Source: a virus. Taken from it: DNA of 39,352 nt. A program made the position numbers and the translations under genes. Positions within the stretch are counted from its first letter, which is position 1. Each line of letters starts with the position of its first letter. The stretch is taken from the IMG/VR virus record IMGVR_UViG_3300042507_003169, positions 1 to 39,352 of that record; one strand, written 5' to 3'. Below are positions 1-39,352 of the stretch, piece by piece. The notes beneath the pieces are model-generated. The model was not told the origin of the DNA. It worked only from the letters and a program-made list of their open reading frames with translations, and did not search any database.

Positions 1-127
1 GAGTATGATGGCGGTTATTTTTACGCTGAACAATTAACAACTGTATAATGAAAGAGCCAATAATCGAAACATACGTACCGCAGAACAAACGCCTTCCTTT
101 CCAAATAGCAGGAGGCATTGGAGTCGC
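1..127. repeat. Terminal direct repeat, left copy
   Basis: These 127 bases are identical to the last 127 bases of the window. They hold the last codons of the 88-aa gene at 39007-39273 and the first 80 bases of the glucosaminidase gene. The repeat cuts through both genes, so it is an overlap of one circular sequence and not a biological element bounded by genes. The exact odd length of 127 matches a common assembler k-mer size. True unit length is 39,225 bp. Confidence 0.95.
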
Positions 128-893
128 TTTTGTTATTGGGTTGATTTATTCTCCAATAAATACCCAATACAATTATACTTCCTTTATTCCCATCATTCAA
201 AAAGATACGGTTTACGTTCATAAAATAACCTCACTTACCATCCAGGGCAAAGAGGGGAAAAAGGAAGTTGATGAAAGCGCCTACGGATCTCGCAGCTACG
301 GTTGGGAGGTGCGCAAGTTATCCGGAGAACAACTCAGGCAAACATTAGAAGGTAGAGGTTTTAGGAATTTAAAAGGAGTTGACAGGGCAAAGCTTCGTCG
401 CATATACCTTGCTTATTGCTACGAATCAATGTTGATGAACGTCCACGTTTTAACCGATTTCCCAGTAAGCATGATTTATTCTTTTTTCATCATTGAGGCA
501 ACCAGTCAAGGCGTTGAAACAGAACTTTGGAGATTACACGCGAACGCTGGCGGCGTCAAGGCTTTGAAAAATCAAAAGTCGGTGACGTACAAAACAAGGG
601 AGGTCATTCGCGGACGTGACAAGTACATTCGCGCCAAGTTCATGAGCGCAAGCACCACGGAAGAAGGCATGAAGCTTTGGGCAGGCGTTTTGAACTCAGG
701 AAGATACGCGGAATGCAAGAAGGCAAATTACAAGATGAAAGGGATACGGTTATACGAATCCATTTGTAAGTGCGTTTACAAATCAGGGTATCACACGGAT
801 CGCGATTATAAATTCCGTGCTTCGCTTATGGCTGAGTTCTGGGAGTTGAAAAAGAATCATTACCCATTAAAAGGGAAAAGAGATGAATTTTAA
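48..893 (+). CDS. Membrane-anchored glucosaminidase-like peptidoglycan hydrolase
   Basis: A protein of 281 aa. Residues 18-35 form one N-terminal transmembrane segment. From about residue 105 to the end it follows the glucosaminidase (GH73-like, PF01832) pattern: an IIEATSQG segment with candidate catalytic Glu150, an NAGGVKA segment equivalent to the family's NNxFGIKA, a VLNSGRY segment, and a C-terminal GYHTDRDY segment equivalent to GYATDPxY. The family cleaves the MurNAc-GlcNAc glycan backbone. The ATG overlaps the stop of the upstream 88-aa gene by one base across the circle junction, so the two are translationally coupled. It lies in the rightward, presumably early, unit, far from the late lysis genes (amidase and holin at 3294-4740). 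The role could be lysis or wall remodelling at entry. Family call is good; role is inferred. Confidence 0.75.
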   Translation: MKEPIIETYVPQNKRLPFQIAGGIGVAFVIGLIYSPINTQYNYTSFIPIIQKDTVYVHKITSLTIQGKEGKKEVDESAYGSRSYGWEVRKLSGEQLRQTLEGRGFRNLKGVDRAKLRRIYLAYCYESMLMNVHVLTDFPVSMIYSFFIIEATSQGVETELWRLHANAGGVKALKNQKSVTYKTREVIRGRDKYIRAKFMSASTTEEGMKLWAGVLNSGRYAECKKANYKMKGIRLYESICKCVYKSGYHTDRDYKFRASLMAEFWELKKNHYPLKGKRDEF

Positions 894-896
894 ATT

Positions 897-963
897 ATTT
901 TGCATTTATTTTTGTAAATATTTTTTTGTTTCAATATTTAATATTAAATTTACGTATTGAAAC
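897..963 (+). promoter_or_regulatory. AT-rich promoter-like element, copy A
   Basis: This intergenic stretch shares long blocks with 38921-38990 (the stretch TTTTGCATTTATTTTTGTAA and the nearby TAAATTTACGTATTGAAA) and, more loosely, with 33831-33888. A TTTG at 925-928 sits 16 bases upstream of TAAATTTA at 945-952, close to the Bacteroidota TTTG / TAnnTTTG promoter arrangement. It lies 37-100 bases before the start of the 206-aa gene. Confidence 0.6.
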
Positions 964-999
964 AACGAAACGATATTTCACACAACAAAAACAAACGTC

Positions 1000-1620
1000 A
1001 TGATCTCAATTAACATTTTAGCTCCAAAATCAGAACTTAGAACATCTTTAAAATCTTACATGACTGTAAAGAATGACCAGCCAGTTATCTTTAAAAAAAC
1101 AGCAAACAAATTCTTTGCAGAAAATGGCATAGAATTACAAGACGCTTCGATGGTTATCGTAAAAGACGGCATTTACTGGATGTTAAAGCACACAATGTAC
1201 AAAGGCTACAAAGGTAAAAGAATCGAGGAGGCATCATATCTTCCGATAGTTGACGTGCAAGAGGAAATAACAACTGCACCAGTAAGCGCAAAAGAGGTAT
1301 TTAATTCAATAAATTTCATTAACCCAACTAAAAACCATGTTAGCTCAGTTGGATCTTATGTTAGCGAGGCAAGATTAGACGCAATCGCAACAAAAGTAAG
1401 TGAAATTAAATCTTACCTTCCTGAGGGCTCATTGGCTCTAAATATTTTAACAAGCCAGAGGACATTTACCGACAAGCAACTTTGGGTTATCGCTTATGCA
1501 CTTGTAAAGACAAGTTACCGCCCATCTGCCACAAAGAAAGCAGATAAGAACGAGTTACCAACAAGAAGATTAAAATATGTTGACGGCAAATTTTTCACCG
1601 AAGAAATTGTTTACGCTTAA
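1000..1620 (+). CDS. Hypothetical protein, 206 aa
   Basis: I do not recognise this protein. It is soluble, mildly basic, with no transmembrane segment or obvious catalytic motif, and has a Lys/Arg-rich stretch near the C terminus (about residues 175-192). It has its own promoter-like element upstream and a strong terminator hairpin just after its stop, so it is probably expressed as a single-gene unit and perhaps at a high level. The start is the first ATG after an A-rich leader with no Shine-Dalgarno motif, as elsewhere in this genome. Confidence 0.8.
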   Translation: MISINILAPKSELRTSLKSYMTVKNDQPVIFKKTANKFFAENGIELQDASMVIVKDGIYWMLKHTMYKGYKGKRIEEASYLPIVDVQEEITTAPVSAKEVFNSINFINPTKNHVSSVGSYVSEARLDAIATKVSEIKSYLPEGSLALNILTSQRTFTDKQLWVIAYALVKTSYRPSATKKADKNELPTRRLKYVDGKFFTEEIVYA

Positions 1621-1630
1621 TATTTGTCAC

Positions 1631-1659
1631 AGGGCAGCGCCCCCAGCTGCCCTTATTTT
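1631..1659 (+). terminator. Intrinsic terminator
   Basis: A perfect 8-bp stem, AGGGCAGC (1631-1638) with GCTGCCCT (1646-1653), and a 7-base loop are followed by TATTTTTTA. It sits 10 bases after the stop of the 206-aa gene and before the membrane protein gene at 1684. Confidence 0.85.
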
Positions 1660-1683
1660 TTACACACAACAAAACAAAATCAA

Positions 1684-2232
1684 ATGGAAAAGAATTTCAC
1701 AAACACACAATTTAAATGGACATTCGAAAATATTTCGGATAACATTCCAACCATCATGCTTTTAACCATTATCCTTACGTATGGCATTAACGCCTACCTA
1801 ACCGCCATTTTTCTCCCGATTGACTTTTGGCTTGCGATCATTGCCGCCAGTATCTTGCAACTCGGACGCTTCGCCGTGGTTTTCATGGACTTCTTGAATC
1901 CAACCAAAGGAAGGAGTACTTATCCTCCAAAAATTGCCCTTGGCGCGACGCTTGTCGCCTTGGTTGAAATCTTCTTTGGGTTACAGGAAAAGTACGAAGG
2001 CGGCGAATTTATAACCATGTTTTTATTCGTGGGAACCATCGTTGTTTTCGGTTACCTTCTTGAAATCAACTTTGTTGACAAGGGCGTGGAAGCTTATGGC
2101 ATCAATGCACCTGAGCCAAAGCCAAAGCGCAAAAGGAAACCACGCGTAAAGGTTGAGGCAAAAGAAAACAATGAAACCACGGGAACAACGGCAAAAAACT
2201 TTGTATCTTCATTTAAAACAATAACACTTTGA
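1684..2232 (+). CDS. Four-helix membrane protein with basic tail
   Basis: A 182-aa protein with about four hydrophobic segments (roughly residues 22-40, 44-62, 78-93 and 105-125), followed by a Pro/Lys/Arg-rich cytoplasmic-type tail with KPKRKRKPR near residue 145. I do not recognise the family. The reading frame is open further upstream, but that part would run through the terminator hairpin, so I take the ATG at 1684, which follows an A-rich leader. Its stop overlaps the TTG start of the resolvase gene (TTGA). A role in membrane remodelling or superinfection exclusion is only a guess. Confidence 0.75.
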   Translation: MEKNFTNTQFKWTFENISDNIPTIMLLTIILTYGINAYLTAIFLPIDFWLAIIAASILQLGRFAVVFMDFLNPTKGRSTYPPKIALGATLVALVEIFFGLQEKYEGGEFITMFLFVGTIVVFGYLLEINFVDKGVEAYGINAPEPKPKRKRKPRVKVEAKENNETTGTTAKNFVSSFKTITL

Positions 2233-2705
2233 GGACACTTATCGGAGTTGACCCAGCGTTAAGAATAAAGGGAATGGCGGTTTGCATTATCGCAGACCGC
2301 ACCATGATTTTTAAAAGATATAAAAGGTTTGTCGATTTTATTGGCGACGTTATAACATGGGTGGCATACGAAAGTCCCATTGTCTTAGTAGAAGATTCAA
2401 GCCTCCAGAATGTGACCTTTAATAATTCAATCAACCGCGCAATCCTTTCCCGAATGAGCCGAAATGTTGGCATGAATCAAGCCGCTTCAAGAATTGCTTA
2501 TGAATGGATAAAGGAACATGACATTGAAGCCTATAATATTAGCCCTGAAACAAAGGGTAAAAAGTTTAATAAAGACGTCTTTATGCGAGTTGTCGCAAGT
2601 GAGCGATTGAAATTTGAACCAGATTTTAAACCCGCCAAAATAAGTCAAGATGAAATCGACGCTTTCTTTCTTGCGCTTATGGCAAAAAATTATATCAAAA
2701 GATGA
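2229..2705 (+). CDS. RuvC-like Holliday junction resolvase
   Basis: A 158-aa protein with the RNase H-fold layout of RuvC-like nucleases: a first strand IGVDPAL carrying Asp8, a second acidic site in VLVEDSS (Glu55), and a C-terminal SQDEIDAFFLAL segment (Asp141, Asp144) on the last helix. The family cuts four-way junctions in replication intermediates and can clear branched DNA before packaging. The start is a TTG overlapping the previous stop. The first strand begins only five residues in, so no later start would keep the catalytic Asp. Its own stop overlaps the ATG of the next, interrupted gene (ATGA). Confidence 0.85.
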   Translation: MRTLIGVDPALRIKGMAVCIIADRTMIFKRYKRFVDFIGDVITWVAYESPIVLVEDSSLQNVTFNNSINRAILSRMSRNVGMNQAASRIAYEWIKEHDIEAYNISPETKGKKFNKDVFMRVVASERLKFEPDFKPAKISQDEIDAFFLALMAKNYIKR

Positions 2706-2944
2706 AAAATCTTGAAACAAAAGCAAACGATCCAATCCACAACGTTATTAATTAAAAAAAGGATTATTCGGACGATAATATTTATAAAAGTAATGGTCTA
2801 ACCAAACGCGAATACTTTGCATCAATGGCAATGCAAGGAATAATAAGTAACAAAGATGGACTTGATATTAAAATTGAGCGCATTGTTGAAAGTGCGGTCG
2901 ATACGGCAGACGCCTTGATTGAGAAACTAAACAAAACAAAGTAA
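2702..2944 (+). pseudogene. Small phage protein interrupted by one in-frame TAA
   Basis: An ATG overlapping the resolvase stop opens a frame of 17 codons ending in TAA at 2753-2755. The same frame then continues for 62 more sense codons to TAA at 2942-2944, one base before the next gene. The downstream part contains SNGLTKREYFASMAMQG and ends in a helical ADALIEKLNKTK segment, typical of a family of small phage proteins that normally begin with an MKNL-like N terminus such as the one seen here. One base change (for example CAA, GAA or AAA to TAA) would explain the break. Alternatives are readthrough, or restart at ATG 2825 or 2831. Every other gene stops normally at TAA, so a recoded genetic code is not supported. 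Confidence 0.65.
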
Positions 2945-2945
2945 A

Positions 2946-3230
2946 ATGAAAAATAACGAATTAACAGACGGCTTAACCCTTGAACAATGGAAGGAAGCGC
3001 AAAGATGTTTCAACGCGCGCCCGAAGCCTATCCGCTTTGCCGACACGGTAAATAGCAAACAATCGGTAATAAATTTTTACCTTAATCCTTTGATTCCTGA
3101 GACGATGCCCGCTTATCAATCAATGGAAAAAGAAAGAATGGTAAGCATTTGTTACCAACTTTATCATTCAAAGGAAACCGATACTTTAAAAGAGTCAGCC
3201 GCAAGGCTTATAAAACTTATAATTGATTGA
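2946..3230 (+). CDS. Hypothetical protein, 94 aa
   Basis: A small soluble protein that I do not recognise. It starts one base after the stop of the interrupted gene and is the last gene of the rightward unit. It has a Trp near the N terminus (EQWKEAQ), a Pro/Arg patch around residue 27 and helical C-terminal halves. It is followed by the bidirectional terminator at 3264-3295. Confidence 0.7.
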   Translation: MKNNELTDGLTLEQWKEAQRCFNARPKPIRFADTVNSKQSVINFYLNPLIPETMPAYQSMEKERMVSICYQLYHSKETDTLKESAARLIKLIID

Positions 3231-3263
3231 TTACTAATTTGTTGAATTGTTGATGTGTATATC

Positions 3264-3295
3264 GGGGCTGGCATTTGAACCAGCCCTTTTTATTT
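3264..3295. terminator. Bidirectional terminator between convergent units
   Basis: The stem GGGCTGG (3265-3271) with CCAGCCC (3280-3286) has an 8-base loop, followed on the plus strand by TTTTTATTT. The rightward unit ends at 3230 and the leftward unit at 3294, so one hairpin sits exactly where they meet. The T-tract favours the rightward direction. The leftward transcript has only a shorter A/T-rich flank. Confidence 0.8.
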
Positions 3296-3956
3296 AAAAG
3301 ATTACCCCTTGTGTCTTTGCATAATCCACGACCGCCCGAGCATGAGACAAAGCCAACGTATTTTGAAATACGGGGTCAAACATCATTAAAGCATCGTGGT
3401 AATTGGTAAAGAAGCCGTTTTCACTGAGTACCGCTGGCATATTAGTTTGGGTAATGACAAAGAAACTTTCTTCCTTATCGTTATCCCCGTCCGTGGTGTC
3501 CATGCGATACACCCATTTAGGGAATGCCTCCTTTACCTCGTTAAACAAGAACTCCGCGTAAATGTCCGACCTTGTTTTGCCTTTGCTCGTAAACACCTCG
3601 AAACCTCTTGCATTAGGCGAAGCCGCCGCGTTGCCGTGAATGCTGAGGTACAACGAAGCCTCATAATTCTGGGCGTTAATATTTGCCTTCGCCACGCGCT
3701 TTGTCAATGAAATATCCAAGACAGGATCGTAAACGCGAACCACGGAAAAACCCCAGTCAATTAAATACTGCTCAATCTTTGCCGCAACGTCGCGGTTGAA
3801 CACGCCTTCAAAGAACCACCCGTATCCATGGAACTTTGCGTTGTTATGCTGAGCGCACTTTGACGGGTAAGTCGTATAATTGTAAGGTAATTTTTTCTTT
3901 GCGTCAATGCCTCCATGACCCGCGTCAAGGAAAACACAAAATTTAGATGCTTTCAT
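3294..3956 (-). CDS. N-acetylmuramoyl-L-alanine amidase (endolysin)
   Basis: A 220-aa protein with the Amidase_3 zinc-enzyme layout: DAGHGG with His14, Glu50 in GWFFEGVFNRD, SIHGNA with His107, and catalytic Glu179 in LSENGFFTN. The family hydrolyses the bond between N-acetylmuramic acid and L-alanine in peptidoglycan. There is no signal peptide or wall-binding domain, so it presumably depends on the holin encoded two genes upstream. It is the last gene of the late unit, as expected for a lysis gene. A hairpin at 3972-3999 lies just before its start. Confidence 0.9.
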   Translation of the reverse strand: MKASKFCVFLDAGHGGIDAKKKLPYNYTTYPSKCAQHNNAKFHGYGWFFEGVFNRDVAAKIEQYLIDWGFSVVRVYDPVLDISLTKRVAKANINAQNYEASLYLSIHGNAAASPNARGFEVFTSKGKTRSDIYAEFLFNEVKEAFPKWVYRMDTTDGDNDKEESFFVITQTNMPAVLSENGFFTNYHDALMMFDPVFQNTLALSHARAVVDYAKTQGVIF

Positions 3957-3971
3957 ATTTTGATATTTTTA

Positions 3972-3999
3972 AGGGCGATGCAAGTCAATGCACCGCCCT
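3972..3999 (-). other. Hairpin in the 5' leader of the amidase gene
   Basis: AGGGCG (3972-3977) pairs with CGCCCT (3994-3999), and inner TGCA pairs with TGCA around a six-base loop. It lies between the 97-aa gene and the amidase. Reading leftward it is followed by TTAAAAATA, which is weak for termination, so it may adjust amidase expression or stabilise mRNA instead. Confidence 0.5.
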
Positions 4000-4031
4000 G
4001 TAAGCCGCATAAGGTAGCGAATCGTCTGCGC

Positions 4032-4325
4032 CTATAATTTGAATCCGATAAGGGCGAAAGCCGCACTTACGATTGATAACTTTGCTGGCAATTTTACCTC
4101 AATTTCCTTTCCTGCGCACTCCCTTGATGTTTCCTTGATTTTATCCCAAATGATTTGAGCAAGTTGGATATATTCCCGCCAGGTAAATTTAATTTTGTTG
4201 TTTTCAAGATGAACTGAAATTTCTTGAGTTAATTCCGCAAAATTAAAACTGTAACAAGCTATGTCACCTAATGGTGACTTGATTGTATCTGCATTTTTCA
4301 ATGCTTCTTTTAAATTAGTCTGCAT
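4032..4325 (-). CDS. Hypothetical protein, 97 aa, lysis region
   Basis: A small protein with no recognised domain. The middle (about residues 47-67) is helical with REYIQLAQIIWDKI, and the C terminus (about 80-96) is fairly hydrophobic (LSIVSAAFALIGFKL). It lies between holin and amidase genes. It could be a lysis accessory, but nothing in the sequence proves this. Confidence 0.65.
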   Translation of the reverse strand: MQTNLKEALKNADTIKSPLGDIACYSFNFAELTQEISVHLENNKIKFTWREYIQLAQIIWDKIKETSRECAGKEIEVKLPAKLSIVSAAFALIGFKL

Positions 4326-4335
4326 ATTATTTATT

Positions 4336-4740
4336 TTAACGATTAAAAAAACGTGTGATTAAAACGCCTAAGTTTACGCCTGTAATGCGTTTAATATTTT
4401 CCGAAATAGAATACAATTCCACCGTTGCAATTAAAAACGCTGCCATGTAAGTAATGTTGAAAGGAAGGCTAAAAGTATTTCTTGCACCCTCGAAAATAAG
4501 GATAGCACAAAAATACACCACTATTTTTTCTATGGTACGGTAAAGCCCACGGCTATTTATCTTTTGCCCCTCCTTCTTTGCTGCAATGATTCCCGTAGCC
4601 ATGTCGGCAAAAACAACAAAAACCGTAAATATCAAAAATCCTTTTATAGGAACGAAGAAGCTAAATATCCATCCGCAACAAATGGCATACGTTATCTTTT
4701 CCCATCCAAGGTGCAATAAATTAATTAATGTTGCTTTCAT
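4336..4740 (-). CDS. Phage holin family protein
   Basis: Starting at the ATG that overlaps the previous stop (ATGA at 4740-4737), the protein has 134 aa. An upstream start in the same frame would overlap the secreted protein gene by 76 bases and is unlikely. Three to four hydrophobic segments (about residues 15-33, 33-48, 70-86, 96-112) flank a conserved-looking MATGIIAAKKEGQKINSRGL stretch. This is the hallmark of the Phage_holin_4 / toxin-secretion holin family, which has D-x2-TG-x2-A-x6-G-x2-S-SxGL. The role would be to permeabilise the inner membrane and time amidase release. Confidence 0.85.
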   Translation of the reverse strand: MKATLINLLHLGWEKITYAICCGWIFSFFVPIKGFLIFTVFVVFADMATGIIAAKKEGQKINSRGLYRTIEKIVVYFCAILIFEGARNTFSLPFNITYMAAFLIATVELYSISENIKRITGVNLGVLITRFFNR

Positions 4741-5348
4741 CGTGTTGCAGATATTCTTCGGAGGTTTGTTTTTCCATCCTGTGATACATATAATTTCCTG
4801 CCTTCGTCCCAATACAAATCTAAGAAACTTCCTGTTGTTGGATAGCTTGTAAGTCGTATCATATTCTTTCCAAATCCAAACATTGTACGCGCCGCCATCC
4901 CTTCTACGGTGTATCTTAATACTTTGTTTGCCGTAATGTTAAAATTAATAGGAGTGTTATTTATTACCCATCGAAATTTATTATCTGAAATAAATTCAAA
5001 TGTTTGCAACCCCAATGTATCTATTGGACTTTTGCCCGTTATGGTAATAATGCCAGCGTTCTCTCTTATCGCTCCCGTTGTTTCCTTGCCATAAAAGTAT
5101 GAGCCGTTTACAAAGTTAGCAAAGCTATTTGCCGTACTTTCAAATTTCTGCAAAGCTGATAGGTAAAATTGAGCCGTATCACCAATAATGGTAACTTTTT
5201 CGTAGTACGAATCATCATCGTACTCAATCCTATTTAAAAGGTAAAACTTGCTATTCTGTGAAATAACATAAGCGGTATCAAATACTTGATTTTGAGCCAT
5301 TGTAAGGGTGGAGTAAAACAAGGCTATGAAATAAATAATTTTTTTCAT
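4737..5348 (-). CDS. Secreted or periplasmic hypothetical protein, 203 aa
   Basis: The N terminus has a short basic start (MKK), a hydrophobic stretch at residues 4-17 and an MAQ end, a good Sec signal peptide with cleavage near residue 18. The rest is beta-rich with many Tyr/Asn/Thr residues and no recognised domain. It lies between the fibre-like genes and the holin, and its two upstream neighbours also carry signal-peptide-like segments ending in AQ. It may be a cell-surface or virion-associated accessory. Confidence 0.7.
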   Translation of the reverse strand: MKKIIYFIALFYSTLTMAQNQVFDTAYVISQNSKFYLLNRIEYDDDSYYEKVTIIGDTAQFYLSALQKFESTANSFANFVNGSYFYGKETTGAIRENAGIITITGKSPIDTLGLQTFEFISDNKFRWVINNTPINFNITANKVLRYTVEGMAARTMFGFGKNMIRLTSYPTTGSFLDLYWDEGRKLYVSQDGKTNLRRISATR

Positions 5349-5357
5349 ATTTATAAT

Positions 5358-6656
5358 TTATTTTGTTACGAATACTTTGAATAATGCTGAGGCTGGGTCA
5401 ACTGTTCCAATGGAATAATTATTGAATCTAATTGTTACAGTGTTCGCTGCTGATACCCATGCGGAATAAAAGGTATTTGCATTCACGGCAGCGTTTGGAA
5501 CACCAAGGCTAACAACGTCACCGTCTGCCGCGCCTGTTACTGTTATTGTTAAATCAGCTGATAGCATAGTTAATGTAGAGGGGAAATTAAGGGTTGCCGA
5601 ACCTGTTAAGCCGTGGTTAACCGTGTGCCTTGTTGTGGATGGCGAAAAGAAAAGGTTTGTTCCGTTAAACTCCATCGCCCCAGCTTCAGCGGTTGTAAGA
5701 TTTGTTCCACTTGTAAATTTCAAAGGTGCGGTTGATGCGGTGGCTGTGCCTGCTTTTAAATGGAGAACTGCGGTTGGTGTTGTTTGGCCTATTCCAATAT
5801 TTCCGCCTGGAGTAATTGCAAGTCTTATTAAACCAGCTCCAGTTGCAAATAAAATTTTTCCATTATCTCCAGATGTATTTGAAGGATTTCCGGCAACAAA
5901 TACAATTGTCCCCTTTTCAACAGTTCGTCCTAATCCACTCATGAAAAAATATGGTCCATTATTTTGTGAACCATTATAATTGGTTGAATATGGATTAGCC
6001 GCCATAAGAGAAAATCTTGCATTGACTGTATCTGAATTATTAGTATAAGATACAGGGTCAAAAATAAATAAATTTGCCGAGGTTAATCCTGTTCCTGAAC
6101 CAACTAAATTAATTCTTGTATTTGCATTTTGATATGTAAAACCAGATGGCGTCGCGTTTATTGAATTACTTACATACCTTGTACCAAATGCGACATTTCC
6201 AAGTGCATCAATTCTCATTTTTTCAGTTGAATTTGTTGAAAGTGCAAGATTATTAGTAGTAGGTAAGTAAATTCCATTTCCCGTGACAATAGAGTCAGTA
6301 ACTGTAAATTTTGCGCCCGTAACCGTGCTGCTAAATGTCTTTGCACCGTTTACCGTTTGCGTTCCATAGGTATTCACATAAGCAATTAAGCTTGTATCAC
6401 TGCCACCTGCAATACTCCAAACATTTGTATTTCTTTTATAATGAAAAAACCTATTATTTATGGTATCAAGAATAATGTACGCGCTTGTATCGCTTGACGG
6501 GGTAATGATACCTGTGTCACCAAGTACGCCCCGATACACAAGCCCGTCGGCAGTCGTTTGTTCTCCGAGCGTTATCTTTTGATTGCCATTGCTCGGATAC
6601 TGTGCCCATGCAAGGCAAGGCAAAAGGAAGAGGAAAAGGGAAAGGAGTTGTTTCAT
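5358..6656 (-). CDS. Fibre-like protein with signal peptide, 432 aa
   Basis: The N terminus is MKQ plus a hydrophobic run (residues 4-17) ending in AWAQYPSN, a good signal-peptide cleavage site. The following 60 residues match the 1188-aa neighbour: a QTTADGLVxRG motif at about 33-43, then an I-L-D-T-x-N motif and an NVW motif. The remainder is Ser/Thr/Asn/Gly-rich beta repeat typical of fibres. A GNIGIGQTTPTAVLHLKAGTA-like segment (residues about 286-306) is common in Bacteroidota fibre and adhesin proteins. No peptidase S74 chaperone domain is seen at the C terminus. Likely a receptor-binding or decoration protein. The signal peptide is odd for a virion protein. Confidence 0.7.
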   Translation of the reverse strand: MKQLLSLFLFLLPCLAWAQYPSNGNQKITLGEQTTADGLVYRGVLGDTGIITPSSDTSAYIILDTINNRFFHYKRNTNVWSIAGGSDTSLIAYVNTYGTQTVNGAKTFSSTVTGAKFTVTDSIVTGNGIYLPTTNNLALSTNSTEKMRIDALGNVAFGTRYVSNSINATPSGFTYQNANTRINLVGSGTGLTSANLFIFDPVSYTNNSDTVNARFSLMAANPYSTNYNGSQNNGPYFFMSGLGRTVEKGTIVFVAGNPSNTSGDNGKILFATGAGLIRLAITPGGNIGIGQTTPTAVLHLKAGTATASTAPLKFTSGTNLTTAEAGAMEFNGTNLFFSPSTTRHTVNHGLTGSATLNFPSTLTMLSADLTITVTGAADGDVVSLGVPNAAVNANTFYSAWVSAANTVTIRFNNYSIGTVDPASALFKVFVTK

Positions 6657-6661
6657 GTTTT

Positions 6662-9600
6662 TTATTTTATTGCGAAAAATTCAATTTTGGCTACTGAAAT
6701 TGTGTTAAGTACGTCGTTTGTCGCTCCATCTCTTACAACAAAAGTAATATTTGTTCCATCAACCTCTTTGACATTTACAATATTTATTGTTTGCCCTGGA
6801 AGATTTGCAAAAGCCATAATCGGAGTAAAGTTAAAACCATGCGCAACGGTAATATTTCCATTTGCATCAGTTACTGCGTTTGTTACCGAGCCTCTACCAA
6901 AAAGCCCTGTTTGCTCAACCGTTGTAACCGAGCCAACCACATTACTTCCATCTTTGCCAAGTAAACTTGTAGGCGTTGCCGTGGTTGTGGAAAGGGTAAC
7001 GGCGCCAGTCACCGAAAGGGTACTTGATAACGTCGCTGCGCCTGTTACACCGAGTGTGCCGTTAACGTCAAGTTTAAAGGAAGGAGTATCATCATTGATA
7101 CCAATATCTCCATTAAAATTAATATAAAGTCTATTTGTATTTTTTGAACCAGAACCTGAAGTATATAAAGCAAGTGAATTATATCTAATATCTCCGCCTT
7201 GATGTGCATAATTTCTCATTCCGCTTCCAAAAGTAGAATATTCGCCTGCAAATAATTTATTAGCTAAAAAAACATTTGCTGAGCTTCCAATTAAATTTGA
7301 ATCAGGAAAAACCATTATTGTTCCGCCTCGAAAAGCAGATGAAATATTGGTTAAATTTTCGCCTATTCCAACATCAAAAGGAATGTAAGTTGTTTTTGCA
7401 AATGTGTTTAAATACTTTGCGTATAAATCGCCTGTTAATGTTCCCCCTGTCAATTTTAAATAACTTGAATCAGCTAAGCCCGTGCGAAGGTAACTTGAAT
7501 TGTCATACGTTATATTTGTTCCCGATGCCTTGACAAAGCCTGCGCCGTTTAAAATGTTTTGCTTTGCAGAAAATCTATTTGTTAAATTAAGTTGATTAGT
7601 ATCTGATTGAGTAAACAAAAATGAAGTATCAGTATAATTTAATTTTGCCGCAAACCTATTTGTTAAATTTAATGAGGTTGTATCAGCATCTCGAAAATAA
7701 GGCAATAACATAGATGTTGTATCAGCTTTACGCAAATAAGGCAGTAACATTGCACTTGTATCAAACCTTGTTACAAGGAAATTGGTATCAGCAGCCAATG
7801 TTCCCGTCGTGGTAATTGTTCCACCTGTTAACCCTGTTCCTGCCGTTACCCCTGTCACCCCTTGCAAATCGGTGAACGGTGCGGTTATTGTTCCGCCGTC
7901 TAACTGAGTCAAGGTTAATGTTTTTGTCGTTGTACCTGTGAAAGCCGCATTGTTTATCTTGTCATTGTAAGACGTGTTCCATTCGTTTTGCTTTATGTCT
8001 GTTGGTATTGAATAGCCTGAGGAATAACTTAACGCCAATGTTCCCGAAGTTGTTATCGGTTGTCCTGAAATAGCTAAACCCGTTGGTACGGTCATGTCAA
8101 CACTTGTTACCGAGCCGTTGTCCGAAAAATTACCCGATACCGTACCTCCATCTTGCTGAGTCAAAGTAATGGTTTTGGTTGTTGTTCCCGTTACCGCTAA
8201 GCTATTGACTTTGTCATTGTACGCGGTATTCCAATTAGCTGAATTATTTGGAATAGATGAAGCCCACGTTGAACCCGTTGACAAGGCAATACCAGCATCA
8301 GGATAAACAGGATTTCCTGCCTGAACCGAACCAACCGAACCAATTCCGCTAACGGTTGCGACGGTATAATTTGCACCTGTTTTAAACGAGGTGGAAACAA
8401 TGGTTATTTTATTGGTATCAGTAAGATTGTATTGGTCATTATTTAAAAGTTGTCCATTCCTGAACACCAAAATATATGCCTTTAATTGAATAGGAAATTT
8501 AGGTGTAATCGTCCACGTTAAGACACTTGATAAGGCTGGTTGATATTCTTGTTTTAAAATCTTTATGGTATCGTTTCCAATGGCAACATTGATTGAATCT
8601 TGCAACCTTGCGTAAATGGTTGTGGTATCTAAACGCAAAGTCCCCGTCGTTGTGATTGTGCCACCAAGTAAACCAAAGCCTGAACCTACACTTGTTACCG
8701 TGCCCGTTCCTTTTGCATCTATCCTTGTAGATAATGAAGCCGTATCCGCTGCGTTTAATTTTGTCGCAAACCTGGAAGTAAGATTAAGGCTTAAGGTATC
8801 GGATTGAGTAAATAAAAACGAGGTATCGGCCGACACCGTGCCCGTCGTTGTTATTGGGTCAGGTGAAACAAGTATTCCCGTACCGCCTGAAATTGAAGTA
8901 AGGCTGCCCGATCCTCCGCCACTTCCTGCACTACCACCACGGGGAAATATTACCGTATAATTTTCACCTATTTTATAAGCAGTTGCACCGATAACCACGG
9001 AGGCGTTAGTTGGTATCGTGTATTGGGTAGGCAAAAGTATTTGTCCATTCCGGTAAACTTGCACTACATTTACGCCACCGACTACTAATGTGTCACTTTG
9101 CGTCCAAGTCAAAGTTGAGGAAGAAACATTCGTAAAATCTTGACGCGCGTAAAATCTTCCACTTGTATCCGCGTATGCTTTAGTTGCGTAGTTGGCTAAC
9201 ATTGCAGCCGTATCACTTACTAAAAGTGTGGCGGTTGTATCGCGCCATAATCCACCAGAATAATATAAAGAAGCCCTGTCAACGGGTAAGGTTATTTGAA
9301 CATCATGAAGCTCGTTTAATTTATAACCCGATGCTACACGAATGGCAATTGTACCATTATTTGAACTTGAATTAATACAAAAGCCGATAGGCATATCAAT
9401 ATTTGGTGCAACAGGTTCAACGTCTGTCCAAACACCTGCCACCGTTGGCGAAGGGTAAAGGATAGCACCAGCCGTAAAGGTATCAGTGTTGACTTGTCTT
9501 ATTTTGCCAAAAGAAATAACGTAACCATCTTCTCCGTTCGTTAAATCATGAGCCGTTATTCCTAATAAGTACTTTGCATCTATTGTGCCATTGGCTATAA

Positions 9601-10228
9601 ACTTTGCAACTGTTATTCTTCCACTTGCTCCCACCGTGCCATTAGCATAAACGATGCTGCCTTTTGCTATAGTTGAGCCTGTTTGATTTTTAACGAGCCA
9701 AAAGTTTTTAAATCCCAATTCGTTTGGCACGGCATCATACATTCCCAAAACAACTGTACCTAACTCCGAATCCCATCGCATTTTTGCCGTGTCCACATTG
9801 TTAGGAGGAACACTTGTTTTAAAAAACAATGAATCAACAGGTTGTGCAAAAGCACCGCCGCCTACTTGATTCCAAACATTGGAAGAAAAATCAAAGGAGT
9901 ATATTTTTAAATTAACGGTGTCAAGAATAACCCATGCGTTTTGGTTTGATACGGGTTGAATGGATGCTGTATCGGAAATTGAACCGCGCCAAACAAGGCC
10001 GTCGGCTGTGGTTTGGAAACCTAATCTTTGTTTGTTAGGATTTGCTGGGTACTGAGCAAAGAGGGAAACAGAAAGGAATAAAATAAGAATTGAAGGCAAT
10101 GTTTTTTTGCCCCCAATCCTCTTAATCAAATTACTACCCACTTTCAATAAAACCTCTTGGATTAAAATCTCACCAACGCGCCCCAATGTTTTCAGGAAAC
10201 GTCTTTTTTTCTTTGGTTTTTCCATCAT
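6662..10228 (-). CDS. Large tail fibre / receptor-binding protein, 1188 aa
   Basis: The largest gene. The N terminus is strongly basic (KPKKKRR) and helical (residues 1-40), then a hydrophobic segment (44-57) ends in LFAQYPAN, followed by QTTADGLVWRG (72-82) as in the 432-aa protein. The body contains repeated modules: SVTSV-type turns, GTLxxDT motifs and several SxFLFTQSDTxxLNLTxRF repeats, typical of trimeric fibres. A GDIGINDDTPSFKLDVNGTLG segment near residue 1050 is a familiar fibre motif. It starts with ATGA overlap on the 179-aa gene. Base repeats within the gene reflect the protein repeats. I infer host recognition; no enzyme domain is visible. Confidence 0.8.
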   Translation of the reverse strand: MMEKPKKKRRFLKTLGRVGEILIQEVLLKVGSNLIKRIGGKKTLPSILILFLSVSLFAQYPANPNKQRLGFQTTADGLVWRGSISDTASIQPVSNQNAWVILDTVNLKIYSFDFSSNVWNQVGGGAFAQPVDSLFFKTSVPPNNVDTAKMRWDSELGTVVLGMYDAVPNELGFKNFWLVKNQTGSTIAKGSIVYANGTVGASGRITVAKFIANGTIDAKYLLGITAHDLTNGEDGYVISFGKIRQVNTDTFTAGAILYPSPTVAGVWTDVEPVAPNIDMPIGFCINSSSNNGTIAIRVASGYKLNELHDVQITLPVDRASLYYSGGLWRDTTATLLVSDTAAMLANYATKAYADTSGRFYARQDFTNVSSSTLTWTQSDTLVVGGVNVVQVYRNGQILLPTQYTIPTNASVVIGATAYKIGENYTVIFPRGGSAGSGGGSGSLTSISGGTGILVSPDPITTTGTVSADTSFLFTQSDTLSLNLTSRFATKLNAADTASLSTRIDAKGTGTVTSVGSGFGLLGGTITTTGTLRLDTTTIYARLQDSINVAIGNDTIKILKQEYQPALSSVLTWTITPKFPIQLKAYILVFRNGQLLNNDQYNLTDTNKITIVSTSFKTGANYTVATVSGIGSVGSVQAGNPVYPDAGIALSTGSTWASSIPNNSANWNTAYNDKVNSLAVTGTTTKTITLTQQDGGTVSGNFSDNGSVTSVDMTVPTGLAISGQPITTSGTLALSYSSGYSIPTDIKQNEWNTSYNDKINNAAFTGTTTKTLTLTQLDGGTITAPFTDLQGVTGVTAGTGLTGGTITTTGTLAADTNFLVTRFDTSAMLLPYLRKADTTSMLLPYFRDADTTSLNLTNRFAAKLNYTDTSFLFTQSDTNQLNLTNRFSAKQNILNGAGFVKASGTNITYDNSSYLRTGLADSSYLKLTGGTLTGDLYAKYLNTFAKTTYIPFDVGIGENLTNISSAFRGGTIMVFPDSNLIGSSANVFLANKLFAGEYSTFGSGMRNYAHQGGDIRYNSLALYTSGSGSKNTNRLYINFNGDIGINDDTPSFKLDVNGTLGVTGAATLSSTLSVTGAVTLSTTTATPTSLLGKDGSNVVGSVTTVEQTGLFGRGSVTNAVTDANGNITVAHGFNFTPIMAFANLPGQTINIVNVKEVDGTNITFVVRDGATNDVLNTISVAKIEFFAIK

Positions 10229-10764
10229 AAAACAATCCCTAAGGTGTTATAAATGTCATTAATTTCTTCATCTTCGTCGCAACTTGCCTCAGGACAACCA
10301 ATGGCGCTGGGTATAAATGCGGTTAATGGCGTTGCATAATTGCAAAGCAAATCTTTTATTCTTTTTTTCTTTACCTCTAACCTTTGTAACAAAGTGTCTT
10401 GATAAAATTTTAAACCTTCAACCCCGACGTTTTGCCCGTATTCGTTATCAATGGTATAAAGCCCATTTGTTCCAAGTTGCATAACCATGTACGGCGCTGC
10501 CTCGTATAACACAGCATTGGCGCAAAATGATTTTAATTGTTTATCCCAAATGTCTTGATAAGACGTTGAAGTAAACGCGGTACTTGTTCCTTTGTCTGCC
10601 ACCATTGAATCATACAAGGTTAAGCCAATCGCTGGAACAATCCAACGGAACTCCGCATCTTGAATGTGTGGGCTGATAAGGCTTTTATCAAGTCTTATAT
10701 CGGCTGGTGTTGGACGTGCAACCCCTCCAGCTATTACTTCACTCGGTTGTATTAATTGGCTCAT
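10225..10764 (-). CDS. Putative head-tail connector, 179 aa
   Basis: The gene overlaps the portal stop region by 26 bases. The protein is mostly helical, with an early IRLDKSLISPHIQDAEFRWI stretch and a central helix region containing ANAVLYEAAPYMV, which resembles gp6-type connector or adaptor proteins found beside portals. The C terminus is acidic with two Cys residues. Position between portal and fibre genes fits a connector, but the family assignment is inference. Confidence 0.55.
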   Translation of the reverse strand: MSQLIQPSEVIAGGVARPTPADIRLDKSLISPHIQDAEFRWIVPAIGLTLYDSMVADKGTSTAFTSTSYQDIWDKQLKSFCANAVLYEAAPYMVMQLGTNGLYTIDNEYGQNVGVEGLKFYQDTLLQRLEVKKKRIKDLLCNYATPLTAFIPSAIGCPEASCDEDEEINDIYNTLGIVL

Positions 10765-12166
10765 TATTTGGGGTTGGTTGTTCTATTTCAAGGGGTGCGT
10801 AACCCAATATCTCTCTTTTTTCATTGACAGAAAGGTTTTCTTCCACCTTAATTTCACCCATGAAAGACACGGGTAAAGTGTTGGAAATACCAAACGATAC
10901 GTCTGTGAATGCTGGATTATAAAGCCCAATTTCTTTTAAAAAAGGATTGATAATTTTTGAAAGCATCAAGTTTTGACGCGGTTTAATAACCGTATTTTGC
11001 AAGTATTCCATTTCCTGCCTTATCTGCTGATTGCTACCAAGTTGCCCAGAAGTTGCAAAGCCTGCTAAAGACTTTGACCAACGATTAGCCACGACGATCG
11101 CTGAGGCTGCAAGGTTTTGAAGGTTTAAAAATTCACCTTCATTTTCTTTTGAAGTGGGAATAAAATTAGCTTTTAATTTCTCATCTCTAAGAACCTGAAC
11201 GAATAATTTGTGATTATTCCCCATGCCTGTAAACTTTGACTCAATGCCTTCAACAAGTTTTTTAGCTTCGGCTGGACTCATCGACCCAAAGAATTGTAAT
11301 ATTCCCGAAGGCATAAAGCCGTTTTCAAATTTACTTGTATTAAAACGCTGGATTCTATATTCAATCTCAGCCCACATTTTGGCGCCAATCCACTCAGGTA
11401 AACCAAAATAGAAATAACCAGCCGCGTATTGCTTCACATGAATAATTGAACGCTCTGTTCCATCTTCAAATTTCTTAAATTCTGGATAAATTGGTACTTC
11501 TCGAAATCCTTCACTCTCATAAAATGTACCTTCGGTTGTCAATGGCACTTCTTCCCAGTTGTCGTAAATGCCAACGGACCTTATAATTTGGTCCGCTTCG
11601 GCTTTCCTTATGCCTGTGTTATAAACAGGAACATGATAAATATAAGTGAATGGCTCATTTCCAACTTTGCCCCGTACTATTTCTGCAAAGCAATTTCCAA
11701 AAGCATCGTAATCAAAAGCCAATGAACCAAGTACTTCTTGCAAATTTTGAGAATGCAAGTTAACCTGCTCAATGACTTCCTCAATTTCATTCAAAGAATC
11801 ATCGGTTATTACCTCACCCTTCATTGAGGTTGTAAGTAAGGTGTTAGATTTCCCTTTCATTGGAATAAAGCCGTCACCGACAACCATGTTAACCTTGTCC
11901 TCAATTATTCGCCTAAGCGTTGGGGAATTGTTTACAATGGCAATAAGGCTTTTTAAAAAGTCATCCTTTTGGGTAAAGAATCTAACCCACTTTGCCCCTG
12001 TAAAATCAAGTCTTTCTCTGGAAGGCTCATTAAAAATATCTTCCACAACTAACATAGTATTGGAAGTATCTAAAGTTACTGATGCTAATAAAGGACTATT
12101 ATTTCTTTTTAAATTTCTTTTAGCCCTGTTCGGAACTGCTTGAATCGTCTTCTTTATTTGGCTCAT
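10739..12166 (-). CDS. Portal protein
   Basis: Taking the ATG of MSQIKKTIQA gives 475 aa; a start 57 bases further upstream is open but overlaps the 74-aa gene more deeply. Features match phage portals: an N-terminal FLKSLIAIVNNSPTLRRIIEDK helix region, an acidic middle EVIEQVNLHSQNLQEVLGSL, then FDYDAFGNCFAEIVRG and YHVPVYNTG in the wing, a PEWIGAKMWAEIE stretch, and a C-terminal stem/crown region with LGSNQQIRQEMEYLQNTVIKP. Portals form the dodecameric DNA channel to which terminase and connectors dock. Notably, it lies downstream of protease and capsid genes and very far from terminase. Confidence 0.8.
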   Translation of the reverse strand: MSQIKKTIQAVPNRAKRNLKRNNSPLLASVTLDTSNTMLVVEDIFNEPSRERLDFTGAKWVRFFTQKDDFLKSLIAIVNNSPTLRRIIEDKVNMVVGDGFIPMKGKSNTLLTTSMKGEVITDDSLNEIEEVIEQVNLHSQNLQEVLGSLAFDYDAFGNCFAEIVRGKVGNEPFTYIYHVPVYNTGIRKAEADQIIRSVGIYDNWEEVPLTTEGTFYESEGFREVPIYPEFKKFEDGTERSIIHVKQYAAGYFYFGLPEWIGAKMWAEIEYRIQRFNTSKFENGFMPSGILQFFGSMSPAEAKKLVEGIESKFTGMGNNHKLFVQVLRDEKLKANFIPTSKENEGEFLNLQNLAASAIVVANRWSKSLAGFATSGQLGSNQQIRQEMEYLQNTVIKPRQNLMLSKIINPFLKEIGLYNPAFTDVSFGISNTLPVSFMGEIKVEENLSVNEKREILGYAPLEIEQPTPNNEPINTTE

Positions 12167-12344
12167 AGGTTTTTTTCTCAGGCGTGAAAATGAGGTGTTG
12201 GCTAACAGATTTGGGGTTGGCATTATACCAACCCCTTAACTCTGCCTGTGTAAAATTTCCGATAGCCTTCTTTAGTATTCCTGCCTTTCCCGTCGGATCT
12301 GCTCCGACGTAAATCATTAGCTTACTTTTTTCGCGTACTATCAT
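12120..12344 (-). CDS. Small protein upstream of portal, 74 aa
   Basis: A short protein with a TQAELRGWYNANP stretch and an acidic Ser-rich C terminus (EDDSSSSEQG). Its 3' end overlaps the portal start by 47 bases. I do not recognise it. A start at Met10 is also possible. Its setting between capsid-cluster genes suggests an assembly accessory. Confidence 0.6.
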   Translation of the reverse strand: MIVREKSKLMIYVGADPTGKAGILKKAIGNFTQAELRGWYNANPKSVSQHLIFTPEKKTYEPNKEDDSSSSEQG

Positions 12345-12355
12345 GCTTTTGTATT

Positions 12356-12904
12356 TTAGTCAAGTGCGTTCATGACTGTTTCGCCATTAACAATAAACCT
12401 TGCCTTGTTTGTGGTACGGCAAGTAATGGTTAATGTTTCTTGGTTTGAGTCAGTAAACAAAGCACCCGATAAACCTTCGGCGCTTGTTAGCCTTGCTGGT
12501 CTTTTCTTTGAGCCAATTACCTCAGCGCCCCAAATCCAGTAATTACCAGTATTTTCAACATGCACACAAACTAAGCCGCAAGCCTGATTTGCCATGTCTT
12601 GAATCAAGTTTCTTAACTCTTGGTCACGACAATTGATGATACCTACCAAACTTTGCTCAATCGCAACAGACAAAGTGTCTGGGTCTTGCGTCACCGTTTC
12701 CGTGAATGCTCCTGAGTTGTCCCTAAATTCAACCTCGTAAAATACGGCAGCTGAGGAAGCCATTGTTATCGCCGTGGTTGCTCCCGATGAGTTGTTTGTG
12801 ATGCTTGTCACCTGGTTGGCATTGGCGATGTAAAGTTTACCAATACCACCGGCGCAAGTTCCATCGACGCATTGATTTAGCCACCCGCTTGTTATTGCAC
12901 TCAT
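12356..12904 (-). CDS. Virion structural protein, candidate tail tube or capsid-associated, 182 aa
   Basis: Starts MSAITSGWLNQCVDG and continues with GGIGKLYIANANQVTSIT, then beta-rich segments, a central helix RDQELRNLIQDMANQ and NTGNYWIWGAEVIG. I recognise this layout as a recurrent structural protein in Bacteroidota siphoviruses whose precise role I cannot name. The beta-helix-beta order is compatible with a tail tube fold. It follows the capsid gene by 12 bases and is probably produced in large amounts. Confidence 0.65.
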   Translation of the reverse strand: MSAITSGWLNQCVDGTCAGGIGKLYIANANQVTSITNNSSGATTAITMASSAAVFYEVEFRDNSGAFTETVTQDPDTLSVAIEQSLVGIINCRDQELRNLIQDMANQACGLVCVHVENTGNYWIWGAEVIGSKKRPARLTSAEGLSGALFTDSNQETLTITCRTTNKARFIVNGETVMNALD

Positions 12905-12916
12905 ATATATTTTCGA

Positions 12917-13900
12917 TTAGTAGCCTAAGCTGATTAATGAAGGGTGAATATAATTAACGCCCATTTTAAAACGCGCCTTAATATATACTTTTTCGTCTTT
13001 TTGGTCGTACCAAAGTTCCAAAGCCGTTTCAGGGCTCAACACGTCGGTTGCAAGTACCTTGTTTTGTGGGGTTGTATATTCCACATAATGAGGCTTAGTT
13101 GTTCCCAAAGAGGTCGCAATATCATCCCAACGGAATTGAGGTATAACAGTCACGCCACGGAAGGTGAATTGTTCAACTCCGTTAATTAACTGAAGTAAAC
13201 CGTAGTCACCGCCACCGCCGTTCTCGATGTCTTCACGAAGTTGTGAATAAACACTTTGGGTAACATTGAACACCTTTTGGTTAGCTGGTAAACCTTTCAA
13301 CTGCAAAGGTGCTTGGTCATACACAGCGCGAAGGATTGCAAAGCCATCACCAGCCGCAAGGTCTGAACCTGAGCCTGTGTCAGTGCGTGGAACTAAATCA
13401 TCCGCAACTAACTGAGGATAATAAACCGTCCAAAATCCATCCAATGAATCAAAGTTAGGATTATTAGAAGACTGGTCACCGAAATAAGAAAGACGGGTAA
13501 TGTCATTTCTTATCGCCTGTTGTGTACGGGTCAATAAAATGTTTTCAATCAATGTTCCCGAAACATCTGGAAGCCTTGTCCCTGTTTTCAATAACTCTTC
13601 GAAAACAGTATCCTCAAATTCATCCCAGCACATTTCAAGGTCAACCTTCATTTTTTCAACGTCGATTGTACGCTGGTAAATGTCAACCGAGCCAACGGGG
13701 TTAAATCCGCAACCAGAATATTTTCTTACAATATTCTCTAATTGCTGAACGAAAACCATTTTCTTTTTATTCGCGACGTTGCCAAGAACACGGAATTGAC
13801 CGCGTAAATCATCATCGAAAAAGACTGGTTCTAAAAATATGTTATTTGCCTCCGTGCCTCTAAAGGATACGTCTAATTGGCTTATTTCAACTGATGCCAT
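12917..13900 (-). CDS. Major capsid protein
   Basis: A 327-aa protein, soluble, acidic and without Cys-rich or membrane segments. Its position, three genes from a ClpP-type head protease and next to other head genes, and its size fit an HK97-fold capsid protein. There is a long helix-like region around residues 85-140 (equivalent to the spine helix), a Gly-rich ENGGGGDYGLLQ loop near 225, a RGVTVIPQFRWDD stretch, and a C terminus with VYIKARFKMGVNYIHP, typical of capsid A-domains. No long N-terminal delta domain is seen. The scaffolding part may instead be the C-terminal coiled coil of the protease. Confidence 0.8.
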   Translation of the reverse strand: MASVEISQLDVSFRGTEANNIFLEPVFFDDDLRGQFRVLGNVANKKKMVFVQQLENIVRKYSGCGFNPVGSVDIYQRTIDVEKMKVDLEMCWDEFEDTVFEELLKTGTRLPDVSGTLIENILLTRTQQAIRNDITRLSYFGDQSSNNPNFDSLDGFWTVYYPQLVADDLVPRTDTGSGSDLAAGDGFAILRAVYDQAPLQLKGLPANQKVFNVTQSVYSQLREDIENGGGGDYGLLQLINGVEQFTFRGVTVIPQFRWDDIATSLGTTKPHYVEYTTPQNKVLATDVLSPETALELWYDQKDEKVYIKARFKMGVNYIHPSLISLGY

Positions 13901-13912
13901 TTGTTTTTAATT

Positions 13913-14374
13913 TTAAAGATTTGAATAAGTAATAGTTGCGGACGTATTAGTTAAAACTAACGAATCCTCAATAGTAAATGCAAATTCCGTTTTTGCTCCA
14001 GCGGCTGCCGTTGCAAATAACACTTTCCAATCGTTGCCTTTATTCAAAGCTGTGGTTGTTATCTGTAAAATTGCCGTTGGTGCTGATGACTGCCAATTTG
14101 CGTAGGCTTCATTTCCCGCTTCATCCATGACGGTTACCTTGTAAAAATCACTTGCACTTGTTACCCCGGTTAAAGGTGCAACGCTTAAGCGATTACCCGC
14201 GGTTGATGTACCGTAAGTAAATGATACGGGAATCCTGTCTTCAAAGGTATCAATCCCATATAATTGTTCCGCGTTTATTCCCTGAGCATTTGCATACGGG
14301 TTAGTGCGATTAAGGTTTTTCTGACCTACATAAGTGTTTGAGTCAGAAAAGCCATTTACATTTGCTGTTGCCAT
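13913..14374 (-). CDS. Putative head decoration / accessory protein, 153 aa
   Basis: A Thr/Ala/Asn-rich beta protein between the protease (one-base overlap) and the capsid gene (12-base gap). In many phages this slot holds a decoration or cement protein that locks the expanded capsid. The N-terminal half has a GINAEQLYGIDTFEDRIPVS stretch. I do not recognise a family, so the role comes from position only. Confidence 0.55.
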   Translation of the reverse strand: MATANVNGFSDSNTYVGQKNLNRTNPYANAQGINAEQLYGIDTFEDRIPVSFTYGTSTAGNRLSVAPLTGVTSASDFYKVTVMDEAGNEAYANWQSSAPTAILQITTTALNKGNDWKVLFATAAAGAKTEFAFTIEDSLVLTNTSATITYSNL

Positions 14375-15387
14375 TATCTTTGTGAAATTTTAGATTGAAC
14401 TAATGAAGCAAAAGAATCAAAGTGATTTGCCTTTGCTTTTACCTCTTTTACCTTTTCATGCGCAGATCCTCCCGAAGGAAGTCCAACGCCTTTTTTAACT
14501 TGCGCCCTGAGTGCTACAAGTTCATTTCCCAATGTTTCAAGGACTGTTTCAATTTCGTTTATTGAAGTCGTTTGCTCGTTTGATTTGTCAGTTAAGGCGT
14601 TCATTTCTTCAGCGGTTAAAACCGTGTAACCTTTTTCTTTTAAAACATTCATAGCAACTTCCAATTCATCAACCCTTACAGGCTCAACGATTGGTTGAAC
14701 TGTTGGCTCAATAACCGTTACTTCGTCTGTATGATTCAACAGATTTTTAATTTTTTCTAAAATGGAATTACCCATGTCTTCATCTTTTTTGTTGTTGATT
14801 AATAATGCGGCTGGTACATTTATAAACTTGCTTAAACTGTTTTGCAACGGTAATAAATTAATCTTTTTTTCGTCCGTTTTTACAATTTCATCAATGAAAC
14901 CAAACTCTAAAGCTTCCTGGGCGGTCATCCATGTTTCAGCCGCCATCATTTTTTTAATCTTTTTTCTAAGGTCTTTTTCTTCACCTTTGCGTTTATAAAC
15001 CGCTGACAAATAAATGTCTAATAACTTTTCTTCCATCTTATCTAACAATTCAACCGTCGCTTCGAGTTCGTCGGAATTACCGAAAGCTTGAGACCAAGGT
15101 CTGTGAATCATTAAAAATGAATTTTCAGTCATTTTCACTTTGTCAGCCGCTAACAGTACAACCGTTGCAATACTTGCTACCAAGCCGATTCCTGTTGCTG
15201 TGGTTTCGTTTGAATAAGTAGAAATTAAATCAGCCATTCCCATTCCTTCAGTAACTGAGCCGCCACCTGATGAAATAGTAAAATCTATTGACGCTCCATT
15301 TGCTTCATCTATTTTATATTTTAGATAAGGCATTGAATTGTACCACTCTGAAATTTCCCCTATAATATCAACTTTAACATTTGCCAT
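14374..15387 (-). CDS. ClpP-type head maturation protease with coiled-coil tail
   Basis: A 337-aa protein. Residues 1-175 match peptidase S14: SSGGGSVTEG near 39-48, nucleophile Ser72 in GLVASIAT, His95 in MIHRPW and Asp166 in GFIDEIV form the catalytic triad. Residues about 245-300 are a coiled coil followed by a basic, Gly-containing tail. This protease-plus-coiled-coil design is common where the C terminus acts as the internal scaffold and is removed by the protease. The role would be processing the procapsid before DNA packaging. The stop overlaps the next start by one base. Confidence 0.9.
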   Translation of the reverse strand: MANVKVDIIGEISEWYNSMPYLKYKIDEANGASIDFTISSGGGSVTEGMGMADLISTYSNETTATGIGLVASIATVVLLAADKVKMTENSFLMIHRPWSQAFGNSDELEATVELLDKMEEKLLDIYLSAVYKRKGEEKDLRKKIKKMMAAETWMTAQEALEFGFIDEIVKTDEKKINLLPLQNSLSKFINVPAALLINNKKDEDMGNSILEKIKNLLNHTDEVTVIEPTVQPIVEPVRVDELEVAMNVLKEKGYTVLTAEEMNALTDKSNEQTTSINEIETVLETLGNELVALRAQVKKGVGLPSGGSAHEKVKEVKAKANHFDSFASLVQSKISQR

Positions 15388-15409
15388 TCCTGTAGATTAA
15401 TGAGTAAAT

Positions 15410-15763
15410 TTATTTATTATAATTTTTCTTATTCCTTTTTTTGCTGATTCCATAGCCAAACGACTCAGGATGTTGTATCATGTTATACACGGTTTTTTCG
15501 CTTAATCCCGTTTGAATGCTTATATCCATGATAGCATTCATCTTGCTTTCATTTTCAAACAATGCGGCTGGATACAATTCCATTACCATGAACTTTGCAA
15601 CCGTAACATCTTTTATAATATTGATTTGAAATAAAAAGTCAATAAGATTATAAATGTCAATTGTATTTCCTTCCTTTTGGCAAAAGGTGACGTATTTACG
15701 CAATAAGCTTCTTTCAAATTCAAGAAACAATTCCCTTGTTACCTCCTTTTTTTCATTGTCCAT
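15410..15763 (-). CDS. Hypothetical protein, 117 aa
   Basis: Helical, basic C terminus (KKRNKKNYNK) after a predicted helix-turn-helix-like stretch DISIQTGLSEKTVYNMIQHP (about residues 80-99). That stretch could bind DNA, like a small recognition helix, but the gene sits between tape measure and head protease. I do not recognise a family. It overlaps the 87-aa gene by 11 bases. Confidence 0.6.
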   Translation of the reverse strand: MDNEKKEVTRELFLEFERSLLRKYVTFCQKEGNTIDIYNLIDFLFQINIIKDVTVAKFMVMELYPAALFENESKMNAIMDISIQTGLSEKTVYNMIQHPESFGYGISKKRNKKNYNK

Positions 15764-16016
15764 CTCTCCAAAATTGTACTATTTGCCTCATTTTACCCAC
15801 TACTTTCGTTCGGCACGCTGGGCAGTTTCTCCTTTCAGGCTCGTAATGGTTGACAAAGTTGTTATAAACATTGAATAAATAATCCATGTCCGACGGGTCA
15901 ATCGATAAAACCCTGTAAGTCCTATCAACCGTTGCCATGACTTGCGTTTTATATTCATCCGGAATACGCGCCGCAAGTTCTCCCCAAATGCTATTTCCTT
16001 TCATACAATTACACAT
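15753..16016 (-). CDS. Small Cys-containing protein, 87 aa
   Basis: Begins MCNCMKGNSIWG and has a CPACR motif at about residues 69-73. The two Cys pairs (CNC and CPAC) could together bind one zinc ion. The gene starts right after the tape measure stop. Function unknown; a structural-zinc accessory in head or tail assembly is possible. Confidence 0.6.
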   Translation of the reverse strand: MCNCMKGNSIWGELAARIPDEYKTQVMATVDRTYRVLSIDPSDMDYLFNVYNNFVNHYEPERRNCPACRTKVVGKMRQIVQFWRDGQ

Positions 16017-19000
16017 TTATAAAGTTGCTTTTACTTTTAGTTTATTCCCCTCAGCGAGATCCCTTGCAATGTCATCCGAAACGACATAGGCTTGAAGCCT
16101 GTCAATGCGACTATTTATAGCGTCGGTCTTTGTCTCAATCACTTGTAAAAAGTTGCTTAAATCATTGTTGCCTGATAAGGCTTGTATCGGTGCGCTTATT
16201 GGAGGCACCATGCCACCTTCGGCAAAACCTTTGATACCAATGCGCCTAAAGGTTGGCGATCCGCCTAATAAACTTTGTTGGCGTTGATTCAATACCACCT
16301 CACCACGTTTAACATACGCAAGTACATTGTCCCCGTTTGAACGTGTTGGTATATTTTGTTTACGGTTAATTCTTTCACCAGTCACGACGCCACCTTCCGC
16401 AAGGGGTTGAGCGGCTATTGTTGCAATTTGTGCGGCTGCTGCTATGCCTGTTGGAATGGCAAGTAAAAATGAACCTTGAGCCAATGCCTTTTGAAAAGCT
16501 AAAGCGCCTTGAATGATTGCCTGTATTAAAGCTATTTTCTTTTCATCCTTTGCCGCCTTTAATCTAATGGCTTCGGCTTCGGCTTGTTGTTGTACTAAAA
16601 GTTGCTTTTGATTAGCAATATCTCTTTCAATTCTTTTTCTTCTTATTCCCGATGCCTTTTCAGCCTTTGCCTCAAGTTCTTGTATATTATTTTCTGTGTT
16701 GGTTATCTGTTCGTTTATTGCCTCGGCTTCCTTTTGTGCCCTTGCCTGTTGGAAGGTAGAAATAATGTCGGTGACTGAGGTTATTGATTGGCCAATAGCA
16801 TCTATTAATTTTTGAGTATTTTCTTTTTTTGTTTCAAGTTCTTTTTTGTCGTAATTATCCCTAATGGCTTGTATTTCTGCTGCTGATTTGTTAACCAATA
16901 ACTCCCTTAATTTTGCTTTCTCAAGTTCTGATTGAATAATAAAATCTTTATCATTTTCAAGGTTTGCAAGATCATCCGATAACTTTTGTTTTGCGGCTGC
17001 AATTTCTCTTTCTTCATCATTTTCAATTCCTTCAATTTGTAACTTTCTAATTCTGTCGTTAAAACTTTTTTCAGCCGCAACCCTTTTGTCATTGATTCCT
17101 TTCTCTTGTTTTTCTAAATCCGATTTGCCTTTAATATAATTTGCCTCAGCCGCTCGGCGTTCAATCAAAAGGTTTTCAACCTCCTTGCTTCCAGTTGCTT
17201 CAAGTGCAATTAAAGCATTTATTCTTTGAACCTCGGCGTTATAATCGTTATCTAAAACAATCCTTCTTTGATTAATATTTTCAATCTCATCTTCGGATGC
17301 CGTTTCCTTTGCCCGTGCAAGGTTAATGACTGATTGGGCAACTTTAAAGTTTTGATTTATTTCATCAATGGCAATCCTTTTCTTTTCTTCGTCTGACTTG
17401 CCAAGTATTTCGTTTTGAGCATCAACCGCCGTTTTAATCTGGGCGTTCACCTCGTTTAATTTTATCGCTATTTCCTTTTGTGAATCAGAACCAACCACGG
17501 CGTTGGAAAAGGCGCTTTGTAATTCGCTTCGCTTGTTTTCAAGTGCGGCGATTGAGCCATCGACAAATGACTTAGCTATTGTTTCACCAGCTTTTGTTCC
17601 TGCCTTAGTTACAATAACCTCGGGTTTAAATTTCCTTAATTGTTCTTCAAGTTGGGCAATTTCAACGTCTAACTTTTTAAATTCAGGACTGCCAAATAAT
17701 ACAACCTTTCTTTCTTTTTTCTTTTCAGATAGCTTTTGTTCTAATCCTAATTGTGTGCCAATTAAAGCTTTTGCCTGTGCTTTTGCGTTTTTTTCTTGTT
17801 CAATTAACGCTTCTTTGTTTATTAAATTTATTTCCTTGTTTCCATCTTTTATCTGCTGATTAAAAACTTTGAAGAAGGAAAGGATTGAACCCTCAGGCTT
17901 TGTAAATTCTGCGAAGGCTTTTTTATAAGCATTTAAACGGTTTGGAACTTGTTCAAAGTATCCTAGTATGTTTGATAAAACACTGTTTAAAAATATCTTA
18001 CCCTTTGCCGTGGCAATCTCAAATTCAACGCCTGTTGTTGCAAGGGTTGTGTTATATGCGACCTCGCTTATTTTTAATTGCTCATTAACTTTAAATAATT
18101 CTTCTTGTTGCTTTTGGTAAAGGTTTGTTGACAAAGTGACATCGTCGGTACTTTGCAAAACATCGCCTAAGGTTATAATAAAATCCTTTCCAATGTCTTC
18201 ACCAGGTCCGCCAAAAACATTAGCAATAACCGTTTGAAGCTGCGACCCTGCTATTCCTGTTTCCGTTATCTTATCGGTAACAAGTCCAAAAGCCTGCCCC
18301 GATGTTACTGAGCCGTTATTTATATTCTCAAATAACTGAGTTGTAAATTCTTCGCCAAAAGCATTGGTTAAAGCATCCTTTGAACCCTTTGTTTGTTCTT
18401 GAATCCTTAATCCAAATTCCTTAACCGCGTCAAGTCCTTTGTCTGAAAATATACCTTCATTTGCCGAGGCAATGGATACCCTTAAAAAATCTTCAGCACT
18501 TAATCCAGCATCTCGAAATTGAACAGAATATTGCTTTAAGCCGTCAAGGAATTGTCCCTGAGCGTCCGCGCCTTTTCGGAATCCAATTTCAACCACGTCT
18601 AAAGCCTGAGCAAAAGAAATACCTAATGCTTTACTTGCGCTATTAGCCGCCACAACAATGTCATCGACATTCTTACCGTATGTAACCGCTATTGCCTGAC
18701 TTGTTGCGACAACGGCTTCAAGTTCATCGCCTGTTATTTGTGTAAAGTTGGTAACCTGAGCAGATAACTCTTTTGTTGCCCTTGCGGCTTCGATAAGGCT
18801 TCCAACAATTTCACTAATGGCTTGAAAAGCGGTTAATGCAATTCCAATACCACCAAGCCCCGTTGTTAAAGCGCCTGATGACTTACTTAGATTTGCAAAA
18901 CCGTTTTGTATTCCACCAATCGCACCTGTAACTTGCCCTAATGTTCCGCTTAACTTAGGAAAAAAGTTTGATAAGGCTTCGGTATAACCGCCTACATTCC

Positions 19001-19421
19001 TTTGAAATTGTCCGACATTTGCATCAATGCCTTTTAATTTCTTATCTAATTGCCCAATAGATACAATTAAATCCCTTGCCTCTTGACTTGATGCCTGTTC
19101 CGCGGCTGCTAAATCCTTGTATCTTTTCCGCTGGTCGTTTAATTCTTTTGATAAACGACGGTAAGCCCCTTCGCTTTTATCAATGCCCGCAATTTCTTCC
19201 TTCCTTAACTTAATTTGTTCACGGGTAACATCATTGACAAGTGACTGAGCCGCTTTTAAATCGACTAACTTTTTTTCAAGCTTCTTAATTTCGTCAACGT
19301 CTGCCGTCTTTTTTAACTCGGCATTTATATCGGCGATTTGCCTTTTTAATTGCGTTGCCGTTTCAATCGTTCCAGCAAGTCCTTCTATCTGGATTTTAAA
19401 ACCTATTACCTTTTCTGCCAT
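16017..19421 (-). CDS. Tail tape measure protein
   Basis: A 1134-aa protein. The N terminus (1-150) is strongly coiled-coil, then hydrophobic and Gly-rich segments appear (about 185-215), then a TP901-type region with alternating helices, then a long coiled coil (about 540-960) and a hydrophobic stretch at about 963-1003. The C terminus carries AEGGVVTGERIN and EGGMVPP motifs common in tape measures. These proteins set tail length at very roughly 0.15 nm per residue, so a tail near 170 nm is expected. It overlaps the preceding 71-aa gene by one base. Confidence 0.9.
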   Translation of the reverse strand: MAEKVIGFKIQIEGLAGTIETATQLKRQIADINAELKKTADVDEIKKLEKKLVDLKAAQSLVNDVTREQIKLRKEEIAGIDKSEGAYRRLSKELNDQRKRYKDLAAAEQASSQEARDLIVSIGQLDKKLKGIDANVGQFQRNVGGYTEALSNFFPKLSGTLGQVTGAIGGIQNGFANLSKSSGALTTGLGGIGIALTAFQAISEIVGSLIEAARATKELSAQVTNFTQITGDELEAVVATSQAIAVTYGKNVDDIVVAANSASKALGISFAQALDVVEIGFRKGADAQGQFLDGLKQYSVQFRDAGLSAEDFLRVSIASANEGIFSDKGLDAVKEFGLRIQEQTKGSKDALTNAFGEEFTTQLFENINNGSVTSGQAFGLVTDKITETGIAGSQLQTVIANVFGGPGEDIGKDFIITLGDVLQSTDDVTLSTNLYQKQQEELFKVNEQLKISEVAYNTTLATTGVEFEIATAKGKIFLNSVLSNILGYFEQVPNRLNAYKKAFAEFTKPEGSILSFFKVFNQQIKDGNKEINLINKEALIEQEKNAKAQAKALIGTQLGLEQKLSEKKKERKVVLFGSPEFKKLDVEIAQLEEQLRKFKPEVIVTKAGTKAGETIAKSFVDGSIAALENKRSELQSAFSNAVVGSDSQKEIAIKLNEVNAQIKTAVDAQNEILGKSDEEKKRIAIDEINQNFKVAQSVINLARAKETASEDEIENINQRRIVLDNDYNAEVQRINALIALEATGSKEVENLLIERRAAEANYIKGKSDLEKQEKGINDKRVAAEKSFNDRIRKLQIEGIENDEEREIAAAKQKLSDDLANLENDKDFIIQSELEKAKLRELLVNKSAAEIQAIRDNYDKKELETKKENTQKLIDAIGQSITSVTDIISTFQQARAQKEAEAINEQITNTENNIQELEAKAEKASGIRRKRIERDIANQKQLLVQQQAEAEAIRLKAAKDEKKIALIQAIIQGALAFQKALAQGSFLLAIPTGIAAAAQIATIAAQPLAEGGVVTGERINRKQNIPTRSNGDNVLAYVKRGEVVLNQRQQSLLGGSPTFRRIGIKGFAEGGMVPPISAPIQALSGNNDLSNFLQVIETKTDAINSRIDRLQAYVVSDDIARDLAEGNKLKVKATL

Positions 19422-19636
19422 TATATTTTTATTTTATTAATGACATCTTTGAGGTATGCCATGTTAATAATATATTCATCACTTTGCAAAACACCGCGTA
19501 TCAAATTCAAATGAACGATTGAAGCCTTTTGAGCAAGGTAAAACACGCGCCCCGTTTGTTCAATTTCATCATCAAGGACGAAGGAAGAATAAAATTCAAG
19601 AAATACTTTTTTGCCCAATGCCTGTTTATCTTCCAT
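19421..19636 (-). CDS. Small protein before tape measure, 71 aa
   Basis: A short helical protein with no recognised motif. It shares one base with each neighbour (811-aa tail protein and tape measure), so it is tightly coupled to them. In many siphoviruses tail assembly chaperones sit just before the tape measure, and this is a candidate partner. The frameshifting gene at 24246-25324 is the better match to the classic G/GT pair. Confidence 0.6.
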   Translation of the reverse strand: MEDKQALGKKVFLEFYSSFVLDDEIEQTGRVFYLAQKASIVHLNLIRGVLQSDEYIINMAYLKDVINKIKI

Positions 19637-22071
19637 TATCCTTTTGTTACGCCGTTTACAACTACTTCATAATTTGCCCCGTCAAAGTGCGTATCTACAT
19701 TTATTCCAATGGTTGAACCACCAATAATATATTGAACGGTTGGTATCAACTTTTGTCCATTCATAAATACAAGTACATTGGCATTCGTGTTGCTCACCTG
19801 AGTTATTCCGGAATTAGGCGCAAGTACCAACACGTTCGTCATTGAGTTAAGGAACGGCGTATAAGATAATTGAATATTCACCATTGCCCCATTTGCACCA
19901 ACTAAGCCGCTGCCCGATCCTGTTACCGTTCCACTTTGAGGCGAAGCCCCAGCAAGTGTAATCGTGTTGACAACTTTTGTCAAATCGTTTGTATTAGGTT
20001 TTTCGTCGTAAAGTAAAACCGTTTTGGCTGGGCTATTAGATTTTGGATTGTACTCCAAACTTTGAATAATAAAATTTGATGAACCAATAATTCCCTTGCG
20101 CCTGAATGAAAGCTGCGTTATATCTTTTGGTTTCCATTTGGCAAACGTCGTGTAAACCTTACCAAGTTCAATGCGCTTGTAAGTCTGCAAGTGAAAAGTT
20201 TTAAAAACGCCTTGCATTACGTTTGTGTAATTTGTAACCTCGTCCGAAAAGGAAAGGTTAAAATCTGCACCGCTTGGGTCATTGTAATTTACCATGAATG
20301 CGGCTGGAAAATCAAAAGCCGAAGCCGCTGAACTTGTTTCATCGAACAAACGTACATAACCATCTAAGCCGCCACGCCTTCCAGCATAATAAAGTAAACG
20401 AGGTGCAAGGTTGTAATTGGGTTCTGCGTTTGTTACCGTGTTATAATCGTCACCAAAAACAAGTGGCATCTGGGCCCCGTATGTTCCTCCCGATGTTATT
20501 TCGACATCGTTAATGTGAATGGCTTTAGCGAAGAACTTTGTATAAATAAATTCAATGCCATTTTCAAATCTATCCTGGGGGAAGTTGTAACCGCCTGAGT
20601 AAATGTTTACGCCGCGTCTTTCTTCTTCCTTGTTCGTCGTATCGTCATCCGTGGCATACGCCAACACTTGACTTGATTTGTAGCCGTCCAAAACTTGAAA
20701 GTCTGAGCCATCAATGTCACGGGTATTTAAATCATACTTGTTTGAGCCTTTAAAGAAGCCGTCAAAACTTGTAAGGCTTGCCGCTCCTGTGCTATTTGCC
20801 CGATACCTGATAGTATAATCGTCTTTTGGATACGCGTAAACTTGTTTGTTTAACACGTCTGTTTCCCATGCAAGGTTAAAAACGGTGGTTAAATCTGCTA
20901 TTATGTCCCGAACATACCATGAAATTGGAATAATGTATTGAAGGTTTACCGTTTCGCCTGTTTCCAAGCCCTCTTTTTCTGCCACGATGGACAAAGAACC
21001 AGCGATATTTAAACTAAATGTAACATTTTCGTACCTTAATCTAAGTTTCACGGTGTCTGTTGCCACTAAGTCGCCAAGAAATTCAAGGAGAATTGAATCA
21101 TTTAAGGATGTTTCATTGGTTAAATCATAGGTTGATACATTGTTTCCATTGACTTCAAAGAATAAAATGAGTTCCGCAAATTGATTTATGTCACCAATAG
21201 AAGCCGTTAAGGTAACATTTAACTCAGCCCCAATGTCATACAAGGCATTTATTGGAACGCTGTAAACGCCGCCTGTGTAATTACCCCCTGTATCAAAGTT
21301 TGGTGACGTTGTTTCATCGGTGAATGTAATGTCAACCGTTCCGTAATCACCAGCCGAATAAACAAAACTTGAAGGCGTTGGGTTGGAAGCCCTTAGGTTT
21401 ACAAAGTCCTTGATATAATCTGCATCAAGGTTTAAACCCATTGGAATAATCAAACGGTTAAACGGGTCGGTCTTGAATATACTGTTAAGTTGATAACCTT
21501 TATTTGCAAAAGCCTTTTCCAATATTTGCCAAATGAAAATGGCTGGCGTCAACTCATTGTATAAAATGTATGTCTCATTTTCCCATGCTTTCCATTTCAT
21601 CAAGATGAAGCAATACTCAGCCGTTACAGGGTTGTAAGTTGCCTTAACTGTTGTTTCACTCACCTCGATTGTTGACCAGCCCAAATCCCTTACTAAAATA
21701 TTACCCACGTCGGAGAACCAATCTGCATTGTTTCCAATCAATGATACCTTGAAATTGGAGGCAAGGAAACCCGAATTAATTGCCTGTAAATCTGCACCCT
21801 CCAACCTTGCTTTTCCTGTAAGTATTGGCACGCCGTCGGCTTCAAGCCTTGCAGATAATAACTTATAAGCATTTGTTACAATCGCCCCAGCATCGGTGAT
21901 GTTTTGGAATATGTTTACATTTGTCTTTGTTGCTGGTAGGCTTACGTTCCTTTTGGAATGCGCACCCGATATGTTTCCGAGTTCAATGTTTTCAATCGAA
22001 TAATCAATGGTTACATTAACCTCGCTTTGATTCAAGTCAACCTCCTGTCCACCGATGAATAGTTTTATCAT
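19636..22071 (-). CDS. Large tail protein (tip / baseplate-like), 811 aa
   Basis: Starts MIKLFIGGQEVDLNQSEV, a beta-hairpin start typical of tail hub or distal-tail proteins. There are repeated beta-sandwich-like segments, for example LTASIGDINQFAELILFFEV, a central SWYVRDIIADLTTVFNLAWE helix, and a C-terminal module containing NVLVFMNGQKLIPTVQYIIG. That last motif also occurs in fibre proteins of this phage (compare QVYRNGQILLPTQYTI in the 1188-aa protein), so they share a small domain. Role inferred as a tail tip or baseplate component. Confidence 0.65.
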   Translation of the reverse strand: MIKLFIGGQEVDLNQSEVNVTIDYSIENIELGNISGAHSKRNVSLPATKTNVNIFQNITDAGAIVTNAYKLLSARLEADGVPILTGKARLEGADLQAINSGFLASNFKVSLIGNNADWFSDVGNILVRDLGWSTIEVSETTVKATYNPVTAEYCFILMKWKAWENETYILYNELTPAIFIWQILEKAFANKGYQLNSIFKTDPFNRLIIPMGLNLDADYIKDFVNLRASNPTPSSFVYSAGDYGTVDITFTDETTSPNFDTGGNYTGGVYSVPINALYDIGAELNVTLTASIGDINQFAELILFFEVNGNNVSTYDLTNETSLNDSILLEFLGDLVATDTVKLRLRYENVTFSLNIAGSLSIVAEKEGLETGETVNLQYIIPISWYVRDIIADLTTVFNLAWETDVLNKQVYAYPKDDYTIRYRANSTGAASLTSFDGFFKGSNKYDLNTRDIDGSDFQVLDGYKSSQVLAYATDDDTTNKEEERRGVNIYSGGYNFPQDRFENGIEFIYTKFFAKAIHINDVEITSGGTYGAQMPLVFGDDYNTVTNAEPNYNLAPRLLYYAGRRGGLDGYVRLFDETSSAASAFDFPAAFMVNYNDPSGADFNLSFSDEVTNYTNVMQGVFKTFHLQTYKRIELGKVYTTFAKWKPKDITQLSFRRKGIIGSSNFIIQSLEYNPKSNSPAKTVLLYDEKPNTNDLTKVVNTITLAGASPQSGTVTGSGSGLVGANGAMVNIQLSYTPFLNSMTNVLVLAPNSGITQVSNTNANVLVFMNGQKLIPTVQYIIGGSTIGINVDTHFDGANYEVVVNGVTKG

Positions 22072-23276
22072 AACTGGGCGGTTGGTTTATTTGGGTAAGT
22101 AATTTCAAAGGATAACTCAATGTCCGTTGTCCTATTGTTGTCCGTCACTATATCGCCATTGGAAATGGTAACATTTACATATTTCCCATTCTCAATGATG
22201 TAAACCTCAGGCGAATAAAACATTGATGAAATGTAAACTGCATCCTCATGAGGTATGCTACATTTAACTTGCTTTCTTTTGTTTACCCTTTGATTTGTCT
22301 TAATAATTGTTTTATCATAACTGTTTGCCCGGGGACTTGCTGCCACGTTCCACGGCTGCGAAATATTGATTATGTCCGCATTGGCATTTTGCAAGTCTTG
22401 AATTAATCCACGGAATTGATAACTTTCTGCACCGCCATATTTTCCGAACCAATGTAAGTCAATGTTATCATTACAATTTGGCTCAAGAAAAATATTAATG
22501 CTTTCTGAACGCTGCGTATAACTTCCATCATATGAACCAACGGATACCGAATAATAATCATAAGCACTTGAAGACTCAGGGAAATTACCCATGTGAAAAA
22601 TAGCACTGCTTCCAAAGATGTTAGCCGCGCCAACGGACAATGAATATAAATCATTGTTAGCTGAGGAAACAACAAAGTCAATAATTGTTTCCGCGCTTGA
22701 ACCTGACTTGGCGTAAAACAAAAACCTTCCAGCGTTTACCCCTTTGCCGACAAAAGAAAGAAATATGTTCCCTTCATTATTGCATCGCCTGTCTTGGTTG
22801 TTCGTGGTAAGGAATCTAAAAGGATTTGCAGATGGTTGATAAAAGTCATTTAAATTAAAATTGTTTTCGTCTCCGTAAAACTGGGAAGGAATGACAAAGC
22901 CTGTTGAACTGTTTTGACTTGCGGTCGAGGTAACAAGGAAACCTGCACTTGATACCGTTTGGTTCTTTGATACGCAAAACACGGACTTAATAACATCGGT
23001 GTTATTTGTCAATGAATAAGTATCAAGCGTTCCAAAGAAACTTGTCTTTGCCCCTGTCAATGGTGCAACATCGGAATAAAGAAAGCTTTGGATATTGGTA
23101 TCAAAGACCGCGCTGCTTCCAGATGTTCCCGTTTGAGCCGCTAAAAAAGATCCTGCAAGGCTTCCACCAACGTAAACGTCAATTTGTTGCTGAACAACCG
23201 CCGAAGATTCAATGCTTCGATAAGATACAGGATAAAGAAGGCTTGATAATGTGTCTGGATTTATCGTGTAACTCAT
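22068..23276 (-). CDS. Tail protein, 402 aa
   Basis: Overlaps both neighbours by four bases. Beta-rich and Ser/Asn-rich with few charged helices. The C-terminal third has KRKQVKCSIPHEDAVYISSM and a final ITYPNKP segment. I do not recognise a family. Its place, between a tail-completion-like protein and the 811-aa tail protein, suggests a minor tail or tip component. Confidence 0.6.
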   Translation of the reverse strand: MSYTINPDTLSSLLYPVSYRSIESSAVVQQQIDVYVGGSLAGSFLAAQTGTSGSSAVFDTNIQSFLYSDVAPLTGAKTSFFGTLDTYSLTNNTDVIKSVFCVSKNQTVSSAGFLVTSTASQNSSTGFVIPSQFYGDENNFNLNDFYQPSANPFRFLTTNNQDRRCNNEGNIFLSFVGKGVNAGRFLFYAKSGSSAETIIDFVVSSANNDLYSLSVGAANIFGSSAIFHMGNFPESSSAYDYYSVSVGSYDGSYTQRSESINIFLEPNCNDNIDLHWFGKYGGAESYQFRGLIQDLQNANADIINISQPWNVAASPRANSYDKTIIKTNQRVNKRKQVKCSIPHEDAVYISSMFYSPEVYIIENGKYVNVTISNGDIVTDNNRTTDIELSFEITYPNKPTAQL

Positions 23277-23800
23277 CTGTTCAATATTGATTTGTAATAA
23301 CTTTCAATCGTTGCCTCCACGCTAAAGGTGATAGCATTCTCAATTAACTCAATAAACTTTGGACTACTTTTGTCTAATGCCTGTTCAATGAATCCTGTTC
23401 TTTTGCCTGTGCTTGAGTACCTTGCACTTGTTTTTGTTGGCATTCCCTCCTTTTTATGTTTGGATGCAATAGCAAAAGCGATGCCCTTTGCCTCTTTGTC
23501 ACTTTTCCCCATCCTTCTTTTAACGTAATCAATTAAGCCGCTTATATATTTACTTGGTGGTCTTCCAGAATTAGGCGTATAAGGAATCCTTGCCGCCGTT
23601 ACCCCTGAGTTATTTATAGCCATGTAATCAGGAACATAACCCTCAATTACAATGGTTGCAATTTCTTCCGTTATCACCGTTTCCATTTGTTTAAACGCCG
23701 ACCCCGACAACTCATGCCCTTGCGCCCTCCATTCATTCGCAACCACAGTAATGGCTAAAAGACTAATGTCATCCGCTAACTTTTGTAACCCTTCTAACAT
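23273..23800 (-). CDS. Tail completion / HK97-gp10-like protein, 175 aa
   Basis: A basic alpha/beta protein with an N-terminal helix, a RIPYTPNSGRPPSKYI stretch, then KRRMGKSDKEAKGIAFAIASKHKKEGM in the middle, which resembles phage proteins that join head and tail. The C-terminal helix is PKFIELIENAITFSVEATI. It overlaps its neighbours by seven and four bases. Family call moderate. Confidence 0.6.
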   Translation of the reverse strand: MLEGLQKLADDISLLAITVVANEWRAQGHELSGSAFKQMETVITEEIATIVIEGYVPDYMAINNSGVTAARIPYTPNSGRPPSKYISGLIDYVKRRMGKSDKEAKGIAFAIASKHKKEGMPTKTSARYSSTGKRTGFIEQALDKSSPKFIELIENAITFSVEATIESYYKSILNR

Positions 23801-24249
23801 TCGCTTTTGATTGAAATATTAAAAGTAGCCTGTACGGTTATCAATCTTTGAATCGACGTAAAGGAATCAAGAACAAGGTTTACCTGGTCTGGAATACTAT
23901 TTGTTGTTTTCGTTGTTCCCAGTTCCAAAATAAACCTTTCAGCGTATGCAATAAGGTTTGACCACTTTGTTATTTGCAAAGTTGTATCAACGTCCCCATT
24001 TTCATCGTAGCCTAAAAGGTCATCAAAAAATAAAGTCACTTGGTAGGTATCCCTCCGAGTGACTGGATTGTTTGTTAAGGTTGGAACGGCAAAAAATACC
24101 CGTGGGAAAATGTTTGTACTATTTTCACCTTCTTCCGTATAAATTTGAGAACGGACGCGATCCGATGGCCAGCCGAAAGAGAAACCGTTTAACCCTTGCA
24201 CTGCGTCGGTTGCGGCTTCGAATATATTTGCTAACTGTACTAAACTCAT
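23794..24249 (-). CDS. Putative tail terminator, 151 aa
   Basis: Layout of an N-terminal helix, then beta strands (RVFFAVPTL, YQVTLFFDDLLGYDENG), a long helix WSNLIAYAERFILEL and a final strand TVQATFNISI. This matches the alpha/beta tail-terminator fold that caps the tail tube. Its ATG overlaps (ATGA) the stop of the frameshifted long product of the upstream gene, which supports that product being real. Confidence 0.6.
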   Translation of the reverse strand: MSLVQLANIFEAATDAVQGLNGFSFGWPSDRVRSQIYTEEGENSTNIFPRVFFAVPTLTNNPVTRRDTYQVTLFFDDLLGYDENGDVDTTLQITKWSNLIAYAERFILELGTTKTTNSIPDQVNLVLDSFTSIQRLITVQATFNISIKSEC

Positions 24250-25324
24250 TTTTTGCTTTTAGATATTTCATCGATAACTTTTTCCTCGGCTGCTTTGCTC
24301 GCAAGGTATTGAAAGACTTGATACAATTTTGCTTTTTCTGCTGATTCCAAAGGTGTATAACCATTTAAATTAAACAAACCTGACTCAGCGACTTTTTTAA
24401 TTGTCAAGTACCAACCATATTTTTCATTGAGCCGTTCACTTGCTAATTGAGATTTGCCATCGCCTTTTGAAGCATAGAGGTCTGCAAATCTAACATATAT
24501 CTCTCGCTTAACTTCGTCAAAAAAAAAGCAACCTCATACGATGTCTGCAAGGACATTTGTAAAAAGTCAACCTTGTTTTGCTCAAAGATTTCATCTGAAT
24601 AATCTTCGCCCAATGGTTTAAGAAGAACTGCCATGATGTTAAGCAAGCCCCCAGGGTCACCATTTTTAACTTGATTCATCGCCTTGTCATACTGAGCCGC
24701 CATTGTAAATTCAAGGAGCGTGGATTTTTCCATTAACCTTTCTGGAAGCGTGTAAACCTTGCCGTTAAAATCGTACAGTTGTTTATACTTTGTTTCCGTT
24801 GGCGTGTTGATTGAACTCATTATCTTACTGTAAATGAATACAAGGTATTTTAATTCTAAGCTATCTGCTACCTTGCCAAAGCAAGCATCAAGGGGAATGC
24901 CTGTAAAGTAGTTTACCACCTTTGCCATGTATGGGTATCTTTCTTTTGCTTCCCAGACCTCGTCCATGATTTCAAGGCGTGTTGTAAGTTCTTTGTCAAG
25001 CGTATTCCATTGTTCAATCAAAGGCGGAAGGAAACGGCGTACATTGTCCTTTACTTCCTGTTCTTGCAATATTTTGCCCAAATCACAAACAACGTTTATT
25101 TGTAAAGCATCCTTAGTTATTACTTTCAACTTCTTTGCATACGGTAAAATCTTTTGATAAACCGCGTCCCGTTCGTTCATGTATTGAATGGCTTCCAATT
25201 CAACCTTTGGATGCTCAGGCAAAAGAAACTTGGCAAAGTAAATATATTGTTCCAATGTAATATCCGAAGCCGTCTCAGGATAATTGTACTTGATTTGCTT
25301 GTTTCCGATGTTAAATATTACCAT
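24246..25324 (-). CDS. Tail assembly protein, long -1 frameshift product, 359 aa
   Basis: The zero frame (24443-25324) encodes 293 aa. At codons reading GCT TTT TTT TTG the mRNA has nine U (24527-24519), an ideal slippery site. A -1 slip gives a product that continues to TGA at 24248-24246, about 90 residues longer, and its stop overlaps the next ATG (ATGA). The added part reads as a compact domain with ERLNEKYGWYLTIKKVAESG and a helical C terminus ending in SKSKK. The design resembles the lambda G / GT chaperone pair. The arithmetic fits: 1079 bases plus one re-read gives 360 codons. Alternatives are polymerase slippage on the T9 run or a missing base in the assembly. Confidence 0.65.
24443..25324 (-). 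CDS. Tail assembly protein, zero-frame product, 293 aa
   Basis: Starts MVIFNIGNKQIKYNYPE and is largely helical, with an FTGIPLDACF stretch and a DPGGLLNIMAVLLKP stretch. After the T9 slippery run it ends with a natural-looking amphipathic helix (LTKLSERYMLDLQTSMLQ). A plausible zero-frame ending together with a plausible -1 extension is what a programmed frameshift pair should look like. I do not recognise the N-terminal family by name. The role as tail assembly chaperone is inferred from the frameshift and position. Confidence 0.7.
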   Translation of the reverse strand: MVIFNIGNKQIKYNYPETASDITLEQYIYFAKFLLPEHPKVELEAIQYMNERDAVYQKILPYAKKLKVITKDALQINVVCDLGKILQEQEVKDNVRRFLPPLIEQWNTLDKELTTRLEIMDEVWEAKERYPYMAKVVNYFTGIPLDACFGKVADSLELKYLVFIYSKIMSSINTPTETKYKQLYDFNGKVYTLPERLMEKSTLLEFTMAAQYDKAMNQVKNGDPGGLLNIMAVLLKPLGEDYSDEIFEQNKVDFLQMSLQTSYEVAFFLTKLSERYMLDLQTSMLQKAMANLN

Positions 25325-25617
25325 TATTTTCTCCTTGCTTTTTTGGTTACAGGAATGTTATCTGCCAATAAATCGCCATTGGTTTCTTTTGTACTTGGTT
25401 TAAAAGGTACGGGTTCTGCTTTCGCGTGGCTAACCAATGGAAGCGATGGAGGGCGTGTCCATTCCCGTTTGATTCCATTCCCTGTGAGCTTCACGGCTTT
25501 TTCAAGGTGTCCACGCATTTGTAATAATCTTTTGCGTTGCATTGGCTTGTCAATGATTTCTTGCGTAATCTTTGCGATTAAGTCAATGATAATTAACGCT
25601 TTTTCTTTATCTGTCAT
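25324..25617 (-). CDS. Hypothetical protein, 97 aa
   Basis: A helical N-terminal half (residues 1-45) is followed by a disordered, Pro/Lys-rich C-terminal half ending in KKARRK. It shares one base with each neighbour. No family recognised. Basic tail suggests contact with nucleic acid or an acidic partner. Confidence 0.6.
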   Translation of the reverse strand: MTDKEKALIIIDLIAKITQEIIDKPMQRKRLLQMRGHLEKAVKLTGNGIKREWTRPPSLPLVSHAKAEPVPFKPSTKETNGDLLADNIPVTKKARRK

Positions 25618-25853
25618 TAGTATATGTTTTCTATTTCATGTTCAACTTCTTCCCAAAAATAATATTCATCTTGGCTACCTGCCACCTCAATGTTCCACTT
25701 TTGTTTCAACACCTCCCGTGCCGCAAACAAGGCACATTGCTTTGCCAATATGGATACAAGTATTTCTTGCCCCAGTTCACCGCCGATGCTTTGAATAAGG
25801 TTGTAGTAATGGTTAAATAGTTCATCTGCCTTTTCCTTTGGTGTTTGGCTCAT
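25617..25853 (-). CDS. Small paralogous phage protein, 78 aa
   Basis: Begins MSQTPKEKADELFNHYYNLI and ends YYFWEEVEHEIENIY. The middle has AKQCALFAAREVL. It is a paralogue of the next protein upstream (same start pattern, AKQxAL core and a W-x-x-V-x-HEIEN ending). This family is common in Bacteroidota phages and has no known function that I can name. I chose the ATG that overlaps the previous stop; a longer start would overlap more. Confidence 0.7.
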   Translation of the reverse strand: MSQTPKEKADELFNHYYNLIQSIGGELGQEILVSILAKQCALFAAREVLKQKWNIEVAGSQDEYYFWEEVEHEIENIY

Positions 25854-26071
25854 AGATTTTCTATTTCGTGTTTTACATCTAACCAATAATGACTTAAACT
25901 AAAGTCTTTATCAACTGAATTTATATTTAAAATTTCATCAACTGCAACCAATGCAAATTGCTTTGCTTTAGATAAATCAATGCGCTCCTTCCAGCCTTCA
26001 AATTCATCAAATAATTTTGTGCGAATAGTAAACTTGTTAAATAATTCCTTTGCTTTTTCTTCTGGTGTCAT
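25850..26071 (-). CDS. Small paralogous phage protein, 73 aa
   Basis: Begins MTPEEKAKELFNKF, contains AKQFALVAVDEIL and ends YWLDVKHEIENL, thus a tandem duplicate of the 78-aa protein downstream. The frame is open into the terminase gene, but the internal ATG seven bases after the terminase stop gives the alignable N terminus. Stop and next start overlap by four bases. Confidence 0.7.
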   Translation of the reverse strand: MTPEEKAKELFNKFTIRTKLFDEFEGWKERIDLSKAKQFALVAVDEILNINSVDKDFSLSHYWLDVKHEIENL

Positions 26072-26078
26072 GCTTTTT

Positions 26079-27308
26079 TTAATTAAATGCAAGTAAATCG
26101 CTGCCTTGTAATAAACGCATCGCTGAGTACCTAAGACTGTCAATTCCATGATTATCAGCATCTAAGGGCGTGGAAGATTTCTTGTCGTTCCAAATATAAT
26201 TCCTTAACTCATGCTTCAAGTTATACGACTCAGGTGTGACAACAATGGTATAATCCAACATTTTCTTTATTCCTTCCACGATTGAACCTGGTCCTTTCTC
26301 CGCCTTTTGTACATTTAACCCCCGTTGTTGCAAAGCCTCAATCAAACGTGGTTCACTTGTGTCCGCGATTACCATAGCGTTGGGACTAACATAATGGTTC
26401 ATTTGTTCAATGACTGCCTCGTATGAAAGCGACTGTTTATAAATCACTTCTTCAACGTATATTTTCTTTGCCCCTTTGTCAACCGCCACCTTGACCAATG
26501 CCAAAGGATCAGGATAAAAGCCAAAGTCAAGCCCGTAACCAAATGCAAGGCTAACATCAAACTCCCCTTCAACCCAATTATCAAAAATTACCCCTTGTTT
26601 TTTATCCAGCCATTTACCTAAGAACCTATGCGCGTATGCCTCAGGGTTCAACTTCTTTATCTTGCCTACCTTTTCAATGTAATCTTTGCTTAGGTTGTGA
26701 TAATTATCAAGGTACGTCGTATGAATGTGCGTTATATCTGCGTGTGTGCTTATCGGTATCATTTGCCCGTCAATCGTTTCCATGCGGTGCGACTTTTCAA
26801 ACCACCGTTTCCAAATCCAATGTTCCACGTCCTGTGGATTCATAACCAGTATTACAATATTAGGCGTGTCAGGCATACGAATTGATTCGTCAATAGTATC
26901 AAAGTCCTTTTCGCTTACAAATTCCTCAGCCTCGTCAACGATGAACACATTTAACTTTGGTATTGACTTTAATTTTGCCGTCTGGTTTCCTGAACTTGTT
27001 TTAATACCGGAAAAGATTATTTCGCTCCCCGTTACCTTGTGGCTTATTTGTGAGTTCGTCATTTGAAACTCATCGCCGACGCCGAGTAAATCAATTTTTT
27101 CACGGAACTCAGGAATAACGGAAATGTTAGCAGACGATAAGGTGTAACGGGTATAAAGCATTTTCCAACCCTTGTTAGCAAGGAGCATATTACAAGCCCA
27201 AAGCCCAACGGTAAATGACTTAGCCGAACCACGTCCACCAGTTATCAGGAAGTAACGGGTTTTCGGTTGCCAAAGGGCTTCGTACTTTTCACTTACCTTT
27301 ATTTCCAT
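26079..27308 (-). CDS. terL: Terminase large subunit
   Basis: A 409-aa protein with an ATPase then a nuclease domain. Walker A is GGRGSAKS at 24-31 and Walker B is VFIVDEAE at 121-128. The RNase H-type nuclease acids are Asp261 (GLDFGF), Asp316 (IADTSEP) and Asp390 (HGIDSLRY). This is the PBSX / Terminase_3 type layout. The protein pumps DNA into the prohead and cuts concatemers. It overlaps the 69-aa gene by ten bases. The headful type is consistent with a circularly permuted genome, which would explain the circular assembly. Confidence 0.95.
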   Translation of the reverse strand: MEIKVSEKYEALWQPKTRYFLITGGRGSAKSFTVGLWACNMLLANKGWKMLYTRYTLSSANISVIPEFREKIDLLGVGDEFQMTNSQISHKVTGSEIIFSGIKTSSGNQTAKLKSIPKLNVFIVDEAEEFVSEKDFDTIDESIRMPDTPNIVILVMNPQDVEHWIWKRWFEKSHRMETIDGQMIPISTHADITHIHTTYLDNYHNLSKDYIEKVGKIKKLNPEAYAHRFLGKWLDKKQGVIFDNWVEGEFDVSLAFGYGLDFGFYPDPLALVKVAVDKGAKKIYVEEVIYKQSLSYEAVIEQMNHYVSPNAMVIADTSEPRLIEALQQRGLNVQKAEKGPGSIVEGIKKMLDYTIVVTPESYNLKHELRNYIWNDKKSSTPLDADNHGIDSLRYSAMRLLQGSDLLAFN

Positions 27309-27508
27309 TTAAAAAAATATCCGCTTTTTACCATATTCCAATTAGGCATTTCCCATGAAATTAAATATAATATTGGTATCGCAATGTAGGACAAAGGATT
27401 ATATTTATTGAATCTACGTTGATAAAAAGGGAATTGTTCATAATCCCTTGTTACCAATCTTCTTTCCATGATTTTTAAAAATCTTAAAACCTTTATAAAA
27501 CTACTCAT
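27299..27508 (-). CDS. Small protein between terminase genes, 69 aa
   Basis: Basic and aromatic-rich with one hydrophobic stretch (about residues 41-52, LSYIAIPILYLI). It overlaps the terminase-small-like stop by eight bases and terL by ten. No family recognised. The tight packing supports translation, but I cannot rule out that only part of it is used. Confidence 0.5.
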   Translation of the reverse strand: MSSFIKVLRFLKIMERRLVTRDYEQFPFYQRRFNKYNPLSYIAIPILYLISWEMPNWNMVKSGYFFKWK

Positions 27509-27824
27509 TTGCCTTATCCTTTGTAAAAATTATCGTTGGCACTGTAACCTTTTCCCCTTGCGTCGTTATGTCAATGTTTTGCTTGCTTTTCCCGTAAGCA
27601 CGGTCAAGGAGCAACTGAGCCGCCTTAATATCACCCTTTGCCGCCTGTTCCCTTAGCTTCATGATAATGGCTTCGGCTGCGGTAATACCGTCCTTTTCCT
27701 GACCCATTACATTTGCCATGATAAGGTCAAGGGCTGGAAGCTTCTTGGGGCGTCCGTTAGGGTTTGCGTTGTTTCCTTTTGGAAAAGGTTTCAAGTTTTC
27801 TTTATGCTTAGGGTTATTTGCCAT
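27501..27824 (-). CDS. Terminase small subunit-like protein
   Basis: A 107-aa protein from the ATG of MANNPKHKEN (a GTG six bases earlier is also possible). Contains KPFPKGNNANPNGRPKK, the GRPKK-type N-terminal motif of DUF5681-like proteins found next to large terminases, and a helix DIKAAQLLLDRAYGKSKQ. It probably recognises packaging DNA. It is much smaller than typical TerS oligomers, so the assignment rests on motif and position. Confidence 0.65.
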   Translation of the reverse strand: MANNPKHKENLKPFPKGNNANPNGRPKKLPALDLIMANVMGQEKDGITAAEAIIMKLREQAAKGDIKAAQLLLDRAYGKSKQNIDITTQGEKVTVPTIIFTKDKANE

Positions 27825-27842
27825 TTTCACGGTTTTATCGCG

Positions 27843-28355
27843 TTATTCAAGTGCCTTTATCAATGCTGATTCAAGCGACTTGCTATCTATTTGTTTCAAC
27901 CTTGCAACCACGTTTTTATAATCCCAGGCATTGAAATTTAATTCAAGTGTTTTAAATTCTTCCTCCTCATTGCTTTCTTCTTGCTTTACCTCTTCATCGT
28001 AAAAAGGTATTTCCAAGCCCCATGTCTCCAAGTCCACCACGTCCCAATCGTTCGCCAACGTATCCCAGTCCCAGCCGCCCGTGTTTGCATTGAGACGTAT
28101 ATTTAACTCCTTTTCATCTGCCTCATTCAAATCAACGATAACGCATTCAATTTCCTTGATGCCAAGTTTCTTGAGTTCACGGACGCGGAAATGACCGCCG
28201 ACAATGTAGCCCGTTTGTTTATTAAAGATAATCGGTTCAACCAATCCAAACTTTTCAAGGCTTTCCTTCAAGTGCTTTTCCTGTTTCGCCGTGCTTTGCC
28301 GTGGGTTGTACGGGGCTGGAATTAAGTCACTTATTTTCTTTTTCTCGATTATCAT
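27843..28355 (-). CDS. ParB / sulfiredoxin-fold nuclease-like protein
   Basis: A 170-aa protein with a ParB-N pattern: KISDLIPAPYNPRQ near 7-20 and the conserved GGHFRVRELKKLG (53-65), where GGHxR is the CTP/ATP or nuclease motif of this fold. The C-terminal half is acidic with Trp-rich WDWDTLANDWD. No helix-turn-helix follows, so it is not a partition protein. Phage versions often sit beside terminase or DNA methylase genes. It overlaps the 62-aa gene by four bases. Confidence 0.8.
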   Translation of the reverse strand: MIIEKKKISDLIPAPYNPRQSTAKQEKHLKESLEKFGLVEPIIFNKQTGYIVGGHFRVRELKKLGIKEIECVIVDLNEADEKELNIRLNANTGGWDWDTLANDWDVVDLETWGLEIPFYDEEVKQEESNEEEEFKTLELNFNAWDYKNVVARLKQIDSKSLESALIKALE

Positions 28356-28540
28356 GCCTCCCTGCTTTTTAAAAACATTTGAAAAAGTTCTGAAAATAAA
28401 TAAGTTCTATCTCTAAAATCTTCGTTATACCACTCTGCTAAATTATCCACAATAGGTGAATAATTATCAAAAACACATTGTTTCCAATTATTGTCGCGAA
28501 TCCATATAGAAAATTCGTTCATTAATTCAATGTCAATCAT
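28352..28540 (-). CDS. Hypothetical protein, 62 aa
   Basis: Acidic, aromatic-rich small protein with IWIRDNNWKQCV near the N terminus and ELFQMFLKSREA at the end. It starts one base after the glycosyltransferase stop. No family recognised. Confidence 0.65.
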   Translation of the reverse strand: MIDIELMNEFSIWIRDNNWKQCVFDNYSPIVDNLAEWYNEDFRDRTYLFSELFQMFLKSREA

Positions 28541-28541
28541 T

Positions 28542-29546
28542 TTATAAAGCGTTTAATACTTTTATCCTCAATTCATTTACCGTTATCAAGTCCCTTTCTT
28601 CACTTAGCCATTCACGCCCAGCCTTCAAGTCTGCAAAGTAAGCGTCATCCTTCTCCATAGCCTTTGCAAATTTAACGCTTAAATCTGTCTCATGCTTGTA
28701 AGTGCGCACCGAAGGAATGCAAAACTCCTTGATTTCCTCAGGCGCGTATGAAATACAACCAGCGACTAACATCTCCATAGCAAAGTTATTCGACTTCGCT
28801 TGATTAAAATTATCAATCGTTAATGGGAAAACGCCGTAATGTGGCGCACTGTTTTTTATAAGTTCAAAATACTGAAAAAGGGAATTATTCCAGGGTAATA
28901 CTTTAACATTTGGATATAAGGTTTTGCCCAACCATTCCGGAATACCAATGAATGCAACCTCCGTGTCCTTGCGCTTACTTATCGCCTTCCAAAAGGTATC
29001 AACCGTTTTCAAATCCTCAATATGTGTCATTGACCCTCGCCAGATAATCCGCTTTTGCTTTGTTTCAAGTTTGTCTTTGCGCACGGGAACAAACGGCGTA
29101 ACTTGAAAATCAATAGCATTAGGAATAACCATGATTTTACTTTCATCAAAAAATTGTTTATAAAATTCCTTCAAGAAAGGGGTTGATACCATTATGTAAT
29201 CAGCGTACATGAAAGCCTTTTCAACTGATTCCTTCACCTTTGTTTTACCGAAGTGTTCCGATGCTGGGTTAGCAAGGTTTACCTCATGTAACAAATCGTC
29301 GTGGTCTAAAATAATTTTCTTCCCCATCTTCCGTGCCTCAGCTATCATTGATAACATACCGTCACCGTTGGGGCGTTGGAACAGTAAAACATCGACGTCA
29401 ATAAAATCGTACCATTTAACGGTTTCTGGATTCAGGTACTTCACCGTTAAGTTTTTCATTTGCGAACGAAGCCGCTGGAATGGATTAACGGAACGGTAAT
29501 AGTCAGTCGTTGGGCTACTCAGGTTTACAACAATGCCTAATCTCAT
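28542..29546 (-). CDS. GT-B type glycosyltransferase
   Basis: A 334-aa protein with the two-domain GT4-like layout. The N-terminal domain has KIILDHDDLLHE (77-88) and VSTPFLKEFY. The linker has IPNAID (141-146). The C-terminal domain has RIIWRGSMTHIEDL (166-179) and a sugar-nucleotide site region near AMEMLVAGC. Such enzymes move a sugar from a nucleotide donor to an acceptor. In this phage the acceptor could be DNA, a capsid protein or a host surface glycan; no modified-base pathway is visible. Its ATG overlaps the 57-aa stop (ATGA). Confidence 0.85.
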   Translation of the reverse strand: MRLGIVVNLSSPTTDYYRSVNPFQRLRSQMKNLTVKYLNPETVKWYDFIDVDVLLFQRPNGDGMLSMIAEARKMGKKIILDHDDLLHEVNLANPASEHFGKTKVKESVEKAFMYADYIMVSTPFLKEFYKQFFDESKIMVIPNAIDFQVTPFVPVRKDKLETKQKRIIWRGSMTHIEDLKTVDTFWKAISKRKDTEVAFIGIPEWLGKTLYPNVKVLPWNNSLFQYFELIKNSAPHYGVFPLTIDNFNQAKSNNFAMEMLVAGCISYAPEEIKEFCIPSVRTYKHETDLSVKFAKAMEKDDAYFADLKAGREWLSEERDLITVNELRIKVLNAL

Positions 29547-29716
29547 TTCTTTTGTTTTTCGTATGTGTCTAAAAGAAGGTGTAATACTTGCTCCATTGAA
29601 TGGCGAACCTTTGTTTCCTTCCAGAGATTAAATTGTAAATCAAGTAACTTGTTCCTTATCTTTTCATCGCGATACGATACGCTAAAAACTGATGAAATTC
29701 CTTTATTAACATTCAT
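29543..29716 (-). CDS. Small protein, 57 aa
   Basis: Starts at ATG 29716-29714 and ends with TGA overlapping the glycosyltransferase ATG. The protein contains SVSYRDEKIRNKLLDL and HSMEQVLHLLLDTYEKQKK, like a small ribbon/helix DNA-binding or antitoxin-sized protein, but I recognise no family. The tight ATGA coupling and clean frame support it. Confidence 0.65.
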   Translation of the reverse strand: MNVNKGISSVFSVSYRDEKIRNKLLDLQFNLWKETKVRHSMEQVLHLLLDTYEKQKK

Positions 29717-29926
29717 TTTCTTTGTTTTTCATTTTGTGATACCTCTCTCTTTGATACTCTCTTAATCTCTCTTTATTTGCCTCGTAATGTGCCTTCCTTT
29801 TTTCAAGTATCTTAGCTTTTTTCTCAGGCGTTAAGTTATCATAATATTTTTTCTTCCTTTCATTGTATTTTTTTCGCTGGTAATCCGACCAGTTGGCTCG
29901 CCATTCCTTTTTTTTTCAGTACTCAT
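29706..29926 (-). CDS. Small basic protein with frame break at an A9 run
   Basis: ATG two bases after the SSB stop opens a frame that ends after 31 codons. If one A of the nine-A run (29908-29916 on the plus strand, read as T) is read twice, the frame becomes a 73-aa highly basic protein containing WRANWSDYQRKKYNERKKKYY and ending in NKENEC. That form resembles the 85-aa protein at 38335-38592 (same EKK-W start, SDYQ and YY-K-N motifs, and a Cys end), so the longer frame is the real protein. The cause may be slippage or frameshifting, a true mutation or an assembly error. The 3' end overlaps the 57-aa gene. Confidence 0.6.
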
Positions 29927-29928
29927 TT

Positions 29929-30306
29929 TTAAAATGGAAAGTCGCTTTCAGGTTTAAAGGTCGTTGCCTCCGATACCTTTGGGTTTTCAACCCCCGTTGG
30001 CTTGCCTCCAAATTCAAGGGAATTAACCATACAACGAATAACCGCCGCCGCTTCACCGTTTTTCATAAAAGCATTTACGCCGCCAGATCCTTCCACGACT
30101 ACAAATGTTCCCTTTAAGATATGTGGTGCCAGTTTAACACCACGCTCACCCCAAATGGAGCAAGTAACCCAGATTGTTTTTTCCGAAGGCGTTGGGCTAT
30201 GTACCTTTTCCGTGTGAGCAACGGAGAAAGAACAAACGGTATTATCGCCCACGTTTTTTACTTCGGCATCCTGTCCAACTCGCCCACTTATTACTAATTT
30301 TATCAT
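29929..30306 (-). CDS. ssb: Single-stranded DNA-binding protein
   Basis: A 125-aa protein from the ATG of MIKLVISGRVGQDAEVK. It has the OB-fold SSB pattern: FSVAHTEK, then IWVTCSIWGERGVKLAPHI, then KGTFVVVEGSG. The C terminus ESDFPF is the acidic protein-docking tip of bacterial SSBs (DDDIPF type). A TTG start 21 bases upstream is open, but it lies inside the promoter -7 box at 30325-30332, so it cannot be transcribed. It is the first gene of the leftward unit, odd company for a structural operon. Confidence 0.9.
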   Translation of the reverse strand: MIKLVISGRVGQDAEVKNVGDNTVCSFSVAHTEKVHSPTPSEKTIWVTCSIWGERGVKLAPHILKGTFVVVEGSGGVNAFMKNGEAAAVIRCMVNSLEFGGKPTGVENPKVSEATTFKPESDFPF

Positions 30307-30324
30307 AATCTTATTTTCTTTCTG

Positions 30325-30332
30325 CAAATATA
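30325..30332 (-). promoter_or_regulatory. Leftward promoter -7 box
   Basis: On the minus strand this reads TATATTTG, an exact Bacteroidota TAnnTTTG. It lies about 19 bases before the SSB ATG. No clear TTTG -33 element is seen; the upstream region is A/T-only. It would drive the leftward unit of about 27 kb, with more promoters possibly unseen. Confidence 0.6.
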
Positions 30333-30357
30333 AGTTTATTTTTTTAATAAAATAAAA

Positions 30358-30386
30358 TTTGTTTTTAAGTAAATTTATTATCTTTG
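30358..30386 (+). promoter_or_regulatory. Rightward promoter (-33 TTTG, -7 TATCTTTG)
   Basis: TTTG at 30358-30361 and TATCTTTG at 30379-30386 are separated by 17 bases, close to the Bacteroidota spacing of about 19. The expected transcription start near 30390 coincides with the start of the tRNA-like leader. With the leftward box at 30325-30332 it forms a divergent control region. Confidence 0.65.
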
Positions 30387-30389
30387 TGG

Positions 30390-30530
30390 CGCAAGGTGGC
30401 GGAAGTTAGACGCTACGAGCTGAATTTAGGTCTCAAGCATTCCCGTTCGAGTCGGGCACGAATAGAAATATTCAAGTGGGTCAGCTGGGAGAGATGAAGA
30501 CCATACAGGTATCGAATCCTGTCCTTGCAC
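30390..30530 (+). ncRNA. tRNA-like composite module 1
   Basis: GCAAGG (30391-30396) pairs with CCTTGC (30523-30528) as a six-bp acceptor-like stem. After it comes TGGCGGAAGTTAGACGC, very close to a tRNA-Leu D arm. Inside are a tRNA-Leu(UAG)-like loop TTTAGGT (30425-30431), a T-arm TCCCG-TTCGAGT-CGGGC (30441-30457), a second D-arm-like stretch TCAGCTGGGAGAG (30481-30493), and a second T-arm ACAGG / CCTGT (30505-30522) whose loop TATCGAAT has one extra base. At 141 nt it is too long for one tRNA and too short for two good ones. It looks like two degenerate tRNAs merged, or an RNA derived from them. Confidence 0.5.
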
Positions 30531-30557
30531 TTACCACCCGAAGGTTGAGCAATGCTG

Positions 30558-30590
30558 GCACCGTGCGTTGATAAAGGGATGGAACGGTGC
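30558..30590 (+). other. Hairpin between tRNA-like modules
   Basis: A perfect seven-bp stem, GCACCGT (30558-30564) with ACGGTGC (30584-30590), and a 19-base loop. It is followed by AAATTTTAG, too weak for a clear terminator. It may separate or help process the two tRNA-like modules. Confidence 0.6.
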
Positions 30591-30597
30591 AAATTTT

Positions 30598-30688
30598 AGC
30601 AAGGTGGCGGAATGTAAACGCAAGGACAGCGTAATTGCTTATAAAATGGTTTCCGAAAAAGTTGTGGGTTCAAATCCCACCCTTGTAA
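30598..30688 (+). tRNA. Degenerate class II (Leu-like) tRNA
   Basis: The acceptor GCAAGG (30599-30604) pairs with CCTTGT (30681-30686). U8-G9 and a short D arm (GCG ... CGC, 30607-30621) follow the tRNA-Leu pattern. The T arm is perfect: GTGGG (30664-30668), loop TTCAAAT, CCCAC (30676-30680). The first 14 bases, GCAAGGTGGCGGAA, are identical to module 1 (30391-30404). The centre (30622-30663) is 42 nt, about ten more than needed, and I cannot place a good anticodon stem; a loop TTATAAA is the best guess. No CCA is encoded. Translating the antisense strand gives GWDLNP, a signature often seen opposite tRNA 3' ends. Confidence 0.5.
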
Positions 30689-30700
30689 ATTTTTAGCAAG

Positions 30701-30784
30701 ATGTAAACGTAAAAGAAAATTCGTCACAGGTTTACATATTATTGCAGGCGAACCGAAATGCTTACGGTTAACAGGGCTTAACCC
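30701..30784 (+). promoter_or_regulatory. Structured leader with mutually exclusive hairpins
   Basis: Three stems lie just before the methyltransferase gene. ATGTAAAC (30701-30708) pairs with GTTTACAT (30730-30737). AACCG (30751-30755) pairs with CGGTT (30765-30769). GGTTAA (30766-30771) pairs with TTAACC (30778-30783). The last two share bases 30766-30769 and so cannot form together, a switch-like layout. The 9-mer ATGTAAACG also occurs in the tRNA-like module (30612-30620). Confidence 0.45.
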
Positions 30785-30852
30785 ATAAAGTCCAGAGAGC
30801 AAAAAATAAACGGGTGACAGCACGGAAAGACGGCAAATTTAAAAACAAAGAA

Positions 30853-31422
30853 ATGGTAGATAACAAATTCTTTTTCGACAAATCAGTTGAACTTGGTTTC
30901 ACCACCACGGACTACGAGCCATTGGTTAACTTGCACATGAACGGCGCCAGGCTTTTACAAAGTTTAGGCTGCGAAAGTGTTTTTGAATTTGGTTCTGGAT
31001 TAGGATTCTTTCTTTCAGCCTGCCAGCGTATTGGATTAGACAATCATGTAGGCTATGATATTAACCCGTATGAAAGGGACTTTGCAATTAGCAAGGGTAT
31101 CATGCCTATGAATTATTTATTGGCTAAAGGTGAATTGATCCTGGTTGGAAAATACGATGCCATTTATTCAACAGAGGTATTCGAACACATGACCGATGAA
31201 GAAATATCTAAGGTTATGCCGGTGTTATCTCAGGTTTGCAAAAAGTATTTTTATTTCACCTCCACGCCTCATGCAACCACGCCAGAATGGGACGCGGAAT
31301 GGGGGCATATAAACTTGAAAACAAAAGAACAATGGATTGCCTTGTTTGCAAGGTTTGGGTTTGAGTTCCTGAGGGATGCAAGGGAGGTGACCAGCTGGGG
31401 ACTTTTATTTGTAAAAAAGTAA
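30853..31422 (+). CDS. Class I SAM-dependent methyltransferase
   Basis: From the ATG at 30853 the protein has 189 aa. SAM-binding motif I is EFGSGLG (45-51), the acidic residue after strand 2 is Asp69 in VGYDIN, and motif IV region is STEVFEHM (106-113), as in the Methyltransf_11/23 group. The C terminus has HINLKTKEQWIALFARFGFE, typical of enzymes acting on small molecules or sugars, not DNA. A GTG at 30814 is open but lies closer to structured leader, and the first ten residues add nothing to the fold. First protein gene of the rightward unit. It may pair with the glycosyltransferase to modify a surface sugar. Confidence 0.8.
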   Translation: MVDNKFFFDKSVELGFTTTDYEPLVNLHMNGARLLQSLGCESVFEFGSGLGFFLSACQRIGLDNHVGYDINPYERDFAISKGIMPMNYLLAKGELILVGKYDAIYSTEVFEHMTDEEISKVMPVLSQVCKKYFYFTSTPHATTPEWDAEWGHINLKTKEQWIALFARFGFEFLRDAREVTSWGLLFVKK

Positions 31423-31441
31423 GAATGTAAGGGAAAATTAT

Positions 31442-31449
31442 TATATTTG
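31442..31449 (+). promoter_or_regulatory. Promoter -7 box of the small RNA
   Basis: TATATTTG, an exact TAnnTTTG. Transcription would start about seven bases later, at the first hairpin of the RNA. No clear -33 TTTG at the normal distance; the nearest is at 31408-31411, 30 bases upstream. Confidence 0.55.
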
Positions 31450-31455
31450 TAAAAC

Positions 31456-31549
31456 TTTTTGAATCAGGTAGGAGCGATTCAAAAGGTACTTGAAACAACA
31501 ATCTTTGTTTCACCTTGCTCAATGGACTCCTACCCGTTGAGCATTTTTT
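31456..31549 (+). ncRNA. Three-hairpin small RNA with complementary loops
   Basis: Hairpin 1: TTTTGAATC (31457-31465) with GATTCAAAA (31476-31484), loop AGGTAGGAGC. Hairpin 2: TGAAAC (31491-31496) with GTTTCA (31507-31512). Hairpin 3: TGCTCAA (31516-31522) with TTGAGCA (31537-31543), then six T. The loop 1 segment GGTAGGAG (31467-31474) is the exact reverse complement of the loop 3 segment CTCCTACC (31527-31534). All stems are perfect. The unit has its own promoter box before it and a T-run after it, and no gene overlaps it. I do not recognise it as a known RNA family. Loop 1 also contains AGGAG and loop 3 CTCCT, so ribosome-site mimicry is possible. Confidence 0.7.
31516..31549 (+). terminator. 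Hairpin 3 as intrinsic terminator
   Basis: The seven-bp stem TGCTCAA/TTGAGCA followed by TTTTTTATTTT looks like an intrinsic terminator. It could end both the small RNA and readthrough from the methyltransferase. Its loop pairs with hairpin 1, so termination could depend on that contact. Confidence 0.6.
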
Positions 31550-31560
31550 ATTTTACAAAA

Positions 31561-32046
31561 ATGGCTAAAGAAATTCAGTTAACACAGGGAAAAGTTGCAA
31601 TAGTTGACGATGCTGACTTTGAGTTTTTAAATCAGTTTAAGTGGCATGCACTTAAACTGGCTGGTAAATTTTATGTAGGAAGAAAGTTAACAGTATCTAA
31701 ATGTAAGCAAAATCAAATTTTAATGCATAGATTTATTATGAAACCTGATAAAGGTATGGTAATTGACCATTTAGATGGGAATCCTTTAAATAATCAAAAA
31801 AACAATCTTAGAATATGTACTCATTCAGAAAATATGAGAAATTGTAAAATCTCTATAAATAATACAAGTGGGTTTAAAGGTGTTTCTTTTGTTAAAAAAA
31901 ATAATACTTATAAGTCTGCAATTAAACTTAACAAAAAAACAATATATCTTGGTTATTATATCGACCCCATCGACGCCGCCCGTGCCTACAACGACGCCGC
32001 CTTGAAATATCATGGGGAATTTGCAAATCTTAATAAAATTGATTAA
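31561..32046 (+). CDS. HNH endonuclease with AP2-like DNA-binding domain
   Basis: From ATG 31561, 161 aa. The N-terminal region has a short beta start and FKWHALKLAGKFYVGR. The HNH core is LMHRFIM (54-60), VIDHLDGNPLNN (67-78) and LRICTHSENMRN (83-94). An AP2-like domain follows (NTSGFKGVSF at 101-110 and AARAYNDAALKYHGEFANLN). This is a typical free-standing phage homing endonuclease of the HNH-AP2 type. The frame is open upstream through the small RNA, but that part is not protein-like. The run of eight A inside the gene is intact. It sits directly after the small RNA, a possible insertion site. Confidence 0.9.
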   Translation: MAKEIQLTQGKVAIVDDADFEFLNQFKWHALKLAGKFYVGRKLTVSKCKQNQILMHRFIMKPDKGMVIDHLDGNPLNNQKNNLRICTHSENMRNCKISINNTSGFKGVSFVKKNNTYKSAIKLNKKTIYLGYYIDPIDAARAYNDAALKYHGEFANLNKID

Positions 32047-32048
32047 TC

Positions 32049-33020
32049 ATGATAAACATAGATACAAGGCTTTTGCCTCAGGTAACACCTGACCAATTAT
32101 TTTTACTTTGCCACATTGTTAATTTTATGAATGAGAATCGTATGTGTTTCCCTTCAAACAAAAAATTGATTGAGCAATCTGGATTCAGCGATTCAAAGAT
32201 TTTAAGGATTAAAAATGAATTGGTAACAAGAAAAATTATAAGCGTAAAACAAAGGTTTAGACCCGATGGAAGCCAAACAAGTAACCTTTATAAAATTGAA
32301 ACGGAATTTATTGGCGTATTTGTCACAGGTAAAAATATGTCAATTTTAGACACCACCCCCTTTACTGATGAAGAGGGAGGGGTATTCACCACTGAAGGGG
32401 GGACACCTTCAAGAATAAAGCCCCTTGAAGTATTACCTAATCTAAGTATTAACAAGAATAAAGTATTATCTTCTTTTGAAAACGAGTTTTCGACCTTTGA
32501 AAAAATTACAATTGATGAAAAGCAAAGTTCCAAAGTAAACCCGTTTACCGTGATTTCTAAGTTGCAAAGTGAAAAAGAAGAAAAGAAAATTTCCGGCAAA
32601 AGAAAAGAAGAAAGCGAGCCCAAACCCGAGCGCAAGCCCAACCCAACATACGAAGCATTTACCGTGTTCTGCCAAACCTTTGAACAGTTATCAGGCGCGG
32701 CGTATCCCACGGATCAAAAGGGTCATTACATCATGAGTCCGAAAGATGCTGGAGGCATGGTATATTTGTTGCGTTGGCTTGAAAAAGTTGACCGGAACAA
32801 TGACACAAATGAGGCTTTAAAAGTATTTTTACAAGCCGCTTGGAGCCTGCCTGACAAATGGTTAAAAGCAAATTTCACCCCACCCATTTTATACGGACAG
32901 GCAAACAAAGTTTACACGGCTTACCAGACATCATCCCCAGCGGCAAAGAAAAAGGCGTATGACGATGAAGCTGACAGGCTTTTGAATGAGTATATACAAA
33001 CTTTAAAACAAACACAATAA
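32049..33020 (+). CDS. Winged-helix replication initiator-like protein
   Basis: A 323-aa protein starting two bases after the HNH stop. Residues about 12-75 form a winged helix-turn-helix: TPDQLFLLCHIVNFM, then SNKKLIEQSGFSDSKILRIKNEL as recognition helices, then the wing. The middle (100-215) is a Gly/Glu/Lys-rich linker, and the C-terminal third has VYLLRWLEKVDR and AAWSLPDKW helices, similar to DnaD / phage replisome organisers. The phage encodes no visible polymerase or helicase, so this protein may bring host replication proteins to the origin. The linker DNA contains G-rich repeats and an inverted repeat that could be an origin. Confidence 0.7.
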   Translation: MINIDTRLLPQVTPDQLFLLCHIVNFMNENRMCFPSNKKLIEQSGFSDSKILRIKNELVTRKIISVKQRFRPDGSQTSNLYKIETEFIGVFVTGKNMSILDTTPFTDEEGGVFTTEGGTPSRIKPLEVLPNLSINKNKVLSSFENEFSTFEKITIDEKQSSKVNPFTVISKLQSEKEEKKISGKRKEESEPKPERKPNPTYEAFTVFCQTFEQLSGAAYPTDQKGHYIMSPKDAGGMVYLLRWLEKVDRNNDTNEALKVFLQAAWSLPDKWLKANFTPPILYGQANKVYTAYQTSSPAAKKKAYDDEADRLLNEYIQTLKQTQ

Positions 33021-33032
33021 AAACCAACTTGT

Positions 33033-33767
33033 ATGAATTTACCAGCTATTGCAATGACTATTGAAGAAAAGATACAAGACATTCAACTTGTTATCGACAA
33101 TCGAGAAAAAAGACTTTTTAAAACGGGTATTATTGAAAGCCTGCCTAAAATTAACGAGGTTGTTAAAAACATCCTGCCCCTTTACGGAATTGATGCAAGC
33201 CCAGAACACTTGACTGAGGTGACAAAGTTTATAACGACATACAAATTAATTGCCGTTGACGAGATTAAACTTGCATTCGAAAAGTTTGCAAGGCAAGAAT
33301 TGAAAATAGATGACCACAAGTTATACGGAAAAGTTGACTTGGCTGCTATTGGACGAATCCTTACTGCGTATATCAACTGGCGGCAAAAGGTTTATTTTAC
33401 CGTGGATATGGAAGATGAAAAGAAAAGGGTAAAGTTACAGGAAGAACAAAGACAAGTTGAGGCAAAGCGCAAGTTTTACGCCGAATTTCCCGAAATGCTT
33501 ACAGGATTTAAGGGTGAATCGTACGAAGACGTGCCAGCGTATTGGTATGACGCGGCGATGGAGGCTGGCCTCATTGGTTACGCTGAGGGAGAAAAACGCG
33601 CCATTTGGGAAGAGGCTCAGGAAATCGCAAGTAAACAAAAGATACAAGCAGACAGTTACATTGATTTTAAAACCCAGTTGCATCGGGCAGCGGAAGAAAG
33701 CAAGAAGAGGGCGGTTACCATAGCGCAAAAGTTGGCGGTCTGGAGGATCGTTTTAAATAAGGTATAA
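33033..33767 (+). CDS. Hypothetical protein in replication region, 244 aa
   Basis: Helical protein without a Walker motif. It has a highly charged coiled-coil-like part around residues 124-150 (EKKRVKLQEEQRQ) and a second helical region EEAQEIASKQKIQ. A start at Met8 is also possible. Its place after the initiator-like gene and its end before a terminator suggest a replication partner, such as a helicase-loader analogue, but no loader motif is seen. Confidence 0.65.
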   Translation: MNLPAIAMTIEEKIQDIQLVIDNREKRLFKTGIIESLPKINEVVKNILPLYGIDASPEHLTEVTKFITTYKLIAVDEIKLAFEKFARQELKIDDHKLYGKVDLAAIGRILTAYINWRQKVYFTVDMEDEKKRVKLQEEQRQVEAKRKFYAEFPEMLTGFKGESYEDVPAYWYDAAMEAGLIGYAEGEKRAIWEEAQEIASKQKIQADSYIDFKTQLHRAAEESKKRAVTIAQKLAVWRIVLNKV

Positions 33768-33791
33768 TTTTCATGCAATCTGGTTTTCATG

Positions 33792-33822
33792 GTGGGAAGT
33801 ATTTTATTTCCCACTTTTTTTT
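33792..33822 (+). terminator. Intrinsic terminator
   Basis: GTGGGAA (33792-33798) pairs with TTCCCAC (33808-33814), loop of nine bases, followed directly by eight T. It closes the first part of the rightward unit, before promoter-like copy B. Confidence 0.85.
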
Positions 33823-33830
33823 AAAATAAT

Positions 33831-33888
33831 GTTGTAAATATTTTTTTATATGAATATTTATTTATAAATTTACATATCAAAACAAACA
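33831..33888 (+). promoter_or_regulatory. AT-rich promoter-like element, copy B
   Basis: Shares TTGTAAATATTTTTTT, AATATTTA and ATAAATTTAC.TAT with copies A and C, and precedes the 69-aa gene by about 32 bases. A terminator lies just upstream, as with copy C. Confidence 0.6.
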
Positions 33889-33919
33889 AACGTTAAATCA
33901 CCACTTAAAAACAAACAAA

Positions 33920-34129
33920 ATGATTGAGATTAAATTAGGAAACATTGGATGCGAAATTCAAGCCGAAAAAATTAAAGCTAAACTGGAAGGTCAAACATAT
34001 ATGAATTTTATAGTTTATTCATCCAGAATGCAAGATAATTGGCCTGTAAGCGTAGCTACTGAACATCCAACCGTAACGAAAAAAGAATTTAGAAAAATGG
34101 TTATGTATATTTTAGCATTATCATTATAA
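33920..34129 (+). CDS. Hypothetical protein, 69 aa
   Basis: A small basic protein (MIEIKLGNIGCEIQAEK start, KKEFRKMVMY near the end). First gene after promoter-like copy B, so it may be strongly expressed. No family recognised. Confidence 0.65.
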   Translation: MIEIKLGNIGCEIQAEKIKAKLEGQTYMNFIVYSSRMQDNWPVSVATEHPTVTKKEFRKMVMYILALSL

Positions 34130-34144
34130 TTAACCTTAACGGGG

Positions 34145-34170
34145 TGCAGCATCCGAGTCAACTGCATTTT
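34145..34170 (+). terminator. Weak terminator-like hairpin
   Basis: TGCAG (34145-34149) pairs with CTGCA (34162-34166), followed by TTTT. Only five bp, so it may be an attenuator between the 69-aa and 87-aa genes. Confidence 0.4.
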
Positions 34171-34184
34171 AAAAACAACCAATC

Positions 34185-34448
34185 ATGAGTATTACAAAAT
34201 TTACCGTCAAGTGTTGCCTTGACAAAAAACTTGGGCACTTTGTCCACGTTATTTTTTCCCACGGCTTTGGCTTGTACGGGCAAACAAAGCCGCATTCCCC
34301 TGAGGATAACATTGAGATTCATAGCTGGATATTTGAGCCTGAGGATATTGATTTAGAAAAATATCCAATAATCAACCGATTCAACCTCATGCCCCTTGTG
34401 GATATGAATGAAGTGGACTGGAAAATATTAATAAATCAATCAATTTAA
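34185..34448 (+). CDS. Hypothetical protein, 87 aa
   Basis: Has CCLDKKLGHFVHVIFSHGFGLYG near the N terminus and an acidic C terminus (FEPEDIDLEKYP). The ATG follows the leader TTTAAAAACAACCAATCATG, which recurs before the next gene with one change. No family recognised. Confidence 0.65.
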   Translation: MSITKFTVKCCLDKKLGHFVHVIFSHGFGLYGQTKPHSPEDNIEIHSWIFEPEDIDLEKYPIINRFNLMPLVDMNEVDWKILINQSI

Positions 34449-34460
34449 AAACAACCAATT

Positions 34461-34796
34461 ATGAACAACTTACCAATTAAATTTGAAGGCAATCTTTACA
34501 AAGATTATTCTAATTCTCTTAAAGAAGAACTTGACTTATTAAAGGAAAAAGAAGAAGAATCTTGGCGTATAGCACTGGATATGTATATGTTTTCACTCAG
34601 ATACATATACAGTGTACGAACGCTATATATAGCTAATCCTTACCAATTTTACAAAGACGAAATAGTTGACATGTGCAACAAATTTTTAGCTCATTCAATG
34701 GGAAAAAAGAAGTCATGGACAACAAAACTTAGCGATGGATTAGTTGAAGAATGCAGCAGAATTATTAATGAAATGGAAAAAATACCAGTAAAATGA
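34461..34796 (+). CDS. Hypothetical protein, 111 aa
   Basis: Helical, with charged segment LKEELDLLKEKEEESWRIALD and aromatic stretch MYMFSLRYIYSVRTLYI. Preceded by the same A-rich leader as the 87-aa gene. Stop overlaps the next ATG by four bases. No family recognised. Confidence 0.65.
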   Translation: MNNLPIKFEGNLYKDYSNSLKEELDLLKEKEEESWRIALDMYMFSLRYIYSVRTLYIANPYQFYKDEIVDMCNKFLAHSMGKKKSWTTKLSDGLVEECSRIINEMEKIPVK

Positions 34797-35050
34797 AAAT
34801 ACAAGACTTCGCGTTAAACGCCTCATTGACCGTTTGCCCGTCCCACATTGTTGAGCCTGACCATTTGAAAAGATGGTGGAGGCAAAAAGGGGTTGGCGAA
34901 CTTGAAAAATACTTTGTATCCGGAAAAGCTGTTCACTACAATGACGAGATAGACTGGAAAAAAATAAGCAACCATAAAAAATCCTTATGGTACGATTCTC
35001 AAAACTTTCAAATTCAAATGGGAAATGAATATTCTAAAAGGCAAGGTTAA
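34793..35050 (+). CDS. Hypothetical protein, 85 aa
   Basis: A small basic protein with CPSHIVEPDHLKRWWRQKG and a DEIDWKKISNHKKSLWYD segment. Its 3' end overlaps the OB-fold-like gene by 26 bases. No family recognised. Confidence 0.65.
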   Translation: MKIQDFALNASLTVCPSHIVEPDHLKRWWRQKGVGELEKYFVSGKAVHYNDEIDWKKISNHKKSLWYDSQNFQIQMGNEYSKRQG

Positions 35051-35483
35051 ATACACGGCAGGCAAAGTTTTTGAAGGGCAATACGGGCCCTCAATCAACG
35101 CCGCAATAACATTAGATAACGGAACTGATATCCGTGTTTACGGCAAACCAGACGATAACAAGTTGATGGCATTAAAGAAAGACGATGTCGTTACGATTAT
35201 CCACGACGGTAAATCTTACAAGGTGGCTTTTGATATGCTTACCGCGAATGAAATACCCGAAAAGGTACAAACACCCACGGAACAAACGAACGTGCAACAG
35301 GCGGCAAATGTAGCCCCTAAAACGAACGGCAAATTAACTGCGGAAGAAATAAGCGAAAAGGCAACCTTTATGACAGGTATTTACGCCGACATATATCACC
35401 AGTTGCAAGCCTCAGGACTTGAGCCAGCGCAAGCGCAACCAGCAGCAGCCACGATCTTTATTCAGATAGGAAAATATTTTTAA
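35025..35483 (+). CDS. OB-fold-like protein, possible ssDNA-binding factor, 152 aa
   Basis: Residues 1-75 have five likely strands: MNILKGKVKYTAGKV, SINAAITLDNG, DIRVYGKPD, DDVVTIIHDG and SYKVAFDM. This fits an OB-fold. A Pro/Thr/Gln linker and a C-terminal helical part (TAEEISEKATFMTGIYADIY) follow. The C terminus resembles the tail of recombination or replication accessory proteins. It lies in the nucleotide/DNA metabolism block. Followed by a strong hairpin at 35503-35526. Confidence 0.6.
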   Translation: MNILKGKVKYTAGKVFEGQYGPSINAAITLDNGTDIRVYGKPDDNKLMALKKDDVVTIIHDGKSYKVAFDMLTANEIPEKVQTPTEQTNVQQAANVAPKTNGKLTAEEISEKATFMTGIYADIYHQLQASGLEPAQAQPAAATIFIQIGKYF

Positions 35484-35502
35484 TCTCATATTGGTATGTT
35501 TG

Positions 35503-35529
35503 CCCCAGCCTGAAAAATGGCTGGGGATT
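35503..35529 (+). terminator. Terminator-like hairpin
   Basis: CCCCAGCC (35503-35510) pairs perfectly with GGCTGGGG (35519-35526), eight-base loop, followed by only ATTT. Strong stem with weak T-tract; likely partial termination before the 95-aa gene. Confidence 0.6.
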
Positions 35530-35551
35530 TACCGATACAAAAACATATATC

Positions 35552-35839
35552 ATGACAGAATATGAACTTCAAAAACTTGGATTTAGTCGAGTTTATTTAG
35601 ATGATAACTCAGATAGAATTGATAAACCAGTAAATAGTAATAACATTTATTTTTTTTACGAATTGGAAATAGAAAATATAATGAAATTTCAATCAAATGG
35701 AATTGATGAACTTGTGTTTAATAATTGGGTTGTTGATTTTGGCTTTCATGGAGAATGGGAAATGAACGGTTTTAAAATTGATTCTTACGATACAGTCAAA
35801 AAAATAATTGATTTATTTACAAGTATAAAACTAAAATAA
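35552..35839 (+). CDS. Hypothetical protein, 95 aa
   Basis: Acidic and aromatic, with a repeated NNW / GFHGEWEMNG stretch and a C-terminal helix KKIIDLFTSIKLK. More A/T-rich in codon use than its neighbours, which could mean a later gain. No family recognised. Confidence 0.65.
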   Translation: MTEYELQKLGFSRVYLDDNSDRIDKPVNSNNIYFFYELEIENIMKFQSNGIDELVFNNWVVDFGFHGEWEMNGFKIDSYDTVKKIIDLFTSIKLK

Positions 35840-35841
35840 CC

Positions 35842-36444
35842 ATGCTACTACCAAAACCATATATCTCAGTTAGCCAAATAAATCTTTGGTACAGTGACCG
35901 CCAAAAGTATATTAACCGATACTTTTTAAACCTTCCCGAAGAACCTTCCATTTACATGAACTTTGGCAAGCAATTTGCCGAAGATACCGAAGCGTATATC
36001 AAAGATGGAATCATCATGGACACCTTTCCCGATTTTTACATTGAGAAAATACGCCCCATGAAAGGGCTTGAAGCTGAGAAGGAAATCAGCCTCAGTATTA
36101 ACGACATTCAAGTCAAAGGTTTCATTGACGCGTGGGACGTTCATAATAACAGGGTTATTGATTTTAAAACCTCAGGCAAGCCTTGGACAATCGACACGCT
36201 GAAAACAAGCCTTCAAATGAAAGTTTATTCCCTTGCTATGTTCGTCAACGGTGACCAGATTCCCGAATGCCAAATAAATTGGCTGGGAACAAGGAGAATG
36301 AAAAACGGTTTGATTTTTACAGGCGAAAGTTTTGAATTAAATTATACCTTTGAAATGGATGAACTTTTAAAAGCGATTCTTTTGATTGAGCAGACCTGCA
36401 AGGAAATAAGCGAGGTTTATAGAAGCTTTATAAATAAATACTAA
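35842..36444 (+). CDS. PD-(D/E)XK nuclease (Cas4/RecB-like)
   Basis: A 200-aa protein with N-terminal ISVSQINLWYSDRQKY helix, the GFIDAWD strand (Asp97), VIDFKTS (Asp107-x-Lys109) and a QMKVYSLAM motif (Gln125, Tyr129). These are the PDDEXK_1 signature acids. It has no Cys cluster, so it is not iron-sulfur Cas4. Likely an exonuclease acting in recombination or host DNA breakdown, with SSB and the OB-fold-like protein as partners. It shares one base with the next gene. Confidence 0.85.
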   Translation: MLLPKPYISVSQINLWYSDRQKYINRYFLNLPEEPSIYMNFGKQFAEDTEAYIKDGIIMDTFPDFYIEKIRPMKGLEAEKEISLSINDIQVKGFIDAWDVHNNRVIDFKTSGKPWTIDTLKTSLQMKVYSLAMFVNGDQIPECQINWLGTRRMKNGLIFTGESFELNYTFEMDELLKAILLIEQTCKEISEVYRSFINKY

Positions 36445-36749
36445 TGAAAGAAGCAATTCGACACAACGAAAACAAATTACGTTACGACCTTTGTCCAGCC
36501 ATTGCGCAAAGGGAATATGCGAAAGTATGGACTGAAGGATTAAAAAAATATCCTGCCAGAAATTGGGAAAAAGGTTTTTTATTTTCAGAGGTAATTGCCT
36601 CCGCTATGCGACATTTGGAAGCTATTAGATTAGGTGAAGAAATAGACCCTGAAGATGGATTACTTCATTCAGCTCATTTAATGTGCAATGCTGCAATGCT
36701 GACGGAATTTTATTTTACTCACCCAGAACTAAATGATTTAAAAAAATGA
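36444..36749 (+). CDS. dATP/dGTP diphosphohydrolase-like protein (DUF5664)
   Basis: A 101-aa protein with NKLRYDL, then GLKKYPARNWEKGF, MRHLEAIRLGEEIDPEDG and HSAHLMCNAAMLTEF. This motif order is the phage dGTP_diPhyd_N / DUF5664 family (MazG-HisE-type helices). Such enzymes break purine dNTPs to monophosphates, and related ones serve in 2-aminoadenine phages, but no PurZ is found here. It probably adjusts the dNTP pool with the dCTP deaminase downstream. Confidence 0.8.
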   Translation: MKEAIRHNENKLRYDLCPAIAQREYAKVWTEGLKKYPARNWEKGFLFSEVIASAMRHLEAIRLGEEIDPEDGLLHSAHLMCNAAMLTEFYFTHPELNDLKK

Positions 36750-37099
36750 GCAAACAGACGCAAAACTATATAGATAGTCAACAACATTGGGAAGATAGAA
36801 TAAATGATGATTATTATTTACAAAAACAAATTGATAAACAAATGGAAAAGGATATAGAAAAACAAATATATAATGAGTGGGAAAAACAAAATAAAATGAG
36901 CAAACAAACGGCAGTTGAATGGTTAATTGAGCAATATATTAATAAAAATCGTGGACTTGAAGTATTTATGAAAGCGATACAAATGGAAAAGGAGCAGATA
37001 ACAGAGGCTTTTAAAGAAGGAAATTTATATCATGGGTGGGCTTTAAAGCATGAGCCAGAACAATATTACAACGAAACTTATAAAAAAGAAGAAAAATGA
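36746..37099 (+). CDS. Small helical protein with internal repeated start, 117 aa
   Basis: The sequence begins MSKQTQNYI and repeats MSKQTAVEW at residue 51 (ATG at 36896). The second part (TAVEWLIEQYINK ... MEKEQITEAFKEG) is a common small phage protein on its own. The first 50 residues are a charged Gln/Lys/Glu helix. This looks like an in-frame fusion or duplication, or two nested products with two starts. It overlaps both neighbours by four bases. Confidence 0.65.
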   Translation: MSKQTQNYIDSQQHWEDRINDDYYLQKQIDKQMEKDIEKQIYNEWEKQNKMSKQTAVEWLIEQYINKNRGLEVFMKAIQMEKEQITEAFKEGNLYHGWALKHEPEQYYNETYKKEEK

Positions 37100-37629
37100 T
37101 TTTAACCGACAAAACCATCATCGACGAAATCGCAGCTAAAAACATCGTCATCGAGCCACTAATCGAGGCAAATATTGGTACAAATAGCGTTGATTTAACG
37201 CTATCTAAAACTTTGTTGCTGTACACCGACCAGGTATTGGATACAAGAAATAAAAATGATTATGCAGAAATTGTGATTCCTAATGAAGGCATGATTTTGC
37301 AACCAGGTATTTTATATCTTGCTTCAACTGTCGAATATACGGAGACGCTTCGGCACGTGCCAATTATTCAAGGCAAATCGAGCCTTGGGAGATTAGGTTT
37401 ATTTGTCCACATTACAGCAGGATTTGGAGATGTAAATTTTAAAGGCCATTGGACTTTGGAGCTTGCTTGCATTCAACCAGTCAAGATTTATCCAGGCATG
37501 AAGATAGCGCAAATCTGCTATCATGATATTTCAGAAATGCCTTACACTGACTACGCTTCAAAAGCCGATGCAAAGTATTCCAATCAGGGAAGTGATCCAG
37601 TTGCCTCAAAAAACTATTTAAACAAATAA
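37096..37629 (+). CDS. dcd: dCTP deaminase
   Basis: A 177-aa protein, a little shorter than the 193-aa E. coli enzyme. It has the family signature: GKSSLGRLGLFVHITAGFGD (93-112), catalytic Glu122 in WTLELA, PGMKIAQICYH, and the C-terminal lid KYSNQGSDPVASK. It converts dCTP to dUTP (bifunctional versions go to dUMP). No dUTPase or thymidylate synthase gene is visible, so the dUTP would be used by host enzymes or by this enzyme's own second activity. Starts with ATGA overlap. Confidence 0.9.
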   Translation: MILTDKTIIDEIAAKNIVIEPLIEANIGTNSVDLTLSKTLLLYTDQVLDTRNKNDYAEIVIPNEGMILQPGILYLASTVEYTETLRHVPIIQGKSSLGRLGLFVHITAGFGDVNFKGHWTLELACIQPVKIYPGMKIAQICYHDISEMPYTDYASKADAKYSNQGSDPVASKNYLNK

Positions 37630-37631
37630 CC

Positions 37632-38057
37632 ATGACGGAGAAGTATAAAGATTGGGATATTTTAAATGAATTGCCTGAAGGGTGGATAATTGATAAAACA
37701 GTTGGTTCTCCATGCGTAAATACTTTATTTATTACTAATGGAAAAAGTGTTTTAAATGGTCAAAAAAGAGCTTTGTTAAAAATTAATAAAGAAAGAATTG
37801 ATTATAAAGAAAAGGATACTGAAACAAATTTATTAAAATCAATACAGGCAAAAAATGATAAAAATAAAATACATGATAAAAATTATACTTATCCATCTAA
37901 AACAGTAAACGATTTAGCAAGGTTAAAATTTAAAGAACATTTGCTAAAAGATATAGTAATTGATTTAACTATATGCGATATTGAAGGATGGGATAAAAAA
38001 GAATATATTAATGAGCTTAAAAAATTAATTAACGAAATAAATTTTAAGCATGAGTAG
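37632..38057 (+). CDS. Hypothetical protein, 141 aa
   Basis: A basic, Lys/Asn-rich protein starting MTEKYKDWDILNELPEGW. Middle segment DKNYTYPSKTVNDLARLKFKE. A/T-rich codon use. No family recognised. Two bases after the dcd stop. Confidence 0.65.
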   Translation: MTEKYKDWDILNELPEGWIIDKTVGSPCVNTLFITNGKSVLNGQKRALLKINKERIDYKEKDTETNLLKSIQAKNDKNKIHDKNYTYPSKTVNDLARLKFKEHLLKDIVIDLTICDIEGWDKKEYINELKKLINEINFKHE

Positions 38058-38090
38058 CATTGTTTTTAAAAACTATTTAAACAAATAGCC

Positions 38091-38216
38091 ATGACCGAAA
38101 AGCAAAGACATAAATTATATTTGTTTAATCTTATTATTTTATTTACAAGCGCATTGTTTAATATAATTAATTTCTTGCTAAGATGTATCTTTCATTATTT
38201 AAAACATTATGTATGA
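38091..38216 (+). CDS. Small membrane protein, 41 aa
   Basis: MTEKQRHKL followed by one transmembrane segment (about residues 12-32). The upstream 20 bases (38068-38087) repeat 37609-37628 exactly. A near-copy of the start (MTEKQRDKL) begins the next gene. Stop overlaps next ATG (ATGA). Confidence 0.6.
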   Translation: MTEKQRHKLYLFNLIILFTSALFNIINFLLRCIFHYLKHYV

Positions 38217-38332
38217 CAGAAAAGCAAAGAGACAAATTACATGAACTAAATTTTTATGTTTGGTTTATGGTATCAGTATTTATAGGTTTAGGTTTATTTG
38301 CCGATTTGATTTATTTTTTAGTAAACAAATAG
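38213..38332 (+). CDS. Small membrane protein, 39 aa, paralogue
   Basis: MTEKQRDKLH then one transmembrane segment (about residues 15-36) ending LVNK. Tandem paralogue of the 41-aa protein. The 3' end AAACAAATAGCCATGAC also repeats the leader of its neighbour. Confidence 0.6.
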   Translation: MTEKQRDKLHELNFYVWFMVSVFIGLGLFADLIYFLVNK

Positions 38333-38334
38333 CC

Positions 38335-38592
38335 ATGACACCAGAGGAAAAAAAAGCTTGGAAATCGGAGTATATGAAAAAATACTACCTGAACATGAGC
38401 GATTATCAAAAGGAAAAAAGGCGATTAAAAAATCTTGAAAACAAAAAAAGGATATACGAAGAAAATAAAACAAAGTGCAAGAACAAAAATTACAATAAAT
38501 TCAAGGCTTATTATTACAAAAACATTGAAAAAATAAAGGCTTATCAGGCCGAATATCGTAAAAAACAAAAAGAAAAAAAAGAATCATGCTAA
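38335..38592 (+). CDS. Small Lys-rich basic protein, 85 aa
   Basis: Extremely basic, coiled, with MTPEEKKAWKSEYMKKYY start, SDYQKEKRR and YYYKNIEKIKAYQAEYRKK near the C terminus, ending ESC. It is a paralogue of the frame-broken protein at 29706-29926. Such proteins may bind nucleic acid. Upstream frame extension overlaps the previous gene and is not used. The 3' end overlaps the next gene by seven bases. Confidence 0.65.
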   Translation: MTPEEKKAWKSEYMKKYYLNMSDYQKEKRRLKNLENKKRIYEENKTKCKNKNYNKFKAYYYKNIEKIKAYQAEYRKKQKEKKESC

Positions 38593-38714
38593 CAGAAAAT
38601 GAAAAACAAAAATTGATTAAGGATTTGGCTCTCATCATTGTATCCGCTGGAGGGTTGTTAACTCTCGCTTATGCCATTTACTTTATTATTGACACGTTAA
38701 AAAAATGGTACTGA
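38586..38714 (+). CDS. Small membrane protein, 42 aa
   Basis: MLTENEKQKLIKDL followed by one transmembrane segment (about residues 15-35) and a basic end (LKKWY). Third small membrane protein in a row. It shares three bases with the next gene (ATG inside TGATG). Confidence 0.6.
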   Translation: MLTENEKQKLIKDLALIIVSAGGLLTLAYAIYFIIDTLKKWY

Positions 38715-38860
38715 TGAAATTTGAAATAAAATACAACGACAGGCGAATGATCATTGAGGCTGAAAATGTTGAAAAGGCGCTGGAACAATTCAAGGAGTTA
38801 AAAATCGACGTGCAAAACTTTGAGATAAGCATTGCAAAGTTTGGCGAATACAGGAAATAA
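38714..38860 (+). CDS. Small protein, 48 aa
   Basis: A compact beta-alpha-beta-like peptide with MIIEAENVEKALEQFKEL and ending GEYRK. The ATG overlaps the previous stop. Last gene before a terminator. No family recognised. Confidence 0.6.
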   Translation: MKFEIKYNDRRMIIEAENVEKALEQFKELKIDVQNFEISIAKFGEYRK

Positions 38861-38896
38861 ATGTGAAGTAGTAAGTTGTTAAAAGTGTTGTTTTTG

Positions 38897-38928
38897 TCCC
38901 GTATCTCATTGGTACGGGATTTTTTTTT
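38897..38928 (+). terminator. Intrinsic terminator
   Basis: TCCCGTA (38897-38903) pairs with TACGGGA (38913-38919), nine-base loop, followed by nine T. It closes the run of genes starting at copy B, right before promoter-like copy C. Confidence 0.85.
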
Positions 38929-38990
38929 GCATTTATTTTTGTAAATATTTTTATTTGTAAATATTTATATATAAATTTACGTATTGAAAA
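38921..38990 (+). promoter_or_regulatory. AT-rich promoter-like element, copy C
   Basis: Nearly the same as copy A: the stretch TTTTGCATTTATTTTTGTAA, then repeated TTTGTAAATATTT, and TAAATTTACGTATTGAAA at the end. It precedes the 88-aa gene at 39007 by 16 bases. The TTTG at 38954-38957 lies 14 bases before TAAATTTA at 38972-38979. Confidence 0.6.
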
Positions 38991-39006
38991 TAAAAAACAA
39001 ACCAGA

Positions 39007-39273
39007 ATGGAAAAGAACATTTACACCGTGATGTACTTTGGCAATGCCAAAAAATATCAGGATTTACGTCAAGAAATTGCAGCTATCTCAAAGCGCGAAG
39101 CCGTTGAAAGATTTTACGCCTCAATTTTAAACTCAAATTATTTCCCTGAGGATGAATTTTCATGGTGCGGACTTGTTCGCGACTGTGACGGAAACGTGAT
39201 TGCAGATGCCAATGACGAAAACATTGAGTATGATGGCGGTTATTTTTACGCTGAACAATTAACAACTGTATAA
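39007..39273 (+). CDS. Hypothetical protein, 88 aa
   Basis: Starts MEKNIYTVMYFGNAKKY and has EDEFSWCGLVRDCDGN and YDGGYFYAEQL. I recognise no family. It is driven by copy C and its stop overlaps the glucosaminidase ATG (TAATG) across the circle junction, so both form one unit. Confidence 0.7.
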   Translation: MEKNIYTVMYFGNAKKYQDLRQEIAAISKREAVERFYASILNSNYFPEDEFSWCGLVRDCDGNVIADANDENIEYDGGYFYAEQLTTV

Positions 39274-39352
39274 TGAAAGAGCCAATAATCGAAACATACG
39301 TACCGCAGAACAAACGCCTTCCTTTCCAAATAGCAGGAGGCATTGGAGTCGC
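39226..39352. repeat. Terminal direct repeat, right copy
   Basis: Exact copy of bases 1-127. It contains the last 48 bases of the 88-aa gene and, from 39273, a redundant fragment of the glucosaminidase gene that should not be counted as a separate partial gene. Confidence 0.95.

Follow-up and report, generated by a model that had tools for sequence, protein, structure and literature searches.

A 5' leader with complementary hairpin loops precedes early genes in many Bacteroidota phages

The leader in the window

The window, by which we mean the whole stretch of DNA analysed, is a 39,352-base virus record. The element under study lies at 31442-31549 and comprises, together with the two genes following it, these features:

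31442..31449, + strand: promoter box TAnnTTTG of the Bacteroidota -7 type, TATATTTG (sequence)
31454..31487, + strand: HP1, a 12-bp hairpin about 5 nt downstream of the box, arms 31454-31465/31476-31487, loop AGGTAGGAGC at 31466-31475 (fold; double changes)
31467..31474, + strand: loop-1 kissing strand GGTAGGAG, exact reverse complement of 31527-31534 and covarying with it
31491..31512, + strand: HP2, an 8-bp spacer hairpin, arms 31491-31498/31505-31512 (fold; double changes)
31516..31543, + strand: HP3, a 10-bp terminator-like hairpin, arms 31516-31525/31534-31543, loop ACTCCTAC at 31526-31533 (fold, terminator score, double changes)
31527..31534, + strand: loop-3 kissing strand CTCCTACC, whose final C also closes the HP3 stem (kissing-helix covariation)
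31544..31549, + strand: T6 run immediately 3' of HP3, intrinsic-terminator-like (sequence, terminator score, conserved T columns)
31561..32046, + strand: first gene after the leader, HNH endonuclease, 161 aa (PHROG phrog_99, E = 2.4e-42)
32049..33020, + strand: second gene after the leader, replication-initiation-like protein (phrog_270, replication initiation protein, E = 3.6e-12)

Sequence and fold confirmed the box, the three hairpins and the T6 run of the original prediction. The 90 nt holding the hairpins have a minimum free energy of -33.9 kcal/mol (z = -5.69), and none of 200 shuffled sequences was equally stable. The hairpins had been called perfect, and they are indeed continuous, but HP1 and HP3 contain G-U pairs and are not Watson-Crick throughout. 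The reported 8-nt reverse complementarity of loops 1 and 3 is likewise exact, but base 31534 closes the HP3 stem, so that seven of the eight matched bases lie strictly in loop 3.

HP3 together with the T6 run was the top-scoring terminator-like site of its neighbourhood, and in alignment A1 the T columns following HP3 are invariant or almost so. The minus strand at the leader holds only a weak 9/12 sigma-70-like match, which is within shuffle expectation. The promoter box of Bacteroidota type and the terminator-like end thus fit the earlier proposal of a separate transcript, whereas its free-standing nature was not borne out: the ATG of the HNH gene (31561) follows 17 nt after HP3, which makes the element the 5' leader of an early operon transcribed rightward rather than an isolated sRNA gene. 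In this operon the HNH gene is followed by the replication-initiation-like gene and then by others, and relatives of the second gene are directly preceded by the leader in other phages. A tRNA-Tyr gene (gta anticodon) is located at 30597-30689, just upstream of a methyltransferase gene and the leader.

A family of leaders in Bacteroidota phages

The same leader was found in over 100 sequences of Bacteroidota phages, where it precedes replication, ParB-like/methylase or HNH genes. Scanning viral contigs with both loop strings resulted in 95 stretches, about one third of which were chance matches; most of the 95 share a TAnnTTTG-type box, HP1, a linker or HP2, HP3, a T-run and an ATG in a common layout. 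Since such a scan fixes the loops, relatives were collected by protein instead, with the replication gene, the upstream methyltransferase, HNH, and a second replication gene family as queries. The leader was recovered from these sets with other loops. At least 25 loop types are now represented, among them GTAGGAG, GTGATAG, CTGGACA, GTCGCAC and CGGGCAGG, and a match of 7-9 nt was kept in every leader inspected, one near-match excepted. The AGGAG and CTCCT motifs of the window, from which a decoy function had been suggested, therefore characterize just one of these types. A Shine-Dalgarno/anti-Shine-Dalgarno decoy was discarded, as the loop sequence is not conserved in homologues and Bacteroidota ribosomes ignore the Shine-Dalgarno sequence (PMC9976891).

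The match between the loops does not result from the way in which leaders were chosen. In two sets selected only by box, HP1, hairpin with T-run, and ATG, complementary loops of 7-10 nt were present in 35 out of 37 and 18 out of 20 leaders. One of the four exceptions, L041, was a wrongly picked HP1 with the match present; the remaining three seem to have been picked by chance. When reversed sequences served as a control, three stretches were picked up by chance, none with a match longer than 4 nt. As loop-blind selection retains matches of 7-10 nt and the reversed control does not exceed 4 nt, chance can be dismissed as an explanation. Furthermore, a covariance model devoid of loop-loop information placed the leader in all 48 related whole records, at 60 strong places and with one or two copies per record. 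The match was kept at all inspected places of these records except position 39934 of record G024 (6-nt match plus a mismatch). Among the loci retrieved with the second replication gene, the detector found the leader with loop match in 37. Reading by eye covered 16 of the 21 loci that it had missed (three of the five left out were truncated); of these 16, 13 have the leader with one HP1 mismatch each and 3 lack it. HP2 is missing from some distant leader types.

Several records deserve separate mention. G024 (IMGVR_UViG_3300027971_000095) carries leaders at 1221 and 39934, at opposite contig ends, with near-identical loops GTGGACGC and GTGGACAC; its second leader, with the imperfect loop match, departs from the exact-match rule, and the pair departs from the trend towards different loops within a genome described below. 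In class B contigs (L364 7566, L118 9082) an extra hairpin with a GCCGAAAGGC or GGCGAAAGCC tetraloop precedes HP1, and a second leader downstream has the loop TTGGAAC in place of GGTAGGAG. Larger phages have the leader too, as shown by the 77-kb phage contig G053 (L080/L375), where two copies with the loops GGTAGGAG and GGTCGTAGC are separated by about 10 kb. A pattern scan of genome contigs gave 13 matches, none in Bacteroidota, the majority of which probably represent chance or GC-rich repeats. Three of the pattern matches (L289, L290, L293) in the Verrucomicrobiales MAG H5_VER1 seem to belong to a dispersed GC-rich repeat, GGTAGGAGCCGACGT.AGGAGGCTC...CTCGACTCCTACC, that has no relation to the phage leader, and Verrucomicrobia FR_27 (L288/L294) has two pattern matches on one contig.

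Leaders in isolated phages

A nucleotide search with joined leaders against isolated phages found nothing, whereas the route via protein neighbours, using a replication gene family, did find leaders. Flavobacterium phage tooticki6-1 has two copies, one with loop GTCGTCG before an endonuclease gene and one with GTGAGACG before replication genes. Upstream of the replication genes, Flavobacterium phages elemo and 11b have leaders with the loops TGAGAGC and CGGGCAGG, respectively, Cellulophaga phi13:2 and phi19:3 have CTCTCACAA, and Olleya Harreka_1 has GTGGTGG. In each of these leaders the terminator hairpin contains the exact loop partner, although HP3 is longer in several phages and the partner then sits in an inner loop. 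The leader was not seen in Elizabethkingia TCUEAP2, Bacteroides BKO1-3 and Cellulophaga Ingeline_1, nor upstream of the replication gene in Riemerella RAP44 or Porphyromonas 005b. The publication describing tooticki and its relatives does not mention a promoter, terminator, hairpin or small RNA (PMC7077304). Because these phages of Flavobacterium, Cellulophaga and Olleya are in culture, the leader is directly testable. The finding is hence more general than originally supposed, as it extends to many viruses of flavobacteria, at the starts of early-gene messages.

Covariation of stems and loops

In an alignment of 45 homologous leaders 94.7% of the cells were paired, and the covariation score was 0.552 compared to 0.201 for shuffled and at most 0.116 for slid controls. 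All four helices covary. Double changes were found in 9 out of 12 pairs of HP1, 5 out of 8 pairs of HP2 (93% of cells paired) and 10 out of 10 pairs of HP3. In the kissing helix 97.5% of the cells were paired and all 7 pairs had double changes. These 45 rows were picked by a detector that requires loop complementarity, and therefore independent support for the kissing helix comes from the loop-blind and the protein-fetched sets. That the loops would vary and still keep their match, on which the original prediction depended, was thus observed both in these double changes and in the at least 25 types when loop sequence was not used for selection. A single clean double change with the partners in step is provided by leaders L338 (GTAGACA/TGTCTAC) and L339 (CTAGACA/TGTCTAG). 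Taken as a computational result on sequences, the leader family and its predicted loop-loop pairing are well supported.

G-U pairs outnumber A-C mismatches by 34:15 in HP1, 42:8 in HP2 and 33:1 in HP3, 109:24 for HP1-HP3 together, which points to selection on the sense-strand RNA. This bears on a DNA-level element, namely a replication origin or recombination hairpins beside the replication gene. Many copies do adjoin replication-initiation genes, but copies also occur before HNH and other genes, and with the excess of G-U pairs such an element has practically no probability left. Diversifying selection is not claimed, because in a rate comparison the loops changed no faster than the HP3 stem; the two rates were about equal. 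The notion that the loops are hypervariable relative to the stems was discarded for the same reason.

Genomic context

Each of the 83 non-redundant leaders has a start codon 6-30 nt, mostly 10-18 nt, after HP3. The genes that begin there represent several unrelated families, which we read from their sequences as different kinds of probable replication initiator, ParB/methylase, HNH, helicase-HNH and small zinc-ribbon-like proteins. This diversity indicates a portable early-gene leader rather than a part of the HNH gene. The box was also found where it had not been required for selection. Among 44 such leaders, 26 have a strict TAnnTTTG no more than 28 nt from HP1 (background 1.8%), and 43 have the looser TAnnTT[TC][GA] before HP1 (background 5.8%).

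These positions bear on the function proposed first, a self-contained small RNA or a packaging RNA of the phi29 type that forms rings through its loops. The element does have its own promoter box, a T-run and complementary loops which, like those of the phi29 RNA, could link molecules into rings. Unlike that RNA, which serves packaging by the phage motor, it is an early-gene leader with a terminator: the 83 leaders precede early replication, HNH and similar genes, and no tie to terminase genes or match in Rfam was found. Almost all copies are leaders with a gene immediately after them, and this gene is not always HNH, so a free-standing sRNA is unsupported. Genomes have no more than two copies, and some combine two with different loops. 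The phi29-like role was consequently abandoned, and either variant of this proposal is very unlikely.

The spacing to the start codon, the A/T-rich stretch that follows the T-run and the location of HP1 near the presumed 5'-end would also suit a structure at the mRNA 5'-end. Here the kissing fold would protect the end of the message and leave the ribosome a U-rich landing site free of structure in front of the ATG, in bacteria whose ribosomes do not recognise or use Shine-Dalgarno pairing (PMC9976891). The U-rich stretch just 5' of the ATG could then serve translation instead of termination, which speaks against an attenuator. However, the T-run is placed precisely where a stable hairpin has its base, an intrinsic-terminator signature that a landing site does not need, and we consider this explanation improbable.

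Attenuation and the pairing of the loops

Directly visible in the sequence are the promoter box, HP1 at the presumed 5'-end, HP3 and the T-run before a start codon, and loops that remain complementary despite changing sequence. The T-run at the exact foot of the stable hairpin is conserved in relatives and represents the signature of an intrinsic terminator; its location just before the start codon suggests an attenuator. We therefore favor, with about an even chance of being right, the view that the conserved 5' leader of early units (replication, HNH or ParB-like) in Bacteroidota phages is a transcription attenuator in which pairing between loop 1 and loop 3 sets read-through in cis. A regulatory effect is inferred from the layout, and the leader probably works as a self-contained switch that controls the expression of early viral genes. 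Attenuation of the HNH gene was among the ideas put forward originally and comes nearest to this view, although not in its restriction to HNH, since other gene families are preceded by the leader too.

In this attenuator, RNA polymerase would start at HP1, and HP3 would terminate most transcripts, yielding an RNA of about 95 nt. The nascent loop-3 sequence may pair with loop 1, either as a pseudoknot or, after closure of HP3, as a kissing complex. This pairing would compete with or reshape the terminator and so set the level of downstream read-through, with either sign being possible. Feedback in trans is conceivable as well: the terminated RNA contains both loops and might bind to the leader that is transcribed next.

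The geometry of these states was explored with a rough rod model of 66 leaders. In the RNA itself, bending, fraying or HP2 melting would permit cis kissing, and some distant leader types have no HP2. With HP2 folded, a straight coaxial stack of HP1, kissing helix and HP3 in cis was bridgeable in 9 of 47 window-type leaders and in none of 19 class A leaders, while with HP2 melted it was bridgeable in all 66. A closed dimer was possible in all 66 leaders with HP2 folded, the linker bridging only about 22 A. Loop-loop duplex energies amount to about -9 to -14 kcal/mol, compared to about -6 for HP2 of the window. Geometry and energies suggest that several states of the RNA probably compete, namely a pseudoknot of nascent loop 3 with loop 1, kissing with HP2 open, and a dimer with HP2 closed. 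Since a folded HP2 seems to put strain on kissing in cis, the RNA of about 95 nt may also exert feedback in trans.

The closed dimer leads to the main rival of cis attenuation, in which the terminated RNA of about 95 nt acts mainly in trans as a self-antisense feedback or immunity RNA. Its two loops would pair with the two loops of the nascent leader, forming a closed dimer of two parallel kissing rods, and shut down the early operon. As a two-loop lock and key it would raise termination on the next nascent copy as well as in superinfecting phages that share its loop type, and the loop sequence would define a specificity group comparable to plasmid incompatibility or P4 immunity. Both complementary loops are present in one RNA, the dimer is feasible in every leader modelled, and the loops have diversified into many types. 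In addition, genomes with two leaders mostly have different loops (11 of 12 records, and also tooticki and class B). On the other hand, intramolecular pairing is usually favored, and the loops evolve no faster than the HP3 stem. The two leader positions use largely separate pools of loops, so that the difference within a genome is no clear avoidance, and G024 has two near-identical loop sets. For these reasons the difference was not accepted as proof that two copies per genome must be orthogonal. We regard action in trans as a possible, although clearly less probable, explanation, which still ranks ahead of a leader for translation or stability and of the antitermination discussed below. If it were correct, it would imply dosage-sensing feedback, RNA-defined immunity groups and at least 25 natural orthogonal specificities.

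Relation to known regulatory RNAs

Attenuators of plasmids of the pT181/pIP501 type resemble the phage leader in being 5' leaders of replication genes with an intrinsic terminator before the gene, kissing hairpins and a specificity set by the loops. In these plasmids the partner is supplied by an antisense RNA that is transcribed separately from the opposite strand, and one arm of the terminator pairs with an antiterminator strand (PMC4878617). The phage leader, in contrast, contains both partner loops itself. It shares with pT181 an intrinsic terminator (HP3 and T6) in leaders before replication genes, but an upstream antiterminator strand for the 5' arm of the terminator was not found, the covarying partner being the terminator loop. 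The MFE and centroid folds of the window leader consist of three separate hairpins and lack an alternative antiterminator stem, which counts against attenuation.

A further comparison is with HK022 put RNA, a cis-acting RNA of about 70 nt with two stem-loops and with residues critical for binding of the beta' zinc domain (PMC9378689). By analogy, the folded leader would bind the elongating RNA polymerase and make it resist its own and later terminators. The start of an early transcript, a small multi-hairpin RNA and at most two copies per genome are shared with HK022 putL and putR (PMC9378689). But HK022 put needs specific residues, whereas in the phage leader the loops and many stem bases vary and pairing alone is kept. 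Moreover, the leader has three hairpins and itself ends in a terminator-like hairpin with a T-run, and we think antitermination of this kind rather unlikely.

The immunity systems of P4 (CI RNA, seqA-seqC) and P1 (c4 RNA) also combine a replication-operon leader, termination, a short RNA complementary to its own leader and group specificity. P4 CI RNA is a processed separate RNA that pairs with other leader segments; such segments were not seen in the phage leader. Two short leader hairpins able to kiss by their loops are likewise known from the guanidine-II riboswitch, whose short conserved loops bind guanidinium (PMC7544219). The phage loops, in contrast, comprise 7-9 nt, are variable and lack a conserved ligand pocket.

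Searching Rfam 15 gave no match above the gathering threshold in the window and only tRNAs in 11 homologous loci, in agreement with the original statement that no known RNA family has this layout. The best sub-threshold matches, far below the cut-off, were plastid 3'UTR hairpins and unrelated sRNAs. Full-text literature searches, which covered few subscription papers, resulted in no published description of the leader. We would class it as a new RNA family of leader/attenuator type, which appears to be undescribed and widespread, in a phylum for whose phages hardly anything is known about gene regulation. Its at least 25 kissing pairs in one architecture constitute a natural, ready-made library with which to study the control of an intrinsic terminator by intramolecular kissing and to construct orthogonal RNA switches.

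Loop 3 of the window (31526-31533) and of other homologues of the GGTAGGAG type, GACTCCTAC, matches what we take to be a universal 16S rRNA sequence around position 338. Mimicry of 16S rRNA was rejected since the loop sequence varies among homologues. The resemblance is probably coincidental, and other loop types do not have it.
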